Below are positions 1 through 59,225 of a DNA stretch of 59,225 nucleotides, one piece after another; the stretch's first letter is position 1; every line of letters begins with the position of its first letter. Source of the DNA: an uncultured Pseudomonadota bacterium. Lineage in GTDB: Bacteria; Myxococcota_A; UBA796; SXON01. A model generated the notes under the pieces. That model was not told the DNA's origin. It did no database searches and was given only the letters and a program-made list of their open reading frames with translations. Position numbers and translations under genes: made by a program. The stretch is from the NCBI GenBank assembly GCA_903844155.1, contig CAIMSU010000294.1:1-59225 (forward strand). The letters run 5' to 3'.

Positions 1-499
1 CCCGACCTGAGCCGCGGTCAGGACCAAACTTGCGCGCGCGACGGCGTCCCTCGGCTCGGAAGGGCGCTTGGAGACCCCGGGAGGCCGCGAGGGGCGTCCG
101 GGGGCAGGTTCCGACCCGGTTCGCGCACATTTTGGGTTAGCACTGGCGGGCCGACACGGGCTGTCTTCCCGCCGATTCGGTCCGATTCGCAGCGTGCATT
201 TCACCACACGCGGATACGAAACGCGGGAGGAGGATTGTCACAGGGGACGTCCTCCGAAGACGAAGCGGTTGAACCGCCAAGGCGCCAAGGAAATGCAGTT
301 TCTTCTTCTCTTCCTTGGCGAACTCCGCGCCTTGATGTTCTTCCTTGGCGGTAAACTCTGCTTCTGCCGCTCGCCGGGGAAGGGCACCACGGAGCGCACC
401 AGCGCACGGAGAGCACCGGGGCTAGGTCGGCGTCGGCGAGAGTCACCTGTTCGGACCTGCATAGTTGCGTTACGTTTCGTACACCCACTTGAGCGAACC
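1..499. other. Intergenic region with an inverted-repeat element
   Basis: No gene is supported here. The reading frame of the downstream gene stays open through this stretch, but its translation is low-complexity and Arg-rich and precedes an obvious lipoprotein signal, so I treat it as non-coding. The only structure I see is the GCCAAGG/CCTTGGC repeat at 273-352, followed by a stretch near 385-420 with repeated ACGGAG and GCACC words. No promoter is convincing. Confidence 0.55.
273..352. repeat. Inverted repeat with ACCGCCAAGG arms
   Basis: ACCGCCAAGG at 273-282 is the exact reverse complement of CCTTGGCGGT at 343-352. Nested partial arms lie inside: GCGCCAAGGAA near 283-293, and TTCCTTGGCG near 311-320 and again at 341-350. 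The pattern resembles the dispersed intergenic repeats built from GCCAAGG words that occur in several large-genome bacteria. That comparison is from memory and is not verified. Confidence 0.6.
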
Positions 500-3061
<2,562 letters not shown>

Positions 3062-3083
3062 GCACCAGCGCGCATCCCGACTG

Positions 3084-4421
3084 CTACCCCCACGGATCCC
3101 CGCCGACCGCGTGCGTGAGGCCGGCTTCGGCGCGGCGGGCGTCGAACAAGGCGCTCGCCCGTGTGGATTGCGCGCGGACGAGCGCCAGGTTGGCGTCGAG
3201 CACCTCCTGCATCGTGCCCGTGCCCGTCTGCTGGCGACGCTCCTGGATCGCGAGGTTCTCCGTGGCTTGCGTGACGGTGTCCGCCGCGAGCGTCCAGGTC
3301 GACGACGCGACGGTGAGGGCCTGCACGCGGGCGAGGACGTCCATTCGAACGCCGGCTTCGAGGCCATCAAGCGTGTGCGCGAGCTGATCGGCCTGCGCCT
3401 TCGCTGCCGTGACGCCCGCGGCCGCGCGACCAAACGCCCAGACGTTCCAGTTCAGGCTGGCGCCGGCGTAGGCCGTGTCGGGCGACCCGAACGCGCCCTG
3501 ACCGGTGGAGTGCTGGTAGACGGCCATGCCGGAGATGGACGGGATGCGGGCGAGCGATGTCGCGGCGGCTGCAGCGCGCGCTGCGGCGACGCGATCGCGC
3601 ATCGCGAGGATCTCCGGCCGGTTCTTGAGCGCGCGTTCGGTGAGGGCGGCGACGTCCGGTACGGGCTTTGGCGGGTCCTCGGTGGCACCTTGTGGGCGCA
3701 CCGGGTCACCGCCCGTGCCAGTGGCGACCCCGAGGCGCGCGTACGCGAGATCCCGGTAGCCTGCGAGCTGCGCCACGGCCTCCTTCGCCTGAGCCAGCGC
3801 GATCCGCACCAGCAGCAGATCGTTGCGTGTGAGCGACCCGGCTGAAAACGCCGTCTCCGCGACGTGCACCCGCTCCGTCATGCTCGCCACCTGCGAGGAC
3901 GCGATCGCGAGCTGTTCTTCGGTCTGTGCGGCGGCGAACCAGGCGTCCTTCGCCTCCAGCTCCGCGTCGGCGACGCTCGCCTCCCTTGAGCTTTGTGCGG
4001 CGTTCATCCCGTCCTTCGCGGCGGCGACCTGGCGATCCACGGCGAACTGGCCGGTGATCGGCACGGCAAGCTGCGCCTGCAGGCTGGTCGTGACCTGCTC
4101 GCGCACGATGATCGGCTGCCCGAAGCTCGCGCAGAGGGTGCCGAAGGGGTCGGGAATCCCGGTGCAATCAATGGGGGTGTCGCTGGTAAACAGCGTCAGC
4201 TCCTGCGCTTTGTTGTAGACGAGGACGTTGCCGGAGACGGAGAGGCTGGGGAGGCGACCGGGCCAGGCCTGGGCGTAGCCGGCAGCGGCGGCCTGCTCGG
4301 CGCTCTGGGCGGCGGCGACACCGGGGGTCTGCCGCGCGTGCTCGACGGCATCGCTGAGCGTGATGGCAGGCGCCTCGGCGTTGGCGCGGGGATTTGTGAA
4401 CAGCAACGCCAGTAACAGCAT
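3084..4421 (-). CDS. TolC-family outer membrane efflux protein
   Basis: This is a 445-residue outer-membrane channel protein of the TolC/OEP family, the exit duct for the RND pump encoded divergently. The ATG at 4421 is chosen because it starts a signal peptide (MLLLALLF...ANAEA) and has GGAG five bases upstream. The open frame continues to 5087 but would overlap the TetR gene completely. The mature protein begins with ITLSDAVEHA, typical of OEP proteins, and shows the two-fold alpha-helical repeat pattern: long Ala/Gln-rich helices around residues 30-70, 130-200, 240-290 and 350-430. Conserved features are NRPEI in the second repeat and QERRQQTGTG near the end. It is transcribed away from the pump operon, and a shared control region at 4422-4508 allows coordinated repression. 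Confidence 0.9.
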   Translation of the reverse strand: MLLLALLFTNPRANAEAPAITLSDAVEHARQTPGVAAAQSAEQAAAAGYAQAWPGRLPSLSVSGNVLVYNKAQELTLFTSDTPIDCTGIPDPFGTLCASFGQPIIVREQVTTSLQAQLAVPITGQFAVDRQVAAAKDGMNAAQSSREASVADAELEAKDAWFAAAQTEEQLAIASSQVASMTERVHVAETAFSAGSLTRNDLLLVRIALAQAKEAVAQLAGYRDLAYARLGVATGTGGDPVRPQGATEDPPKPVPDVAALTERALKNRPEILAMRDRVAAARAAAAATSLARIPSISGMAVYQHSTGQGAFGSPDTAYAGASLNWNVWAFGRAAAGVTAAKAQADQLAHTLDGLEAGVRMDVLARVQALTVASSTWTLAADTVTQATENLAIQERRQQTGTGTMQEVLDANLALVRAQSTRASALFDARRAEAGLTHAVGGDPWG

Positions 4422-4437
4422 GATGACTCCGAAATGC

Positions 4438-4453
4438 GACGAGACGACTCGTC
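4438..4453. promoter_or_regulatory. Inverted repeat GACGAG-N4-CTCGTC before the TolC-like gene
   Basis: This is a perfect 6-bp inverted repeat with a 4-bp spacer, just upstream of the RBS of the leftward gene. It could be a second regulator site or a short 5' hairpin in that transcript. No stronger evidence is available. Confidence 0.35.
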
Positions 4454-4459
4454 TACGGC

Positions 4460-4487
4460 TTGACGTGACGATTCCTGAATATACATT
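4460..4487 (+). promoter_or_regulatory. Candidate promoter of the TetR-efflux operon
   Basis: TTGACG at 4460-4465 and TACATT at 4482-4487 are separated by 16 bp, a reasonable sigma-70-like pair. Transcription would start about 15 bases before the TetR ATG, and no strong Shine-Dalgarno sequence is present there. The -10 element lies inside the palindrome at 4476-4489, which would let the repressor block polymerase directly. Confidence 0.45.
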
Positions 4488-4489
4488 CA
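4476..4489. promoter_or_regulatory. TetR-type operator TGAATATACATTCA
   Basis: This is a perfect inverted repeat (TGAAT-ATAC-ATTCA) in the 87-bp gap between the divergent TolC-like and TetR genes, overlapping the proposed -10. TetR-family pump repressors commonly bind short palindromes of this kind next to their own gene. That the adjacent TetR protein binds here is inferred. Confidence 0.55.
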
Positions 4490-4508
4490 CATCACGAACG
4501 GCAACCCC

Positions 4509-5141
4509 ATGACTGACCCGAACCCCAAAGTTCCCCGACGCGAGCGCGAACGCCTCCGTCACCGCCAGGAGATCCTCGACGCAGCCCGGCAGATTGTGGG
4601 CGATCGCGGCATCGAAGGCGTGACGGTCGAGCAGGTGGCGAAGCAGGCCGACTTTGCGGTGGGCTCGATCTACCGGCACTTCAGCTCCAAGGAGGACCTC
4701 ATCCTCGCGGTCGTCGGCGAGTTCGCGGACGGGATGTTCGAGGAGATGGCGGCGGTCACCGCCGATGATCGGCCGTTCGACGAGCAGTTGGCGCGTTTTG
4801 TGCGCCTCTCGCTCGCGCACCAGGCCGAGTGCCAGCCGCTCTTCGAGGCGTTGATGACCTTGCCGGGTCAGTTTCCGGCGCCGGGGAGTGAGACGGGCAC
4901 GCGGATGATGGCGATGCACCAGCGGTTTTTGGGGGCGCTCGATGCCATCGTTGCGCTTGGCGAGGAGGCCGGCGAGCTGCGAAAGGGGGCGCGGTCCAGC
5001 CACGTCATCGCCCTCGGCGCTCTGCTGCACGGGTACGCCAAGGTCGCATGCATGGGAGGCGTTCCGATGGTCGCGGACCCGACGCATGAGATTCTACGCT
5101 CGTTTCTTCATGGCGCCCGGGCCGAGGGCGGTGTGGCATGA
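4509..5141 (+). CDS. TetR/AcrR-family repressor of the efflux operon
   Basis: This is a 210-residue one-component regulator. The N-terminal helix-turn-helix is clear: REEILDAAR-like helix 1 (RHRQEILDAARQIV, about residues 18-31), GVTVEQVAKQADFAVGSIYRHF as the HTH (about 38-59), then SSKEDLILAVV. The C-terminal ligand domain is divergent, as usual. It is the first gene of the rightward unit, and its stop overlaps the next ATG in ATGA, so it should be co-transcribed with the pump it probably represses. The ligand is unknown, probably a toxic amphiphile or a pump substrate. Confidence 0.9.
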   Translation: MTDPNPKVPRRERERLRHRQEILDAARQIVGDRGIEGVTVEQVAKQADFAVGSIYRHFSSKEDLILAVVGEFADGMFEEMAAVTADDRPFDEQLARFVRLSLAHQAECQPLFEALMTLPGQFPAPGSETGTRMMAMHQRFLGALDAIVALGEEAGELRKGARSSHVIALGALLHGYAKVACMGGVPMVADPTHEILRSFLHGARAEGGVA

Positions 5142-6277
5142 AGCGCCTCGTCGCCATCCTGGCCGGGATCGCCCTGCTCGCCCTGCTCTGCGGAGTCACG
5201 ACCTGGCGCATTTTCGGGGCCCTCACGCGGCGCTCGGATGCGGAGGCGGCGGTGGCTACAACAGCGTCGACGCCGGTGGAAGTTCAGGCGGCGACCGCGC
5301 GGGATCTGGTCGAAAACGTGCGTGTCGCGGGCTCGTTGCGCGCCCTGCACGAGGCCGACGTGGTGGGGCAGCTGCCGGGCCGGGTGACGGCGGTGCTCGC
5401 GGACGTTGGCGACAAGGTCGAGAAGGGCCAGCCGCTCGCCCAGCTTGACGCGGTGGAGCTGGCGCTCGGCGTGCAACAGGCAGAAGCGGGGTTGGCGGCG
5501 GCGAAGGCCGGTGGGACCAGCGCGACGCGGGATCTGGCCGGGGCGGTGGCGGTCGCGGAGGTCGGCGGGGTGACGGACGCGCAGATGGTGGCGGCAAAGA
5601 GCCGATCCACGGCCGCAGACGCCCAGATCGCGCAAGCTCAGGCGGGGTTGGGGCTGGCGCGCGCTCGCTTGGCGGACGCGACGCTGCGAGCGCCGTTCGC
5701 AGGCGTCGTCGTTCGGCGGAGCGTGGACCTCGGCCAGCAGCTCAACCCGGGGATGCCGGCGTTTGCCATCGCGGATCTCTCGTCCCTGGAGCTCGTCCTC
5801 GCCGTCGACGAGCGCGTCGCCGCCAGCCTCCATCCGGGTGACGCCGTCGGCATCGCGAGCGACACCGTCGCCAACCTGCCCGATGGCATCGTCAAGACCG
5901 TCTCGCCCACGCTCGACCCGACCTCGCACAAGGCCGACGTCGTCATCGGCCTCGCGTACGCGCCCGGCCTGTTCGCGCACGGGTCTGCCACCGCCACGCT
6001 GCGGCTCGGGCGCGTCTCCGGAGCGGTCGCCGTCTCCTCCCGCGCGATCGTCGACGACAGCGGCGACCACGTGGTCTACGTGGTCATGTCGCCCCCGACC
6101 GGCTCGGTGGCGCACCGAACGGTGGTGAACCCGGGATTGCACGACGGGGACTGGATCGAGGTCAAGGGCCTGCCCGTCGGCGCTTCCGTCGTCGTCACCG
6201 GCAACACGTACTTGAGCGACGGCGCCGCCGTGACCGTGCGCTCCTCCGGCCCCGTCGCCCCCGTGGGCCCGTCATGA
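5138..6277 (+). CDS. RND efflux periplasmic adaptor (membrane fusion protein)
   Basis: This is a 379-residue HlyD/AcrA-family adaptor that links the inner-membrane pump to the TolC-like channel. An N-terminal signal/anchor segment (about residues 5-27) is followed by a split biotinyl-lipoyl domain (GRVTAVLADVGDKVEKGQPLAQLD, about 81-104; LRAPFAGVVVRRSVDLGQQL, about 183-202), a short Ala-rich hairpin and beta-barrel/membrane-proximal domains. It starts at ATG 5138, overlapping the TetR stop, and ends in an ATGA overlap with the pump gene, which indicates translational coupling and a fixed order. Confidence 0.93.
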   Translation: MKRLVAILAGIALLALLCGVTTWRIFGALTRRSDAEAAVATTASTPVEVQAATARDLVENVRVAGSLRALHEADVVGQLPGRVTAVLADVGDKVEKGQPLAQLDAVELALGVQQAEAGLAAAKAGGTSATRDLAGAVAVAEVGGVTDAQMVAAKSRSTAADAQIAQAQAGLGLARARLADATLRAPFAGVVVRRSVDLGQQLNPGMPAFAIADLSSLELVLAVDERVAASLHPGDAVGIASDTVANLPDGIVKTVSPTLDPTSHKADVVIGLAYAPGLFAHGSATATLRLGRVSGAVAVSSRAIVDDSGDHVVYVVMSPPTGSVAHRTVVNPGLHDGDWIEVKGLPVGASVVVTGNTYLSDGAAVTVRSSGPVAPVGPS

Positions 6278-9200
6278 ACATCAGCGACATCGCGATCCGC
6301 CGCCCGGTCTTCACCACGATGGTGATGGTCGCGCTCATGGTGCTCGGCCTCGTCGCCTTCAACCGGCTTGGCGTCGAGCTTTTCCCGGACATGTCGTTCC
6401 CGCTCATCACGGTGAACACCCCCTACCCGGGCGCGGGCCCCGAGGAGGTCGAGCAGTTCGTCACGCGACCGATCGAGGACGCCGTAAACTCCCTGGGCGG
6501 CGTGGACTCGGTGCGGTCGTACTCGCGCGAGGGGTTCTCCAGCGTCATCATCCTCTTCAAGATCGGCACGGACACCAAGTCCGCGAGCATGGACGTACGC
6601 GATCGGGTGACCGACGCGCGGCGCAAGATGCCGCAGCAGGTCATGGAATCCTCCTTCATGAAGCTCGATCCGTCCGCGACGCCGGTCGAGACGCTCGTGC
6701 TCTCCGGCAGCGCGGATCCGATGGTGATCCGGCGGCTGGCCGAGGACGTCGTGCGGCCGAACCTGGAGCACAGCGCCGGGGTTGCCGCCGTGAACGTGCG
6801 CGGCGGTGAGGAGCGCGAGATCGAGGTCCAACTCTCGGCGGAGAAGCTGGCACGTTATGGGATCGCGATCGCCCAGGTGTCGCAGGCGCTGGGCCTCGAG
6901 AACGCGAACGTGCCGACGGGGCGGGTCGACTCGGGGACGAAGGAGGCGACGCTGCGCCTGAAGGGCGAGGTGACGAAGGTCGAGGATCTCGGCGCCATTG
7001 TCGTCGCGAACGTCGCTGGCACGCCGGTCACCGTCAGCGACCTTGGCGAGGTCGTCGACACGGTCAAGGAGCGCCGGACGATGGTGCGGGTGAACGGCCA
7101 CGACGCCGTCGCCATCGACATCTTCAAGCAGAGCGGCGGCAACACCGTCGCCGTGGCAGATGCCCTCGTCGACCCCATCACCGAGCTGCAAGCCTCCCTC
7201 CCTCCCGGCGTCCACCTGGACACCATCATCGACTCCTCCGTCTTCGTGCGCGAGAACGCCGATCACGTCGAGGAGGAGCTCACCCTCGGATCGCTGGCCG
7301 CCATCGCCGTCATCTTCCTGTTCATGCTCGACTGGCGCTCGACGCTCATCTCGGCGCTGGCGTTGCCGACCTCGATCGTGACCACCTTTTTCGGCATGTA
7401 CCTCGCCGGTTTTTCGCTGAACATGATGTCGCTGATGGGCCTGTCGCTGTCAGTCGGCTTTCTCGTCGACGACGCCATCGTGGTCCGCGAGAACATCTTT
7501 CGGCACATCGAAGCCGGTGAAGATCCGTTCACCGCCGCCAGCAAGGGGACGAAGGAGATCGCGCTGGCGGTGCTCGCCACGACCGCCACGATCCTCGCGG
7601 TGTTCATCCCGGTGGGGTTCATGGGCGGGATGATGGGGCAGATGTTCCGGCAGTTCGCGCTGACCGTGTCCATCGCCGTGGCTGTCTCGCTGTTCGTGGC
7701 GTTCACCGTGGATCCGATGCTCTCCGCGCGGCTCGTCAAGCCGCACGGCCCGAAGACCCGCGCCTGGGGCCCACTTGGGCTCTGGCAGGACGCATTGGAG
7801 GCGTTGGACGTCGGCTATCGGGCGATCCTCGGCGCCGCGCTACGCCATCCCTGGCTCACCGTCACCGGCGCGACGATGATGTTCGTCGGCAGCTTCGGTG
7901 CCGTCGCGTTGATGGGCGTGGAATTCGTCCCGAAGATCGACCGCAACCAGTTCGTCGTGAACGCCACGCTCCCGCCGGGCACGTCGCTCGCGCATACGGA
8001 AGAAGTGGGGGCGCAGATGGAGAAGCTGCTGCTGGCAGACCCGGATATCAAGCTGGTCTATTCGACGATCGGTGTGAACGAGGAGGCGAGGAAGATCGCG
8101 ATGCGGGTCACCGCGGTCGACAAGTCCGAGCGCGCTCGGAACCTGCTGCAGCTCACGGCGGACATGCGGGGCAAGTTCGCGGAGCTGCCCGGGATGCGCT
8201 TTTCGTTCAGCGAGGCCGGGATCATCGAGGGCGACTCGGACTTTCGGCAGGCCGACATCACGCTGAACCTGCGCGGGCCCGAGTTCAGGACGTTGGGCGA
8301 GCTCTCCGACAAGCTCCAGGCCGCCGTCGCGTCAACCCCGGGCGTCACCGACCCGGACACCAGCTTTGCCCCGGGGATGCCCGAGCTGCAGGTCACCCTC
8401 GACCGTCACGAGGCCGCGGCGCTCGGCGTGACCTCGTCACAGGCCGGAATGGCCCTTCGCAGCGCCATCGTCGGCGATCTCGCCACGCGTTTTCGGGACG
8501 GGGAGCATGACACGGACGTTCGGGTCGGCTTGCGTCCACAGGACCGCAACGACCTCGCTGCCATCGGATCGATCGCCCTGCTCACCCGCGCCGGGCTCAC
8601 CCCGCTGCGGCAGTTCGCCACCATCGGCGAGAGCAGCGGGCCGGCCACCATCGAGCGCGAGGCCCGGCAGCGCCAGATCACGATCAGCGCTGGGGTGGCT
8701 GGCCGGTCCCTTGGCGAGGTCGTGAGCGAGATCCAGGGCAAGATCGACGCGATGAACCTGCCACCCGGCTACACCACGAGCTTCTCCGGTCAGGCCAAGC
8801 AGATGGCCGAGACGAGCCAGGCCTTCGGCGTGGCGATGATGCTCGCGATCATCTTCATCTACGTCGTCCTCGCCAGCCAGTTTGAGAGCTTCATCCACCC
8901 GATCACCATCATGGTGTCGCTGCCGTTGGCCATCGTCGGCGCGTTTTTGGGCCTGTTCCTGACTGGCAAGGCGCTCGGGATGGCGTCGATGATCGGCGTG
9001 GTGCTGCTGATGGGCCTCGTGACAAAGAACGCGATCCTCCTGGTGGATCGCGCGAACCAGATCCGGGACGAGCGTGGGCTCGGCGCCGTTGAAGCGCTGC
9101 TCGAGGCCGGGCCGACGCGGCTGCGGCCCATCGTGATGACGTCCATGACCATCGTCCTCGGCATGTTGCCCACCGCGATGAGCAATTCAGCAGGTTCGGA

Positions 9201-9402
9201 GTTCCGATCGCCGATGTCCATCGCGGTCATCGGCGGTGTCATCACGTCGACGGTCCTGACGCTGGTCGTGGTGCCCGTCGTCTACGTCTTCCTCGACCGG
9301 ATCACGGGTCGGGGTCGTGCAGAGCATAGGACAAAGGCGGAGAAGGTCGCGGGCGACGAGCGCGCGGAGATCGATGAAGAAGCGCGGGCGACGGCGAAGT
9401 GA
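6274..9402 (+). CDS. RND-family efflux pump, HAE1 type
   Basis: This is a 1042-residue proton-driven inner-membrane pump of the AcrB/HAE1 type, a normal length. It begins with the family start MNISDIAIRRPVFTTMVMVA. It contains two sets of periplasmic porter domains and 12 predicted transmembrane helices. Helix 4 carries the proton-relay pair in VGFLVDDAIVV (about residues 399-409), and the second half has LMGLVTKNAILLVD. Sequence alone cannot give the substrate. It is coupled to the adaptor upstream and, through a GTGA overlap, to the HEAT-repeat gene downstream. Confidence 0.95.
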   Translation: MNISDIAIRRPVFTTMVMVALMVLGLVAFNRLGVELFPDMSFPLITVNTPYPGAGPEEVEQFVTRPIEDAVNSLGGVDSVRSYSREGFSSVIILFKIGTDTKSASMDVRDRVTDARRKMPQQVMESSFMKLDPSATPVETLVLSGSADPMVIRRLAEDVVRPNLEHSAGVAAVNVRGGEEREIEVQLSAEKLARYGIAIAQVSQALGLENANVPTGRVDSGTKEATLRLKGEVTKVEDLGAIVVANVAGTPVTVSDLGEVVDTVKERRTMVRVNGHDAVAIDIFKQSGGNTVAVADALVDPITELQASLPPGVHLDTIIDSSVFVRENADHVEEELTLGSLAAIAVIFLFMLDWRSTLISALALPTSIVTTFFGMYLAGFSLNMMSLMGLSLSVGFLVDDAIVVRENIFRHIEAGEDPFTAASKGTKEIALAVLATTATILAVFIPVGFMGGMMGQMFRQFALTVSIAVAVSLFVAFTVDPMLSARLVKPHGPKTRAWGPLGLWQDALEALDVGYRAILGAALRHPWLTVTGATMMFVGSFGAVALMGVEFVPKIDRNQFVVNATLPPGTSLAHTEEVGAQMEKLLLADPDIKLVYSTIGVNEEARKIAMRVTAVDKSERARNLLQLTADMRGKFAELPGMRFSFSEAGIIEGDSDFRQADITLNLRGPEFRTLGELSDKLQAAVASTPGVTDPDTSFAPGMPELQVTLDRHEAAALGVTSSQAGMALRSAIVGDLATRFRDGEHDTDVRVGLRPQDRNDLAAIGSIALLTRAGLTPLRQFATIGESSGPATIEREARQRQITISAGVAGRSLGEVVSEIQGKIDAMNLPPGYTTSFSGQAKQMAETSQAFGVAMMLAIIFIYVVLASQFESFIHPITIMVSLPLAIVGAFLGLFLTGKALGMASMIGVVLLMGLVTKNAILLVDRANQIRDERGLGAVEALLEAGPTRLRPIVMTSMTIVLGMLPTAMSNSAGSEFRSPMSIAVIGGVITSTVLTLVVVPVVYVFLDRITGRGRAEHRTKAEKVAGDERAEIDEEARATAK

Positions 9403-10250
9403 GGATCCCCACGGACGCGGAGGTCGTCGAGGCGGTCGCGCTGCTTGAGACCCCACGGCGGGACGAGGCCGTGCGCGTGCTGGCGAGGGCCGGGGAGGTG
9501 GCGATTGGGCCGGTGCTGTCGCTCGCGAACGCCGGCGATGGTGGGACGCGAGCGGCGGCGATCGAGGTGCTCGGCGCTGTAGGAGGGGGCGACGGGACGG
9601 CAGACGGGCGCTTGGACGTGGTGATCGCCGGACTGGGGGACGCCGACCTCTTCGTGCGCTTTGCGGCGGTGCGGGCGATCGCGCGATTGAAGCCCGCTGC
9701 CAGGAGGCTGGTCGCAGGGCTGGGCAGCGCCGACCCCATGCTTCGGCAGGCGACCGCCGGCGCTTTGGGCGGGCTGGACGTCAAGGATGTCGTCCCTGAC
9801 TTGATCGTCGCGGCTTCGGACCCGGTTGCGGGCGTGCGAGGCGCGGCCGTCACGGCGCTCGGTGCGCACGCGCTGGACGTCGTCGCCAGGGCTCTGGTGG
9901 ATGGTGACGTGGTCGTCCGGCGCGCTGCCGTCGGCGTCTGCCGGGTGAAGGGGCTCACGCCGTTGGCCCTGCGTGCCTGCGCGGGCGACCCGGACTCGCA
10001 GGTTCGGCAGTACGCCTGCGATGCCCTTGCGCGCGATCCCGGCGCTGGGCCGGAGCTGGTCGCCGCGTTCGAGGCGGGTGAATCGGCAGCGGGACGCTCG
10101 CTCGTCGCGCTTGGCCACCCGGCCGGCGAGCGCTACATCGCCGCTCTCGAAGCTCGTGCGGCGGCGCCACACGATCCGAGCGTTCGACCGGGCGAGATGG
10201 ATGATGTCGATGCGGCCGTCGAGATGCTCGTGCGGTTCGGTCGACGGTAG
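9399..10250 (+). CDS. HEAT-repeat protein
   Basis: This 283-residue protein has no signal peptide and is built of HEAT/PBS-lyase-type alpha repeats. Repeated units such as DADLFVRFAAVRAIARL (about residues 81-97), SADPMLRQATAGALGGL, DPVAGVRGAAVTALG and GDVVVRRAAVGVC are spaced about 30 residues apart. It is likely a cytoplasmic protein-binding scaffold. The GTG start overlaps the pump stop (GTGA). A HEAT protein is not a normal member of RND operons, so a role in pump regulation or in presenting substrates to the protease encoded next is possible but speculative. Confidence 0.8.
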   Translation: MRIPTDAEVVEAVALLETPRRDEAVRVLARAGEVAIGPVLSLANAGDGGTRAAAIEVLGAVGGGDGTADGRLDVVIAGLGDADLFVRFAAVRAIARLKPAARRLVAGLGSADPMLRQATAGALGGLDVKDVVPDLIVAASDPVAGVRGAAVTALGAHALDVVARALVDGDVVVRRAAVGVCRVKGLTPLALRACAGDPDSQVRQYACDALARDPGAGPELVAAFEAGESAAGRSLVALGHPAGERYIAALEARAAAPHDPSVRPGEMDDVDAAVEMLVRFGRR

Positions 10251-10284
10251 TGCCGCCGCCGCCGCGATACGTCAACCCCCGCCG

Positions 10285-11973
10285 ATGCCCAGCTTCCCCC
10301 TCTCGCCGCGCCTCCTCGTCACGCCCATCTGGGCCCTGACGCGGCTGCGCGAGTGGCTCGTGGAGCGTCGCCGGCCCGTCCTGGAAGCTGTGGTCGACGG
10401 CGCCACGCCCCAACCGACCGCGGAGGAGGTCGACGCGTTCGCGCGGAGTGAGGCGCGCGGCATCCACCTGGTCCTCGATCGCGTGAGCGGCGGATTTGCG
10501 ACGTTGGAGGCGCTACGCGACGCGTTGTTGCGGGCGAGGGCGGCCGGAAAGCTCATCACGGTCGAGGTGGGGCGCTGCGGCAACGCGGAGCTCTACGTCG
10601 CCTCCGTCGCCGACCGGATCTGGCTCCGGCCGACGGGCGAGGTGGTCGCGCTTGGCGTGGCGGCGAACCTGCTTTTTGGCGGAAAGCTGCTGGAGACGCT
10701 GGGGCTGCGCTTCGACGTCGAGGCGGCCGGGACCTACAAGGCTTTTGGGGAGACATTTTCGCGGGCCTACGCGAGTCCGGCCAACCGGGAGGCCACCACC
10801 GCGCTCGTCGACGACCTGCAGGCTCAGTTGGAGGCCGCGGTCGCCAACGGGCGACGGATGACGGTCGAAGCGGCGAAAGCGGCGCTTGCGCGTGCCCCTT
10901 TGTCTGCCGAGGAGGCCGTCGAGCTGGGCCTCGCAGACGGCGTGCTCTACCGCGATCAGGTCGAGGACCAGCTCGACGAGCTGTACGGCGTGCCGAAGCC
11001 GGGCGGGGAGAAAGGCTCGGCGAAGGTGGTGTCCTTCGGGCGCTGGGCGTCGGTGCGACGATGGCGTCGGCGGGCACAGGACTGGCTCGAGGGCAGGCCG
11101 CGGGTGGTCGTCCTGCACCTTGTCGGAAACGTGCTGGACGGGGAGGGGACGGGACAGCCGGCGATCGCGGCGGGGCCGGTGTGTCGGGCGTTGGAGGCGC
11201 TGAAGGACGATCATCGCGTAGCGGGGGTCGTGCTGGCGATCCGGTCGCCCGGCGGGAGCGCGACCGCGAGCGACACGATCTGGCGCTCAGTGCGGCTCCT
11301 GGTCGAGGCGAAGCCGGTGGTCGCCGCGTTCGGAGATGTCGCGGCGAGCGGCGGGTACTACATCGGCGTGGCCTGCAACGAGATCTTCGCGCAGCAGGGC
11401 ACCATCACCGGGTCGATCGGGGTTGTGGGCGGCAAGCCGGTCGTCGGCGGGCTGATGGACAAGCTCGGGGTCAGCTCCGAGGTCGTGACGCAATCGCCGA
11501 TGGCGGACATGTTCAGCCTGTATCGGCCGTTTACGCCTGAGCAGCGCCTGCGTTTTCGCGCGAGCCTGGACCGATTCTACCGCACGTTTGTGGACCGCGT
11601 CTCGGCCGGCAGGCGCGCCCCGTTTGACGCGGTGGAGGTCCACGCACGCGGGCGGGTGTGGACGGGCGCCGCCGCGCTCGAACGGGGGCTTGTCGACCGG
11701 ATCGGCGGCGTGGGTGACGCCCTGGCGCGGGTGCGCGTGCTGACGGGGTCCGCGGCAGTTCGACGCGTTGATGTTCGCATCCTCCCAAGGGTGCCGCTGT
11801 TGACCCGGTTGGTTCGACGGGCGCTTGGGCGGGGCGCGCTCGGCGGTGCGGCGACGGCGGCGGCCCTGGAGGGTTTGGTGACGAGCGGGCAGCGGGCCGC
11901 TCTGCGAGACCTCGGGAGCACATTCTCTGAGGGTCGCCCGATGGCGTACTACCCCTGGGAGATCCGGCCGTGA
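10285..11973 (+). CDS. sppA: Signal peptide peptidase SppA, 67K-type (peptidase S49)
   Basis: This is a 562-residue serine protease with two S49 domains, the long E. coli-like form that degrades cleaved signal peptides and other membrane-embedded peptides. The likely catalytic Lys is K152 (AGTYKAFGE, N-terminal domain) and the nucleophile is S355 (AASGGYY, C-terminal domain), the usual Lys/Ser dyad split across the two halves. GSIGVVGGKP follows, as in family members. The start ATG at 10285 is preferred over the longer frame, which would overlap the HEAT gene. No clear N-terminal transmembrane helix is seen beyond a weakly hydrophobic stretch at about residues 8-20, unlike E. coli SppA, so membrane attachment is uncertain. 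Confidence 0.88.
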   Translation: MPSFPLSPRLLVTPIWALTRLREWLVERRRPVLEAVVDGATPQPTAEEVDAFARSEARGIHLVLDRVSGGFATLEALRDALLRARAAGKLITVEVGRCGNAELYVASVADRIWLRPTGEVVALGVAANLLFGGKLLETLGLRFDVEAAGTYKAFGETFSRAYASPANREATTALVDDLQAQLEAAVANGRRMTVEAAKAALARAPLSAEEAVELGLADGVLYRDQVEDQLDELYGVPKPGGEKGSAKVVSFGRWASVRRWRRRAQDWLEGRPRVVVLHLVGNVLDGEGTGQPAIAAGPVCRALEALKDDHRVAGVVLAIRSPGGSATASDTIWRSVRLLVEAKPVVAAFGDVAASGGYYIGVACNEIFAQQGTITGSIGVVGGKPVVGGLMDKLGVSSEVVTQSPMADMFSLYRPFTPEQRLRFRASLDRFYRTFVDRVSAGRRAPFDAVEVHARGRVWTGAAALERGLVDRIGGVGDALARVRVLTGSAAVRRVDVRILPRVPLLTRLVRRALGRGALGGAATAAALEGLVTSGQRAALRDLGSTFSEGRPMAYYPWEIRP

Positions 11974-13778
11974 TCCTCCCGTTCATCGGCTTCGCCCTCG
12001 CCGGGCTTCCCCCGCCCGCCCACCTTCGCGACGCCGACCCCGACCGCGACGTCTTTCACGCCCTCCACCCCGCGGGCGGCGTCGGCCCGCCACCCCCGCC
12101 ATCCACACCCGAGGAAGCGTCTTCCTGGGACATCACCCAGTACACCGCGCACGTTCGCGTGGACCCGGTGGATGAATCGCTCGTCGGAACCATGACGATC
12201 GAGGCGACCCGAAACGCCACACTACCTGCTGGCGACCTGCTTTTTCACTACCTCGGCGGGGCCCTCGGCACGGTGACCGTCGACGGCGTGAACGTCACCC
12301 CCACATCCGACGGTACGGCCTGGCACGTGACGCCCGGAGGGGATTCTGCCGAGGTTGTGGTGCAGTGGCAACGGACCGGGACGGACGCGGACCTTGGCAT
12401 CCAGTTCTCCCCGGGCGTCACCTGGTCGGTCGACGAGCCCAACGGCGCCCGCAATTGGCTCCCGGTCTACGACGAGCCCTGGGACAAGGCGCTTTGGACC
12501 TGGGAGATCGAGGCTCCGTCCACGCTCGTCGTCGCGGCGAACGGGAACCTGACCGATCTCGTGGAAGCGCCGAGCGCGGCCGACGGTCGGGCCTTTCGAA
12601 CCTGGACGTGGGTGTTCGACCAGCCCATCGCGACCTACCTCGTCGCCCTGCACATCTCCGACTACCAGAGGTTTGAAGTTGGGCGCGACATCCCCATCAC
12701 CGTTTGGGCCAGCCCGCTGATCGCCGCCCAGACCCAGCGCGCCTTTGCCAACACCCCCGACATGATGGATCTGCTCTCGGCCGATTTTGGAGCCTATCCC
12801 TGGGATCACTACGGCATGGCCACCGTGCCCTTCGCCGGCGCCATGGAGCACACCACCTGCACAAGCTTCGGCGACGTGTTCACCGTCACCCCCGACCTCG
12901 TCAACATCCACGAGCTGGCCCACCACTGGTTTGGCGACGACGTGACCATCGCGGACTGGCGCGACCTCTGGTTGAACGAGGGCTTTGCGAGCTACAGCGA
13001 GGCGCTCTGGTACGAGAGCCTCTACGGTCAGGCGGGGCTGACTGAATATCTGAGCTGGCAGCGCGACACGTACTACGAATGGAAGGGGGAGGAGGGCGAT
13101 TTCGCGCTCTACGATCCCACCAACTATTTTGGCGGTACTGTCTATGAGAAGGGCTCCTGGGTCGTCCACATGTTGCGCGGGATCCTGGGCGACGACGCTT
13201 TTTTTGCCGCCATGCGCGACTACGTCGCCAAGTACTCCTACGCCAACGCCAGCACATCCGAGTTTGAGGCGAGCATCGAGGCCAGCACGGGCGAGGATCT
13301 CTCCTGGTTCTTCGACTACTACGTCTACGGCACCGGCGAGCCGACGCTCAAGTTTGCGTGGGTCGCTGATGGCGACACGGTGTACACGGCGGTCGAGGCC
13401 GATACGACGATGCCACTGCCGATTCCGGTTCGGTACTCGTTCGCAGACGGGAACTCCGTGGACGTCAAGGTGACGCTCAATGATGGCGTCGCATGCGGGA
13501 GTCGGACGTTCGGAGCGCGGCCCACGGACGTGGCCCTGGACCCGGACCTTTGGGTGCTCACGAAGGATCGGCAGGTGCTGCCGCAGGAGGCGCTGGCCGC
13601 GTGTGTGGCATCCCTGCAGAGCGGGGGCGACACCGCGGATTCCGGGACGAACAAACCGGTGGATCGGCCGGGGAGCTATGTGGGGGCGACGGGGTGTGGG
13701 TGCGGGACGGGCACAGGCGGGTCTGGTTCGCTGGTCGTGCTGGCGCTGGGCGCGATGCTTGGGAGGCGTCGGCGGTGA
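11970..13778 (+). CDS. M1-family aminopeptidase-like metalloprotease with MYXO-CTERM-like tail
   Basis: This is a 602-residue secreted gluzincin. Zinc ligands are H314 and H318 in HELAHHWFG and E337 in LNEGF, the exact HExxH-x18-E spacing of M1 peptidases. The exopeptidase loop reads GAMEH instead of the usual GxMEN. There is an N-terminal signal-like stretch and then the M1 N-terminal beta domain. A Thr/Ser/Asp linker (GGDTADSGT) precedes a C-terminal GCGCG, a hydrophobic helix and RRRR, resembling the MYXO-CTERM surface-sorting signal. The GTG start overlaps the sppA stop in GTGA, making it the last member of the efflux/protease operon. Confidence 0.9.
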   Translation: MILPFIGFALAGLPPPAHLRDADPDRDVFHALHPAGGVGPPPPPSTPEEASSWDITQYTAHVRVDPVDESLVGTMTIEATRNATLPAGDLLFHYLGGALGTVTVDGVNVTPTSDGTAWHVTPGGDSAEVVVQWQRTGTDADLGIQFSPGVTWSVDEPNGARNWLPVYDEPWDKALWTWEIEAPSTLVVAANGNLTDLVEAPSAADGRAFRTWTWVFDQPIATYLVALHISDYQRFEVGRDIPITVWASPLIAAQTQRAFANTPDMMDLLSADFGAYPWDHYGMATVPFAGAMEHTTCTSFGDVFTVTPDLVNIHELAHHWFGDDVTIADWRDLWLNEGFASYSEALWYESLYGQAGLTEYLSWQRDTYYEWKGEEGDFALYDPTNYFGGTVYEKGSWVVHMLRGILGDDAFFAAMRDYVAKYSYANASTSEFEASIEASTGEDLSWFFDYYVYGTGEPTLKFAWVADGDTVYTAVEADTTMPLPIPVRYSFADGNSVDVKVTLNDGVACGSRTFGARPTDVALDPDLWVLTKDRQVLPQEALAACVASLQSGGDTADSGTNKPVDRPGSYVGATGCGCGTGTGGSGSLVVLALGAMLGRRRR

Positions 13779-13818
13779 TGGCGCTCGCGGTGCTCGAGTC
13801 GGACGTGCGAGCAGCTTC

Positions 13819-15330
13819 TCACCCCCTCCAAACCCCAAACTCTTCGCCCACCCCCGCGGCCGCCAGCACTCCGTTCTCCACAGCGCCATCATCGCTCTCG
13901 GGCTCGCAAAGATAGACCGCAATGGCACCCAGCGGCTGATCGGTCCTGACGCTCGCCCAGCCCGGCGGCAGCTCGCGGACCCGGCGCCGCCACGACACGC
14001 TCAGGCCCGCACGGCCTGAACCCTCAAGGATCCCGCGGCTGCCATCGCCACCCTCAACCGCCTCCACCGTCGCCACCTCAGCCTCGACCTGCCCCGAGGC
14101 CTCCCCGACGCCGAGCCCGTGCAGACGCAAGTGGGTCGCCAGAGCGGGTGGCACGAAGTATCCGACGGGGCGGGACACCACCTTCGTACCGACAAACCTG
14201 CCGATATGGGGGATGGTGACGGTCGACGGTTGCCCTGTGAGCGTACGCGGCGTGCGGGTGAGGATGGTGGCGGGCTCAGCAAACCGGTCGAGCCGGTAGC
14301 GGACGGCAACGCGGTCGGGCGGCGATTGACTTTCGGCCGCCACGCGCACGACGTCGACGGGGTGCGCGGCGACCCAGGTCAAAAGCTCGATCTGCCATAC
14401 CGCCGCCGTGGCGACGCGCTCCTCAAAAGGCAGGTAGCTGTAGCACTCCAGCAGCACGTCGAGACGGTTCGTCAAACCCCGGTAGTTGGAGCCGAAGCGG
14501 GGGTGATGCGGGTAGGTCATCCAACCCTCGCGCACGGGCGCACCTGCGTCGGGCGAGGCTTCTGCATCCAAGGCTCTCTCGTCCTCGACAAAGTTTCCGT
14601 ACCAGCCCGACGTGAACCCTCGCTTTGCGACGGCCGCCATCACTTCGGGGATCACGCGCCCGCGCATGAATTCAATCGGCTCGGAGCGCCCGCTCTGGAC
14701 GGTGTGCGGCACGTCCACGGTCATCTGGAAGCGGTGCACGGAGCCGTTGGTGGCGTGGTTGTCGATGGTGAGATCGGGGGCCCAGGGCTGGCAGACGCGG
14801 CTTTGGAGCAGGCGCATCTCGGGAGCAGCCTGTCGCAGGTAATCGCGGTTGAGGTTGATGCCGTGGCTCTGCGTGCGCGTGCCGACGACGGGACCGATCT
14901 GTCCCGAGAGATGCGCCACGTCCAACCTACGGTTCGCTGGGTCGAGGGCGTCGTTGCCGTCCGGGTTGAAGAGCGGGACGACGAGCAGGGTCAGGTGTTC
15001 GAGGATCGACCCAAGTGGCGAACCGGGGGCGAGCATGCCGCGAACCAGCGCGAGGCTCGCTTCCTTGCCTTCGACCTCGCCGGGGTGGATGCCGTCGAGC
15101 ATCAGGACCACGGGGAGTCCGAGCGCGCGCGCCTCCGCGGGGGTGCGAACGCCGCGCGTGGAGAGGATGAGCAGCGGAAGGTCGCGACCCTCGGGGCTGG
15201 TCCCAAACGAGGTGACGTGCAAGCGTGTGTCGCCCAGTGACCCAAGTCCCGCGATGAACGCCATCACGTCGGCATGGAGCGACGTCTCGCGAAAGCCCGT
15301 GCGCTCGGCTCGGGTCAGCAGCGCGCTCAC
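13819..15330 (-). CDS. M14-family zinc carboxypeptidase-like protein
   Basis: This 503-residue metallopeptidase is of the carboxypeptidase A superfamily. Zinc ligands are H82 and E85 (GIHPGEVEG) and H192 (TIDNHATNG). FNPDGND and INLNRDY (R162 region) are the usual substrate-carboxylate binding motifs, and LLECYS probably carries the catalytic Glu. No signal peptide is evident, so it may be cytoplasmic or exported by another route. The GTG start at 15330 lies 6 bp after the radical SAM stop, so the two are probably one leftward operon. The roughly 140-residue C-terminal part is a beta-rich accessory domain with no clear family. Confidence 0.87.
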   Translation of the reverse strand: MSALLTRAERTGFRETSLHADVMAFIAGLGSLGDTRLHVTSFGTSPEGRDLPLLILSTRGVRTPAEARALGLPVVLMLDGIHPGEVEGKEASLALVRGMLAPGSPLGSILEHLTLLVVPLFNPDGNDALDPANRRLDVAHLSGQIGPVVGTRTQSHGINLNRDYLRQAAPEMRLLQSRVCQPWAPDLTIDNHATNGSVHRFQMTVDVPHTVQSGRSEPIEFMRGRVIPEVMAAVAKRGFTSGWYGNFVEDERALDAEASPDAGAPVREGWMTYPHHPRFGSNYRGLTNRLDVLLECYSYLPFEERVATAAVWQIELLTWVAAHPVDVVRVAAESQSPPDRVAVRYRLDRFAEPATILTRTPRTLTGQPSTVTIPHIGRFVGTKVVSRPVGYFVPPALATHLRLHGLGVGEASGQVEAEVATVEAVEGGDGSRGILEGSGRAGLSVSWRRRVRELPPGWASVRTDQPLGAIAVYLCEPESDDGAVENGVLAAAGVGEEFGVWRG

Positions 15331-15336
15331 GCAGCG

Positions 15337-16917
15337 CTACCCATCGTACCACTCGGGTGTCACAAGTTGCTGGTATTGCTCGACTTTCAGCGGGTTCACG
15401 CGCTGCTTGATCGCGTCGATGGCCACGCTCGCGGAGACCTTGGCGAACCAGATGTACATGTCCCGCTTGTAGGGCACCCGCGACAAAAGCCCCTTCGCCA
15501 GCCACTTGTTGTTGACGAACTTCTTGTTCATCTCATAGAGCGAGACGGCGATCTCATCCCGGGTCATGTACTTTGTGTCGAGCACGGGGGAGAGCCAATC
15601 GAAATTGTCGAAGTCCTCCTCCGTGATCCAGCCTTTTGCGACCGCCTCGTCGTAGATTGGCGTGCCCGGAACGGGGGTGATCGGGTGGAAGGCTGGAAAG
15701 TCGATGTCGAGCTTGGAGGCCAGCGCGACCTGCTTCTGCAGGCTCTCGGGACTCTCATCCTTCACGCCCACGATGAACGTCGCCTGCACGAACACGTCCG
15801 GGTATTTCTCCTTGAAGATCTTCAGCGCAGCCTCCGCCACGCCGCCCGTGTAGAACCGCTTGTCCAGCAGCGTGAGCGAATCGTCCTCGGCCCGCTCGAC
15901 GCCGATCAGGATGTGCGAGAGCCCGGCCTGGATCATCTTTTCGAGGATGCCCTTCTTCTCGTCGCGCACGATGCAGTCCGCGCGCATGAACGCGAACCAC
16001 TTGGTCTTCATGCCGGACTTGATCATCGCGTCGCTGAACTGGTCGTTGAAGCGCGGGTCGATGTTCCAGCTCTCGTCCACCCAAACGTAGCTGCGCTTTC
16101 CGTAGCGGTAGTAGAGCTCAGAGATCTCCTCCATGACACGTTCGACCGACTTTGTACGCCAGCGTGGGGAGAGCTGGGCTTTTCCGTCTTCGTCGTACTT
16201 CCGGTCGGCCATTACCGTCCACCAGGCGCAAAAGCTGCACTTGGACACGCAGCCGCGGGAGTGGTGGATGGTCGTGCCGCCGGGCGAGAACAGGTAGCGG
16301 GATTTGCCGTAGAGGTGCATGGGGAGCAGATCGTAGGCGGGCATCGGCAGGAGGTCGAGGTCATGGATCAGCTTGCGCGTCTTCGTGCGGACGGGCTTTT
16401 CGCCGTCGTAGTAGGCGAGGCCGTCGACGGCGGCGAGGGGGTGGGCGGAGTCGGTGCCGACGGAGTGGGCGGTCGACGTGCTACGCGACCAGGCGTCCAC
16501 GGCGTCGACGATGGTCTCCTCGCCCTCGCCGATGCAGATGGCGTCGATGTCCGGCGCGGTGCCGTCTTTTTTCGCCTTGGAGTAGCGGTGCGAGAGGTTC
16601 GTGAAGTGTCCGCCGCCCGCGAGGGTTTTCGACCGCGGCGAGACCTCCTTGCACATGCGGAAGAAGCGCAGCGCCTCGCTCGCGTAGAGCGCGTGATTCT
16701 CCCCGGAGGCGATGACATCGGCGTCCAACCGCTTCAATTCGTCGGCGAGCGACGCCCAGCCGATGTGCAGGGGCATGCAGTCGATGACGTGCACGTCGTG
16801 GCCCGCGTCGCGCAAGGGCGCGGCAAGCGCCGGGAGCGCCTGCTGAAGGAGGAAATTGTCGCCTTCGCTGGTGTAAGGCCAGTATTTGCGAGGGGGTTGG
16901 ACCAGGACGACGCGCAC
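15337..16917 (-). CDS. B12-binding-domain radical SAM enzyme
   Basis: This is a 526-residue protein of the cobalamin-dependent radical SAM class. The N-terminal Rossmann-like B12-binding domain starts MRVVLVQPPRKYWPY and includes IDAICIGEGEETI (about residues 145-157). The radical SAM core has the cluster-binding CxxxCxxC in GCVSKCSFC (about residues 236-244), followed by GVERAEDDSL and a PVPGTPIYDEA segment. The lack of a classical DxHxxG motif suggests B12 may be bound base-off without the His ligand. Substrate is unknown: members methylate unactivated carbons or modify lipids and peptides. Pairing with an M14 peptidase suggests peptide modification and trimming, which is inference. Confidence 0.87.
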   Translation of the reverse strand: MRVVLVQPPRKYWPYTSEGDNFLLQQALPALAAPLRDAGHDVHVIDCMPLHIGWASLADELKRLDADVIASGENHALYASEALRFFRMCKEVSPRSKTLAGGGHFTNLSHRYSKAKKDGTAPDIDAICIGEGEETIVDAVDAWSRSTSTAHSVGTDSAHPLAAVDGLAYYDGEKPVRTKTRKLIHDLDLLPMPAYDLLPMHLYGKSRYLFSPGGTTIHHSRGCVSKCSFCAWWTVMADRKYDEDGKAQLSPRWRTKSVERVMEEISELYYRYGKRSYVWVDESWNIDPRFNDQFSDAMIKSGMKTKWFAFMRADCIVRDEKKGILEKMIQAGLSHILIGVERAEDDSLTLLDKRFYTGGVAEAALKIFKEKYPDVFVQATFIVGVKDESPESLQKQVALASKLDIDFPAFHPITPVPGTPIYDEAVAKGWITEEDFDNFDWLSPVLDTKYMTRDEIAVSLYEMNKKFVNNKWLAKGLLSRVPYKRDMYIWFAKVSASVAIDAIKQRVNPLKVEQYQQLVTPEWYDG

Positions 16918-17021
16918 GGTGGAGCTCGGGGACGGGAGGGGACGTAACGTGGCGTCCTACGGGTGAGGCTCCGAGGTGCGGCGCGACGTAGTCAGCGCCC
17001 CCTTTCTGGTAGGATCCCCGA

Positions 17022-17811
17022 ATGCGCCATCGCAACGCCCTCAGCTCCTGCCTGCTGGTGGTCGTCGAATCGCCCGGCTGCCACGCCCCGCGGTTCCTTG
17101 AGGTCGACACCGGCGGCGAAGCCACCCTCTCGCCCGAGTGCGGCAACGGCGACACCCTCGATCTGACGAGCGATGGCAGCGGTTTTGAGCAACTGGCGAT
17201 CCAGCTCCCGACCGGAGCCCGCGTGCTGCAGGTGCGGGCGTCGGCGGACGAGGGCAGGAAGACCCATGTCAATTGACTGGCCGATTCGCGCGGAGGATGG
17301 CGCGCTGGACCCTGGCGTCTGGACCGTGGGCATCTCAGTCGACCAGGCCGACGATGTCGACGCGTGGGACGCTCCCGTGCACGTCGCGCTCACCGTGGGC
17401 TGCGGTGCCGCCCCGCAGCGACTCCCGGTCATGGTGGTCCTCACCGGCGGGCTGGAGCAGGATGCCGTCAACTACCCAGTGTTTGAGGCTGCGATATCCC
17501 ATTGGGCCGACATCTTTGCGCAGGCCGACCTCGCCGGGTCGGATGGGCTTTTCGATGACGCGGAGGTCGAGCAGCTCGGCATCACCCTCGCTCACGAGGT
17601 CGGGCACTACCTTGGCCTGATGCACCCCGTCGAGGAGACGTGGGACGAGTACGACGCGCTGGACGACACCCCCTTTTGCACGGACACTCGCTCTTGCGAC
17701 CATGATCTGGCCACAAACCTCATGTTTCCTGTCGGCGATGCGGGGACGGCGCAGACCGACCTCACCCCCGACCAGATCGCCGTCCTGCAGAACTGGCCGG
17801 GGTTGGAGTGA
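17022..17811 (+). pseudogene. Decayed metzincin-type metalloprotease gene (paralogue of the next gene)
   Basis: This is a degenerate tandem copy of the gene at 17808. Two pieces in different frames match it. Residues encoded from ATG 17022 up to a stop at 17276 match its N-terminus and first 80 or so residues. From about 17266 the frame shifts, and DWPIRAEDG, VHVALT, DAVNYPVFEAAI, HEVGHYLGLMHPVEET and a Met-turn NLMF align with the intact copy. About 35 residues are missing at the frameshift and another 80 or so before the zinc motif. The lipobox is also poor (ESPGC). The HExxHxxGxxH motif is intact, and ATG 17266 could still express a short zinc-binding fragment, so partial function cannot be excluded. 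Confidence 0.75.
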
Positions 17812-18917
17812 GCCGCGCCCGCCTATTGCCCCTGGTCGCCGCCGCCCTCTTCGCGACCGGGTGCGAACCGGCGCATCGTGGGACCGCCCTGTTCTCGCGC
17901 GTGCTGCCTGCGGATTGCGGCGCTGTCAGCGAGGGCGAGGCGTGGATCAGCAACACGCAGATAGGCACGGTGGGGATCGCGATGCCCGAAGGGGCTGTGA
18001 GCATCCAGGCGCGCGTCTGGACGGATGATGGTGGAGAAACCCTCATCTCCGCCTTTCGGCGGCCGGACGGGTCGGCGGCGTTCGACTCGCAGTCGTGGAT
18101 CGGCGACCCCGACCAGCTCACCATGGCCTGGCTTGCCTCGCCCAAGGACACGGTGTTCGACTGGCCGATTCGGGCGGTGGACGGGACGCTGTTCGGGGGC
18201 GTCTGGGGGCTGGAGATCGCCTCGACGAACGCCGTGTCTGGGTTCATCGGGACGAATGTCCACGTCGCCCTCACGACACGCTGCTCGTCGACCGCGAGCA
18301 CGCTCCCCGTGACGGTGGCGCTCGCCGACGGTCTCGCGGACGACCCGGACAACTACCCTGTCATCGAGGACGCAATTGTGGACTGGGGCCAACTCTACGC
18401 GTCCTGGGGCATCGCCTTGGCGGTCTCGGAGGTGACCGCCGATATGGACTCGCCCCTGCCGCTCTCGGACGCCGCGGGCGACGCCTACGCCCAGGTCTAC
18501 GGGGAGAGCGGTGCCGTCGGCGTCCTTCTCGTTCTCGGCGACACGGTCGACGAGCCTGGTGTGGGCGGCGTGGACTTCTCCGTGCCCGGCGCGCTGGGGC
18601 CGTTGCCGGACGCCGCGTGCATCGTCGGCTGGCGGGACGTCTCTGGGCACGATGGGCCACTGCTCCCGTCGGACCGTCGCAGCCTCGCCGCCGTCATGGC
18701 CCACGAGGTTGGGCACTACATGGGGCTCGAGCATCCCGTCGAGGACACCTTCGACCAGTTTGACGCGCTGGACGACACCCCTCGATGCGACTCGGCCGAT
18801 GGCTGCTTGTCAGCGCTCGGGAGCAACCTGATGTACGGGCAGCCTGAGACCCCGCTCGGGGAAGATCTCACGCCCGAGCAGATCGCCGTCCTACACAACT
18901 GGCCGGGGTTGGAGTAG
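17808..18917 (+). CDS. Metzincin-family zinc metalloprotease lipoprotein
   Basis: This is a 369-residue exported protease. The signal peptide ends in a lipobox (FATGC). Zinc ligands H299, H303 and H309 lie in HEVGHYMGLEH, with E300 catalytic, and a Met-turn follows at about M342 (SNLMYG). This is the metzincin signature. Overall it recalls M43/M10-like families, but I cannot name the family with confidence. The last residues DLTPEQIAVLHNWPG resemble the ends of other secreted metzincins. The GTG start overlaps the stop of the decayed upstream copy (GTGA), so the pair arose by tandem duplication. Confidence 0.85.
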   Translation: MSRARLLPLVAAALFATGCEPAHRGTALFSRVLPADCGAVSEGEAWISNTQIGTVGIAMPEGAVSIQARVWTDDGGETLISAFRRPDGSAAFDSQSWIGDPDQLTMAWLASPKDTVFDWPIRAVDGTLFGGVWGLEIASTNAVSGFIGTNVHVALTTRCSSTASTLPVTVALADGLADDPDNYPVIEDAIVDWGQLYASWGIALAVSEVTADMDSPLPLSDAAGDAYAQVYGESGAVGVLLVLGDTVDEPGVGGVDFSVPGALGPLPDAACIVGWRDVSGHDGPLLPSDRRSLAAVMAHEVGHYMGLEHPVEDTFDQFDALDDTPRCDSADGCLSALGSNLMYGQPETPLGEDLTPEQIAVLHNWPGLE

Positions 18918-18938
18918 CCCGGCGCCACCGCACCGCGG

Positions 18939-19928
18939 CTACTTCGGCTTCGCCACCCCCACCCAGGCCCGGTTCAGCTCCCGCGACACGGGGTGTGCCT
19001 CGAAGCGTTCCTCCCACGCCAGCAGTTGCGCGAGCGCCTCCGGATCCCCGCGCCCGCCCCCATGCGCGATGTCGGCGCCGACCGCCAGCTCGAACGGCCC
19101 GGAGAGGACGTAGTGTGACCGCTGTAAACGAACGTCAAACCCCGCGAACAGCGTCTCCAGGTCGAGGTCCGAGTAGCACCGCACGTACCTGTCGCCCGCG
19201 CGATGGGCGACGCCGTCAAAGAAGCCCTCCGCGAGTCCAGGCGCCACGTCCGTCGCCAGCGCCCACCCGTAGCGGGCCTCGACGGAAAAAAGGACGACGC
19301 CGTCCTCGGTCAAACGCTCGGCGACAGCGGCGACGACGTCTGCGGGCCGCTCCACGTAGTTAAGGATCTCGGCCATCACGACGATGTCGTAGCGGCCGAT
19401 CTCGTCGACAGGCGGCAGATCCTCGGCGGTGGTCCAGTGGACGTCGAGGCGCCCGGGCGCGCCCGCGCAGTGCCAGACCGCGTGACGGAGGGAGCGCAGG
19501 TCTCCGTCGACCAGGGTGACGTCGTGGCCGAGATCGAGGAACCAACGGGCGAAGCGGCCGACGCCGCAGCCGATGTCGAGGACCCGGAGGGGCTTGCTGG
19601 CCTCCACCCCTCCCAACCCGCCCAGCGCGCGCCATCGGTGGAGCGTCAGCGCGCGCTCCAGCATTTTCTTGTCGTGGACGGGGCTGGAGGGCTCAAGCGT
19701 GTCGACGTAGTCGGCGTACTCGGCCCAGCCGTCGACGTAGCCGGCGAGGTTGGCGAGGGCGGCGACGGGCTCCCGGCCGCCGGCGTTCAGGCCACGAAGT
19801 CGGGGGTCCCGCGGCGGTAGGTCAAATTCGACGCCGACCCAGTCCAGCAGCGCCTCAGCGGCGAACGGAGGGCCCGGCGGGAGGGCTGGGGCGCCGGCGA
19901 GGGGGACGGTGGCGCGGGCGAGGGACAT
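18939..19928 (-). CDS. Class I SAM-dependent methyltransferase
   Basis: This 329-residue protein has a clear Rossmann SAM-binding core in the middle: motif I VLDIGCGVGRFARWF, acidic motif II TLVDGD, and a motif IV region DIVVMAEILNYV. An N-terminal extension of about 110 residues contains EYADYVDTLEPSS. It is UbiG/methyltransf_11-like, and the substrate is unknown. The ATG at 19928 (MSLARATV) was chosen because the longer frame upstream is Arg-rich and unlike protein. It is convergent with the metzincin gene, with only 21 bp between the stops and no obvious terminator. Confidence 0.85.
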   Translation of the reverse strand: MSLARATVPLAGAPALPPGPPFAAEALLDWVGVEFDLPPRDPRLRGLNAGGREPVAALANLAGYVDGWAEYADYVDTLEPSSPVHDKKMLERALTLHRWRALGGLGGVEASKPLRVLDIGCGVGRFARWFLDLGHDVTLVDGDLRSLRHAVWHCAGAPGRLDVHWTTAEDLPPVDEIGRYDIVVMAEILNYVERPADVVAAVAERLTEDGVVLFSVEARYGWALATDVAPGLAEGFFDGVAHRAGDRYVRCYSDLDLETLFAGFDVRLQRSHYVLSGPFELAVGADIAHGGGRGDPEALAQLLAWEERFEAHPVSRELNRAWVGVAKPK

Positions 19929-20032
19929 GGGCGCCGCTATTCCGTCGCTACCGCGGCCGCGGGGCCGCATCGCCCGGCGTCGGGCTCGCTCGTGGCCAGT
20001 CCGTCGAAATGCGCCCGGATGGCGCCATCGGC

Positions 20033-20061
20033 TTGACAACACGACCCGGCCCGGCGACACT
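20033..20061 (+). promoter_or_regulatory. Candidate promoter of the 15-codon mini-gene
   Basis: A perfect -35 hexamer TTGACA (20033-20038) is followed after 17 bp by GACACT (20056-20061), which matches 3 of 6 positions of the -10 consensus. It points at the SD/ATG pair at 20075-20086 and would give a leader of only about 15 bases. Confidence 0.45.
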
Positions 20062-20083
20062 ACGTACACCCTTTGGAGGTCTC

Positions 20084-20131
20084 ATGAACTGGCGTCCCTC
20101 TCCCCGTCCCAAGCCCGGCCCGAAGCAGTAA
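20084..20131 (+). CDS. Putative 15-residue Pro/Lys/Arg-rich micropeptide
   Basis: ATG 20084 is preceded by GGAGG five bases upstream (20075-20079) and opens a 15-codon frame reading MNWRPSPRPKPGPKQ, then TAA. A promoter-like pair lies before it and a strong intrinsic terminator begins 20 bp after the stop, so the whole resembles a complete, freestanding transcription unit. The peptide is basic and proline-rich, with no hydrophobic segment. It is not followed on this strand by a gene it could attenuate. It may be a real micropeptide, or the ORF may be the leader of a small RNA. I do not recognise it. Confidence 0.5.
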   Translation: MNWRPSPRPKPGPKQ

Positions 20132-20151
20132 TCGGTCCCCTTGGTTCGCCC

Positions 20152-20186
20152 GAACGGGAGGCTTTTCGCCTCCCGTTCCTGTTTTT
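20152..20186 (+). terminator. Rho-independent terminator
   Basis: An 11-bp perfect stem (GAACGGGAGGC at 20152-20162 pairing with GCCTCCCGTTC at 20168-20178) with a 5-base loop TTTTC is followed by CTGTTTTT. This is the strongest intrinsic terminator I found in the window. The T-run places it on the + strand, ending the mini-gene rather than the leftward EnvC-like gene. The hairpin could still protect that transcript's 3' end. Confidence 0.85.
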
Positions 20187-20232
20187 GGACCGCATCGAAG
20201 GCACGCTTCGTGCGAGGCGACGAAGCCGGCCG

Positions 20233-21354
20233 TCAACCGCCCGGCTGCAGCCAGGGCGTCGGGTCCTGCGGCGTACCGTTGTAGCGGACCTCAAAATGCA
20301 GCCGGGCCTCGCTCTCGTCGAGCAATCCGGTCGAGCCGACGAGCCCGAGGACATCGCCTGCGTGCACGTCCTGGCCCTGGGACACCCGCAGGCCGTTCGC
20401 GTGCGCGTAGAGCGTGGCGTACGCCCCGTGGGTGACCATCACGACCTGCCCGTAGCCACGGACGTAGCCGGAGCGCGCCACGTTCCCAGAGAACACCGCG
20501 CGGAACGGCGTGCCCGGCGCTGCGGCGATGTCGAGGCCGAGGTTCTGGAGCGTTTGCTGTGTCGCGGGGTCGGTGTACGGGCCCCAGCCGACGACGATGC
20601 GGCCGTGCAGGGGCCACGGCAGGCTGCCCCGGGCGGCGCGGAAAGCGTCGGATCCGGACGCGGGTGACGGGGTCGCCGGTGGCGCCTCCCCGCTGTGGTC
20701 GATGGTGATGACGGGCGTGGCGGTACCGTCGCCCAGACCTGCGACGCTCGCCTCAAAATCGGCGTGCGCGCGCTGGGATTCGGCGCCGTACTGCCCGGAG
20801 AGGACCGGGCTCGCTTGAACGGAGCGGAGCAGGGCGACCCGATGGGCCCGCTCCTCCTTGAGCTGATCGCGTTGCTTTGCACGGTCAGCCGACAATGCAG
20901 CGAGCGCCTTCAGCTCGGCATCCGCGGCGTTCGCGGCCTTTGTTCGAGCGTCGACCGCGGCGCCGAAGCTGGTGAGCGCAGCGTCCTGGGAGCGGACGGT
21001 GTCGAGGAGGTAATGGACGCGGCGACGGAGCTCGTCCGGGCTCTGCGCGTCGAAGAGCAGACGGGCAAAACCCCGGCGTTGGAGGCGGTAGGCGGCGCGG
21101 AGGCCAGCATCGACGGCGGTTCGGCGCCGAGTGACCTCGGCGGTGGCTGTTTCCTCGTCGCTCTGGTGGGCGGCGAGGTCGGCGCGGACAGCGTCCTCCT
21201 GCTGCGTGGTTGCGAGGTCGGCCTTGTCGAGGTCCACGAGCTGGGCGTCGTACCGGGCGATCTCGTCGAGGATGCCGCGGGTGCCGGGATCCTCGGCGCG
21301 CGCCGTCGCGCCTGCCAGCATGGCGACGAGGACGAGCCCACCTCTACAATTCAC
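20233..21354 (-). CDS. EnvC-like murein hydrolase activator (coiled coil + LytM domain)
   Basis: This is a 373-residue periplasmic protein. A signal peptide (GLVLVAMLAGATARA) is followed by about 190 residues of coiled coil (from ILDEIARYDAQLVDLDKA) and a C-terminal LytM/M23 domain. The first zinc-ligand position of active M23 enzymes (HxGxD) reads NLGLD here, while the YAHANG and LHFEVR histidines remain. The domain is therefore partly degenerate, as in E. coli EnvC, which activates amidases rather than cutting peptidoglycan itself. Its GTG start overlaps the ftsX stop, giving the order ftsE-ftsX-envC, which supports a role in FtsEX-controlled cell separation. Confidence 0.88.
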   Translation of the reverse strand: MNCRGGLVLVAMLAGATARAEDPGTRGILDEIARYDAQLVDLDKADLATTQQEDAVRADLAAHQSDEETATAEVTRRRTAVDAGLRAAYRLQRRGFARLLFDAQSPDELRRRVHYLLDTVRSQDAALTSFGAAVDARTKAANAADAELKALAALSADRAKQRDQLKEERAHRVALLRSVQASPVLSGQYGAESQRAHADFEASVAGLGDGTATPVITIDHSGEAPPATPSPASGSDAFRAARGSLPWPLHGRIVVGWGPYTDPATQQTLQNLGLDIAAAPGTPFRAVFSGNVARSGYVRGYGQVVMVTHGAYATLYAHANGLRVSQGQDVHAGDVLGLVGSTGLLDESEARLHFEVRYNGTPQDPTPWLQPGG

Positions 21355-22262
21355 GGCAGCCCTGCGAGGAAACGTCGCACGGCGCCCCAGGCCGCTCCTG
21401 CCCCGAGCGCCACGCCCGTCCCGACGAGCACCACGACCTGCGCACCGGGCAGGAACGTCGGCGGCGTGCCCATCGCCAGCGCGAGCAGGTTGTGCAGGCG
21501 AACGAGCAGGCCCTCGTGGATCCCGTACAGCACGCCCGTCGCCATCGCCCCGCCGATCAGCCCCTGCAGCACGCCCTCAGCGATGAACGGGCCGATGATG
21601 TACCGCTCCGTCGCCCCGACCAGCCGAAGGATGGCCAGCTCGTCCTGGCGCGCGTGGACGACGAGGTGGATGGTGTTGGCGACGAGGAAAAGCGTTGCGA
21701 CAACCGTCGCGATCCCGAAGGCGACGCCGAGGGCCTCCAGCAGCGAGAGGAAGGTGTGGACCCGGGCGACCCAGTCCTGCCCGTAGTCGACGTCCTCCCA
21801 CAGCGTGCCCGTCGCCGCGCCCGGCGAGGCGGTCGCCTTGAGGCTTTGCACGAAAGCGCTCATGCGCTCGGGCGATGTGTCGTCCGGCTGCAACGTGATC
21901 TCCAGCGAGGCGGGCAGGGCGTCCGGCCCAAGCTCCTTGAGCACCGGCGCGACGTCCGGCGCCTTCGCGGTCATCCACGTCGCGGCGTCCGCAGACGTCA
22001 CCAGCTCCACCTTCGCCACCTCGCGCCGCTGCGAGATCAGCGCCTGCACCTGCGCCTCGACCTCCGGCGTCACACCCGCGGCGAAGTAGGCGCTGACGTG
22101 CTGATCGGCCTGCCAGCTCGCGACCATGTCGTTCACGTCGCGCACGACCATCGCGAAAAGCCCGAGGAGCACCAGCGCCGAGGCGATCACGCCGGTCGAA
22201 ACTGCAAAGAAGTACAGGTGCTCGCGGATTCCGCGCAGGACCCGTCGCAAGCCAGCGATCAT
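21351..22262 (-). CDS. ftsX: Cell-division permease-like protein FtsX
   Basis: This 303-residue membrane protein has the FtsX layout. A cytoplasmic N-terminus and first TM helix (about residues 17-40) precede a large periplasmic loop (about 45-170) that contacts the peptidoglycan-hydrolase activator. Three C-terminal TM helices lie in the FtsX/MacB domain (about 185-300), with ATLFLVANTIHL and RLVGATERYI. It pairs with FtsE and transmits ATP-driven motion across the membrane. The ATG overlaps the ftsE stop (ATGA) and its own stop overlaps the envC-like start. Confidence 0.93.
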   Translation of the reverse strand: MIAGLRRVLRGIREHLYFFAVSTGVIASALVLLGLFAMVVRDVNDMVASWQADQHVSAYFAAGVTPEVEAQVQALISQRREVAKVELVTSADAATWMTAKAPDVAPVLKELGPDALPASLEITLQPDDTSPERMSAFVQSLKATASPGAATGTLWEDVDYGQDWVARVHTFLSLLEALGVAFGIATVVATLFLVANTIHLVVHARQDELAILRLVGATERYIIGPFIAEGVLQGLIGGAMATGVLYGIHEGLLVRLHNLLALAMGTPPTFLPGAQVVVLVGTGVALGAGAAWGAVRRFLAGLP

Positions 22263-22960
22263 CCGCGGCCGTCCCCGTTCGGCGCCAGGCTTCGGCGCTT
22301 CGGCGCCTCCGTGCTCGACAGTTTGCCGTCCTGCAGCCGAAGGATCCGCTTCGGGAAGCGGTTCATCAGCCCCTGGTCGTGCGTGGCGACGAGCACCGTC
22401 GTCCCCCGGCGGTGGATGGCCTGGAGGATCTCGATCACCTCCACGGCCATGCCGCCGTCGAGGTTTCCGGTGGGCTCGTCGCAGAGCAGGACGGCCGGGT
22501 CGTTCACGATGGCGCGGGCGATGGCGACGCGCTGCTGCTCACCGCCCGACAAGTGGCTTGCCAGCGACGTTTCCCGCCCTTTCAGCCCGACGATGTTGAG
22601 CGCCGCGGGGACCCGCCGCTCGATCTGCTCGCGGGGCGCGCCGACGACCTCCAACGCCAGCGCCACGTTGTCGGCGACTGTTCGGCGGGGAAGCAGCTTG
22701 AAATCCTGGAAAACGATGCCCATGTTGCGGCGTAGCTGCGCCACCCGCTCCCGGTCCAAGGTCGTGACATCCAGGCCGCCAACGAGCATTTTTCCGCTGC
22801 TTGGCTTCTCCGCCCCGTACAGGATCTTGAGCAGCGTGGACTTTCCGGCGCCCGAAGGCCCGGTGATGTAGATGAACTCGCCCTTTTCGACGTGCACGGA
22901 CACGTCGCGAAGCGCGTCGTGCTCGCCGTAGGATTTGACGATGTGGTAGAGGCGGATCAA
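22259..22960 (-). CDS. ftsE: Cell-division ATP-binding protein FtsE
   Basis: This ABC ATPase is of normal FtsE length (233 residues) from the TTG at 22960, which gives the expected N-terminus IRLYHIVKSYGEH. The frame continues upstream to 23083 but would run into the divergent gene, and those residues are unlike FtsE. Motifs are Walker A GPSGAGKST, Q-loop VFQDFKLL, signature LSGGEQQR, Walker B VLLCDEPTGNLD and switch His in VATHD. A strong SD is not visible before the TTG, so the exact start is uncertain. It is the first gene of the ftsE-ftsX-envC-like operon. Confidence 0.9.
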   Translation of the reverse strand: MIRLYHIVKSYGEHDALRDVSVHVEKGEFIYITGPSGAGKSTLLKILYGAEKPSSGKMLVGGLDVTTLDRERVAQLRRNMGIVFQDFKLLPRRTVADNVALALEVVGAPREQIERRVPAALNIVGLKGRETSLASHLSGGEQQRVAIARAIVNDPAVLLCDEPTGNLDGGMAVEVIEILQAIHRRGTTVLVATHDQGLMNRFPKRILRLQDGKLSSTEAPKRRSLAPNGDGRG

Positions 22961-23039
22961 CGTGGGCTGCTTATCGCTCTTTCGAGGGGTGGCGCGATGT
23001 CGAGGGCAGGGGTGGGCGACGACGCGATACTTCGGCCCG

Positions 23040-23714
23040 ATGTCCCGCCTCGCCCACCTCGCGATCCGCAGCCCGTGCTCCAAGGAGTGGGCGGCGATGG
23101 ACGGCAGCGACCGCGAGCGGTTCTGCGTCTCGTGCGAGAAGTCGGTCTACGACATTTCGCAGATGGCACCGTGCGAGGCGGAGAAGTTGTTCGTCGAGCA
23201 TGAGGCGAGAGGGGAGAGGCCGTGCATCCGGCTGGTGAGACGGGTTGACGGGTCCATCGTCTTTGGCCTGGCGGCGAGCACGATGCTGGCGTTGTCGGCG
23301 TGTGGGGTGCACAAACCGGCGCCCGTCGACCTCGCGACCCCGACAGGGATGGTGACCTTCAGCGCGCGGTACTCCGGCGCTCCGGGGGACCTCCACGGCA
23401 ACGCCCTGCCCGGCTGGCCTGGGATCTGTTTTCTGATTCTTCCCCCGGTCCCGTCGCCCGAGGGCGCTGTGTTCGCCTCGCCGATCACCGCTATGTACTC
23501 GGACGTCGCGGGCCGCTCCAACCCGGTCCTGCTCGCGCCCGCGAGCTACCGCTGGTGGGCCGGCCACGAGGGCTGGAGCGCGAACGGGACGCTCACCGTG
23601 GAGTCCGGCGACGCACAACAGGTCGAGGTTCTGTTGAACCCACCGGACGAGGTCAACGCGGAGATGGGTGACTGGGACTACGTCGACCCCTGCGCTACGC
23701 CGTCCACGAAATGA
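23040..23714 (+). CDS. Protein with N-terminal Cys-rich CxxxW/RFCxxC module and internal membrane segment
   Basis: This 224-residue protein has an unusual layout. The first 50 or so residues hold CSKEWAAM, RFCVSCEKSVYDIS and a later PCEAEKL. This Cys-rich module resembles the putative zinc-binding heads (CxxxW...RFCxxCxKxVxD) found in some Bacteroidota and Myxococcota proteins. A hydrophobic segment (VFGLAASTMLALSACG, about residues 74-89) follows, and the remaining 130 residues are beta-rich with VLLAPASYRWW, probably a periplasmic carrier- or transthyretin-like domain. Redox or metal sensing across the membrane is possible but not shown. It ends 3 bp into the glycosylase gene, suggesting co-transcription. 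Confidence 0.7.
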   Translation: MSRLAHLAIRSPCSKEWAAMDGSDRERFCVSCEKSVYDISQMAPCEAEKLFVEHEARGERPCIRLVRRVDGSIVFGLAASTMLALSACGVHKPAPVDLATPTGMVTFSARYSGAPGDLHGNALPGWPGICFLILPPVPSPEGAVFASPITAMYSDVAGRSNPVLLAPASYRWWAGHEGWSANGTLTVESGDAQQVEVLLNPPDEVNAEMGDWDYVDPCATPSTK

Positions 23715-24346
23715 CTCTCCCCCGCGCCTTCTACGCCCGCGACGCCCTCCTCGTCGCCGAGGACCTGGTCGGCTGCGAGATCATCCACGATGACGTGCGG
23801 GTGCGGATCACCGAGGTCGAGGCGTACCGGAACCCGTTTGGCGCGCCGGTCGACGGGCCGGCAGGCGACACCGCGAACCACGCGCGCAACGGCCGGACGA
23901 AGCGCAACGCGCCGATGTGGGGGCCTGCGGGAAACGCCTACATCTACCTGTGCTATGGCCTGCACCACATGTTGAACGTGGTGACGGGCGAGGACGGCGT
24001 GCCGGAGGCGGTGTTGATCCGCGGTTGCGAGGTGGTCGCTGGCGCTGAAATCGTGCGCGCGCGAAGGGGGCGCGACGACGGGCGCGCGATCCTCGGCCCC
24101 GGCAAGGTCGGGCAGGCGCTCGGGTTGACCACGGCGATGTCGGGGTGTGCGCTGGGCAGTGCTCTCCGCATCGAAGCCGGCCAATCCACGACCACGCTGC
24201 TTCGTCGGCCCCGCGTGGGCATCCCCTACGCCTCGCCGGAACATCAAGCGGCGCCGTGGCGGTTGTCCGCGGGGGTATCAAAAGTGACGTCGTCAGTTTT
24301 CATACATATCAAAAGTGACGTCGTCGGTTTTGAGAGGTCGGGGTGA
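23711..24346 (+). CDS. 3-methyladenine DNA glycosylase (AAG/MPG family) with repeat-derived C-terminal tail
   Basis: This is a 211-residue base-excision repair glycosylase of the eukaryote-like AAG family, which flips and removes alkylated purines. Family signatures are AEDLVGCEI, the catalytic Glu in ITEVEAY (about E37), NGRTKRNAPMWG and YLCYGLHHMLNVV. The family normally ends at the PWR motif, here APWRL (about residue 184). The remaining 26 or so residues are encoded by two copies of a short repeat (24277-24331) and are probably an accretion. Its stop overlaps the GTG of the next gene. Confidence 0.92.
   Translation: MTLPRAFYARDALLVAEDLVGCEIIHDDVRVRITEVEAYRNPFGAPVDGPAGDTANHARNGRTKRNAPMWGPAGNAYIYLCYGLHHMLNVVTGEDGVPEAVLIRGCEVVAGAEIVRARRGRDDGRAILGPGKVGQALGLTTAMSGCALGSALRIEAGQSTTTLLRRPRVGIPYASPEHQAAPWRLSAGVSKVTSSVFIHIKSDVVGFERSG
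24277..24331 (+). repeat. Two copies of a 24-bp REP-like repeat inside the glycosylase reading frame
   Basis: ATCAAAAGTGACGTCGTC followed by A/G and GTTTT occurs at 24277-24300 and 24308-24331, with one difference and a 31-bp period. The central GACGTC is palindromic. A third copy of the core lies at the end of the window on the other strand (59187-59205). The element is therefore dispersed in this genome and has been absorbed into a gene here. Confidence 0.9.
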
Positions 24347-25275
24347 GGGTCGCGGTGACGGGCGGGACGGGGCACCTGGGGGTCAACCTGGTGCGGGCGT
24401 TGGAGGCGCGGGGGGACGAGGTTCGGAACCACCGCGTGGACGTCGCGGACCGGCCAGCGTTGGAACAGTGTTTTGACGGCGTCGAGGTCGTGTTCCACCT
24501 CGCCGCGCTCATCTCCATCACCGGCGACCAGGGCGGGAAGGTCACGGCGACCAACGTCACCGGCGCCGAAAACAGCGCTCGCGCGGCCTACAAAGCCGGC
24601 GTCCGGCGCTTCGTGCACGTCGCCAGCGTGCACGCTTTCGACATGCACCCGCTGGATGCGCCCGTCGACGAGACCCGCGCTCGCGCCTTCGGGCCCCGTC
24701 ACGCCGCCTACGATCGGTCCAAGGCGCTCGGCGAAAAGGCCGTCCGCGCCGTGTTTTCCGAGGGCCTCGACGGCGTCGTCATCCACCCCTCCGGCATCCT
24801 CGGCCCGGCCGACCCGCGCCCCTCCCGAATGGGCCAGTTCTTCCTGGATCTTCAACACCGTCGCATGCCGGCGCTGACCGAGGGCGGCTTTGACTGGGTG
24901 GACGTGCGCGACGTCGTCGACGGGATCCTCGCGGCGGCGGAGCGGGGAAGGGCAGGGGAGAGCTACATCCTCTCGGGGTACTGGCGCTCCGTGCGCGAGC
25001 TTGCCGAGCTGGCAGCGGCGATAACGGGCGTTCCGGCTCCAAAGCTGACGTCACCGATGTGGGCCGCCCGCCTTGGCGCGCCGTTCATGACCGCGTTCAA
25101 TCGCGTCACCGGCATCGAGCCGCTCTACACGTCGGAGGCGCTCGACGCGCTGGAGGCCAACCACGTGCTGTCCCATGCAAAGGCCGCCAGGGAGCTTGGC
25201 TATTCGCCCCGTCCCACGCCGGAGACCGTCCGGGATCTCTACACCTGGTTCGGCGCAAACGGGCGGCTGCGATGA
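24343..25275 (+). CDS. NAD(P)-dependent epimerase/dehydratase (extended SDR)
   Basis: This 310-residue Rossmann enzyme has a cofactor motif TGGTGHLG (residues 6-13) and an active-site YDRSK. The pattern VFHLAA, VASVHAF and VIHPSGILGP is seen in HpnA-like sugar epimerases and in 3-beta-hydroxysteroid dehydrogenase/dihydroflavonol reductase relatives. The GTG start overlaps the glycosylase stop. The stop overlaps the steroid-reductase-like gene (ATGA), so the two enzymes are probably made together and may act on the same lipid or terpenoid substrate. Confidence 0.87.
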   Translation: MRVAVTGGTGHLGVNLVRALEARGDEVRNHRVDVADRPALEQCFDGVEVVFHLAALISITGDQGGKVTATNVTGAENSARAAYKAGVRRFVHVASVHAFDMHPLDAPVDETRARAFGPRHAAYDRSKALGEKAVRAVFSEGLDGVVIHPSGILGPADPRPSRMGQFFLDLQHRRMPALTEGGFDWVDVRDVVDGILAAAERGRAGESYILSGYWRSVRELAELAAAITGVPAPKLTSPMWAARLGAPFMTAFNRVTGIEPLYTSEALDALEANHVLSHAKAARELGYSPRPTPETVRDLYTWFGANGRLR

Positions 25276-26030
25276 CCGAAGCCACCGTCCATGCCGACCT
25301 GGTCGCCATGATGTTCGTGGCCGCGGTGTTCACGGCGTTGTCCGTGCTTGTTGTGACCGCGCCGTACGGCCGGCACGCGCGCGGCGGCTGGGGCCCGCCC
25401 GTGTCCACGCGAACCGGTTGGCTGATCATGGAGGTCCCGGCGATCGCGACCTTCTGCATCGTCTACGCGCTCGGCACACACCGCGCTGAGGCAGGCCCCG
25501 TCGGACTCCTCGCGCTCTGGGTCTGGCACTACGGCTACCGCGGGCTCGTCTACCCGTTCCGGATCAAGGCGGGGCAGAAGCCGATGCCGCTCTCGATCGC
25601 GGCGATGGGCGGCGGGTTCAACGTGTACAACGGCTACCTCAACGCCCGGCAGGTCTCGGAGTTCGGCGTCTACCCGGCGTCCTGGCTGGTCGATCCGCGA
25701 TTCGTCGCCGGCGCGGTGCTTTTCTTCGTCGGCTGGCTCATCAACCAGCATGCCGACGCCGTCCTGCTGGCGCTCCGAAAACCCGGCGAGACGGGTTACA
25801 AAGTCCCGAACGGCGGGCTTTATCGGTGGATCTCCTGCCCGAACTACCTCGGGGAGCTGATCGAGTGGACGGGCTGGGCGTTGGCCTCGTGGTCCTTCGC
25901 GGGCCTCGGCTTTGCGTTGTACACCGCTGCGAACCTCGTTCCGCGGGCTCTGGACCACCATCGCTGGTATCGCCGCGCGTTCCCGGACTACCCGCCGGAG
26001 CGCCGCGCGGTGATCCCGGGGCTGCTTTAG
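25272..26030 (+). CDS. Steroid 5-alpha-reductase-like membrane protein
   Basis: This 252-residue integral membrane protein has several hydrophobic helices (for example about 9-30, 50-75 and 140-160). The C-terminal signature of the SRD5A/steroid-dehydrogenase C domain is SCPNYLGELIEWTGWAL (about residues 189-205), with HHRWYRRAFPDYP near the end. Such enzymes reduce a conjugated C=C with NADPH. Bacterial homologues occur in sterol-producing and in non-sterol lineages, so the substrate is open. It is coupled to the epimerase upstream. Confidence 0.87.
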   Translation: MTEATVHADLVAMMFVAAVFTALSVLVVTAPYGRHARGGWGPPVSTRTGWLIMEVPAIATFCIVYALGTHRAEAGPVGLLALWVWHYGYRGLVYPFRIKAGQKPMPLSIAAMGGGFNVYNGYLNARQVSEFGVYPASWLVDPRFVAGAVLFFVGWLINQHADAVLLALRKPGETGYKVPNGGLYRWISCPNYLGELIEWTGWALASWSFAGLGFALYTAANLVPRALDHHRWYRRAFPDYPPERRAVIPGLL

Positions 26031-26108
26031 GGGCCCGGAACATGAGGACTCTGTGAGTTTCCCGCCCGCCGTGTGACCGGCCCGGGCACGGGCGTTATCG
26101 ATGGCGGC

Positions 26109-26666
26109 ATGAGCACGCGCCGCACTCTTCCCCCGTCGACCTCGCCCTCCCGCACCACCGCGTTCTCCCGTCGCGCGTTCCTCCGCGCCGTCGGGGCGAT
26201 CAGCGCGATCCTCGGCACGTCGACCGTTGTCGCGTGCGCGCCCGCCAAGGACACCGCCAAGGGCGACAGCGGCGCGGGCGACACCGGGACGAATTCGGGG
26301 GACTCAGGGTGCACGGACCCCACCGCGCTCCCGCTGAACGCCGGCAACGTGTCCAGCCTCGCCGTCGGCGACCTGCAGGGCGTGAGCGGGAGCCCGGTGT
26401 GCATCGGTCGGGACTCGGGCGGCGTGTACGCGATGACCACGCTCTGTACGCACGAGCAGTGCGACATGCAGACGGACGGCCGCATCAACAGCAAGGGCCT
26501 GTACTGCGCCTGCCACGGGTCCAAGTTCGACGTGAACGGCGCCGTGACGAAGGGCCCGGCGACGAAAGCGCTCGCCCACTACGAGGTCGCGGTGGCGTGT
26601 GACGGGACGATCACGGTGGACAAGTCGTCCAAGGTGGACGCGAGCACGAGGGCGGCGGTGGGGTAG
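26109..26666 (+). CDS. Tat-exported Rieske [2Fe-2S] protein
   Basis: This is a 185-residue periplasmic or membrane-anchored iron-sulfur protein. The ATG at 26109 precedes a twin-arginine-type signal (FSRRAFLRAVGAISA) ending near VVACAP, which may be a lipobox. An Asp/Ser/Gly/Thr linker (about residues 40-62) precedes the Rieske domain with both cluster motifs, CTHEQC (C-x-H) and CACHG (C-x-x-H). The small size and QcrA/arsenite-oxidase-like fold suggest electron transfer. No cytochrome partner is encoded nearby, so its redox partner is unknown. Confidence 0.88.
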   Translation: MSTRRTLPPSTSPSRTTAFSRRAFLRAVGAISAILGTSTVVACAPAKDTAKGDSGAGDTGTNSGDSGCTDPTALPLNAGNVSSLAVGDLQGVSGSPVCIGRDSGGVYAMTTLCTHEQCDMQTDGRINSKGLYCACHGSKFDVNGAVTKGPATKALAHYEVAVACDGTITVDKSSKVDASTRAAVG

Positions 26667-26758
26667 GGCCGAGCGTCGCCACGGGACGGGTTCGCAGCTT
26701 CGCCGCACGCGCTGCGGCTATCGGGGGCCGGCAAACCTCGTGAATCTCCGAGGCAGGC

Positions 26759-26775
26759 TTGGCACGCCGCTCGCA
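26759..26775 (+). promoter_or_regulatory. Sigma-54-like -24/-12 promoter sequence
   Basis: TTGGCACG-CCGC-TCGCA matches the RpoN consensus TTGGCACG-N4-TTGCA at all but one position, including the GG and GC pairs at the right spacing. It lies 17 bp upstream of ATG 26792, so transcription would begin only about 5 bases before that codon. The true start may then be further downstream, or the mRNA may be leaderless. A CCTCG...CGAGG inverted repeat lies just upstream, near 26736-26752. Confidence 0.4.
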
Positions 26776-26791
26776 TGACGGGCTGCACCCT

Positions 26792-27826
26792 ATGTCAGGT
26801 TCACCCCCTTCGTCGACCCAGGCGCCGACCCCGGGCCCCGCCCGGTCGAGCCCTGTCGTGCCCGGCGACGTTGCCCGTTGGTTGTTCTGGGTGCAGGCGC
26901 GGCGGGCGATGCCGGCGGCCCATCCCCGCCTGGTGCGAGCGGTGCTGCCGGCCTGGCGGCTGCACGCCCTGGCCTCCGTCGGGGGCGATGGCCCCGCGTT
27001 GCTCGCGGACGAGTACCAGCGCTCGTTTGGCACCATTGGTGACGCGGTCGCGGGCGCTCGGCGGGTCGCGTTCCGGGCGCACTACGAGGAGCTGCTCCTT
27101 GGCCATCTGACCACCCAGAACTGGGCGCGCTACCTCACGTTCCAGGGGCGCGACCACCTCGACGCTGCCCTCGCGAAGAAGAAGGGCGCCATCATCCTTT
27201 TTCCGCACGCCGGAAACTTCATGATGATGATCGCGGCGGTCTCGCTGGCCGGCTACCCCTACACCCAGTACGCCGCACGGGGCCTGGCGCCGCCCGAGGT
27301 CGCCCGCGAACATCCGGAGTTGTTCGGTCATAATTGGTTCCGTGCTGAGACGCGCAAGGCGCGGGAGGCCAGCGAGGACCGGCTGCCGGCCCGGTTCCTG
27401 ACGTTGGAGACACCTCTGCGCCAGCTTTTCCGGCGTCTGGCGGACAACGAGATCGTCGGCATCGCGTTTGACGGCCGCGTCGGCTCGAAATTCATGCGCC
27501 TGCCCTACCTGCGACGACAGGCGCTCTTGAACCCGGGCCCCTACCGGATGGCGATGGCGACGGGCGCGGCCATCGTGCCGACCATGGTGGAATGTCCCCC
27601 ATCGGGGCCCGACATCTGCACGTTCGGCTCGCCGATCTGGCCGGGGACGCACACCGTACGGTCGTTGGCGCAGGCGTCGCTCGCGCCCGTTGAGCGCTGG
27701 CTCCGCGACCATCCGGAGCAATATGGCACGTGGTTGCTGCATTGTCGGCGTCGCAACGCCGTCGATGACCACCCGCTGTTCCTCGACTACGCGCCGGACG
27801 ACCGGTGGAAGCGGCACGACGGATGA
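26792..27826 (+). CDS. LpxL/HtrB-like lysophospholipid acyltransferase family protein lacking the catalytic acid
   Basis: This 344-residue protein is of the bacterial lauroyl-acyltransferase (LPLAT) type. The family fold is recognisable in FPHAGNFMMMIAA (H139 onward), FDGRVGS and the ending WLLHCRRRN. The family's HX4D/E catalytic pair reads H139-AGNF-M144, so the acidic residue that activates the acyl acceptor is replaced by Met. This suggests loss of activity or a changed mechanism. The start at ATG 26792 is the best of several and is not certain. Its stop overlaps the ATG of the fusion enzyme gene (ATGA), indicating tight functional coupling. Confidence 0.8.
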   Translation: MSGSPPSSTQAPTPGPARSSPVVPGDVARWLFWVQARRAMPAAHPRLVRAVLPAWRLHALASVGGDGPALLADEYQRSFGTIGDAVAGARRVAFRAHYEELLLGHLTTQNWARYLTFQGRDHLDAALAKKKGAIILFPHAGNFMMMIAAVSLAGYPYTQYAARGLAPPEVAREHPELFGHNWFRAETRKAREASEDRLPARFLTLETPLRQLFRRLADNEIVGIAFDGRVGSKFMRLPYLRRQALLNPGPYRMAMATGAAIVPTMVECPPSGPDICTFGSPIWPGTHTVRSLAQASLAPVERWLRDHPEQYGTWLLHCRRRNAVDDHPLFLDYAPDDRWKRHDG

Positions 27827-30342
27827 CCACCACCCTCCCGATCGACGCCTACGTCGCCCGCAACGCCGAGGAGAACCCCGATGGCGTCGCGCTGATCGAC
27901 GGCGATCGGGCGATCAGTTGGGCGGCCCTGGACGACACGGTTGGGCGGTTGGCGACGGCCCTGCGCGGGCTCGGGCTGCGGCCCGGCGGCGTCCTCCTCG
28001 CCTTTCCGCAGCGAAGCTGGGAGCTGCCGGTCGTGTTCCTCGCCACGGCGCGCGCGGGCGGTGTTTTCGTCACGATGGACGCCTCCGATCCCGCTCGGAT
28101 CGGCGCCGTTCTCCGGCTGGCCCGGGTTGACGTCGTCTACGCGCCACGGGCCGCGGACGGGGAGGTTGCCCGCGGCCTCGCCCCCAACCCCGAGCGCCTC
28201 ATCGCTGGAGAGTCCGCGATCGACGGGCTGATCGAGGCCACGCCCCTCGCGATGGGCGCGTCCGAGGACGCGACCGTGGTCTGCTACCTGAACATCACGA
28301 GCGGCAGCAGCGGGACTCCGAAGGCGGCGTGCACCACGCACGCCAACATCGTCGCCAACACCGTGGCGGTCCTCGGCGCGTTCCCGTTCACTCGCGAGGA
28401 ACGTTTTCTCTGCTTGTTCGCCGCACACTCACACCCCCACGAACATTTTGTACGTGGGCTCGTGGCCGGCGCGACCTCGGTCATGCTCGACACCTTGCGT
28501 CCCCGCACCGTGATCCGCGCCCTGCAGGATCACCGGGTGAGCTGGCTTTTTGCCATCCCGAGCGTGTTCGAGCTGCTGCTCGCGCAGGTCCAGCCGGGCG
28601 ACAGCTTCCCGGCCCTGCGCTACGGCGAGGCGGGCGGCAGCGTAGTGACCGCCGACCTTGCGCGACGCGTCGAAGCCCGGCTTGGTTGCCGCTTCCTCCC
28701 GATCTGGGGCTGCACCGAGACCACGGGCGTCGTCCTCCACGTGCCACCCTGGGAGGCCGACCGCAGGCTCGATCTGCTCGGCAAGCCCGTGGCACCCTAC
28801 CGGGTCCGCGTGATCGAGGTCGATGCCGCCTCGGGCGTTGGTGAGCTGTGCGTGCACGGCCCCGGCGTCGTGGGCGGGTACCTGGACCCCGCCGACGGGG
28901 CAGGGCGTTTCGAGGACGGCTGGTACCGCACGGGTGACCTCGTCTCCGAGGAAGAAGGCGGGTATCTCCGCTTCATGGGGCGGCGGGAGGAGATGATCAA
29001 GGTCGCTGGCGAAAAGGTCTACCTGCTCGACGTGGAGCGTGTCCTCGCGAGGCTCCCCGGCGTGCGGCAGCTTGTGGTCGTGCCGGCGAGCGACCCCCTC
29101 CGCGGAGAGGTGCCGAGGGCCGTGATCGTCGCCACTCCCGGCAGCGCCCTCACGCGCGCCGACGTGATCGCATGGAGCCGTCGGCACCTGCCCGCCGCCA
29201 TGGTCCCCCGCGTCGTCGAGTTTCGCGACGAGCTGCCGTGCGGGCCCTCCGGCAAGGTGAACAAGCGCGCCGTCGCCGAGCAACGGCCGTGTCCCGTCGC
29301 CATGGCGGTCAACTCCATGCTCATCGCAGAGCGCCCGATAGACGAGGTTTTTCGCCTCGCCGGGGGCGCACGGGAGCCCGGCGGTGCCCCCGTCGTCGTC
29401 GACCTGCGCTCGCGGCGCGATCCCGCGTCCGACCCCGACCGTTCCTGGGCCGTCGCCCATCACAATTCCGACTTTGACATCGGCGATCCCTGCTCCGTCG
29501 CCCGCGCCGTCGCCCTCTCCCGCGCGCACGCCGTCCCGATCGCCATGACCAGCGCGTACATGGGCGCCTGCCTCCCGGGCGACCGCGAGTACGGCCGGCA
29601 CGTCATCGGCATGGCGTATCGCCTCGCGGAGGCGGCTCCAGACGGCACGTTGATCCTCCGCGTGCTGGGGGGCGACCTCTACGCCCGCGCCCGGAGCATG
29701 CCGGGGAGATGGGAGGATATTCGCCGACAGCTCCGCGACGAGAGCCTCGCCACCCTGCGCTACTGGGAGGGCATCGCTCGCGACCAGGGCCGGCGCTGTG
29801 GGCGCCGCGTGATCCTCGGCCTGGAGGTGCACCACGGGCAGTACCTCTCCGACCTCCACGACATCCACCACTGCGCCCGCGGCCTGCGCGATGTCGGCTG
29901 GGACTACGTCGGCTTCATCGACGACCCCGCCAATCGCTTCATCGCGAGCGAGGGCGATCTGCTCGGCGCGCTCGACTTCGCGCGGATGGTCCGGGCGTGG
30001 GGCGGCCGGGTCATCGCGTACCACGTGAAGGACGTGCGGTACCTCTCGACGTGGAACCAGTTCCACCCGCAGCCCATCCAGCGCGTCGGCGAGCGGATCT
30101 TCGTGTGGGGAACGAACAAATACGAGTGGGTCGGGCTGGGCGACGGGGAGGTGGACCTTGCCCAGACGATGATGGCCGCGGAGACCCTCGCTCAGCCGCC
30201 GCACCCGTTCTGCATGGTGTCGACGGAGTACGTCGCAGCGTCGTGCGACGAGGCCGATGCAGCGGCGACGATCGAGAGCTACTCGGCGTTGATCCGGGAG
30301 GGTCGGGTGGTTGTGCGAGAGGCGGGCGCCCGCGTCGCCTGA
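27823..30342 (+). CDS. Fusion of an AMP-forming acyl/aryl ligase with a xylose-isomerase-like TIM barrel
   Basis: This is an 839-residue two-domain enzyme. Residues 1-490 are a complete ANL-superfamily adenylation domain: P-loop TSGSSGTPKA (about 159-168), GCTETTG, YRTGDLV, GRREEMIKVAGEKV and the catalytic Lys K478 in GPSGKVNKR. From about residue 494 a TIM-barrel domain of the AP-endonuclease-2/sugar isomerase type begins, with all expected metal ligands: E668 (LEVHH), D700/D701 (FIDDPAN), H734 (YHVKD) and E802 (STEY). There is no carrier-protein or condensation domain. The first domain probably activates a carboxylate as AMP ester or thioester, and the second would isomerise or cleave a small polar substrate. 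I know of no characterised protein with this order. Confidence 0.88.
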   Translation: MTTTLPIDAYVARNAEENPDGVALIDGDRAISWAALDDTVGRLATALRGLGLRPGGVLLAFPQRSWELPVVFLATARAGGVFVTMDASDPARIGAVLRLARVDVVYAPRAADGEVARGLAPNPERLIAGESAIDGLIEATPLAMGASEDATVVCYLNITSGSSGTPKAACTTHANIVANTVAVLGAFPFTREERFLCLFAAHSHPHEHFVRGLVAGATSVMLDTLRPRTVIRALQDHRVSWLFAIPSVFELLLAQVQPGDSFPALRYGEAGGSVVTADLARRVEARLGCRFLPIWGCTETTGVVLHVPPWEADRRLDLLGKPVAPYRVRVIEVDAASGVGELCVHGPGVVGGYLDPADGAGRFEDGWYRTGDLVSEEEGGYLRFMGRREEMIKVAGEKVYLLDVERVLARLPGVRQLVVVPASDPLRGEVPRAVIVATPGSALTRADVIAWSRRHLPAAMVPRVVEFRDELPCGPSGKVNKRAVAEQRPCPVAMAVNSMLIAERPIDEVFRLAGGAREPGGAPVVVDLRSRRDPASDPDRSWAVAHHNSDFDIGDPCSVARAVALSRAHAVPIAMTSAYMGACLPGDREYGRHVIGMAYRLAEAAPDGTLILRVLGGDLYARARSMPGRWEDIRRQLRDESLATLRYWEGIARDQGRRCGRRVILGLEVHHGQYLSDLHDIHHCARGLRDVGWDYVGFIDDPANRFIASEGDLLGALDFARMVRAWGGRVIAYHVKDVRYLSTWNQFHPQPIQRVGERIFVWGTNKYEWVGLGDGEVDLAQTMMAAETLAQPPHPFCMVSTEYVAASCDEADAAATIESYSALIREGRVVVREAGARVA

Positions 30343-30358
30343 ACGTTACCTTCCGAAG

Positions 30359-30484
30359 GTGGTCCCCCAACCCCCGCTCGTCATCGGCCCCCTTGAGATC
30401 GCCGCGTTTCTGTTGGCGAACGTCATCATCTGCGTCATCTGCGGGCCGAAGCTGCTCGTGGACTGGCGCCGGTGGCGGAGCTGA
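30359..30484 (+). CDS. Putative 41-residue single-pass membrane peptide, TatA-like
   Basis: GTG 30359 opens a short frame that starts 17 bp after the fusion gene. The peptide begins VVPQPPLVIGPLEIAAFLL, has one hydrophobic helix (about residues 11-28), then GPKLL and a basic amphipathic end WRRWRS. A short helix, a GPK hinge and an amphipathic tail resemble the N-terminus of TatA/TatB, but the usual long tail is absent. No strong SD is visible. It may be a membrane anchor for the preceding enzymes, or chance. The coding call rests on composition and position only. Confidence 0.4.
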   Translation: MVPQPPLVIGPLEIAAFLLANVIICVICGPKLLVDWRRWRS

Positions 30485-30586
30485 CGGGGGCCAGTGCTGG
30501 CGCTGGGCAAACATAGCGTCTGTATCCCCCTGAAATCGCGAGGATGGCGAGTCGGATTGGCCCCCAGCGCCGTTCCGGGCGCGAGA

Positions 30587-30610
30587 TTCGCCGAGCGCCG
30601 GGATCGGCGG
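30587..30610. repeat. 24-bp palindromic dispersed repeat, copy 1
   Basis: TTCGCCGAGCGCCGGGATCGGCGG is identical to 41551-41574. It contains a CGCCGA/TCGGCG inverted repeat able to form a hairpin. The surrounding 30485-30619 is otherwise gene-free and contains further short complementary words (CCCTGAAA/TTTCAG; GGCGCTGGG/CCCAGCGCC). Confidence 0.8.
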
Positions 30611-30619
30611 CGGTCCCTT

Positions 30620-31918
30620 TCAGCGGGCCCTACGCGCCCACCAGGCCATGCGCTCCTTGATCGTCTTCTCGTTGGCGATGTCGGTCGGTTCGTAGAACGT
30701 CACGCGATCAACCAGGGCATCTGGCAGGTATTGCTGGCGGACGTAGTGGTCCGGGAAGTCGTGCGGGTACTGGTAGCCCTCGCCCCGGGTGCCGCTGCGC
30801 AGGTGAGCGGGGACGGGCAGGGCGCCGGAAGCGCGGACCTGCTTCAGCGCGGCATCCACGGCTTTGTACGCCGCGTTGCTCTTTGGCGCGGTGGCGAGGA
30901 AGGTGCAGGCCTGGGCCAGCAGGATCCGCGCCTCCGGCATGCCGATCCGCGCGATCCCCTCCATCACCCCGACGGCCACGCTGATCGCGCGTGGCTCGGC
31001 ATTCCCGACGTCCTCCGAAGCGAAGATGACCATGCGCCGGGCGATGAACATGGGGTCCTCGCCGCCCTCGATCATCCGCGCCATCCAGTACATCGCGGCG
31101 TCCGGGTCGCTCCCGCGCATCGACTTGATGAAGGCGCTGACGACGTCGTAGTGGGCGTCGCCATCGCGATCGTGGAGGATGGTGGCGCCGAGGGTGGCCA
31201 GGGTCGCGAGCGTGAGGACGGGACCGTCAGCCCGGTCGGCGAGGGCTTCGAGGTAGGTGAGGGCGCGGCGGGCGTCGCCGTCGGTGACGCGGATGATGGC
31301 GTCGAACAACCCGTTTTCCGCGGTCCAGCGGCCGGCGAGGCCGACGGGGTCGGTGAGCGCGCGGTCGAGGAGGAGGCGCAGGGCGTCGGGGGGGAGCGCC
31401 TGCAACGCGAGGATCTCGCAGCGGCTCCGCAGGGCAGGAATGAGCTGGAACGCCGGGTTTTCGGTCGTCGCGCCGAGGAGGACGATGCGACCGGACTCCA
31501 CATGTGGGAGGAGGGCGTCCTGCTGCGCCTTGTTCCAGCGGTGGATCTCGTCCACGAACAGCGCGAGCCGCCGCCGGGGGGCGAGATCGCCAGGAACCTC
31601 CGCCTCCAGGGCGATCAACGCCTTCAACTCCTTCACGCCGTCCAGCACCGCGGAGAGCGACTCCATCCGGTAGCCGACGTGCGCGACCAGCGCGCGCGCG
31701 AGCGTGGTCTTGCCGGTGCCGGGCGGTCCCCAGAGCACCATCGATCGCAGCCGACCCTGATCGAGGGCCCGTCGTAGCGGTGTGCCCGGGCCGAGCAGGT
31801 GCTCCTGGCCAACCACGCCGTCCAGGGTTGCGGGTCGCATCCGCTCTGCCAACGGCGCAACGAGCCGCGCGGCCTGCGGGACACCGCCGACGAGGGCGCC
31901 GGGCTCAAACTCGGGCAT
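30620..31918 (-). CDS. rarA: Replication-associated recombination protein A (RarA/MgsA AAA+ ATPase)
   Basis: This 432-residue AAA+ clamp-loader-like ATPase acts at stalled replication forks. The ATG at 31918 gives the family N-terminus with PLAERMRPATLDGVVGQEHLLG. Walker A is GPPGTGKTT (about residues 62-70), Walker B is FVDEIHRWN, sensor 1 is GATTENPAF and sensor 2 lies in GDARRALT. The C-terminal tetramerisation domain contains SDPDAAMYWMARMI and SEDVGNA, as in E. coli RarA. It is transcribed away from the biotin carboxylase gene, with only 35 bp between the two starts. Confidence 0.95.
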   Translation of the reverse strand: MPEFEPGALVGGVPQAARLVAPLAERMRPATLDGVVGQEHLLGPGTPLRRALDQGRLRSMVLWGPPGTGKTTLARALVAHVGYRMESLSAVLDGVKELKALIALEAEVPGDLAPRRRLALFVDEIHRWNKAQQDALLPHVESGRIVLLGATTENPAFQLIPALRSRCEILALQALPPDALRLLLDRALTDPVGLAGRWTAENGLFDAIIRVTDGDARRALTYLEALADRADGPVLTLATLATLGATILHDRDGDAHYDVVSAFIKSMRGSDPDAAMYWMARMIEGGEDPMFIARRMVIFASEDVGNAEPRAISVAVGVMEGIARIGMPEARILLAQACTFLATAPKSNAAYKAVDAALKQVRASGALPVPAHLRSGTRGEGYQYPHDFPDHYVRQQYLPDALVDRVTFYEPTDIANEKTIKERMAWWARRAR

Positions 31919-31953
31919 GCCCCCAGAGTACCCCGGCGCGCTACGTTGGACCG

Positions 31954-33387
31954 GTGACCCGCACGCTCCTGATCGCCAACCGCGGCGAGATCGCCGTTCG
32001 CATCGCCCGAACAGCGCGGGAGCTGGGCCTTCGCACCATCGCCGTCTACTCGGATGCGGACGCGACCGCCCTCCACGTCGCGACCTGCGACGATGCCGTC
32101 CGTATCGGCCCGCCATCACCATCCGCCTCCTACCTGAACGTCCCAGCGCTTCTTGCCGCCGCCAAGGCGACTGGCGCGCACCTCATCCATCCCGGCTACG
32201 GTTTTCTCTCCGAGAACGCCGATTTTGCCGACGCCGTCGAGGCCGCCGGGATCGAGTGGGTGGGGCCGACCGGGGCGAGCATGCGGGCGCTGGGGTCAAA
32301 GCTCGGCGCTCGGGCCGTCGCCACCTCCCTCGGCATCCCCGTCCTGCCGTCCGCGAGACCCGGCGAGTCGTTCGCAAACGTCGGCTTTCCGCTCCTCATC
32401 AAGGCTTCGGGCGGGGGCGGCGGGCGAGGGATGCGGCGGGTCGACGACGCCTCCGGCGTGGACGAGGCGGTCGAGGCGGCGCGCGCCGAGGCCCTCGCGG
32501 CGTTCGGGGACGACACGGTCTACGCCGAGCGTCTACTGCTTTCACCGCGGCACATCGAGGTGCAGGTGTTCGGGGACGGTGAGGGCGGGGTCTCCGTGCT
32601 GAGCGAGCGCGACTGCTCGATCCAGCGGCGTCACCAGAAGCTCATCGAGGAGGCGCCGTGCGCGTTTCTCGGCGATCTCCGCGGGGTGTTGCACGAGCGG
32701 GCGCGCGCCCTGGCGGCGTCGGTCCGGTACCGGTCGGCGGGGACCGTGGAATTCCTGTGGGACGGGCAGGAAGCCTGGTTCCTCGAGATGAACACGCGGC
32801 TGCAGGTCGAGCACCCGGTCACGGAGATGGTGCTGGGGTTGGACCTCGTGGCGGCGCAGCTGCAGCGTCGGCTGCCCGCGGAGAGCGAGCCGCAGGGGCA
32901 CGCGATCGAGTGCCGGGTCGTCGCTGAGGACCCCGCAGCGGGCTTTCTACCCGCGCCCGGCCGGCTCGGCGTCGTGCGCTGGCCACGCGGGCCCGGCGTG
33001 CGCGTGGACGAAGGCGTGCGTGAGAGCGGCGGCCCCGGAGCGTCCGCGGGCGACGTCGTCCCGCCCGACTACGACGCCTTGATCGCCAAGATCATCGTCC
33101 ACGCCCCGACCCGCGAGGCGGCCCGTCAGCGGATGCTCCGCGCGCTCGAGGACACCGTCGTCACCGGCGTTCCCACGACCATCGAGCGGCTCATCGACAC
33201 GCTGCGCGACGGCGCGTTCATCGCCCAGAACCACTCGACCGGCACCCTCGCGGACGTCGTCGCCGGGGACGTCGACCCGGCGCTCGTCCTGGCTGCGGCG
33301 GCGTTGGCGACCGCGTCGCCGCGGGCTGAGGTCGGGGGTGGTGGCCCCGCGGCCGGGCCCTGGCAGACCGTGGGACGGTGGGCGTGA
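31954..33387 (+). CDS. Acyl-CoA carboxylase biotin carboxylase subunit
   Basis: This 477-residue ATP-grasp enzyme carboxylates biotin with bicarbonate. The GTG at 31954 gives the family start RTLLIANRGEIAVRI. The ATP-grasp glycine loop is KASGGGGGRGMR (about residues 150-161), followed by HIEVQVFGDGEG, RDCSIQRRHQKLIEEAP and EMNTRLQVEHPVTE. It resembles propionyl/methylcrotonyl-CoA carboxylase alpha subunits, but the biotin domain is on the separate next gene. It overlaps that gene by 4 bp (GTGA). Confidence 0.93.
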   Translation: MTRTLLIANRGEIAVRIARTARELGLRTIAVYSDADATALHVATCDDAVRIGPPSPSASYLNVPALLAAAKATGAHLIHPGYGFLSENADFADAVEAAGIEWVGPTGASMRALGSKLGARAVATSLGIPVLPSARPGESFANVGFPLLIKASGGGGGRGMRRVDDASGVDEAVEAARAEALAAFGDDTVYAERLLLSPRHIEVQVFGDGEGGVSVLSERDCSIQRRHQKLIEEAPCAFLGDLRGVLHERARALAASVRYRSAGTVEFLWDGQEAWFLEMNTRLQVEHPVTEMVLGLDLVAAQLQRRLPAESEPQGHAIECRVVAEDPAAGFLPAPGRLGVVRWPRGPGVRVDEGVRESGGPGASAGDVVPPDYDALIAKIIVHAPTREAARQRMLRALEDTVVTGVPTTIERLIDTLRDGAFIAQNHSTGTLADVVAGDVDPALVLAAAALATASPRAEVGGGGPAAGPWQTVGRWA

Positions 33388-33884
33388 GCGGCTGGCGCAT
33401 CAGCGGCGGGCCCGGAGCCGTGCGGGCTGAGGCGGTCGTGCGGGTGGACCATGCCGCCGGGACGGTGACCGTGGAGATGGGGCCGACGAAGAGGGTGTTT
33501 GGGATGGTGCGGTCGGGCGACGGGTGGGTGTTGTCGGAGGGCACGACGCGTACGCGGGTCGTCGCTGTCGCCGGGGAACGGGAGACGGAGGTGGTGGTCG
33601 ACGGGCGCCGACGGGTCGTCGCCGTGGCCGCGCCGGGAGCGAAGGCCCCGCCGCCGATCGTGACGCCACCGATGCCGGCTGTGGTGTCGCGGCTGCTGGT
33701 CGACGATGGCGCGGAGGTGAAAGAGGGGCAGGGGTTGGTGACGGTGACGGCGATGAAGATGGAGCTGACGTTGCGGGCACCGCGGGCGGGGATGGCGCGG
33801 GTCCGCGTCGCGGTCGGGGACCGGGTGATGCCCGGCGATGTGCTGGTGGACGTGATCGTTGCGACGGACGGGAGCAGGCCATGA
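33384..33884 (+). CDS. Biotin carboxyl carrier protein
   Basis: This 166-residue protein has a poorly conserved, beta-rich N-terminal 90 residues and a C-terminal biotinyl domain. The biotinylation motif reads TAMKMELTL, the canonical AMKM with the acceptor Lys at about residue 130, in the usual PMPAVVSRLLVDDGAEVKEG...GDRVMPGDVL frame. It carries carboxybiotin from the carboxylase upstream to an unseen carboxyltransferase. The GTG at 33384 overlapping the upstream stop was chosen over the GTG six bases earlier. Its stop overlaps the next ATG. Confidence 0.9.
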   Translation: MSGWRISGGPGAVRAEAVVRVDHAAGTVTVEMGPTKRVFGMVRSGDGWVLSEGTTRTRVVAVAGERETEVVVDGRRRVVAVAAPGAKAPPPIVTPPMPAVVSRLLVDDGAEVKEGQGLVTVTAMKMELTLRAPRAGMARVRVAVGDRVMPGDVLVDVIVATDGSRP

Positions 33885-34636
33885 GTTGGACGGACGAGGG
33901 ACTGGTGGCGACCTACACGATCGACCGGCCCGCCGCGCGAAACGCGCTGGACCTGGCGACGATCGAGGAATTGATGGCGGGGTTGGAGGAGCGGGCGGGA
34001 AGCTCGGACCTTCGCGTCGTCGTGGTGACGGGCGCCGGGTCCAAGGCTTTCTGCGCGGGCGCGGACCTGGCGGGGCTGGCCGGAAACCCCGGTGCGAGGC
34101 GGACAGCGGGCGCCCGCTACGCGGCCCTGCTGGCGCGGATGCTCGGGTACCCGCGCCCGATCGTCGCACGGGTGAACGGCGCGTGCATGGCAGGCGGCTG
34201 GGGGCTGCTGCTGGCCTGCGATCTCGCCGTGGCCGTCGACACCGCGACGTTCCAACTGCCCGAGGTGAACGTCGGGATGTGGCCGATGATGGTCGGCGCG
34301 TTGCTCGTGCCGCTTGTTGGGCGCCGGACCGCGCTGGACCTGGCGTTGACCGCGCGCAAGCTGGACGCGGGGGAGGCGCTGCGGCTCGGGTTGGTCAACC
34401 GGGTCGTCCCGGACCTGGGCGCCGGGGTGGCCGACGTCGTCGCCAGCCTGCTCCGGGTGAGCCCCTCTGCGCTTCGAATCGGGCGCGGCGCCTGGGCCAT
34501 GGCCGACGGCAAGCCCGTCGCCGACGCGCTCCCCGCCCTCGCCGACGCGCTCGGGGACTTGATGGAGACGGAGGACGCGACCGAGGGCTTCGTCGCGTTC
34601 CTCGAGAAGCGGCCGGCGGTCTGGCGGGATCGGTAG
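33881..34636 (+). CDS. Enoyl-CoA hydratase/isomerase (crotonase) family protein
   Basis: This 251-residue crotonase-fold protein has an oxyanion-hole region KAFCAGADLAGLAG (about residues 47-60), NGACMAGGWGLLLACDLAVA and FQLPEVNVGMWP. Of the two catalytic glutamates of classical hydratases, only the second (LPEV) is present. The first position is Leu, as in several methylglutaconyl-CoA hydratase-like or decarboxylase members. The gene order carboxylase, biotin carrier, crotonase recalls leucine or isoprenoid catabolism (liu/atu) clusters, but the carboxyltransferase gene is not in the window. Confidence 0.87.
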   Translation: MSWTDEGLVATYTIDRPAARNALDLATIEELMAGLEERAGSSDLRVVVVTGAGSKAFCAGADLAGLAGNPGARRTAGARYAALLARMLGYPRPIVARVNGACMAGGWGLLLACDLAVAVDTATFQLPEVNVGMWPMMVGALLVPLVGRRTALDLALTARKLDAGEALRLGLVNRVVPDLGAGVADVVASLLRVSPSALRIGRGAWAMADGKPVADALPALADALGDLMETEDATEGFVAFLEKRPAVWRDR

Positions 34637-34645
34637 GTTCTGCTC

Positions 34646-35452
34646 GTGTCCGTCCATGTCAGCGTCACCGGCCTCCTCCCGTGGATCGACGCGCGCCGCT
34701 TGCTCGGGCCGGGCGATTGGACGTTCGACGGCCCCACCGCCCGGGCAGACCTCGCCATCCACGCCGCCGCCGATCTCGACGCTCGGCTGCACAACGTCGC
34801 CATCGGTGGCTCGCCGATCCGCGTGGAATGCCGCCCTCCGCTCCCTCGCCCCGCCGTTCGCGCTGCTCGCACCACCGACGCCCGCCGCCGTCGGGACGCC
34901 ACGCCCGGCTTCCTACGCCCCGGGGTCCGGCTCGACGAGGAGGGCCGGGTCTCGCTCACGCCCGAGGCCATCGCCGCCGAGATCGGGCGTCGCTACGCCG
35001 GCCGTACGGTCATCGACGCAGGCTGTGGCGCGGGTGGGAACGCGATCGGGTTCGCGCGCGCGGGCTGTCGCGTGATCGCGGTCGAAAGGGACGCCGGGCG
35101 GCTCGCGGATGCCCGCCACAACGCCCGCATCTACGAGGTCCTCGACCGGATCGAGCTCGTCCCTGGCGACGCCGTCGAGGTCGCCGCGCGCCGGGCGTCA
35201 CCGGAGGCGGTGCTCTACGTCGACCCGCCGTGGGGGGTGGACTGGGCGCGGTCCGGGATGGGTCTGGAGGCGTTGCCGTTGCTGGAAGCGTTTGTCCAAC
35301 ACGGGATCTTTGCGAGGTATGGCACGGTCCTCCTGAAGGTGCCGCCGTCGTTTCGGGCTGGCGAGATCGAGGGCGCGCGCCCGGAGGCCGTGTACGGCTT
35401 GAGCGCGGGCGACAGCCGCAGGGTCAAGTTCCTTCTTGTGACGCGCGCTTGA
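34646..35452 (+). CDS. TGS1-like / class I SAM-dependent methyltransferase
   Basis: This is a 268-residue methyltransferase. SAM motif I is VIDAGCGAGGNAIGFARAG (about residues 130-148), followed by VIAVERDAGRLADARHNA and the active-site DPPWGVDW (about 191-198). The combination of DAxCGxGGN and (D/S)PPWG resembles the trimethylguanosine-synthase (RNA cap guanine-N2) family, so an RNA or nucleotide substrate is a reasonable guess. About 115 N-terminal residues form an unrelated domain. Start is GTG 34646. Confidence 0.78.
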   Translation: MSVHVSVTGLLPWIDARRLLGPGDWTFDGPTARADLAIHAAADLDARLHNVAIGGSPIRVECRPPLPRPAVRAARTTDARRRRDATPGFLRPGVRLDEEGRVSLTPEAIAAEIGRRYAGRTVIDAGCGAGGNAIGFARAGCRVIAVERDAGRLADARHNARIYEVLDRIELVPGDAVEVAARRASPEAVLYVDPPWGVDWARSGMGLEALPLLEAFVQHGIFARYGTVLLKVPPSFRAGEIEGARPEAVYGLSAGDSRRVKFLLVTRA

Positions 35453-35464
35453 TACACCGCGCGG

Positions 35465-35770
35465 ATGCCCACCCCCGACGACCTGCCTCCCGAAACGCCC
35501 CAACCGCCCACGATGGGCCAGACCGCCGCGCGCGTTGGCGGTGCTGCCGTCGGCATGCTCATCTGGGGGTACGTCGAACGTACACTCTGGAGGATGATCC
35601 GCCCATATCTCCCGCAGACCATCATCAAGCACATCGAGCGCGCCATCGAGCGGTTCGTCGACAACCTGATCTGGGGCTGCGTGTTCACCGTGTTCTTCAT
35701 CGGGGTGTTCTCGTGCGCCATCCTCGGCACCGTCGGCATTGTCATCTACGCGCTGCTCACGTCGCACTGA
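35465..35770 (+). CDS. Small two-helix membrane protein, function unknown
   Basis: This 101-residue protein has a Pro-rich N-terminus (about residues 1-16). A moderately hydrophobic stretch (VGGAAVGMLIWGYV) precedes an amphipathic region RMIRPYLPQTIIKHIERAI and a strong C-terminal TM segment (about residues 68-98, IWGCVFTVFFIGVF...). I do not recognise a family. It follows the methyltransferase by 12 bp, so it may be co-transcribed. Confidence 0.65.
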   Translation: MPTPDDLPPETPQPPTMGQTAARVGGAAVGMLIWGYVERTLWRMIRPYLPQTIIKHIERAIERFVDNLIWGCVFTVFFIGVFSCAILGTVGIVIYALLTSH

Positions 35771-35806
35771 CGGGCCCGGACCGGCGTTTCCGGATAATCG
35801 CCGGCG

Positions 35807-37513
35807 ATGGATCTCCGCCCCTACCTTGACGGCGCCGCCGAGCCGCGCCCGAGATCGCTCGCCGATGCCCTGGACGCCGCCGCTCCCGCCGATCTGGCGG
35901 CCCTGGTCTGGGATCAGCCCACGGCGCAGCTCAGGGACGGCGAGCTGCGCGTGAACGTGTCCAGGCAGGACGCGCGCACGCTGAAGGTCACCACGTCCTG
36001 GGGTGATCAGTCGCTGGACCAGGTCCTCGCGTTGCCCAGCCGTCCGCTGCTCCGCGCCGAATTGCCCGCGGCGCTGGCGGATGGTTCGCGTCCGTTGCAT
36101 CACCGCGAAGGCCGCTGGTATGACGGCCTGCCGGAGCCTCACGCGCAGGGCCGCTGCGACCGGATCGTCCCGGCGCTAACCCCGGAAGACCTCGGCGATC
36201 CCGCATTTCGTGCCGCCCACGGCGTGAAGCGCGCGTACATCGCCGGTGCGATGGCGGGCGGCATCGGCAGCCCCGAGATCGTGATCGCGATGGGAAAGGC
36301 CGGGTACATCGGCTTCTACGGTGCCGGCGGCCTCGATCTTCCGACCGTCGAACAGGCGGTGGTGCGAATCAAGCAGGAGCTTGGCGACCGCCCGTGCGGG
36401 TTCAACCTCCTGCACAATCCCAGCGAGCCGTCCGTGGAAGAAGCCACGGTGGACCTCTATTTGAAGCACGGCGTCCGGACGATCTCTGCGAGCGCCTTCA
36501 TGGGCCTCACGCCCGCGGTCGTCCGGTTTCGCCTGGCGAACCTCCACGAGCGGGACGGCGAGATCGTTGCTCCGAACAAGGTTTTGGCGAAGGTGTCTCG
36601 CACGGAGGTCGCCGAGCCCTTCCTACGGGCCGCGCCTCCGAAGCTTTTGGAGGAGCTGGTCGCGAAGAAGGCGATCACGGCACGGCAGGCCCAGCTCGCC
36701 GCACAGATCCCGATTGCGGAGGACGTCACGCCGGAGGCGGACTCGGGCGGTCACACCGATGGCAGGCCGCTGAGCGTGCTCGTCCCCGTGTTCCGCCGGT
36801 TGCGCGACCGGGTGCAGGCCGAGCAGGAATACGCGGTGCCTCCCCGGATCGGCGCCGCCGGCGGCATCGCTGATCCCGAGTCGCTCGCAGCCGCCCTGAC
36901 GCTCGGCGCCGGGTACGTCCTCACCGGCAGCATCAACCAGTGCACGCAGGAGGCCGGCACCAGCCGGCTCGTCAAGGAGATGCTCGCGCAAGCCGGCTAC
37001 GCGGACGTGGCCAACGGTCCCGCGCCCGACATGTTCGAGATCGGGGCGAAAGTGCAGGTTCTCGCCCGCGGGAGCCTGTACGCGCAACGCGCACAGTTGC
37101 TGTACGAGACCTACCGCGAGCACGCCAGCTGGGACGAGGTCCCGAAGGCGCAGCGCGAAAAGATCGAGAAGCAGATCCTCGGGCGTCGGTTCGAGGACGT
37201 CTGGTCGGACACGCAGCGGTACTGGACCGAGCGCGACCCGCGGGAGGCGACGCGAGCCGAGCAGGACGGCCATCACCGCATGGCGCTTTGCTTCCGCTGG
37301 TACCTTGGAATGACGAGCCGGTGGGCGCGGACGGGCGAGACCAGCCGGAAGCGCGACTACCAGATCTGGTGTGGTCCGGCGATGGGGCTGTTCAATGACT
37401 GGGCGAAGGGCACGGCGTTGGAGGGCTGGGAGTCCCGGACGGTCGTCGGGATCGCGGACGCGCTGATGGAAGGCGCCTGCGGCGTGCTACGGGCGAGGAT
37501 GGCCCTCGGATAG
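35807..37513 (+). CDS. pfaD: PfaD-family flavin enoyl reductase
   Basis: This 568-residue FMN-dependent TIM-barrel enzyme is of the PfaD/trans-acting enoyl reductase type, related to nitronate monooxygenase. Characteristic segments are MAGGIGSPEIVIAMGKAGYIGFYGAGG, NLLHNPSEPSVEE, RIGAAGGIADPESLAAALTLGAGYVLTGSINQ and a long C-terminal part with RRFEDVW and CGPAMGLFNDW. This enzyme normally reduces enoyl intermediates on PUFA synthases or trans-AT polyketide lines. No ketosynthase or acyl-carrier gene is in the window, so its partner must be encoded elsewhere. Confidence 0.93.
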   Translation: MDLRPYLDGAAEPRPRSLADALDAAAPADLAALVWDQPTAQLRDGELRVNVSRQDARTLKVTTSWGDQSLDQVLALPSRPLLRAELPAALADGSRPLHHREGRWYDGLPEPHAQGRCDRIVPALTPEDLGDPAFRAAHGVKRAYIAGAMAGGIGSPEIVIAMGKAGYIGFYGAGGLDLPTVEQAVVRIKQELGDRPCGFNLLHNPSEPSVEEATVDLYLKHGVRTISASAFMGLTPAVVRFRLANLHERDGEIVAPNKVLAKVSRTEVAEPFLRAAPPKLLEELVAKKAITARQAQLAAQIPIAEDVTPEADSGGHTDGRPLSVLVPVFRRLRDRVQAEQEYAVPPRIGAAGGIADPESLAAALTLGAGYVLTGSINQCTQEAGTSRLVKEMLAQAGYADVANGPAPDMFEIGAKVQVLARGSLYAQRAQLLYETYREHASWDEVPKAQREKIEKQILGRRFEDVWSDTQRYWTERDPREATRAEQDGHHRMALCFRWYLGMTSRWARTGETSRKRDYQIWCGPAMGLFNDWAKGTALEGWESRTVVGIADALMEGACGVLRARMALG

Positions 37514-37560
37514 CGCACCGGCAGGCGTGCACCTTCAGCAGAAAAAACTGCCCCAAGAGT

Positions 37561-37584
37561 TGACACCGGAACGTATCGGTGTCA
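37561..37584. promoter_or_regulatory. 24-bp operator-like palindrome before the MerR gene
   Basis: TGACACCG at 37561-37568 and CGGTGTCA at 37577-37584 form a perfect 8-bp inverted repeat with an 8-bp spacer. With the T before it, the left arm also supplies a TTGACA -35 hexamer. MerR-family regulators bind palindromes between promoter elements, so this is the likely autoregulatory site of the gene starting at 37595. Confidence 0.6.
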
Positions 37585-37594
37585 TGTTCGTGGC

Positions 37595-38173
37595 GTGACC
37601 CCACTCGCCCCAACCCCGCCCATCCCCCTCTCGCTCGCAGACCTGTGCGATGCCGCGGACGTGACCCCGCGCACCGTCCGCTACTACATCCAGCAGGGCC
37701 TGCTGCCTGCCGCGGATGGGGCGGGGCAGTCCGCCTCGTACAACCCGACGCATCTCACACGCCTGCGCATCGTCAAGGTGCTGCAGGGCCGCCACTTGCC
37801 GCTCGCCGAGATTCGCGCCCGGCTGGAGGCGCTCACGGAGGAAGAAGCCCGGGAGCTGCTCACCCCGGAGGAGTCGCCATCGCGCCTGTTGCCGACGAGC
37901 GCTGGGGACTACATCCGTGCCGTGTTGGGGCGCCCCGCGGCCATGGTGCGCGAACCGGCAATGCCGCTGTACTCGGCCATGGGGGCGGTCGCCCCACCTC
38001 CAGAACCGCCTGCGATGGCGAGCGCCTCTGCCGTCCAGCGATCCACCTGGGAGCACTACACGCTCGCCAAGGACATCGAGCTGCATGTTCGTCGCCCCCT
38101 CGACCTTCAGACCAATCGACGGCTGGAGCGGCTGATCGAGGCCGCCCGCGCCATCTTCAAGGAAACGCCATGA
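37595..38173 (+). CDS. MerR-family transcriptional regulator
   Basis: This 192-residue regulator has an N-terminal winged HTH, SLADLCDAADVTPRTVRYYIQQGLLP (about residues 12-37), then SYNPTHLTRLRIVKVLQGRHLPLAEIRARLEAL, the MerR signature with a short dimerisation helix. The C-terminal 100 residues are unlike known effector domains, lack the Cys pattern of metal-sensing MerR proteins and contain a Pro/Ala linker. It starts with GTG 37595 just after the palindrome and overlaps the VWA gene by ATGA, so it may regulate that gene or be modulated by its product. Confidence 0.85.
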   Translation: MTPLAPTPPIPLSLADLCDAADVTPRTVRYYIQQGLLPAADGAGQSASYNPTHLTRLRIVKVLQGRHLPLAEIRARLEALTEEEARELLTPEESPSRLLPTSAGDYIRAVLGRPAAMVREPAMPLYSAMGAVAPPPEPPAMASASAVQRSTWEHYTLAKDIELHVRRPLDLQTNRRLERLIEAARAIFKETP

Positions 38174-39435
38174 CCCTCGCCCTCTCGTCTGACCGCGCGT
38201 TCGTCCGCGCCACCGGCGGCAGTCGCCGCCACCTCGTCATCCGCTGGACCGCACCGCCGCGGACCGTCGTCGAGCAACGCCCGGCCGTCCGCGTTGGCTT
38301 CTCGCTTGACCGCTCCGGGTCGATGGCCGGGCAGAAGCTCGTGCTGGCTCGGGAAGCGCTGCTTGGTGCCGTGGCGCTGCTCGAGGAGCGCGACGCGTTC
38401 TCCATCGTCGCTTTCGATGATCGGGTGGAGCTGGTCGCGCCGCTCCGGAACGCGACAGCGGAGGCGAAGGCCGAGGCCAGGCGCGCGGTCGCTGGCATCG
38501 AGGCGCGGGCGAACACGAACCTGTTTCGCGGGTTCCTCACCGCGTGCGAGACCATCGCGCCGGGCCCCGGCGTGCCAGACGGCATGGCGCGTTGCATGCT
38601 GCTGACCGACGGGCAGGCGAACGCGGAGGAGACCAACCCGGAGCGCCTCGCGGCACACGCGGGAGCGTTGCGGGAGCGCGGGATCGGGCTCTCGACGTTC
38701 GGCGTTGGCGCGGACTTTGACGAGGTGCTGCTGCGGGCGATGGCCGATGCTGGCGGAGGCAACTTCTTCTACGTTGGATCGGCGGACCAGATCCCGGTGG
38801 TGATGCGGCGAGAGCTGAGCGAGGTGCTGCTCATCTCACAGCGCGGCGTACGCGCGCGCCTGAGCCTGCCGCACGGCGTGAGCGCCCGGCTGATTGGCGA
38901 GCATCGCGTCGATGCGGGGGATGTGATGACCGTTCACCTCGGCGATCTCGTGGCGGACGAGCAGATTGAGCTGGTTGTGAGCCTGCAGTTCCCCCGGGAC
39001 ACCGCGGGGGTGACCGCCCCCCTGCAAGTCCGGATCGAGGATGAACGCGGCGCGTGCGGGGAGAGCACCTTCACCTGGACCTACGCCGAGGGGATGGTGA
39101 ACGACACCCAGTCGCGAAACGTGGTGGCCGATCGGCTCATCGGCCAACGCCACGCGGACAAGACCCGTCTCCGGGCGCTACGCCTGAACCGCAAGGGCGA
39201 GTTTGCCGAGATCGGCAGGATGTTCCACGATCTTGTCGCCCACATCCGAAGCTACGCCGGGACCGATCCCGAGCTGCTTGCGCTCATCGCGCAGCTCACG
39301 ATCGACGAGCGCGAGTACGCCCGGCGTATGGACGAGATCGGGCACAAGTCGCGGCACATGACGTCCTCGTCGCGGATCCGGGGCAAGGAGACGACGGGGA
39401 GCGCGAGCCGGCCGGTTCGGCTCGACGAGGAGTAG
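38170..39435 (+). CDS. VWA-domain protein
   Basis: This 421-residue protein has a von Willebrand A domain (about residues 38-210) with a complete MIDAS: DRSGSMAGQ (DxSxS), a Thr-containing loop (NTNLFRG) and LLTDGQAN (TDG). It has no signal peptide, so the domain probably acts in the cytoplasm. The beta-sandwich and helical C-terminus (about 230-421) resembles other bacterial VWA/inter-alpha-trypsin-inhibitor-like proteins. Binding partners are unknown. Translational coupling to a MerR regulator is unusual for a VWA protein. Confidence 0.87.
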   Translation: MTLALSSDRAFVRATGGSRRHLVIRWTAPPRTVVEQRPAVRVGFSLDRSGSMAGQKLVLAREALLGAVALLEERDAFSIVAFDDRVELVAPLRNATAEAKAEARRAVAGIEARANTNLFRGFLTACETIAPGPGVPDGMARCMLLTDGQANAEETNPERLAAHAGALRERGIGLSTFGVGADFDEVLLRAMADAGGGNFFYVGSADQIPVVMRRELSEVLLISQRGVRARLSLPHGVSARLIGEHRVDAGDVMTVHLGDLVADEQIELVVSLQFPRDTAGVTAPLQVRIEDERGACGESTFTWTYAEGMVNDTQSRNVVADRLIGQRHADKTRLRALRLNRKGEFAEIGRMFHDLVAHIRSYAGTDPELLALIAQLTIDEREYARRMDEIGHKSRHMTSSSRIRGKETTGSASRPVRLDEE

Positions 39436-39444
39436 CGGGGCGCT

Positions 39445-40794
39445 TCAGTACGCACACGCGCGGAGGAACGCGGGGGGCGAGGGGTCCGCCTCCCACGCCC
39501 GGATCAGCCTGTCGGCTGGCGATTCGCCACTGGCCACCTGGTCGATCAGCGGTGTCAACAGATCGGTGTCCTCACCCAGGAATCGGAGCCCGGCGAGGGC
39601 GATCTGCACCACGTCGCCGGCGAGATCGGCGGTCCGACGAGCGCCCATCTGGCCGCCAAGCCCGTACCGACCCGCGCTCTCCTGGGCCACGCGCGGGTCT
39701 TCGGCGATGTTCTCGTTGACCCACCGCTCGGTCTCGGAGAGCGCGCCGTACAGCAGGCCGTACCAGAGCGCCCCGAACGCCACGCAAAGGTCGACGGAGA
39801 CGAGGTCTGCCCCGCGGACCTCGATCGTCCGCTTGACGCGCACCTCGGGAAAGACGCTGGTCTGGTGCAACTCCCAGTCCGCCATCGTCGGGAAATGGCG
39901 GGCCCCCGAACCGTCCACGTACCCCTCGGACATCCACGCGCGGAACGTCTGTCCGTTCGCGGCGATCCAGGCGCCATCCAGCTTGAGGAACATCATCGGC
40001 GTGTCAAGGAGGTAGTCGATCCAGCGCGCGTGGGTGTAGCCCTCACGCACCGCCGCGGGAAAACCCGTCCGGGCGGGGTCGGTCTGCGTCCAGATGTGCG
40101 ACCGGTAGCTCCGCCAGCCCGTGGCCCGGCCCTCGGCGATGGGCGAGTTGGCGAACATCGCGGTGTTCAGCGGGCCGAGGGCGAGGGCGACCTTGAACTT
40201 GCGGGCGCAGTCCTCCTCGTCCGCATAGTCGAAATTGCCCTGGACCGACGTGGTTCCCTTCATCATCCAGTGGGCGAGCGGACCGACCTTTGGCAGGTAC
40301 TCGCGCATGATCGCGTAGCGGCCCTTGGGCACGAACGCGATGGAATCGATCGGCGCGTAGGGGGTGAGGCCGATTGCCAGCCAGTGGTGGTCCTTCCCGG
40401 CCGACAATTCGTGGAGCACCCGGCGGTTCTCACGCACCTCCGCGTCCAGGCCGGCGAGGCTGGCGTGCGGCCGTCCGGAGAGCTCGACTTGCCCGCCCGG
40501 CTCCAGGGTGATGCTCGCCCCGCCGCCTGCGCGTCCGGCTTCCAGCGCGATGAGGTGATCGCCGGTCGGCGAGTGCTCCACGTAGGGCGCCCACCCGAGC
40601 CGCGACTGCAGCTCCCCGAGGATCCAGCGGATGCCGTCGGGCTCGAAGTACCCAACGGAACGCCCGTCGCTGCGCACGACGCTGCGCTCGTACTCCCCGC
40701 CGATCCAGCGGTTTGGCGAGCCGTAGCCGCGTTGCTGCTCGAACAATCGGGTGACAGTGAGTCGGGATTCGGCGGTCTCGGGGACGTCGGGCAC
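39445..40794 (-). CDS. gshA: Glutamate-cysteine ligase, GCS2/plant-like type
   Basis: This 449-residue ATP-dependent ligase makes gamma-glutamylcysteine, the first step of glutathione (or related thiol) synthesis. It belongs to the plant/proteobacterial GCS2 class. Recognised segments are WIGGEYERSVV, GASITLEPGGQVELSG, MREYLPKVG...MMKGTTSVQGNFDY and EVRVKRTIEVRGAD. The GTG start at 40794 has a clear GGAGG upstream on the minus strand. No glutathione synthetase gene is adjacent. It is convergent with the VWA gene, with 9 bp between the stops. Confidence 0.93.
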   Translation of the reverse strand: MPDVPETAESRLTVTRLFEQQRGYGSPNRWIGGEYERSVVRSDGRSVGYFEPDGIRWILGELQSRLGWAPYVEHSPTGDHLIALEAGRAGGGASITLEPGGQVELSGRPHASLAGLDAEVRENRRVLHELSAGKDHHWLAIGLTPYAPIDSIAFVPKGRYAIMREYLPKVGPLAHWMMKGTTSVQGNFDYADEEDCARKFKVALALGPLNTAMFANSPIAEGRATGWRSYRSHIWTQTDPARTGFPAAVREGYTHARWIDYLLDTPMMFLKLDGAWIAANGQTFRAWMSEGYVDGSGARHFPTMADWELHQTSVFPEVRVKRTIEVRGADLVSVDLCVAFGALWYGLLYGALSETERWVNENIAEDPRVAQESAGRYGLGGQMGARRTADLAGDVVQIALAGLRFLGEDTDLLTPLIDQVASGESPADRLIRAWEADPSPPAFLRACAY

Positions 40795-40878
40795 GGATCC
40801 TCCGGATCGGAGCGGGCGGTGGCGGTGGAGCGGAGCGCGTCAGGTAGTCACCGGAGCGGGCGACGGCTATGCTGCTGG

Positions 40879-41532
40879 ATGTACGCGAGGTCTCCATTGC
40901 GAAACGTTCGGCCGTCCAATCCCCGGCCAGTGGCCGCGTTCGTGGGGGCAGCGGTCATCGCCCTCGGCAGCCTTGGGGGATGCACCCCGGTGTTGAAGAG
41001 CCCAGCGGGCAGCGACACGGGCGGCGCCTGTGCTCCCTACGTGGCGCCCACCAACTCCTGGACCCAGGGCTCCGTGCCTGACGGCACGTGCGGGGAGGGC
41101 TGGGCCGATGGCGACGTCGTCGACGATGCCCAGTTCACCGACCAGAACGGTGCGCCGGTCTCCATCTGGCAATTCTACGGCGACGTCGTGCTGCTGGACC
41201 TCTCCACGTTGTGGTGCAGTCCATGCCAGGATCTCGCGGGGGGCGCACAGGCCACCGCGGACACGTACCGGGACCAGGGGTTTGTCTACCTGACCGTGCT
41301 CGTCGAAAACCTCTCGGGCGACCCGCCGACGACGGACGACCTGAACTCCTGGGGCAACGCGTTTGGGATCACCGAGCCGATCGTCTCGGACGACGCGCAC
41401 ATCGAGCCGATCCTCATGCCCCAGAACAACTACCCGGGCGTGTTCGTGATCGACCGGTCGATGGTCATCGGCCCGCGGCTCGACAACCCCACGGATGACA
41501 CGATCCGCGCGGCGATTGAAGCGGCGTTGTAG
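40879..41532 (+). CDS. Thioredoxin-fold (TlpA/AhpC-like) lipoprotein
   Basis: This 217-residue exported thiol-redox protein is likely lipid-anchored: the signal peptide (VAAFVGAAVIALGSLGGC, about residues 17-34) ends in a lipobox. The thioredoxin domain begins near QFTDQNGAPVSIW, has the redox CxxC in TLWCSPCQDL (about residues 112-121) and a cis-Pro loop NNYPGVFVID. Distance between signal and fold is short, so the domain sits close to the membrane. The ATG at 40879 precedes the signal. SD is weak. Confidence 0.85.
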   Translation: MYARSPLRNVRPSNPRPVAAFVGAAVIALGSLGGCTPVLKSPAGSDTGGACAPYVAPTNSWTQGSVPDGTCGEGWADGDVVDDAQFTDQNGAPVSIWQFYGDVVLLDLSTLWCSPCQDLAGGAQATADTYRDQGFVYLTVLVENLSGDPPTTDDLNSWGNAFGITEPIVSDDAHIEPILMPQNNYPGVFVIDRSMVIGPRLDNPTDDTIRAAIEAAL

Positions 41533-41550
41533 GCGCCGTCGCGAGGGCGG

Positions 41551-41574
41551 TTCGCCGAGCGCCGGGATCGGCGG
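41551..41574. repeat. 24-bp palindromic dispersed repeat, copy 2
   Basis: This is identical to 30587-30610, including the CGCCGA/TCGGCG hairpin arms. It lies in the 149-bp gap between the thioredoxin-fold gene and the Rossmann protein gene. It could act as a transcriptional stem-loop, but no T-run follows. Confidence 0.8.
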
Positions 41575-41681
41575 GGCCATTGCCGACGGACCCCCCGACC
41601 CGATTCGGTTACAGCGGGCGGCTCTGACGTCGCCCGACCCGGCGACCCCCGCTCGTCCTCGCACCCCTGGAGTGTTCCGCG

Positions 41682-43346
41682 ATGTACCACGATTTCCTCA
41701 TCCTCGGCGGCGCTGGGCTGGTTGGCATGCAGGTGTGCCGACACATCGCGCAGGACCTGCGGCCAAGGCGAATCGTGGTCGCTTCGTTGCTGGAGCATGA
41801 GGCGCAGGCGGCATGTGGGAAGTTGGAGGCGGAGTTTCCGGAGGTGAGCTTTGTGCCCGCCTGGGGCAACCTTTTCGTCCCGCGCGACATGGCGCATCTC
41901 TCTCGCGCCGAGATCCTCAACGATGTGCCGATGCGGCGACGGCTGCTGGACGCTGTCTACGAGGATTTTCAGGCGGCCTACGAGCAGAATCACCTCGTGT
42001 TCCTCATCCGGCGCCACCGGCCCGAGGTGATCGTCGACTGCGTGAACACCGCGACGGGCTTCAGCTACCAGGACGTGTTCGACGGTGCGACGAAGGTGCG
42101 GGCGTGGATCGGCGAGACGGGTTTTGACGCCAAGGGCGTGAACGATCTGGAGACGTTCCTGCTCTCCCAGTCGGTGCCCCAGCTCATCCGTCACGTGCTC
42201 TTTCTACACAACGCAACGACCGAATACTCGACTGCGGTGTACGTGAAGGTCGGGACGACGGGCACGGGCGGCATGGGCCTGAACATCCCCTACACGCACA
42301 GCGAGGATCGTCCGTCCAAGAAGCTGCTCGCCAAGAACGAGGCGGCTTTTGGGCACACCGGCCTGCTCTTCCTGCTCGCGCGCACGCCCAACGCGCCGAT
42401 CGTGAAGGAGGTCAAGCCCGCCGCGATGATCGGCTACCGCGGTGTGCAGGTGATGGAGGCGAAGGACCGCTTCGACAATTCCGACTTGTACGCGGCAAAG
42501 ACGCAGGACCTCTCGGCAGGCACGCTCGGTCTGCGCGACGACGCTGCCGGCTACGAGAAGTCCGGGCGCCTGCGCGTGCCCGTGGTCGACACCGGCGAGA
42601 ATGGCGTGTTCACCCGCGGCGAATTCGCGGCCATCACCGCGCTCGGGCAGATGGAGTACATCACCCCCGAGGAGATCGCGCACACGGTGGTGCTGGAGAT
42701 CCGGGGCGCAAACACCGGCCAGGACACGATCTCCGCGCTCGACGGTTCGGTCATGGACCCGAGCTACAAGGCCGGCCTCGTCCGGAACGTGGCGCTGTCC
42801 GACCTCGACGCGGTTGAGCGGGAATGTGGCGTACCGTCGGTCGCGCTCGGTCGCCTCGGCCCTCCAGAGCTCTCCAAGCTGCTCTTCGAAGCGGAGTTGC
42901 TCCGTCGTGCCTGCGGCTCCTTTGACGCGGTAATCGCCGAGAATCCGGCCAAGCTCGCCCAGAAGTGCGCGGACGCGCTGGAGAGCAGCGGGGTGATCCG
43001 CACGGCGCCGTCCATCGGCATCCCGATCCTGATGCCGGACGGGAAGACGCTGCTGCGCGGCCCTCGGATCAACGTGCCTGAGGTGGTCGGGCACAACACC
43101 AGCGTGGCGCTCGGCGATGCGGCGATGGCCGACAAGTGGGCGAAGAAGGGGTGGATCGACCTCCGCGCGGGGAACATGGAGCAGTGGCAGGCGCGGTTCC
43201 GGAAGATGGTGAAGGGGCGGGCGACGCTACGCGAGCTGGGGTCCGCTGCGGCGAGCATCGAGAGCTTCATGGCGACCGGTTTTGAGATCGGCGAGGTTGT
43301 CGCCTGGATCTTCAACAACGAGATGGGCGGGTACCGGCAGAAGTAG
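41682..43346 (+). CDS. Rossmann-fold NAD(P)-binding protein, function unknown
   Basis: This 554-residue cytoplasmic protein starts with a dinucleotide-binding motif LGGAGLVGMQV (residues 8-18), then RIVVASLLEHE and VDCVNTATG. It resembles saccharopine-dehydrogenase-like and short-chain reductase proteins. A TSTAVYVKVGTTGTGGMGLNIP region (about 184-205) and a long C-terminal half with PSIGIPILMPDGKTLLRGP are not typical of a family I can name. No membrane segments are present. The RBS region ahead of the ATG is GGAG at about 41671. Neighbours give no pathway context. Confidence 0.75.
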   Translation: MYHDFLILGGAGLVGMQVCRHIAQDLRPRRIVVASLLEHEAQAACGKLEAEFPEVSFVPAWGNLFVPRDMAHLSRAEILNDVPMRRRLLDAVYEDFQAAYEQNHLVFLIRRHRPEVIVDCVNTATGFSYQDVFDGATKVRAWIGETGFDAKGVNDLETFLLSQSVPQLIRHVLFLHNATTEYSTAVYVKVGTTGTGGMGLNIPYTHSEDRPSKKLLAKNEAAFGHTGLLFLLARTPNAPIVKEVKPAAMIGYRGVQVMEAKDRFDNSDLYAAKTQDLSAGTLGLRDDAAGYEKSGRLRVPVVDTGENGVFTRGEFAAITALGQMEYITPEEIAHTVVLEIRGANTGQDTISALDGSVMDPSYKAGLVRNVALSDLDAVERECGVPSVALGRLGPPELSKLLFEAELLRRACGSFDAVIAENPAKLAQKCADALESSGVIRTAPSIGIPILMPDGKTLLRGPRINVPEVVGHNTSVALGDAAMADKWAKKGWIDLRAGNMEQWQARFRKMVKGRATLRELGSAAASIESFMATGFEIGEVVAWIFNNEMGGYRQK

Positions 43347-43399
43347 GCCCGGCGGCCCGACTGGACGGCGCTGCGGCCAGAACCGGTTAGCCCTTTGGC

Positions 43400-44281
43400 G
43401 TGGTCCATTTTCGCTCGTTCGTCATCCCGTCTGGCGCGCTGCTCGTGGCGCTCACGCTCGCCTCGCCTGCGCGCGCGGAGTCCCCCGGCGTGGGCCTGGG
43501 AGCGCCCCCGTCGACCGGGCTTTCGGTGTCCGACGTCGCGATCCCCTGGTCCGCGGTTGGTTTTTCGCCGGCGGCCACCGATTCGGCGGCGTACGGGCCC
43601 GACCTGCTCGGCCTCGGACCCAACGGGGCCTGGGCGCTCTGGGATCCCGTAAACACCCAGATCATCGGCTCAGTACGGGCCGATACGCCGGCTGCCGCGG
43701 GAGGCTTCGCGGCCGAGGTCGACCACGCGGACGGCCTCGCCTGGACGACGGACGGGGAGCTGATCGTCATGGACGAGTCGGCCCGGATGTTGACGGAGTG
43801 GCGGGTGACGGGGTCCGTCGCGGAGCGGGTCGCGAGCCTGCCGATGAGCCGGCTCTGCCCGGTCGGGGTGCGGCTGGTTGTCGACGGCGATGAGGTCGAT
43901 GGCATCGACGCCTTCGGCAACGTGAGGCCGCTGGCCGACGTCTCGCACGGCCTGCAGCCGGTCGCCGGGCCGCACCTTCGCCCGCCGGCCCACGATGTGC
44001 GCGTACTCAACGGCGTCGTGACGGTCGACGGAGCGGTCGTCGCCGCACCGTCGGACGCGCTCGCCGGCCGGGCCTACGGCGAGTGGCTTTACGTCGAAGC
44101 GGGTGTCCGAGGCTCTGTTCAGCGGCGTGTGGCGATCTCGCTTGGCTCGGGCCGCCAGGTCGTCCTCGCCGTCGGCTCCGTCTACCGCCCAGCAGCGGGA
44201 ATCGCTTCGGGTCCGGACGGGACGTTCGGCTACCTCAGCCCGTCGACCGACGCCCTCCACCTCGTGCGGGTGTCGCCATGA
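43400..44281 (+). CDS. Secreted beta-propeller-like protein
   Basis: This 293-residue exported protein has a signal peptide of about 24 residues (VIPSGALLVALTLASPARA). The rest has repeated beta-strand patterns with GPNGAWALWDP, DGLAWTTDGELIVMDE and SGPDGTFGYLSPSTDALHLVRV, as in propeller blades. No catalytic motif is visible. The GTG start at 43400 is followed by the signal. It overlaps the NlpC/P60-like gene (ATGA), so the two are probably secreted together. Confidence 0.65.
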   Translation: MVHFRSFVIPSGALLVALTLASPARAESPGVGLGAPPSTGLSVSDVAIPWSAVGFSPAATDSAAYGPDLLGLGPNGAWALWDPVNTQIIGSVRADTPAAAGGFAAEVDHADGLAWTTDGELIVMDESARMLTEWRVTGSVAERVASLPMSRLCPVGVRLVVDGDEVDGIDAFGNVRPLADVSHGLQPVAGPHLRPPAHDVRVLNGVVTVDGAVVAAPSDALAGRAYGEWLYVEAGVRGSVQRRVAISLGSGRQVVLAVGSVYRPAAGIASGPDGTFGYLSPSTDALHLVRVSP

Positions 44282-45492
44282 TCGCCGTCGCCCTGCTCCT
44301 CGCCAGCGCCCAGCGCGCCAGCGCCGTCCCTCGCGAAGAGGTGCTCGACAACGCAATGTTGTACGGCATCCACACCTGGACGATGTCGTCGTCCAACGAG
44401 ACCGCCTCCTGCGACAGCGCGTACACCAGCGACTACTCGCCCGGTACCTACACGGGCCTGCCATACGACTGGGGCGGCTACATGTCGACCGCCGAGTACG
44501 ACAGCGAGATCGCCAGCGGCTACGGCGCCGGAAGCCACTCCTCCGACGGCATCCTGTCCTGCACCGCGGGTGTCGACTGCTCCGGGTTCATCTCGGAGGT
44601 CTGGGAGACCGGCCACTACACGACGAGCACCATCCCAGACATCGCGACATCCGAGGAGTGGTCGGTCATCGAACGGGGCGATGTCGTCGACAACACCGGC
44701 AGCCACGTGGTCCTCTTCACGCACATCAGCCAGGACGGCTGGCCGGTGTTCTGGGAGGCGAGCGGCAGCGCCGACAAGGTGCACCTGAACTCGTCCAGCG
44801 GCTGGTCCTACCTCAATGGCTACGTGCCCTACCGCTACAACAGCATCGAGGACGGCACCTCCACCGGCACGACCACGAACCCCAAGCCCATCACGTCGTT
44901 CCCGTACACCGACTACGGGTGGACCGCAGGGGCCGCTTCGGACAGCTTTGACGTGTACAATTGCTCTTCCGCCGACGAGTCCGGGCCCGAGGTGATCTAC
45001 CACGCGACGATCCCTGGCCCCGGCACCGTCGACGCCGTCGTGAGCGACGGAACCGACGTCGACATCGACGTCTACATCCTCACCGCCGCGGACGACAATA
45101 CCTGCCTCGCGCGCAACGACACGGAAGCCACCGCGCACGTGACCGGCACCGACTTCTGGCTCGTCGCAGATACGTACGTTGGCTCGCAGGAGTACAGCGG
45201 CCCCTACGTGCTGACCGTGGACTTCACGCCAGACGCGTCGACCGACACAGGCGGCGACACGGCGACGACAGACACGGGTAGGCCTGCGGACTCTGGCGTG
45301 GTCGATTCGCCGGCTGACTCCGGTGCTTTCGCTGGCCCGGACGTGCCTGGGACCGAGGTGCGGATGGACGCGGCGGGCGGCTGCGGGTGCGCCAGCGCCG
45401 GGGATGTCGATGCGGGCGCCCTGGCTGTGCTCGGGTTGTTCGCGCTGGCGGCCCGTTCGCGCCGGGCGAGCGCCGGTTCCCGGCACCGCTGA
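44278..45492 (+). CDS. Secreted NlpC/P60-like protein with MYXO-CTERM-like tail
   Basis: This 404-residue exported protein has a signal peptide (MIAVALLLASAQRASA), then an NlpC/P60-type cysteine-hydrolase-like domain. The likely catalytic Cys is C101 in GVDCSGFISEVW and the likely His is H143 in SHVVLF. A pre-peptidase-like C-terminal beta domain (about residues 220-330) follows, then a Thr/Asp/Ser linker (TDTGGDTATTDTG), GGCGCAS, a hydrophobic segment and a basic end. It may cut peptidoglycan or a peptide amide. The sorting-like tail suggests display on the cell surface. Confidence 0.78.
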   Translation: MIAVALLLASAQRASAVPREEVLDNAMLYGIHTWTMSSSNETASCDSAYTSDYSPGTYTGLPYDWGGYMSTAEYDSEIASGYGAGSHSSDGILSCTAGVDCSGFISEVWETGHYTTSTIPDIATSEEWSVIERGDVVDNTGSHVVLFTHISQDGWPVFWEASGSADKVHLNSSSGWSYLNGYVPYRYNSIEDGTSTGTTTNPKPITSFPYTDYGWTAGAASDSFDVYNCSSADESGPEVIYHATIPGPGTVDAVVSDGTDVDIDVYILTAADDNTCLARNDTEATAHVTGTDFWLVADTYVGSQEYSGPYVLTVDFTPDASTDTGGDTATTDTGRPADSGVVDSPADSGAFAGPDVPGTEVRMDAAGGCGCASAGDVDAGALAVLGLFALAARSRRASAGSRHR

Positions 45493-45493
45493 G

Positions 45494-47542
45494 GTGGCTC
45501 GGTCACGCGCAGGGGGCGATGTGGTCGAGGCTGGCCTGCGCACGCAGATAGCCAGGTTGGAGGCTGAGAACGGGGCTCTTCGTGCGGAGGTGGAGCGGGC
45601 CGGGGACAGTGAGCGGTTCCTGGAGTCCATCGTCGAGTACATCCCCGACATGATCTTCGTGAAGGACGCTGAGGAGCTTCGTTTTGTTCGGTTCAACGCC
45701 GCGGGCGAGGGGCTCCTCGGGTACAAGCGGGCCGAATTGCTGGGAAAGAGCGATCGCGACTTCTTTCCGGCGGCCGAGGCCGACTTCTTTCTGGCGAAGG
45801 ACCGCGAGGTGCTGGCGGCGGGCCGTGTGCTCGACATCCCCGAGGAGCCGATCCACACAAGCGCGGGCTTGAGGTGGCTGCACACCAAGAAGATCCCGGT
45901 TCACGACGCTGAGGGGCGTCCTCGCTTCCTCCTGGGGATCTCGGAGGACATCACCGCGCGCAAGGAGGGTGCCGAGCGGCTGGCCGAGCGGACGGCGGAG
46001 CTGGTGCGCGTGGACCGCGAGCTGCGGGAGTCGGGGGCGCGCTTGCGCGTGCTGTTGGAGCACGTTCCCGGCGTGCTCTGGACCACGGACGCGGAGCTGC
46101 GCTTCACGTCAACGGCCGGGGCGCTCGCTGGCGCCGTCGGGCTGGCCGCGGACCGCGTGGTCGGCGACGCGATCGAGGCGTGGCTGAAGCCCGCGGGGCC
46201 CGGCCAGGACGTAGTGGAGCTCCACCGGGCTGCGCTTGAGGGCACGCCGCAAGCCTATGAATTCCGTGCGATCGCGCGGACCTTCGAGGTGCGGATCGAG
46301 CGACTGGGCGCGGCTCCGGCGGAGGGGTTGATAGCCCTCGCGCTGGATGTGACGGAGCGGCGACGGGTCGAGGCGCAGCGGATGGAGGAGCGGCTCGAGC
46401 GCGCGCAGAAGCTGGAGATGCTCGGGTTGATGGCCGGGGGGATCGCGCACGACTTCAACAACCTGCTCACGGTCATCCTCGGCAATGCCAGCCTCGCGTT
46501 GATGCGGATGGCCGACGGGCACCCTGCGCGTGTGCCGGTGGAGCGGGTGCAGGGCTCCGCGCAGACCGCGGCGGACCTCACCCGCCAGCTCCTCGCCTAC
46601 TCGGGCAAGGGCCGGTTCGTGATCGAGCCGACGAACCTCTCCGCCGTGGTGCGCGAGATGGGGATGCTGTTCCGCGTCTCGGTGTCGCGAAAGGCGACGC
46701 TCAGCTTCCAACTGGCGGAGAACCTGCCAGATTGCGAGGCGGACGGCACCCAGCTCCGCCAGATCCTCATCAACCTCATCACGAACGCGTCCGACGCGCT
46801 GCGCGACCAGCCCGGCAACATCACGCTTGCGACGGGCCTGGTCCACGCCGACCGCGAGTACCTCTCCCGCGCATGGCTCGACGAGGACCTCCCGGCCGGG
46901 CCCTATGTATGGCTGGAGGTGAGCGACACCGGCGTCGGAATGGACGCCGAGACGCAGAACCACATGTTCGACCCGTTCTTCACCACGAAGTCCCGCGGGC
47001 ACGGGCTGGGCTTGTCTGCGACCCTGGGCATTGTTCGCGGCCACCGGGGGGCGATCCGGGTTTACAGCGAGCCCGGGCGGGGGACGACCATCAAGATCCT
47101 GTTTCCGGCCTCCGCTGGGGCGCGCCGGGCTCTCGAAGCTCTACCGGCGCCCCCGCCGCCGAGCGCTGGTCTCGGTGGGGTGCTCGTGGTGGACGACGAA
47201 GAGCAGATCCGGACCTTCGCGGCGGATGCACTCACCGCAGCCGGGTATAGGGTCTACATCGCGTGCGATGGTGTCGAGGCCATCGAGCGCCTCCATCTCC
47301 ACGTCCGCGATGTCGACGCGGTCCTGCTCGACATGACGATGCCCCGACTCGGCGGTGAGGAGGCGTTCCGCGAGCTGCGCAAGATCAAGCCGGGCGTGCA
47401 GGTGCTGCTGTCCAGCGGCTACAACGAACAGGACGCCACCAGCCGGTTTGCGGGTCGCGGGTTGGCCGGGTTCCTGCAGAAGCCGTACACCGCCGGCGAG
47501 CTTGTGGAGCGCGTGCGGGCCCTGTTCGTGCCGCGGCCGTAG
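45494..47542 (+). CDS. Hybrid sensor histidine kinase with two PAS domains and receiver
   Basis: This 682-residue soluble kinase starts with a short coiled coil (TQIARLEAENGALRAEVE), then PAS domain 1 (FVKDAEELRFVRFN..., about residues 50-160) and PAS domain 2 (LRVLLEHVPGVLWTTDAE, about 180-290). HisKA follows with phospho-acceptor H319 in GIAHDFNNLL, then the HATPase with NLITNASDAL, DTGVGMD and GHGLGLSATLGIV. A C-terminal receiver carries D613 in LLDMTMPRLGG. No membrane helices are present, so it senses an internal signal. GTG 45494 is used; GTG 45521 is an alternative. No separate response regulator is adjacent. Confidence 0.92.
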   Translation: MARSRAGGDVVEAGLRTQIARLEAENGALRAEVERAGDSERFLESIVEYIPDMIFVKDAEELRFVRFNAAGEGLLGYKRAELLGKSDRDFFPAAEADFFLAKDREVLAAGRVLDIPEEPIHTSAGLRWLHTKKIPVHDAEGRPRFLLGISEDITARKEGAERLAERTAELVRVDRELRESGARLRVLLEHVPGVLWTTDAELRFTSTAGALAGAVGLAADRVVGDAIEAWLKPAGPGQDVVELHRAALEGTPQAYEFRAIARTFEVRIERLGAAPAEGLIALALDVTERRRVEAQRMEERLERAQKLEMLGLMAGGIAHDFNNLLTVILGNASLALMRMADGHPARVPVERVQGSAQTAADLTRQLLAYSGKGRFVIEPTNLSAVVREMGMLFRVSVSRKATLSFQLAENLPDCEADGTQLRQILINLITNASDALRDQPGNITLATGLVHADREYLSRAWLDEDLPAGPYVWLEVSDTGVGMDAETQNHMFDPFFTTKSRGHGLGLSATLGIVRGHRGAIRVYSEPGRGTTIKILFPASAGARRALEALPAPPPPSAGLGGVLVVDDEEQIRTFAADALTAAGYRVYIACDGVEAIERLHLHVRDVDAVLLDMTMPRLGGEEAFRELRKIKPGVQVLLSSGYNEQDATSRFAGRGLAGFLQKPYTAGELVERVRALFVPRP

Positions 47543-47578
47543 GGGCGAGACGCCGGGCAGCGGTTATCCGCGACGGCC

Positions 47579-49339
47579 ATGCCCGCGCCCGACCACCTGA
47601 GCCGCCTCGCCACGGGCCTGGACGCCGAGCGGGCGGCGCTGACGGCGGAGGACGGCGCCCTGCGTGCCCTCCCGATCCTGGAGCGCGTGGCTGCCGGTGC
47701 AGCGCTTGCGCCGCTGGACATCGTGACCACCGAGCACCGATCGCGCGGGCGCGTGAACGTGCTCTTGCGCGGTCGCGACCTGCACGATGGAATCACGCCG
47801 GGAGAACCTGTATTCCTCGGCCCCGTGGGGCGTCCGGAGGCGGGCGTTCGCGGTCGCTATGAGGGCGGAGACGATGGGACCGTCGAGCTGCGGGTAGAAG
47901 CAGAGCCGCAGGGGAGGGGGCCCTGGGCGGTCGTCCGGCGGCTCGATCTGCAGGGGCTCGACGCCCTGCGGGAGGCGGTCTCCGGCGCGTCGAGTCCAAG
48001 GAAGGCGTCGGAATTGGCCAGGTTGTTGCTCGGGCACGACGCGCCGTATCGTCCTGATCCGCTGGACCACCCGCTGTTTTCGACGCTGGACGCGTCCCAG
48101 CACCAGGCTGCGGCTGCGGCCCTCGGTGCGACCGCGATCGGCCTGGTGCACGGTCCTCCCGGCACCGGCAAGACCCGCACGCTGGCGGCGATCCTCGCGG
48201 CCCTCGTGGAGCTTGGCGAACGGCCATGGGCGCTGGCGGAGAGCAACGCCGCGGTGGACCAGCTCGCGCTCCGGGCCAGCGAGGCGGGTCTGGATGTCGT
48301 CCGCATCGGGGTCAGCGCGCGCGTTGGGACCGCCGCGCTGCCGCTCACGCTCGAGCACCGGATCCTCACCGGTCCTCGGGCAGCGGTCCTGCAGACCCTG
48401 CGGCGCGACCGCACACGCGCCACTGGCGCCGACATTGGCGCTGTCGACGACGCGATCCGGGAGGAATGGCAGGCTGCGAAGCGTGAGATCCTCCAGAACG
48501 CGCATGTGATCGCGATGACGCTGGGGTCGGTCCAGACCCGCGGCGCCGACCTCCCAAACCCTCGCACCGCTGTCGTCGACGAAGCCTCACAGATCTGGGA
48601 GCCGGCCATCTGGCTCCTCGCTCAGCGGGTCAGGCGGCTGATCCTCGCGGGTGACCCCATGCAGTTGGGACCCGTCGTCAAGAGCCAGGAGCCCATACTG
48701 GAGCGCAGCCTGCTCGCCCGGCTGGTCGATGAGGGCTTTCATTTTCCGATGCTCACAACCCAATACCGGATGCACCGCGTCATCAACGGAGCGGTGTCAC
48801 CAACCTACAAGGGTGGGCTCATCGCGCACGATTCCGTCGCCGATCGCGTGGTGGACGTCGTCGCCGCGCCATGGACCGACATCCCGCTAAGGTTCGTCGA
48901 CACCGCAGGCATGGGCCACGACGAGGAGCGCGAGGACGGGCATGGTCTGCACAACCCCGGCGAGGTCGACATCGTCGCGCGTGTGATCGACGACCTGGTG
49001 GCCGCCGGACTTGGCCCCGAGCGCATCGCTGTCGTCACTCCCTACGCGGCCCAACTTGCCAGGGTTCGGGCCCGCTTCCCAGGGGTTCAGGCCGGCACGG
49101 TGAACGCGTTCCAGGGGCGGGAGGCCGATGTCGTCATCGCCAGCTTCGTCCGGTCAAACGCCGTGCAGGAGCTCGGCTTCGTCGCAGACCCGCGTCGCTT
49201 GAACGTCACCGTGAGCCGGGCGAGGCGCCTGTTCGTCGGGATTGGTGACAGCGCGACGCTTGGCACGTCCAAAGCGTTCTCCGCGCTGATCGAGCGGACC
49301 TACGCGGTTGGTGGGTACATGAGCGGCTGGGAACTGTAG
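47579..49339 (+). CDS. UPF1/IGHMBP2-like superfamily 1B helicase
   Basis: This 586-residue AAA/SF1 helicase has an N-terminal beta-barrel-like region of about 170 residues. Then come motif I GPPGTGKTRT (about residues 193-202), Ia/Ib ESNAAVDQLALR, motif II VVDEASQIWEP (DEAS), motif III LAGDPMQLGPVV, YRMHRVIN, motif V TVNAFQGREADVVIAS and motif VI LNVTVSRARRLFVGIG. The DEAS Walker B and the QYRMH motif are typical of UPF1-type 5'-3' RNA/DNA helicases. It follows the kinase by 36 bp. Function (DNA repair or RNA remodelling) is not indicated by context. Confidence 0.9.
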   Translation: MPAPDHLSRLATGLDAERAALTAEDGALRALPILERVAAGAALAPLDIVTTEHRSRGRVNVLLRGRDLHDGITPGEPVFLGPVGRPEAGVRGRYEGGDDGTVELRVEAEPQGRGPWAVVRRLDLQGLDALREAVSGASSPRKASELARLLLGHDAPYRPDPLDHPLFSTLDASQHQAAAAALGATAIGLVHGPPGTGKTRTLAAILAALVELGERPWALAESNAAVDQLALRASEAGLDVVRIGVSARVGTAALPLTLEHRILTGPRAAVLQTLRRDRTRATGADIGAVDDAIREEWQAAKREILQNAHVIAMTLGSVQTRGADLPNPRTAVVDEASQIWEPAIWLLAQRVRRLILAGDPMQLGPVVKSQEPILERSLLARLVDEGFHFPMLTTQYRMHRVINGAVSPTYKGGLIAHDSVADRVVDVVAAPWTDIPLRFVDTAGMGHDEEREDGHGLHNPGEVDIVARVIDDLVAAGLGPERIAVVTPYAAQLARVRARFPGVQAGTVNAFQGREADVVIASFVRSNAVQELGFVADPRRLNVTVSRARRLFVGIGDSATLGTSKAFSALIERTYAVGGYMSGWEL

Positions 49340-49352
49340 GCGCTCCTCCCGG

Positions 49353-52043
49353 TCAATCCGGGTCGGTGGTCGGCGGCGAAGGTCGGTGCGACCCGGGATG
49401 CGCAGCCTCCCAGGTGGTCCACGCGAGGTCCGCCTCCCGCTCTGCTCGGGTCCCGCCGTCGTCGTCGTCCGACCTGGCTTCCGACCATGCCCGCAGGCGT
49501 GTGCAGTCGGTCGTCTGCGCGAGGATCGACTTCACGGGGAACCGGCCAAATCGCTCCGCGTAGTTGATGTCGAGCACGTAGGGATCGCGGTCGGGCTCAG
49601 AGAGGTCGAGGCACTTTCGCGCCTCTGCGGCTGCTTTCAGCGCGCGAGGGTCGGCGTTCGGGGGGATCGCGTCGGGCGGCGGCGAACGCCTGGAGGCGGA
49701 CGTCGCACCGCTGCTGTCGACGACGTTGCCGTCGTTGTCGATGTTGCGTGGGAGGGCAGTGTAGGGCGTGTAGTCGGGGGTGGAGGTGAACGCGTCGTAG
49801 AGCGGCGTGGCGAGCGCATCGTAGCGGTTCATCGCTGGAACGCCAAGGATCGCCTCGATCGTCCGGAACACTGACGGGTAGCTCGCCATCACGTGGGAGG
49901 TGTGTGCTCGCCGTGCCCACGGGCTCATGACCATGAGGATCGAGCGGTGGGCATCGATGTGGTCGACGTTGCTCTGCGGGTCATCCTCGACGACAAACAT
50001 CACGGTGTCCTTCCAATAATCGGAGTTGGACAAACCCTGCACAAGCAGGCCGGTGGCGTAGTCGTTGTCGGCGATCATCGCCGAATCACAATACGCTCCG
50101 CCCGTGTGGTCGTTTGGGAGCGAGATGTAGACGAAAGGGGGAAAATTGTCGGGGGTCTGGAAGAGCTGCTGGACGACATAGTTCGCCTTGTCCTCGTCTG
50201 GCACGCTGGTGTTGAAGAAGCCGCCCGGATAATTCAGGTCTGTCTTGGACAACACCGAGACGCCATCCGTGGTGCTGTCGAGCGTGCCGACGACCTCGCC
50301 GTAGTCGCGGACGTCCACACCGTGAGTGAGGAGGTGCGTGAAGATGGTCCCCCACTCGGGCCGGCCAACGGACGTGGCGCCATCGTCCGCGAACTGGGAG
50401 ACACCGTGATAGTCCTCGATCCAGGCGCGTTCCATGTACTCGCTCACCATGCTGGAGGTGAGCCACAGGTGGCCCTGGACGCTGGACTCCGAGTTGTCGT
50501 AGAAATTGTCGTGGCTGGTGAACCGCTGCGCGAAGGCATGCAAGTTTGGCGTGTAGAGTTGGGGCCAGGCGGAGAGGGAGGGGTCGGCGCTGGCCACGCT
50601 GTCGATGCCCGAGGCCGGGGTGGTGTCGAGGTCCCCGAGCAGGCTGTCGTAGGTCTTGTTCTCGCGCACCACCAGGATCACGTGCTTGATCGGCGTTTCG
50701 GCAGCGGCGGCGTCCCCTCCCGGACGCGGGATCGGAAAAGTGCCGTCGCAGGTGCCAAAGTCGTAGAGGGTGTTGGGTCGGGCGAGGTTGTCGGCGACCG
50801 CCTGGGTCCAGGTCGCCAGTTGGGCGTCGTCCGTCGGGTCGACCGTGACGATCGTGGAGGTGCCGACCATGGCGTCGGAGACGAAGGTGCCGTCGGCGTT
50901 GGACCCCGTCCCCACGCCCTTTCCGTTGGAGACGAGCAGGGTGTCCGTCCCGTCCGCGTTGGGGCTTACAGCGAGGCCGGTCGGGTACCAGGCGGTGGGG
51001 ATGTTGCCGAGCAGCGTCTGGCTTGCGACGTCGATGACGCCCACGGCGTTGTCCGAGGCGCGCGCGACGTACAGCCGACTGCCGTCCGACGAGAACGCGA
51101 GTGACGAGGGGCTGGTCCCAGGCAACGCGCCCTCGTCGCTGGAGATGGCGTCCTCCTTGAGGTCGATGCTGCCGATCTGTGCGTGGCTGACGCCGTCCAG
51201 CACGACCACCTCGTCCTCGTTGCTCACCGCGACAAACGCAGTTCCGTCGGCCGCGACGACGACGCCCTCGGGATTCCCGCCGACGGTGACCAGATCTGAC
51301 TCACCCGACGCCACGTCGATCACGGCAACGCGCGTGTCGCCAAAGCCCGTCGCCCACAACGTTTTCCCGTCGGGCGAGATCGCGAGGCCAAAAGTGTTGA
51401 AGGTGGTGTCAAACGTGCGAAGGACCGTCCCCGTCGCCACGTCGACTTCGGCGACGCCCTGGTCGGAGAACAGCGCGACGTAGAGTCGGGTGCGGTCCGC
51501 CGAGAGCTGCAGCCCGGTCGGGTATTCCCCGGGCGCGAGCGACGACATCAGCGTGACCGTGCCGTCATCCTCGAGGTGGTACACGTCCACGAGGTTGGAG
51601 TTGCCGCCCGAGGCGTAGATCGTCTGCCCGTCGACGGCGTAGCCAGGGAAGGCGTCCGTGCGATCGATCTCGGTCAGCAGCGCGCCATCGGCGATCGAGA
51701 CCACGTCCAGGGTGCGGGAGGAGCGGGCGGCGTTGGTGACGAGGCCGACGCGCAGCCCGGTGGCGGTGGTGGCGATGGCGACGTCTGCCGGGAAGCCACC
51801 GAGATCGGTCTGGATGCCGGCGGGCGTGAGCGCGCGACCGTCCGGGAGGACGAGGATGCCGTCGTATTCACCGGCTTGAACGATGGCTTCGGCCGGCGGT
51901 GGCTGCGGCTCGCAGGGGGTTGCGGGCGCGGTGCTGTCCACGGGGTCGGCTTTTTGAATCGTGTGGCAGCCCGTGGGGAGCCCAGGGAGCACGCTGACGG
52001 CGAGGAGGGCGAGGAGCGGCGATGCGGGGCTCGGCCGGGACAT
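49353..52043 (-). CDS. Beta-propeller (YVTN-type) and phosphoesterase lipoprotein
   Basis: This 896-residue exported protein has a signal peptide ending in a lipobox (LPTGC). Residues of about 45-400 form a YVTN/NHL-like propeller, with repeats such as ADRTRLYVALFSDQGVAEVD, SPDGKTLWATGFGDTRVAVID and SDGSRLYVARASDNAVGVID. From about residue 460 a phosphoesterase/phospholipase-C-like (alkaline-phosphatase-superfamily) domain starts with HVILVVRENKTYDSLLGDLD, which holds the likely metal/nucleophile region, and continues with NFYDNSESSVQGHLW and MFVVEDDPQS. The C-terminus is acidic and low-complexity. It probably acts on phospholipid or phosphoester substrates at the surface. The gene diverges from the next lipoprotein gene across 60 bp. 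Confidence 0.88.
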   Translation of the reverse strand: MSRPSPASPLLALLAVSVLPGLPTGCHTIQKADPVDSTAPATPCEPQPPPAEAIVQAGEYDGILVLPDGRALTPAGIQTDLGGFPADVAIATTATGLRVGLVTNAARSSRTLDVVSIADGALLTEIDRTDAFPGYAVDGQTIYASGGNSNLVDVYHLEDDGTVTLMSSLAPGEYPTGLQLSADRTRLYVALFSDQGVAEVDVATGTVLRTFDTTFNTFGLAISPDGKTLWATGFGDTRVAVIDVASGESDLVTVGGNPEGVVVAADGTAFVAVSNEDEVVVLDGVSHAQIGSIDLKEDAISSDEGALPGTSPSSLAFSSDGSRLYVARASDNAVGVIDVASQTLLGNIPTAWYPTGLAVSPNADGTDTLLVSNGKGVGTGSNADGTFVSDAMVGTSTIVTVDPTDDAQLATWTQAVADNLARPNTLYDFGTCDGTFPIPRPGGDAAAAETPIKHVILVVRENKTYDSLLGDLDTTPASGIDSVASADPSLSAWPQLYTPNLHAFAQRFTSHDNFYDNSESSVQGHLWLTSSMVSEYMERAWIEDYHGVSQFADDGATSVGRPEWGTIFTHLLTHGVDVRDYGEVVGTLDSTTDGVSVLSKTDLNYPGGFFNTSVPDEDKANYVVQQLFQTPDNFPPFVYISLPNDHTGGAYCDSAMIADNDYATGLLVQGLSNSDYWKDTVMFVVEDDPQSNVDHIDAHRSILMVMSPWARRAHTSHVMASYPSVFRTIEAILGVPAMNRYDALATPLYDAFTSTPDYTPYTALPRNIDNDGNVVDSSGATSASRRSPPPDAIPPNADPRALKAAAEARKCLDLSEPDRDPYVLDINYAERFGRFPVKSILAQTTDCTRLRAWSEARSDDDDGGTRAEREADLAWTTWEAAHPGSHRPSPPTTDPD

Positions 52044-52103
52044 CCGGCTCGTGTATCTCGGATGTCCCTTGACGAAGCGCCTCCCGCCGCGTGACAATGG
52101 CGC

Positions 52104-52571
52104 ATGCTTCGTACCCTCCCGTTTTCCTCCCGCCGCGTCGTCATCGTCGCCCTCGTCGCCCTCTGCGGTGCCTGCGGCGGTACCGTCAAGTCGCACGTTG
52201 GCGGCAATGGCGACACCGCGTTCATCGACACCACCGATGTGACCCCGCCAACGCTCTCGCACACCCCCATCACGGACTCGCAACAGCTCGGGACCGACGT
52301 GCCCGTGAGCTGTACGGCCTCGGACGCCGAATCCGGAATGTTCCAGGTCAAGCTCTACTACAAGACCGAGACCGGTGGCGCAGGCGACTGGCAGTCGCAG
52401 CTCATGATGCCCGGCACAGGCGTGGACGAGTACGACGGCACCATCCCCGGCGACCAGGAGTCTTCGGGCGGGATGAACTACTACATCGCGGCGACGGACA
52501 ACGCCCAGAACGAGGCGGACAGCCCGACCAAGGGCGTTGACGACCCCTGGCACTTCCGCCTCTACGAGTAG
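52104..52571 (+). CDS. Small lipoprotein with Ig-like beta domain
   Basis: This 155-residue exported lipoprotein has a signal peptide (VVIVALVALCGAC) with the Cys at about residue 24. It then has a Gly/Thr/Asp linker (GGNGDTAFIDTTD) and one beta-sandwich-like domain (VTPPTLSHTPITDSQQLG...DVPVSCTASDAESG), the layout of fibronectin/Ig-like repeats. No enzymatic motif is visible. Its stop overlaps the glycosyltransferase start by one base. Confidence 0.7.
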   Translation: MLRTLPFSSRRVVIVALVALCGACGGTVKSHVGGNGDTAFIDTTDVTPPTLSHTPITDSQQLGTDVPVSCTASDAESGMFQVKLYYKTETGGAGDWQSQLMMPGTGVDEYDGTIPGDQESSGGMNYYIAATDNAQNEADSPTKGVDDPWHFRLYE

Positions 52572-53329
52572 TGGCCGGTCGACCAGGCGGCGAACCTGCG
52601 GTTCTGCACGGCCTCCGCTCGCTCTCCATCGTGCTCCCTGCGCGGGACGAGGCAGCAAACATCGCGGCGGTCGTCGCGGCGGGGCTGCGCGAGATCCATC
52701 TGCGGCAGATCCCCGGTGAGGTGCTTGTCGTCGACGATGGCTCGGAGGACGCGACGCCGCGGATCCTGCGCGCGCTTGTCGCCGGGGACGAGCGTGTACG
52801 CGTGCTGCGTCTGCCGGCGCGAGGGTACGGCGCTGCCGTCGCAGCCGGTCTCGCCGAAGCGCGGTTTGAGCACATCTTCTGCACCGATGCAGACCAGCAG
52901 TTTGACCTTCGCGAGCTTGTACGCCTGGAGCGCCACTGCATGGCTCACGACGTCGTCGTCGGGTTTCGAGCCATGCGCGCTGACCCGCTGCATCGTCGCG
53001 CCTACGGTTGGGCGTGGAACCAGTCGATCAACACGGCGTTCGGCGTGCGGCTGCGCGACGTCGACTGCGCGTTCAAGCTGCTCCATCGCCGGGTCGTCGA
53101 CCGGCTCGGCGGGCCGGTCGGCTGGAGCGAGGGCGCGTTCGTGAGCGGGGAGCTGCTCGTTCGGGCGTTGGCAGCAGGGTTTTCGGTGCGAGAGGTTCCT
53201 GTCTCCCACTTTCCGCGGCCAGCAGGGCGCGCGTCGGGCGCGGATCCTCGGGTGATCGGTCGGGCCGTCGTCGACTTCGCCCGGTTCTACGGTACGTTCA
53301 CCACGTCCCCGCGATCCCCGCCGGCGTGA
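52571..53329 (+). CDS. Family 2 glycosyltransferase
   Basis: This 252-residue GT-A enzyme has a nucleotide-sugar binding start SLSIVLPARDEAANIAAVV (about residues 17-35), EVLVVDDGSEDAT and the metal-binding DxD in CTDADQQFDL (about 97-106). Further motifs are VVGFRAMRADPLHR and DVDCAFKLLHR, as in polyprenyl-phosphate sugar transferases (DPM1-like). No C-terminal transmembrane segment is present. Sugar and acceptor are not predictable. GTG 52571 start. The end overlaps the convergent gene at 53298 by 32 bp. Confidence 0.88.
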   Translation: MAGRPGGEPAVLHGLRSLSIVLPARDEAANIAAVVAAGLREIHLRQIPGEVLVVDDGSEDATPRILRALVAGDERVRVLRLPARGYGAAVAAGLAEARFEHIFCTDADQQFDLRELVRLERHCMAHDVVVGFRAMRADPLHRRAYGWAWNQSINTAFGVRLRDVDCAFKLLHRRVVDRLGGPVGWSEGAFVSGELLVRALAAGFSVREVPVSHFPRPAGRASGADPRVIGRAVVDFARFYGTFTTSPRSPPA

Positions 53330-54005
53330 CGTTCAAGCTCACCTTCCGGGTCACCCACGAGGCGTCCACCATCGGCCGGGTGCGATTGGTTTCGCGTACT
53401 TCGGCCAGGATCAGCAACGTCATCCCCGTCACCCCGAGCGCCGCCGCGCCCCCGGTCGTGCTGTAGATGAGCGGCCGGCTGTTGGTCGAGAGCGCCCCCG
53501 GCGTGATTGCCCCGACGACCAGCGCCCCAGCGCCAAACGCGAGCCCGGCTGCGTAATAGGGGTTGGGCTCGGGCTCATACCCGAAGGCGACCTGCGCGCG
53601 CCGCTGCATCTGCACGCCCGAGGCCAGCAGCGCATAGCCGGTGATCGCGAACCCCTCGGATGTGACCGCCACGGCGCCAGCGGTGAAGTGCCCCGAGGTC
53701 GACCAGAGCGCCATGGCGCCAAGCCCTGTCGCGCCGGCGGCTGCGGCGTTCAACGGGCCAAAGATGAGACGGCGGTTGGCGGAGTAGTACAGGTCCCGGC
53801 CAACGCCTCCCCGGCTCAAGTGGGGGTCCGGCGAGGGGAGTTCCAGCGCCGTCGAGGTCGGCGGAAGCGCGGACGAGGTGGCCGAGGGCGCAGCACGGAC
53901 CGCTTCGACGGGCACGGCGAGCGGGGGCTCAGCCGACGGTGACGGAGCCACTACGGCGGCGGGCGCGTGGTCGGCGACCGGTTCGGCGGGAGCAGGGGAG
54001 GCCAT
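53298..54005 (-). CDS. Probable membrane protein with Pro/Ala-rich N-terminus
   Basis: This 235-residue protein has a Pro/Ala/Val-rich, disordered N-terminus (about 1-70; AEPVADHAPAAVVAPSPSAE). Several hydrophobic stretches follow (PLNAAAAGATGLGAMAL, AVTSEGFAITGYALLASG, AAGLAFGAGALVVGAI and ALGVTGMTLLILA), so it is probably polytopic. No family is recognised. The ATG at 54005 is used; the open frame continues upstream into low-complexity sequence. Its 3' end overlaps the glycosyltransferase gene on the other strand. Confidence 0.6.
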   Translation of the reverse strand: MASPAPAEPVADHAPAAVVAPSPSAEPPLAVPVEAVRAAPSATSSALPPTSTALELPSPDPHLSRGGVGRDLYYSANRRLIFGPLNAAAAGATGLGAMALWSTSGHFTAGAVAVTSEGFAITGYALLASGVQMQRRAQVAFGYEPEPNPYYAAGLAFGAGALVVGAITPGALSTNSRPLIYSTTGGAAALGVTGMTLLILAEVRETNRTRPMVDASWVTRKVSLNVTPAGIAGTW

Positions 54006-54077
54006 GGCCGGGATTGTAGCGCGGTCGGCGTCGTGAACGCGGGCGGTACGATAAAGGCAAGGCCAGACCGAGTCGTC

Positions 54078-54740
54078 ATGATCCGTGATCGTCTCAAAGC
54101 CGCTGCCCGCACCGCCGCCTTGAAGCTCTTCCGTATGGAAAAGCAGATGGAGCCGCACCTTGAACCCAACGTGAAGCTCGACCGCCCGCCGACCGAGATC
54201 GACCCCTCGGTCATCCCGCGGGTGGTCGATGGGTCGGGCGACACGCCGGGGCCGAACCACAAGGAGGACGTTGGCCGTACCATGCTCAGCGCAGCGATCA
54301 TCAGCAACGCGGGTCCCGTCCTCGTCGACATGCGCCCGCCTGCGGAGTGCGCGGGCGGCATGTTGCCGGGTGCGATCTGCGTGCCGGGGCAGGGGCTGAA
54401 GGACCGCCCGGACCTGCTGCCGGCGGACAAGGCGATGCGCGTCGTGGTCTACGATCAGCTTGGGACCGACGAGAGCGCGGGGCTGGCGGCGTGGCTCAGG
54501 GCGCAGGGGTTCGTGAACGGGCGAAAGCTTCGGGGTGGCTACGCCGAGTGGATCGAGCACGACGAGCCGGTCCAGGCCCCCAAGCCGAAGGATGGCGGAC
54601 GGTTTTCGGTCGGGGACCCGGTCGAGCGCGCCGATGGGAAGCGGTACTGGGTTCAGGAGTCCCTGCCCGGGGCCGTCTGCCGATTGTGGGCGACGGAGGC
54701 GGGGAGCATCGGCCTCGTCCCGGAGACGGAGCTGAAGTGA
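54078..54740 (+). CDS. Rhodanese-like domain protein lacking the active-site Cys
   Basis: This 220-residue protein carries one rhodanese domain (about residues 75-160): ISNAGPVLVDMRPPAECAGGMLPGA, VVVYDQLGTDESAGLAAWLRAQGF and LRGGYAEW. In active sulfurtransferases the strand VVVY is followed by Cys, while here it is D (VYDQLGT). The domain is therefore probably a binding or regulatory version. The C-terminal 60 residues (GRFSVGDPVERADGKRYWVQE) form a small unrelated beta domain. Its stop overlaps the GTG of the transglycosylase gene, suggesting the two work together in the cell envelope, although no signal peptide is visible. Confidence 0.78.
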   Translation: MIRDRLKAAARTAALKLFRMEKQMEPHLEPNVKLDRPPTEIDPSVIPRVVDGSGDTPGPNHKEDVGRTMLSAAIISNAGPVLVDMRPPAECAGGMLPGAICVPGQGLKDRPDLLPADKAMRVVVYDQLGTDESAGLAAWLRAQGFVNGRKLRGGYAEWIEHDEPVQAPKPKDGGRFSVGDPVERADGKRYWVQESLPGAVCRLWATEAGSIGLVPETELK

Positions 54741-57382
54741 GCCGGGGGCCGAAGTACCTGCGACCGGCGGTCTTGACGTTGCTGGCGCTCGCCCCGACCC
54801 TGCTGTTCGCTGGCGACGACAAACCGACGGTTGCAGGCACCGAATTGTGGGCCCCGCCCGACGTCCCGCCCGGTCGCGTCGCCCCCCTGCCTCCCGACCC
54901 GCTCCGCGCGGCCATCGACGCCCGCACGCAGGGAGATCTGCCGCGTGCCGCCTGGCTTTATGGGCAGGCGCTCGCGCATGAGGGGATGTCTTCGGCGACG
55001 CGTTCGTCGGTGTGGTTGGCGCTCGGGGAGGTGCAGCTCTCGTTGGGCCAGTACAACGAGGCGAGCGCAGACCTGGGCAGGGCGCGCTCGGGGACCGCGT
55101 CGGTCGCGCCATGGGCCGCGTGGTACCAGGCGCGGGCCGACCACGCGCGCGGAAAAGACAACTCGGCGGCTGCGACCTGCGCAACCTACATCAAGACCTG
55201 GCCGACCGCCCCCCACGCGGACGAGTGCCTCGTCCTCATGGGCGATGCCTACGCCGCCAACGGCCTCTCGGGCGCTGCCGTCGCCTCGTACAAAAAATAC
55301 ATGGACGCGCACCCGGACAGCCCGCGCGAGGAGACGCTCAAGCTCAAGAGCGCGCTCGCCATCTCCGTGTCCAACCCGTCCGCCGCGATTCCGACCCTGC
55401 AAGAGCTGGCGGTGGACCATGAATACCACTCGACGGGCGCCTCGGCCCGTGCGCGGCTGGACGAGCTGGCGGCGAAGGGCTTCCCGGCCGCGTTGCCCCA
55501 AACGCCGCAGTTTCGCTGTCGGGAGGCGCTGGAGGAGAAGCGCTGCGGGTTCGAGCAGGCTGCCTGGACCGACTATCAGGCGATCGAGGCCGAATCCCAG
55601 ACGGACGCGCCGGATGCGGCGGACCTCGCGTCGTGGATCGACGCGCAGCAGGACAACTTTGAGTGGGGGACGAAGCAGTACGACGCGTTGGCGCAGAGGC
55701 TCGCGGATGCCTACGCCGCCAAGCCCGATGCGCGCACGGCCTGGGATCGCTACCGGGCGCTCGCGCGGGGCGGGCGGTGGGTCGACGCCGTCAAACAGCT
55801 CGAGTTGGGCCTGAAGGACCATGGGACCACGAGCTATTTCCGCGGCCAACGTGAGGAGTTGGCCCGGGACTACCTGCTTGCCGGCGAGTACAAGGAGGCC
55901 CGCGACGCGTGGACGGCGCTCGGCAAGAACGGCGGCGGCGCCGGGCGGGAAGCGCGATGGTTGGCCGCCTACGCTGCTTTTCGAGCGGGTGACTACTCGG
56001 ACGCGCTGACGCGGCTCGACGCCGTGATCGCCAGCAACGCGCCGGAGACGATGGCCGCGCGGTACTACCGCTCGCGCACCCTACGGGCCCTGAAGCGGGT
56101 CGACGAAGCCGAGGTTGCCCGCGCCGAGATCGTGCGCGACGCGCCGATGTCCTGGTACGCCGTGCTCATCGACGAGGGCCTCGATCGCCTCCCCGACCCG
56201 CCGCCGTCCGAGCCGCCGGAAGCCAGGTGGACGCACCGGGCCGGGCGGTGGCCGGGCAATCCGACGCCGAAGTCGGCTGGGTTTCACGACCCGGGGACGG
56301 GTGGCGTGGCGTTCGCCCCGTTGCCGGTCACGACGTCTCCCGTCGGCGTCTCACACATCGACTGGGCCGCGATGACGGCGTTCGTCGCCGGTTCTCCCGT
56401 CGCCCCACCGTCCGTCCCTCCGCCCTCCAGCCTGCAGCCTCCAGCCTCCAGCCTCGCCCCCGCCCTCCAGCCTCCAGCCTCCAGCCTCCCGACGGACGCC
56501 CGCCCCGACAGCTACGCCCCCGGCTTCCTCTTTGACCCGAAGGACGGGGACAAATTCCTCTCCAGGCTTGGCGTCGACCACGTCGCCGACTTTCCCTACG
56601 CCGCTGCCGCTGCCGACCTTGCCCGCGCCGGCAATTTTGACGATGCTGCGCCGATCGTCTCGCACATCTACGACGACCTGGAGGCCCGCCACGATGGCGG
56701 CGCGCTGTACGCCTCGCTGGGCCTCAGCGTCGAGGACTGGCGCCAGATTGCCTACTTCACCCGTGACGATTACCACGCCGCCCGGTTCTCCTGGGGCGCC
56801 GACCAGAAAGCCACGACGCCCGCCGAGCACCGCATCGCGCTCTCGCGCGAATTTCCGACCGCCCAGGCCGACGCGCTCTACCGGCACGGGCAGGCCTACG
56901 ACGTCGACCCGCTGCTGGTTTTAGGGCTGATGCGCCAGGAGAGCGTGTACCGACAATGGGCGCTCTCGCCGACCGGCGCAATCGGCCTCATGCAGGTGAT
57001 GCCTCGCACGGGCGCCCGCGTGGCCGCGCTGATGGGCGACGCGAGCTATTCGCCCGAGATCCTCGAAGATCCGTCAACCAACGTGCGCTATGGCGTCTGG
57101 TACCTCTCGCGGCTGCTCGACCGCTTCGACGGCTCCTTTCCGCTCGCCGTCGCGAGCTACAACGGCGGCCCGCACAACGTCTCGGCGTGGTTGCGTCCCT
57201 GGGGTGCGACCATTCGCATGGACGACTTTGTCGAGCAGATCCCGTTCCCTGAGTCCCGCGACTACGTCAAGAAAGTGACGGGGTACTACGCCACCTATGT
57301 CGCATTGTACGGGCCCAGCGACGCCGCGGTGGACGTGCCGTGGCATCCCGCGGGCGATGACGCGACGGTCATCGACTTTTAG
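54737..57382 (+). CDS. Large soluble lytic transglycosylase-like protein with TPR-type region
   Basis: This is an 881-residue exported enzyme. A signal peptide (AVLTLLALAPTLLFA, about residues 11-25) is followed by a helical superhelix with TPR-like repeats (about 50-430). A Pro/Ser-rich linker with heptanucleotide-repeat coding (about 555-585) comes next, then a C-terminal SLT domain. The catalytic Glu is E735 in LMRQESVYRQ, with TGAIGLMQVMP and AVASYNGGPHNV, as in Slt70-type enzymes that cleave the MurNAc-GlcNAc bond to give anhydro-muropeptides. The GTG start overlaps the rhodanese stop (GTGA). Any frameshift in the linker repeat would remove the catalytic domain. Confidence 0.9.
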   Translation: MSRGPKYLRPAVLTLLALAPTLLFAGDDKPTVAGTELWAPPDVPPGRVAPLPPDPLRAAIDARTQGDLPRAAWLYGQALAHEGMSSATRSSVWLALGEVQLSLGQYNEASADLGRARSGTASVAPWAAWYQARADHARGKDNSAAATCATYIKTWPTAPHADECLVLMGDAYAANGLSGAAVASYKKYMDAHPDSPREETLKLKSALAISVSNPSAAIPTLQELAVDHEYHSTGASARARLDELAAKGFPAALPQTPQFRCREALEEKRCGFEQAAWTDYQAIEAESQTDAPDAADLASWIDAQQDNFEWGTKQYDALAQRLADAYAAKPDARTAWDRYRALARGGRWVDAVKQLELGLKDHGTTSYFRGQREELARDYLLAGEYKEARDAWTALGKNGGGAGREARWLAAYAAFRAGDYSDALTRLDAVIASNAPETMAARYYRSRTLRALKRVDEAEVARAEIVRDAPMSWYAVLIDEGLDRLPDPPPSEPPEARWTHRAGRWPGNPTPKSAGFHDPGTGGVAFAPLPVTTSPVGVSHIDWAAMTAFVAGSPVAPPSVPPPSSLQPPASSLAPALQPPASSLPTDARPDSYAPGFLFDPKDGDKFLSRLGVDHVADFPYAAAAADLARAGNFDDAAPIVSHIYDDLEARHDGGALYASLGLSVEDWRQIAYFTRDDYHAARFSWGADQKATTPAEHRIALSREFPTAQADALYRHGQAYDVDPLLVLGLMRQESVYRQWALSPTGAIGLMQVMPRTGARVAALMGDASYSPEILEDPSTNVRYGVWYLSRLLDRFDGSFPLAVASYNGGPHNVSAWLRPWGATIRMDDFVEQIPFPESRDYVKKVTGYYATYVALYGPSDAAVDVPWHPAGDDATVIDF
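56424..56489 (+). repeat. Heptanucleotide tandem repeat (CCTCCAG)n in the transglycosylase gene
   Basis: Units of CCTCCAG lie at 56424-56451 (four, one with a C-to-G change), then a 12-bp interruption, then three more and a partial copy at 56464-56489. The unit is 7 bp, so gain or loss of one unit shifts the reading frame. The repeat lies at about residue 563 of 881, before the SLT domain. Confidence 0.85.
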
Positions 57383-57454
57383 GCCGGGTTCGGGCGCGGT
57401 GGGCCGCGGGGTGATCGCCTCGCACATCCCGTCCGGGAGGGCCCGGCCCGGGCG

Positions 57455-57506
57455 CAGACCGGGTCCAAAAGTCGCGAAACGGGTTCAGACCGGGGTCAAA
57501 AGTCGC
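57455..57506 (+). repeat. Two direct copies of a CAGACCGGGGTCAAAAGTCGC repeat
   Basis: Copies at 57455-57475 (CAGACCGGGTCCAAAAGTCGC) and 57486-57506 (CAGACCGGGGTCAAAAGTCGC) are separated by 10 bp and have minor differences. A reversed and rearranged copy lies at 57654-57689. REP-type elements mobilised by RAYT transposases often look like this. No transposase gene is present here, so this may be a remnant. Confidence 0.75.
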
Positions 57507-57653
57507 CTGGCTCCCGCGTCGGGGCGGTGCGCCGCGCCGAGCGTGCGCCAGGTGGGCCGCCGACGGGTAATTACCGGCGTTTCATCGCTCGCGCGTTCGG
57601 CCTATCGGAGGGGGAGCGGCGGTCGGCTGCAGCCGCGGCGCCCCGCAACGACA

Positions 57654-57689
57654 TTTGACCCCGGTCTGATCCGCGCCGGCGACTTTTGG
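57654..57689 (-). repeat. Inverted copy of the CAGACCGGGGTCAAA / CCAAAAGTCGC repeat
   Basis: On the minus strand this reads CCAAAAGTCGC (57679-57689), then about 10 bases, then CAGACCGGGGTCAAA (57654-57668). The same words as at 57455-57506 thus occur in opposite orientation and swapped order. About 147 bp separate it from the direct copies. Confidence 0.75.
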
Positions 57690-57737
57690 GGTATGTCTGG
57701 GCCAGGATCCGGGGTCCGGGGTGGATATCGTGCGACC

Positions 57738-58373
57738 ATGCAGCCACGGCTCGTTGCCCCGGATCCTGGTCGTGCGTTCGGGCGATTGCTGGCGCCGTTG
57801 ATGCTCGCCGGCGCTGCCGCCGCGTACGCCGCTGACGGCGATCCTCTGGTCGACCCGCGCCTGCCCGGCAAGCACGCCGAACTTCTGGCGACGAACGTAC
57901 ACATCTCGCCGCCCGCCTTCATCGCGATGGTGCTGGACTGCGACAAGTACCCGTCCGACGTCGCGACGCTCGGGGTGAAGGCGGTCGATTCGTGCTCGAT
58001 TCTGGCGCGAACCGGGCAGGACGCGGAGGTGATCTACCAGCGGACGGGCGGATCGTTGGTGTTCACGCCGCGGCAGGCGGTGCTTTGGATCCGTGTGACG
58101 TCGCAGACCGCGGGCGCTGTGACGATCGAGTGGGACCTCGTGCATCAGGAGCGAACGGGTTCTGCGTGGGCCGGACCCTACGCTGAGGTGCTCCGCGACG
58201 ACGCCATCCGCATGCCGGTGAGTCACGGTGGGTGGGTGCTCGACACGGCCGCACACACGGTGCGGTACTGGCTGGACGTCGACCTTGGCGGTTTTGTTCC
58301 TGGCATCTTCGTGAGCCAGGACTCGATGCTCGCGCTCACGCGGGCGATGCTCGCCAGGCACGAGGGCGAGTGA
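57738..58373 (+). CDS. Secreted START/SRPBCC-like protein
   Basis: This 211-residue exported protein has a signal peptide (LLAPLMLAGAAAAYAA, about residues 17-32) chosen with ATG 57738. The remainder (about 45-205) is a beta-rich domain with PAFIAMVLDCDKYPSDVATLGVKA and an ending VPGIFVSQDSMLALTRAMLA. This resembles START/SRPBCC ligand-binding domains, which usually carry lipids or hydrophobic molecules. No membrane anchor is visible. Its stop overlaps the next gene's GTG, so the two are coupled. Confidence 0.72.
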   Translation: MQPRLVAPDPGRAFGRLLAPLMLAGAAAAYAADGDPLVDPRLPGKHAELLATNVHISPPAFIAMVLDCDKYPSDVATLGVKAVDSCSILARTGQDAEVIYQRTGGSLVFTPRQAVLWIRVTSQTAGAVTIEWDLVHQERTGSAWAGPYAEVLRDDAIRMPVSHGGWVLDTAAHTVRYWLDVDLGGFVPGIFVSQDSMLALTRAMLARHEGE

Positions 58374-59131
58374 AGGCGGGACTGAGGGTCATCGCGGGAC
58401 TCGTCGGGTACTACGCCGTGCTTTTGCTTCTGGCGTTCTGCGTCAGCGCGCTCGCGGGCGGCGGCACGACCCACACCGGGTTCCAACCTCAGCTCGCACC
58501 CGAACGACAGTGGGGGTTCATCCTTGGCTTCGTCGTTGTGTTCGCGCCGGTGTTGTACGGAATCGTGCACCTTGCCCGGACGCGTCCGGATCGCTCGGTG
58601 CGCCCCTCGACCACCTCCATCGCCGGCATGTTCCGGGCCGCCGGGCTCACGTTCCTTTGCGCCGCGCCGCTGGAGATCCTCGTGGACAGCGCATTTTTCA
58701 GGGTGACGGGCCAGCCCTGCTGGGAGTACCGCGTGTGGCCGATCCACATGGGGTTCACGTCGGGGGTTGGTGCGGTGATGTGGCCGATGTACGGGGCATT
58801 TGTGTACGCCTTCCACGGCGCGCTTCGGGCTCGGGACGAATTCCCCGCACTCCACGGGTGGGTCGGCCGTGCGGCCTTGATCGCGGTCGAAGCGATGACG
58901 CTGGAGATCGCCGCGAACGCGTACGCCCTCATCGGCTTTCACACGTTCTACTTCTACTATTGGCCGGGGGACCTGCTGCACTACACGACGATGGCGATCC
59001 TGGTGCCGTACTTTGTGTGCGGGCTGGTGGGGGTGGCGGCGTTGGATTGCGTCGAGCGGTTGCCGTGGCCGGTAGCCGTGGGGGTGGGGAGCTGGATCGC
59101 AGGGGTGATCCTGATGTTTGGACTGGCGTGA
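58370..59131 (+). CDS. Polytopic membrane protein, function unknown
   Basis: This 253-residue integral membrane protein has about six hydrophobic helices, including YYAVLLLLAFCVSALAG, FILGFVVVFAPVLYGIV and PVAVGVGSWIAGVILMFGL. Conserved-looking loops are CWEYRVWPIHMGFTSG and HTFYFYYWPGDLLHYT. It lacks a family I recognise. It starts with GTG overlapping the START-like stop (GTGA), suggesting the two handle the same lipophilic molecule, one in the membrane and one in the periplasm. Confidence 0.65.
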   Translation: MKAGLRVIAGLVGYYAVLLLLAFCVSALAGGGTTHTGFQPQLAPERQWGFILGFVVVFAPVLYGIVHLARTRPDRSVRPSTTSIAGMFRAAGLTFLCAAPLEILVDSAFFRVTGQPCWEYRVWPIHMGFTSGVGAVMWPMYGAFVYAFHGALRARDEFPALHGWVGRAALIAVEAMTLEIAANAYALIGFHTFYFYYWPGDLLHYTTMAILVPYFVCGLVGVAALDCVERLPWPVAVGVGSWIAGVILMFGLA

Positions 59132-59186
59132 GCCAGCGGCGTGCGCGGCGTCCCGTGCGGATCCTGGGCGCCGCGGGCCGCGTACG

Positions 59187-59205
59187 AAAACCGACGACGT
59201 CACTT
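59187..59205 (-). repeat. Third copy of the AAGTGACGTCGTCGGTTTT repeat
   Basis: The minus strand reads AAGTGACGTCGTCGGTTTT, identical over 19 bp to the core of the repeat at 24308-24331. It is about 35 kb from the first two copies, and its orientation is opposite. Confidence 0.85.
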
Positions 59206-59207
59206 CT

Positions 59208-59225
59208 CGCACATTCCGATGTGCG
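59208..59225. repeat. Hairpin with 7-bp arms at the window end
   Basis: CGCACAT-TCCG-ATGTGCG forms a perfect stem of 7 bp with a 4-base loop, ending exactly at the last base. It lies 2 bp from the third REP-like core, so the element may continue past the window. Confidence 0.7.

Follow-up and report, generated by a model that had tools for sequence, protein, structure and literature searches.

The 59,225-nt stretch of DNA analysed here (the window) carries a 15-codon gene that is conserved in frame, promoter and ribosome-binding site, whose amino-acid sequence is under selection, and which is linked to and co-occurs with genes for two B12-binding radical SAM enzymes and a SAM-dependent methyltransferase. 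Judged by its pattern of codon changes, the 154-bp unit at 20033-20186 is a real protein-coding micro-gene. The strict conservation of its product, which we term the “WRP peptide”, together with the association with B12-dependent radical enzymes, suggests that the peptide is probably the raw material of an undescribed modified peptide. Our preferred explanation, which we consider probable, is that it is a leaderless RiPP-like precursor (or scaffold) that acts in trans, is modified by the two radical SAM enzymes (rSAMa and rSAMb) and the methyltransferase, and represents a new family.

The unit lies on the forward strand. Its -35 box TTGACA (20033-20038), read from the sequence, is separated by 17 nt from a -10 box, GACACT (20056-20061), and a Shine-Dalgarno sequence GGAGG (20075-20079) stands 4 nt 5′ of the ATG at 20084. 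This start codon opens a 15-codon ORF (20084-20131 including the TAA) encoding a basic, proline-alternating peptide of 15 residues, MNWRPSPRPKPGPKQ. An intrinsic terminator with an 11-bp stem, a 5-nt loop and a T run follows at 20152-20186; the stem (20152-20178) has 11 pairs, 8 of them G-C, and is followed by CTGTTTTT, the T run extending to 20186. All of these elements, which the original prediction had placed within 154 bp, are thus read there. A generic sigma-70 scan reports no promoter at 20033-20061 because the -10 box agrees with TATAAT at 3 of 6 positions only. The fold stability of the whole 154 nt is ordinary (z -0.99), the hairpin alone standing out, and an Rfam search gave no family at 20033-20186. 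The unit has no plasmid match and no second copy in its own genome at E values up to 0.001, and we accordingly rejected both a plasmid-borne and a repeated element.

We compared the surroundings of 51 homologous ORFs from 50 genomes with 30 rounds of dinucleotide shuffles. TTGACA with at most one mismatch, followed after 16-18 nt by nAnnnT, is found upstream of 45 of the 51 ORFs (shuffles mean 2.3, maximum 5) and a Shine-Dalgarno match at 47 (mean 6.6, maximum 14), while a terminator-like hairpin is found at 16 (mean 5.9, maximum 10), including 5/5 of the window's genus. The -10 box is GACACT in all five genomes of this genus and AACGAT, CATGAT, TATTAT and others elsewhere. The joint presence of promoter, ribosome-binding site and ORF is far beyond chance, and chance assembly of the motifs is ruled out by these shuffle comparisons. 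The difference in frequency between the hairpin and the other signals indicates that promoter, ribosome-binding site and ORF are general, and that the terminated form belongs mainly to the window's genus. Accordingly, the description of a self-contained unit holds for the window and its genus, but not as a general feature.

Selection acts on the amino-acid sequence. Among 34 genomes from a plain nucleotide search, with each ORF chosen by motif score, pairs of sequences differ on average by 0.05, 0.05 and 0.35 at the first, second and third codon positions, pN/pS is 0.10 (0.25 for all 51 ORFs), and the 31 distinct DNA cores translate into 8 peptide cores. Furthermore, comparison of the repeat copies within each of the 12 genomes with three copies gave 147 synonymous (349 sites) against 2 nonsynonymous changes (947 sites), indicating that each repeat is constrained to the same peptide. 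The prediction of a Pro/Lys/Arg-rich micropeptide gene that ORF callers miss survived both kinds of comparison, frame, start, ribosome-binding site, promoter and peptide all being conserved and the changes being biased towards synonymous ones. A small RNA with an incidental ORF, or a chance assembly of motifs, would suit a short transcript framed by promoter and terminator, but selection at the amino-acid level mainly rules out a reading as small RNA only, the terminator is not general, and neither Rfam nor the overall fold points to a structured RNA. We find this explanation scarcely credible, and the earlier suggestion of a small RNA as the main function is unsupported because selection acts on amino acids.

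Of the 71 genomes that represent the window's class (Myxococcota), 46 contain a homologous micro-ORF. By family, the peptide was found in 22/22 genomes of f1, 2/2 of f2, 9/10 of f4, 3/4 of f5, 4/4 of f6 and 6/6 of f7; the sole f4 genome lacking it, G033, has a contig that stops just past the methyltransferase. It was found in none of the single genomes of f8 and f9 (0/1 each) and in 0/21 of f3, an absence assessed with patterns having one residue between Met and Trp and with nucleotide BLAST, which divergent forms could escape. A pattern match in the f3 genome G044 was set aside by eye as chance. When a stricter pattern was run over 377 genomes of the phylum, 37 had a match, each of them one of the 71 class genomes; the reversed pattern had no match. 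In a scan of named genomes, pattern matches outside the family were, among the matches listed and by eye, mostly chance overlaps without a ribosome-binding site.

In a nucleotide search of 93 genomes, including the window's own, the entire unit recurs in the genus's four remaining genomes (75-86% identity), which have equivalent terminator hairpins. Many further families share a core of some 50 bp that comprises the ribosome-binding site and the ORF, and several genomes carry this core in tandem at a spacing of 39 bp. The translations form one peptide family, MNWRPSPRPKPGPK(K/Q/A), some forms having a short C-terminal tail. Twelve genomes carry three tandem copies of the 13-residue unit, a form that reads WRPSPRPKPGPK x 3 linked by Ala or Ser. 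Distant members include MNWRPAPIPKPTPKPRPKD, MNWRPTPAPKPRPKPE and MNWRPSPRPRPLPKRPR, and the ORF of G003 starts with TTG. The peptide of G008 was recognised by eye and left out of the counts of codon changes and of promoter, Shine-Dalgarno and hairpin. W-R-P is present in 57/57 peptides, a conservation that is in part a consequence of its use in the searches. In these 57 peptides Pro alternates with Arg/Lys and the net charge is +2 to +13. Few residues precede the conserved W and the unit is followed by a short tail; there is no separate leader or follower segment. Three peptides of 20-41 residues matched no NCBIfam family at E values up to 0.1, the 15-mer being below the tool's 20-residue minimum.

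The peptide gene of the window lies between two genes on the reverse strand: a divergent class I SAM-dependent methyltransferase (18939-19928; Pfam Methyltransf_23/11/12/25) and an M23 peptidase (20233-21354), after which come FtsX- and ABC-type genes. The original prediction had taken both flanking genes to be leftward and unrelated; both are leftward, but the methyltransferase is related: 38 of the 46 peptide-bearing class genomes have it next to the peptide gene. In 29 of these the two genes run in the same direction with the peptide first, and in nine, namely the five of the window's genus, three of f5 and G022, they are divergent. Eight genomes have no adjacent methyltransferase, namely all six of f7, G031, and G006, in which the two genes are each located at the end of a contig. 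The same-direction arrangement, sometimes with a hairpin between ORF and methyltransferase, is what would be expected of a cis-acting leader ORF at which ribosome stalling controls the downstream methyltransferase/rSAM operon. Such attenuation is, however, largely ruled out by the divergent arrangement in nine of the 46 genomes, one of them the window's, where the unit has a terminator of its own. Because the peptide is retained where it is divergent from or unlinked to the methyltransferase, the leader peptide that had been proposed is unsupported, and the tandem tripling occurs at the protein level. We consider this mechanism very improbable; as explanations of the peptide gene, a cis-acting leader and a pure small RNA are both unlikely.

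The methyltransferase is accompanied by a B12-binding, BchE-like radical SAM enzyme, rSAMa (15337-16917, reverse strand; Pfam B12-binding and Radical_SAM, below every named-family cut-off). Relatives of rSAMa, counted at E values of at most 1e-60, are present in 47 of the 71 class genomes, and 45 genomes hold both peptide and rSAMa, one the peptide only, two rSAMa only and 23 neither. The genome with the peptide only is G069 (79% complete), and those with rSAMa only are G033, with its contig break, and G065, which has only a 39%-identical paralogue. The second B12-binding radical SAM enzyme, rSAMb, is encoded on another contig in the window's genome and within several kb of the peptide in some f1 genomes. 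It is present in 46 of the 71 genomes; among the 46 peptide-bearing genomes only G045 (78% complete) is without it. Both enzymes are absent from f3 (rSAMa 0/21, rSAMb 0/21), which retains a methyltransferase homologue in 14/21 genomes. Family f7, outside the order, has the peptide in 6/6 genomes, immediately downstream of rSAMb in 4/6, together with rSAMb in 6/6 and rSAMa in 5/6. Since f7 retains the peptide, rSAMb and mostly rSAMa, the joint absence in f3 looks like joint loss, and may be a single evolutionary event. A signalling peptide, as once suggested, may still apply, but the strongest association is with the two B12-binding radical SAM enzymes and the methyltransferase, which had gone unseen.

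Several other genes were observed around these loci. In the window, an M14 zinc carboxypeptidase (13819-15330, reverse strand) directly adjoins rSAMa. A tandem pair of similar genes that share an HEVGHYxGxxHP motif, the second having a weak matrixin match, separates rSAMa from the methyltransferase and runs the other way (17173-18917, forward strand); three further members of the genus have rSAMa and the methyltransferase contiguous, without this pair. At ten genus g3 loci, including L052, L078 and L082, a large secreted metallopeptidase-like protein (HEVxHGIHEY, by eye) is divergent from the peptide, and arylsulfotransferase-like proteins (PF05935, one member tested) lie downstream in several g3 loci.

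Next we considered what kind of enzymes these are. The B12-binding (PF02310) and Radical_SAM (PF04055) domains of rSAMa are above cut-off, and the cysteines of its CxxxCxxC motif (C223, C227 and C230) are invariant in 26 sequences; rSAMa is a B12-binding (class B) radical SAM enzyme. Against NCBIfam, rSAMa reaches the cut-off of none of the 20 families listed, the best being BchE (166 bits, cut-off 481), with TIGR03975 at 58 bits (cut-off 281.85). For rSAMb the best is again BchE (232 bits, cut-off 481), and ApyD scores 130 (cut-off 750). The AlphaFold model of rSAMa (mean pLDDT 85) matches AprD4 (Z 28.2, rmsd 3.0, 412 aligned), CysS (Z 25.9, rmsd 3.3, 417 aligned), TsrM (Z 25.1, rmsd 3.8, 434 aligned) and MgmA (Z 25.0, rmsd 3.2, 381 aligned); these matches of a predicted structure correspond to the general class B radical SAM fold and assign no substrate. 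The methyltransferase is modelled (pLDDT 94.9) as a common class I fold, and the top matches of its fold search include CmoM, TM1389 and the methyltransferase BamL of the RiPP plantazolicin. The presence of plantazolicin methyltransferases among these matches of a model is suggestive only and does not identify the substrate.

The linkage is re-formed in a second lineage, which comprises the named genomes fen_1099 and FR_14, among the matches listed, and three relatives. An operon in the order peptide-methyltransferase-rSAMb-rSAMa is present at L299, L313 and L315, and L314 has peptide-methyltransferase followed by the contig end. The FR_14 locus L302 has the order methyltransferase-peptide-rSAMb-rSAMa with extra genes included; its frames are broken by apparent frameshifts and were searched as separate, unmended pieces. 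A tryptophan-halogenase-like frame (PF04820), apparently broken as well, lies inside this cluster (L302:9733-11451, reverse strand) and is of interest because the Trp of the peptide is conserved. In fen_1099, a second peptide at L300 accompanies a second radical SAM cluster with diverged relatives of rSAMa and rSAMb (37% and 47% identity), and no methyltransferase was found in this cluster.

As a test of prediction, we searched the second-lineage rSAMa against the 377 genomes of the phylum and inspected the flanks of its relatives in other classes for peptides. A divergent WRP peptide was found at five of the seven other-class loci with usable flanks, and these five are all the loci of families f16 and f12 with the closest rSAMa relatives. 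The ORFs of G225 (MTNWRPAPKPAPRPIPRPQPKP), G094 (MLISWRPAPKPTPRPAPGPYPKP) and G121 (MMHSWRPAPKPSPRPVPKPRP) each lie just upstream of rSAMa, and those of G160 (MKHWRPAPKPRPRPSPSPKP) and G218 (MENWRPNPKPSPRPAPKPGMPKPFA) lie about 4-5 kb from rSAMa in the same cluster. Earlier patterns missed most of these peptides because they have two or three residues between Met and Trp. No peptide was seen at the rSAMa relatives of G233 (f36) and G179 (f40), nor at eight further loci with weaker rSAMa paralogues (about 36-41% identical); the contigs of G168, G203 and G253 end too near rSAMa, and these three stand outside the seven loci. By the same peptide criterion, neither 300 shuffled loci nor 42 control loci (270,859 bp), eleven of them rSAM loci without peptide, yielded a hit. 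Thus, the rule that rSAMa predicts a WRP peptide yielded five new peptides.

These results bear on the possibility of an independent small protein, ribosome- or nucleic-acid-binding or a secreted signal, whose linkage to the enzymes is inherited synteny. The alternation of Pro with Arg/Lys and the positive charge would suit such a protein, as would the lack of linkage to the methyltransferase in f7 and G031. Oncocin and apidaecin, proline-rich antimicrobial peptides of animal immunity, likewise alternate Arg/Lys with Pro, and the WRP peptide may resemble this type. Unlike them, it is the product of a conserved chromosomal bacterial gene tied to B12-dependent radical SAM enzymes. Linkage has, however, been re-formed with different members of the enzyme set across lineages, the peptide is absent together with both radical SAM enzymes, and new peptides were correctly predicted from rSAMa, which leaves an independent protein improbable.

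The main alternative to a precursor is an unmodified accessory subunit, chaperone or regulator of the rSAM and methyltransferase enzymes, which would then work on a small molecule (e.g. BchE- or HpnJ-like tetrapyrrole or lipid chemistry). Co-occurrence with rSAMa and rSAMb would also be expected of such a peptide, its basic, proline-alternating composition is typical of binding motifs, and the BchE and HpnJ models give the best scores of rSAMa and rSAMb. These scores are all far under the named-family cut-offs, however, and tripling with strictly conserved units suits a multi-core substrate at least equally. We regard an accessory peptide as rather unlikely. Some observations nevertheless count against the precursor: the leader or follower segment usual in most RiPP precursors is absent, we recognised neither a dedicated exporter nor a leader protease, and since the best score of rSAMa, far below cut-off, is to the tetrapyrrole enzyme BchE, the substrate of the enzymes could be a small molecule. 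Furthermore, the peptide is not beside the methyltransferase in the six f7 genomes and G031, and G065 and several paralogous rSAM loci are without peptide.

For the modified precursor that we favour, the following route can be proposed. The peptide would be expressed from its own sigma-70-type promoter, probably in quantity, and, too short for a separate leader, would act in trans. The W-R-P-x-P-[RK]-P-[KR]-P-x-P-[K] unit would serve as recognition site and core, probably bound and modified as a whole, so that tripled units would give three cores per translation. rSAMa and rSAMb may C-methylate a Trp, Pro, Arg or Lys residue or modify it by other radical chemistry, and the methyltransferase at 18939-19928 may add a further methyl group; the modified peptide would then presumably be exported as the product. 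We infer modification of the peptide by these enzymes and a small cofactor-like, metal-binding or signalling product, not a fast-evolving toxin, the strict conservation of the unit across families making a physiological product likely rather than an arms-race antibiotic. Tentatively, and with somewhat less than even confidence, we suggest that WRP peptides form an undescribed class of leaderless, B12-radical-SAM-dependent ribosomal products in Myxococcota, with the unit of about 13 residues, single or in triplet, as recognition site and core, and with a likely cofactor, metallophore or signal (PQQ-like biology) as product in place of an arms-race antibiotic.

Very short RiPP precursors, of about 7 to 24 residues, include PqqA and MccA of microcin C, the latter leaderless. 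Their enzymes, the SPASM radical SAM enzyme PqqE and an adenylyltransferase, respectively, differ from the WRP set, and we know of no sequence similarity of the WRP peptide to MccA or PqqA. Passages of two published papers describe enzymes of types that C-methylate or rearrange peptides, and these underlie the modification proposed here (PMC5682303, PMC11117315). In bottromycin and polytheonamide, B12-dependent radical SAM enzymes methylate ribosomal peptides, at sites that include a proline in bottromycin, according to passages of PMC5682303; the enzyme type is alike, but rSAMa reaches only the 58 bits mentioned above against TIGR03975. The apy (aminopyruvatide) cluster ApyA/ApyD/ApyS is described in passages of PMC11117315 as having a ribosomal peptide, a cobalamin-dependent radical SAM enzyme that C-methylates Tyr and a SAM methyltransferase. 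Like this cluster, rSAMa, rSAMb and their second-lineage relatives match the NCBIfam model ApyD, but at 62 to 130 bits, far below the cut-off of 750. The apy precursor, in the same passages, is sequence-diverse, with a CBX2-3G motif and a C-terminal Asp, and is accompanied by an MNIO and a P450 (PMC11117315), whereas the WRP peptide is a strictly conserved 15-mer without leader, with two B12-binding radical SAM enzymes. Our literature search, covering openly licensed PMC papers only, found nothing on the WRP peptide, and string matches to it in cancer and HLA papers were dismissed as chance. A peptide with B12-dependent radical SAM enzymes is of a known kind; a strictly conserved, leaderless, tandem-repeated 13-residue unit is undescribed in the literature searched.

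A 15-codon gene that pipelines would not list ranks with the better-conserved features of this region and is retained by dozens of uncultured genomes. If the peptide is the substrate, orphan B12-dependent radical SAM families gain a testable target, a very short, leaderless, tandem-core precursor is added for these enzymes, and peptide natural products or cofactors can hide under ORF-length cut-offs.

Two minor observations concern the window and the genome records. A Guanidine-II riboswitch match (34399-34448, reverse strand; 32.5 bits, cut-off 32) lies antisense within a frame that by eye is enoyl-CoA hydratase-like, and is probably chance. The MAG records CAMAWH01, CALQBK02 and CAMBIK01 (L131, L163 and L189), labelled Klebsiella pneumoniae or Bifidobacterium breve, hold loci of the window's class, and their labels look wrong.

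Follow-up and report, generated by a model that had tools for sequence, protein, structure and literature searches.

An adenylation domain fused to a xylose-isomerase-like barrel and encoded beside a non-canonical LPLAT homologue in uncultured Myxococcota_A bacteria

In petrobactin synthesis, AsbC activates an acid of the dihydroxybenzoate type in trans, and AsbF and AsbC are encoded by separate genes accompanied by a carrier protein and siderophore synthetases. Barrels of the AsbF superfamily can also be joined to another enzyme domain, as in the QuiC1-type protein 5hmq, where the barrel is N-terminal and its partner resembles 4-hydroxyphenylpyruvate dioxygenase. In aryl polyene clusters, the acyl-ACP synthetase ApeH and the LPLAT ApeD occur together, and the acid is anchored to lipid (PMC8253772). 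The locus described here, within a 59,225-nucleotide stretch of DNA from an uncultured bacterium (contig CAIMSU010000294.1; hereafter the window), encodes the same two kinds of enzyme as AsbF and AsbC, fused in one chain, with the barrel placed C-terminally, unlike that of 5hmq, and with an ANL domain as its partner.

The fusion gene occupies positions 27823-30342 on the forward strand as a single frame of 839 amino acids, from an ATG at 27823 to a stop at 30342. Its ANL adenylation domain (27823..29283, residues 1-487) was delimited by Pfam, conserved motifs and Foldseek, and its xylose-isomerase/AP_endonuc_2-like (beta/alpha)8 barrel (29296..30327, residues 492-835) by Pfam, AlphaFold2 and Foldseek. 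Each half matches far past chance. Pfam reports AMP-binding at 4.5e-58 (residues 12-354) and AMP-binding_C at 2e-14 (residues 404-478); AP_endonuc_2 is marginal in the whole protein (5.4e-7, residues 559-743, 30.0 bits against a cut-off of 31.1), while the barrel scanned alone reaches 32.5 bits, above the curated PF01261 cut-off of 31.1, as do the isolated barrels of two homologues, G013 (33.3 bits) and the most distant one, G064 (43.8 bits). The Pfam scan of the fusion protein found no carrier-protein domain after the adenylation domain, which therefore fails as an NRPS-type module, and in the AlphaFold2 model only about five residues, almost no linker, separate the ANL C-terminal subdomain from the first barrel strand. 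A sequence-only reading of this DNA had described a full ANL domain with K478, an intact barrel bearing E668, D700/D701, H734 and E802, and no carrier domain; all these residues are correctly numbered on the ungapped sequence, and the open reading frame is confirmed as a real fusion of an ANL domain and a xylose-isomerase-like barrel. The parts are known kinds of enzyme; their combination is rare and kept in a small clade, and the open-access literature yielded nothing on this architecture.

The ANL half carries the P-loop (TSGSSGTPK, 159-167), A5 (WGCTETTG, 295-302), A7 (D372) and A8 (R387) motifs and the A10 lysine (K478), with both subdomains complete, and the alignments show the core motif residues kept in fused and stand-alone homologues alike. 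Core motifs and both subdomains are shared with the acyl- and aryl-CoA ligases of the superfamily (feruloyl-CoA synthetase 8weu/8wev, MatB, benzoate-CoA ligase, EntE and MenE), its nearest matches by sequence and fold, from which the window's domain differs by its identity of only about 22-30% and by its C-terminal barrel. Its top Foldseek matches (feruloyl-CoA synthetase, MatB, CahJ, EntE and benzoate-CoA ligase) lean weakly towards aryl or small acids, a tendency perhaps owed to the choice of proteins crystallised so far, and NCBIfam equivalogs scored far below their cut-offs where these were shown. The A4 region has an HPHE motif where an aspartate is usual; we considered an amino-acid substrate on this basis and claim nothing from it.

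The barrel was found in five of 71 genomes of the class, namely the window's own, G011, G013, G007 and G064. Four of these belong to one family and G064 to another; G011 and G013 represent a genus other than the window's, and within the window's genus four further genomes lack the fusion. Its presence in five genomes rules out an artefact of a single assembly; in G007, contig ends interrupt the gene, leaving residues 1-629 and 653-830. Across a 379-genome sample of the phylum, the barrel appeared only in those five and in one trivial match, and a second search with the G064 barrel as query had the same outcome; matches in G155 and G321 (E ~1e-4) were short pieces that we judged to be superfamily background. 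Other phyla were covered by exact peptide patterns only, which, over genome contigs, returned just two loci, on contigs of G011 and G013, to which the GenBank MAG contigs JAUXTN and JAUXQH correspond in content. Plasmid records contained no fusion, only ANL matches at about 30-34%, and viral contigs contained none. Wherever the barrel occurred in the genomes searched it was fused (five of five); homologues with the halves in separate genes, which the sequence-only reading had named, along with a lack of conserved neighbours, as evidence against a distinct system, were not found there. Since the fused ANLs form one clade (support 100/99, some branches long) relative to the stand-alone relatives sampled, a single fusion event is likely, and the simplest reading is one fusion, vertical inheritance thereafter, and loss or transfer inside the class.

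The whole-chain AlphaFold2 model (16-row alignment, mean pLDDT 75.9) places eight barrel strands at residues 492-497, 524-528, 573-579, 609-615, 662-668, 696-700, 730-734 and 797-800, with low confidence in the loop 738-778 and a pTM of 0.54, at which the relative placement of the two domains is not fixed. E668 ends strand 5, and strands 6, 7 and 8 have D701, H734 and E802, respectively, at their ends or just beyond, a modelled layout that follows the metal-site pattern of xylose-isomerase-like barrels and marks the four as putative ligands. The motifs E668-x-H670, D701-x2-N704, H734-x-K736 and E802 are invariant in every homologue that covers them; homologues with as little as 49% overall identity still have two complete halves and unchanged catalytic and metal residues. 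Of the D700/D701 pair proposed earlier, D701 is conserved, whereas D700 is a glutamate in two homologues. A Foldseek search with a separate model of the barrel (pLDDT 66.8) placed YcjR, a 3-keto-glucoside 4-epimerase, first (E 6e-8), followed by D-tagatose/psicose 3-epimerases, AsbF (3dx5) and endonuclease IV, with 5hmq also among the matches; the order of these matches does not fix the substrate. Searches against PDB by sequence, alone and as a profile, returned nothing meaningful, and no named NCBIfam family matched the barrel at E<=10. Fold, strand order and the E/D/H/E pattern are thus common to the window's barrel and to YcjR, the D-tagatose 3-epimerase family, IolE, AsbF and endonuclease IV, and what sets it apart is its 10-16% identity to them, D-x2-N in place of D-x2-H, and its position behind an ANL domain. 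The genome that contains the window has no further detectable PF01261 domain, and for this reason the barrel does not resemble a household isomerase domain gone astray.

Such matches invite the proposal that the barrel is an epimerase or isomerase of an acyl-acceptor sugar or cyclitol, with the LPLAT using the acylated product or adding a second chain. YcjR and the ketose 3-epimerases as best fold matches, the complete putative metal site, and the acylation of a sugar-bearing lipid by PF03279 relatives such as PatA are all consistent with it. However, at 10-16% identity a shared fold does not establish the substrate, and no conserved glycosyltransferase, kinase or sugar-nucleotide gene lies beside the fusion. 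We hold this proposal as a tentative one; it is a narrower form both of the explanation that we favour below and of the earlier idea that an activated acid is transferred to, or released from, a sugar- or polyol-like substrate.

Comparison with AsbF suggests a different assignment, in which a 3-dehydroshikimate dehydratase-like barrel would make a dihydroxybenzoate-type acid, the ANL domain activate it and the LPLAT attach it to lipid. The active site of AsbF comprises E142, H144, D172, H175, H198, K200 and E253 (PMC9324987), and six of these seven positions, E142, H144, D172, H198, K200 and E253, have counterparts in the same order in the window's barrel (E668, H670, D701, H734, K736 and E802). 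These were matched to the AsbF/QuiC1 set by motif and order, and it is these counterparts that make the comparison attractive. The presence of AsbF and of the dehydratase-dioxygenase fusion 5hmq among the Foldseek matches adds to it, as does the predominance of aryl-acid enzymes among the proteins that match the ANL half best in fold and sequence, a bias that may be trivial, solved ANL structures being rich in such enzymes. Yet E-x-H and H-x-K are common across the whole barrel superfamily, the position of AsbF H175 is taken by N704, the NCBIfam dehydratase models do not match, and the best Foldseek matches are sugar epimerases rather than AsbF. Because most of the shared residues are superfamily-wide, one position differs and no dehydratase model matches, we did not file the barrel under the dehydratases, and we regard this assignment as unlikely.

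Directly upstream of the fusion, on the same strand, all five genomes carry a PF03279 gene encoding an LPLAT-fold acyltransferase homologue (26759..27826 in the window; Pfam 8.5e-13, 48.6 bits against a cut-off of 22.3), 49-77% identical to the window's. Its stop codon overlaps the start of the fusion as ATGA in the window, G011 and G013, and in G064 about 55 bases lie between the genes. The adjacency of the two genes reported from the window alone extends to the homologues, five adjacencies that come from related genomes and are not five independent events. The same reading had added a downstream membrane peptide to the system; this peptide (57 amino acids, 30311-30484, no Pfam match) lacks a counterpart in the homologous loci, and the LPLAT gene is the only conserved neighbour among the five. 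Genes nearby in the window include Rieske, 5-alpha-reductase-like and epimerase genes; elsewhere there are a PF03601 membrane protein (G013), a sensor kinase (G011) and molybdopterin dehydrogenase genes (G064). At 24343-26030 (+), an NAD-dependent epimerase/3beta-HSD-like gene precedes a 3-oxo-5-alpha-steroid 4-dehydrogenase family gene (PF02544, 6e-51), a pair worth noting in a bacterium. Further along the window lie a PfaD-family enoyl reductase (35807-37513, +; TIGR02814, 609.6 bits) with no ketosynthase recognised beside it, and a predicted protein of 554 amino acids (41682-43346, +) with no Pfam match at 1e-5 and an N-terminus that looks nucleotide-binding by eye. On another contig, G000:C117, one frame scores 1554 bits as a PfaA-like megasynthase. 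We dropped a link between the PfaD gene, 5.5 kb downstream, and the fusion, as it is not beside the fusion in the homologous loci examined. In G007 a FadL/TodX-like outer-membrane channel gene (L049:2922-4292, -) stands directly upstream of the LPLAT-fusion pair, a weak hint at a hydrophobic acid substrate.

The LPLAT homologue also occurs without the fusion. An orthologue in G009, 80% identical to that of G011, is followed by an MBOAT gene, and another in G010 (57-58% identical) stands alone; the LPLAT can thus do without this partner. The surroundings of the G009 gene (L076:7987-10543) resemble those in G011 and G013, and a gene judged by eye to be integrase-like lies further along; a local replacement of the fusion by the MBOAT gene is possible.

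With the late acyltransferases of lipid A, LpxL and LpxM, the window's LPLAT shares the PF03279 profile and not the HX4(D/E) motif, which alignment shows to be lost (H150-AGNF-M in the window, HIGPFM in G064). Given the loss of this canonical acid, it is no ordinary LpxL, and the loss could mean that it is not an acyltransferase. PatA and LpxJ, however, are active LPLATs that do not use HX4(D/E), and a relay of the block I histidine with an acid of block III has been proposed for them (PMC6148475). The window's LPLAT likewise keeps the block I histidine while the canonical relay has diverged; its invariant D238 is a candidate catalytic acid. In sequence it resembles PatA weakly (E 5e-4), and its acid is only proposed.

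A version of this pair without the barrel is found across the order. Most genomes of the order encode a stand-alone ANL protein of about 510 amino acids, 36-44% identical to the window's ANL domain, and those examined adjoin a PF03279 LPLAT; such adjacency recurs in many genomes, and in the alignments the pair members show 36-41% (ANL) and about 27-29% (LPLAT) identity to their counterparts in the window (for example L055:8666-11280, L058:7827-10447 and L054:7807-10558). This LPLAT has the motif HFGANQ, also without the HX4(D/E) acid in the alignment, and no named NCBIfam family at E 1e-20; the neighbours of the pair in several genomes are MoxR-type and DUF58-like genes (both by eye) and transglutaminase genes, or two membrane sulfatase-family genes. 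Because the barrel-less pair is order-wide, the fusion gives the impression that a barrel was joined to an activation and transfer pair already present, and it probably arose once, from or beside that older pair. Acid activation paired with an LPLAT is therefore more widespread than the fusion, and carrier-free in both versions. The earlier suggestion of a candidate undescribed pathway stands in part, in that no split homologue was found in the genomes searched and the LPLAT is kept in all five genomes; it was overstated, because the LPLAT has orthologues without the fusion, the LPLAT-ANL pair occurs order-wide without the barrel, and only two genes are conserved. That related stand-alone ANLs adjoin an LPLAT without any barrel could also be taken to mean that the barrel is structural or catalytically dead and the protein one more acyl-CoA ligase of this order-wide type. 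We think this quite improbable, since the four metal ligands with H670, N704 and K736 are invariant across homologues and, between the window and G011/G013, identity is higher in the barrel half (80-81%) than in the ANL half (63-64%).

For the activation and anchoring of an acid by an ANL enzyme and an LPLAT, aryl polyene clusters offer the nearest functional parallel, without membership. Among the genes scanned in the window and the homologous loci, which are unrelated to such clusters, the fusion has no recognised ketosynthase, dehydratase, carrier-protein or transporter neighbours, and no barrel is listed for the E. coli ape cluster.

The explanation that we favour, at about even confidence, is that the fusion has two enzymatic functions and cooperates with an acyltransferase of its own to modify a cell-envelope lipid. 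Judging from its motifs, the ANL domain would use ATP to activate a carboxylic acid as an acyl-AMP and, since a carrier protein is absent, would probably carry it on to a CoA thioester. The upstream LPLAT, to go by its family, would transfer that acyl group on to a lipid or glycolipid of the membrane by means of H150 and an acid from another block, perhaps D238, in place of HX4(D/E). The barrel's fold and metal site suggest a metal-dependent step of the isomerase, epimerase or dehydratase type on a polyol or sugar partner or on a precursor of the acid, which the fusion would hold where activation happens; making or modifying the acid is as likely a role for the barrel as acting on the partner. 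A more specific version, which we consider possible but doubtful, is a two-gene, carrier-protein-free unit in which the barrel makes or epimerises, and the ANL domain activates, an unusual acid or polyol that the non-canonical LPLAT anchors to an envelope lipid as an undescribed head or tail group.

Gene fusions reveal reactions that go together. Should the barrel feed the ANL domain, one chain would link sugar- or shikimate-type metabolism to lipid acylation and offer a compact handle on an envelope lipid of an uncultured lineage. The fusion further draws attention to an uncharacterised LPLAT-ANL pair that spans the order and in whose acyltransferase the canonical catalytic acid is missing.
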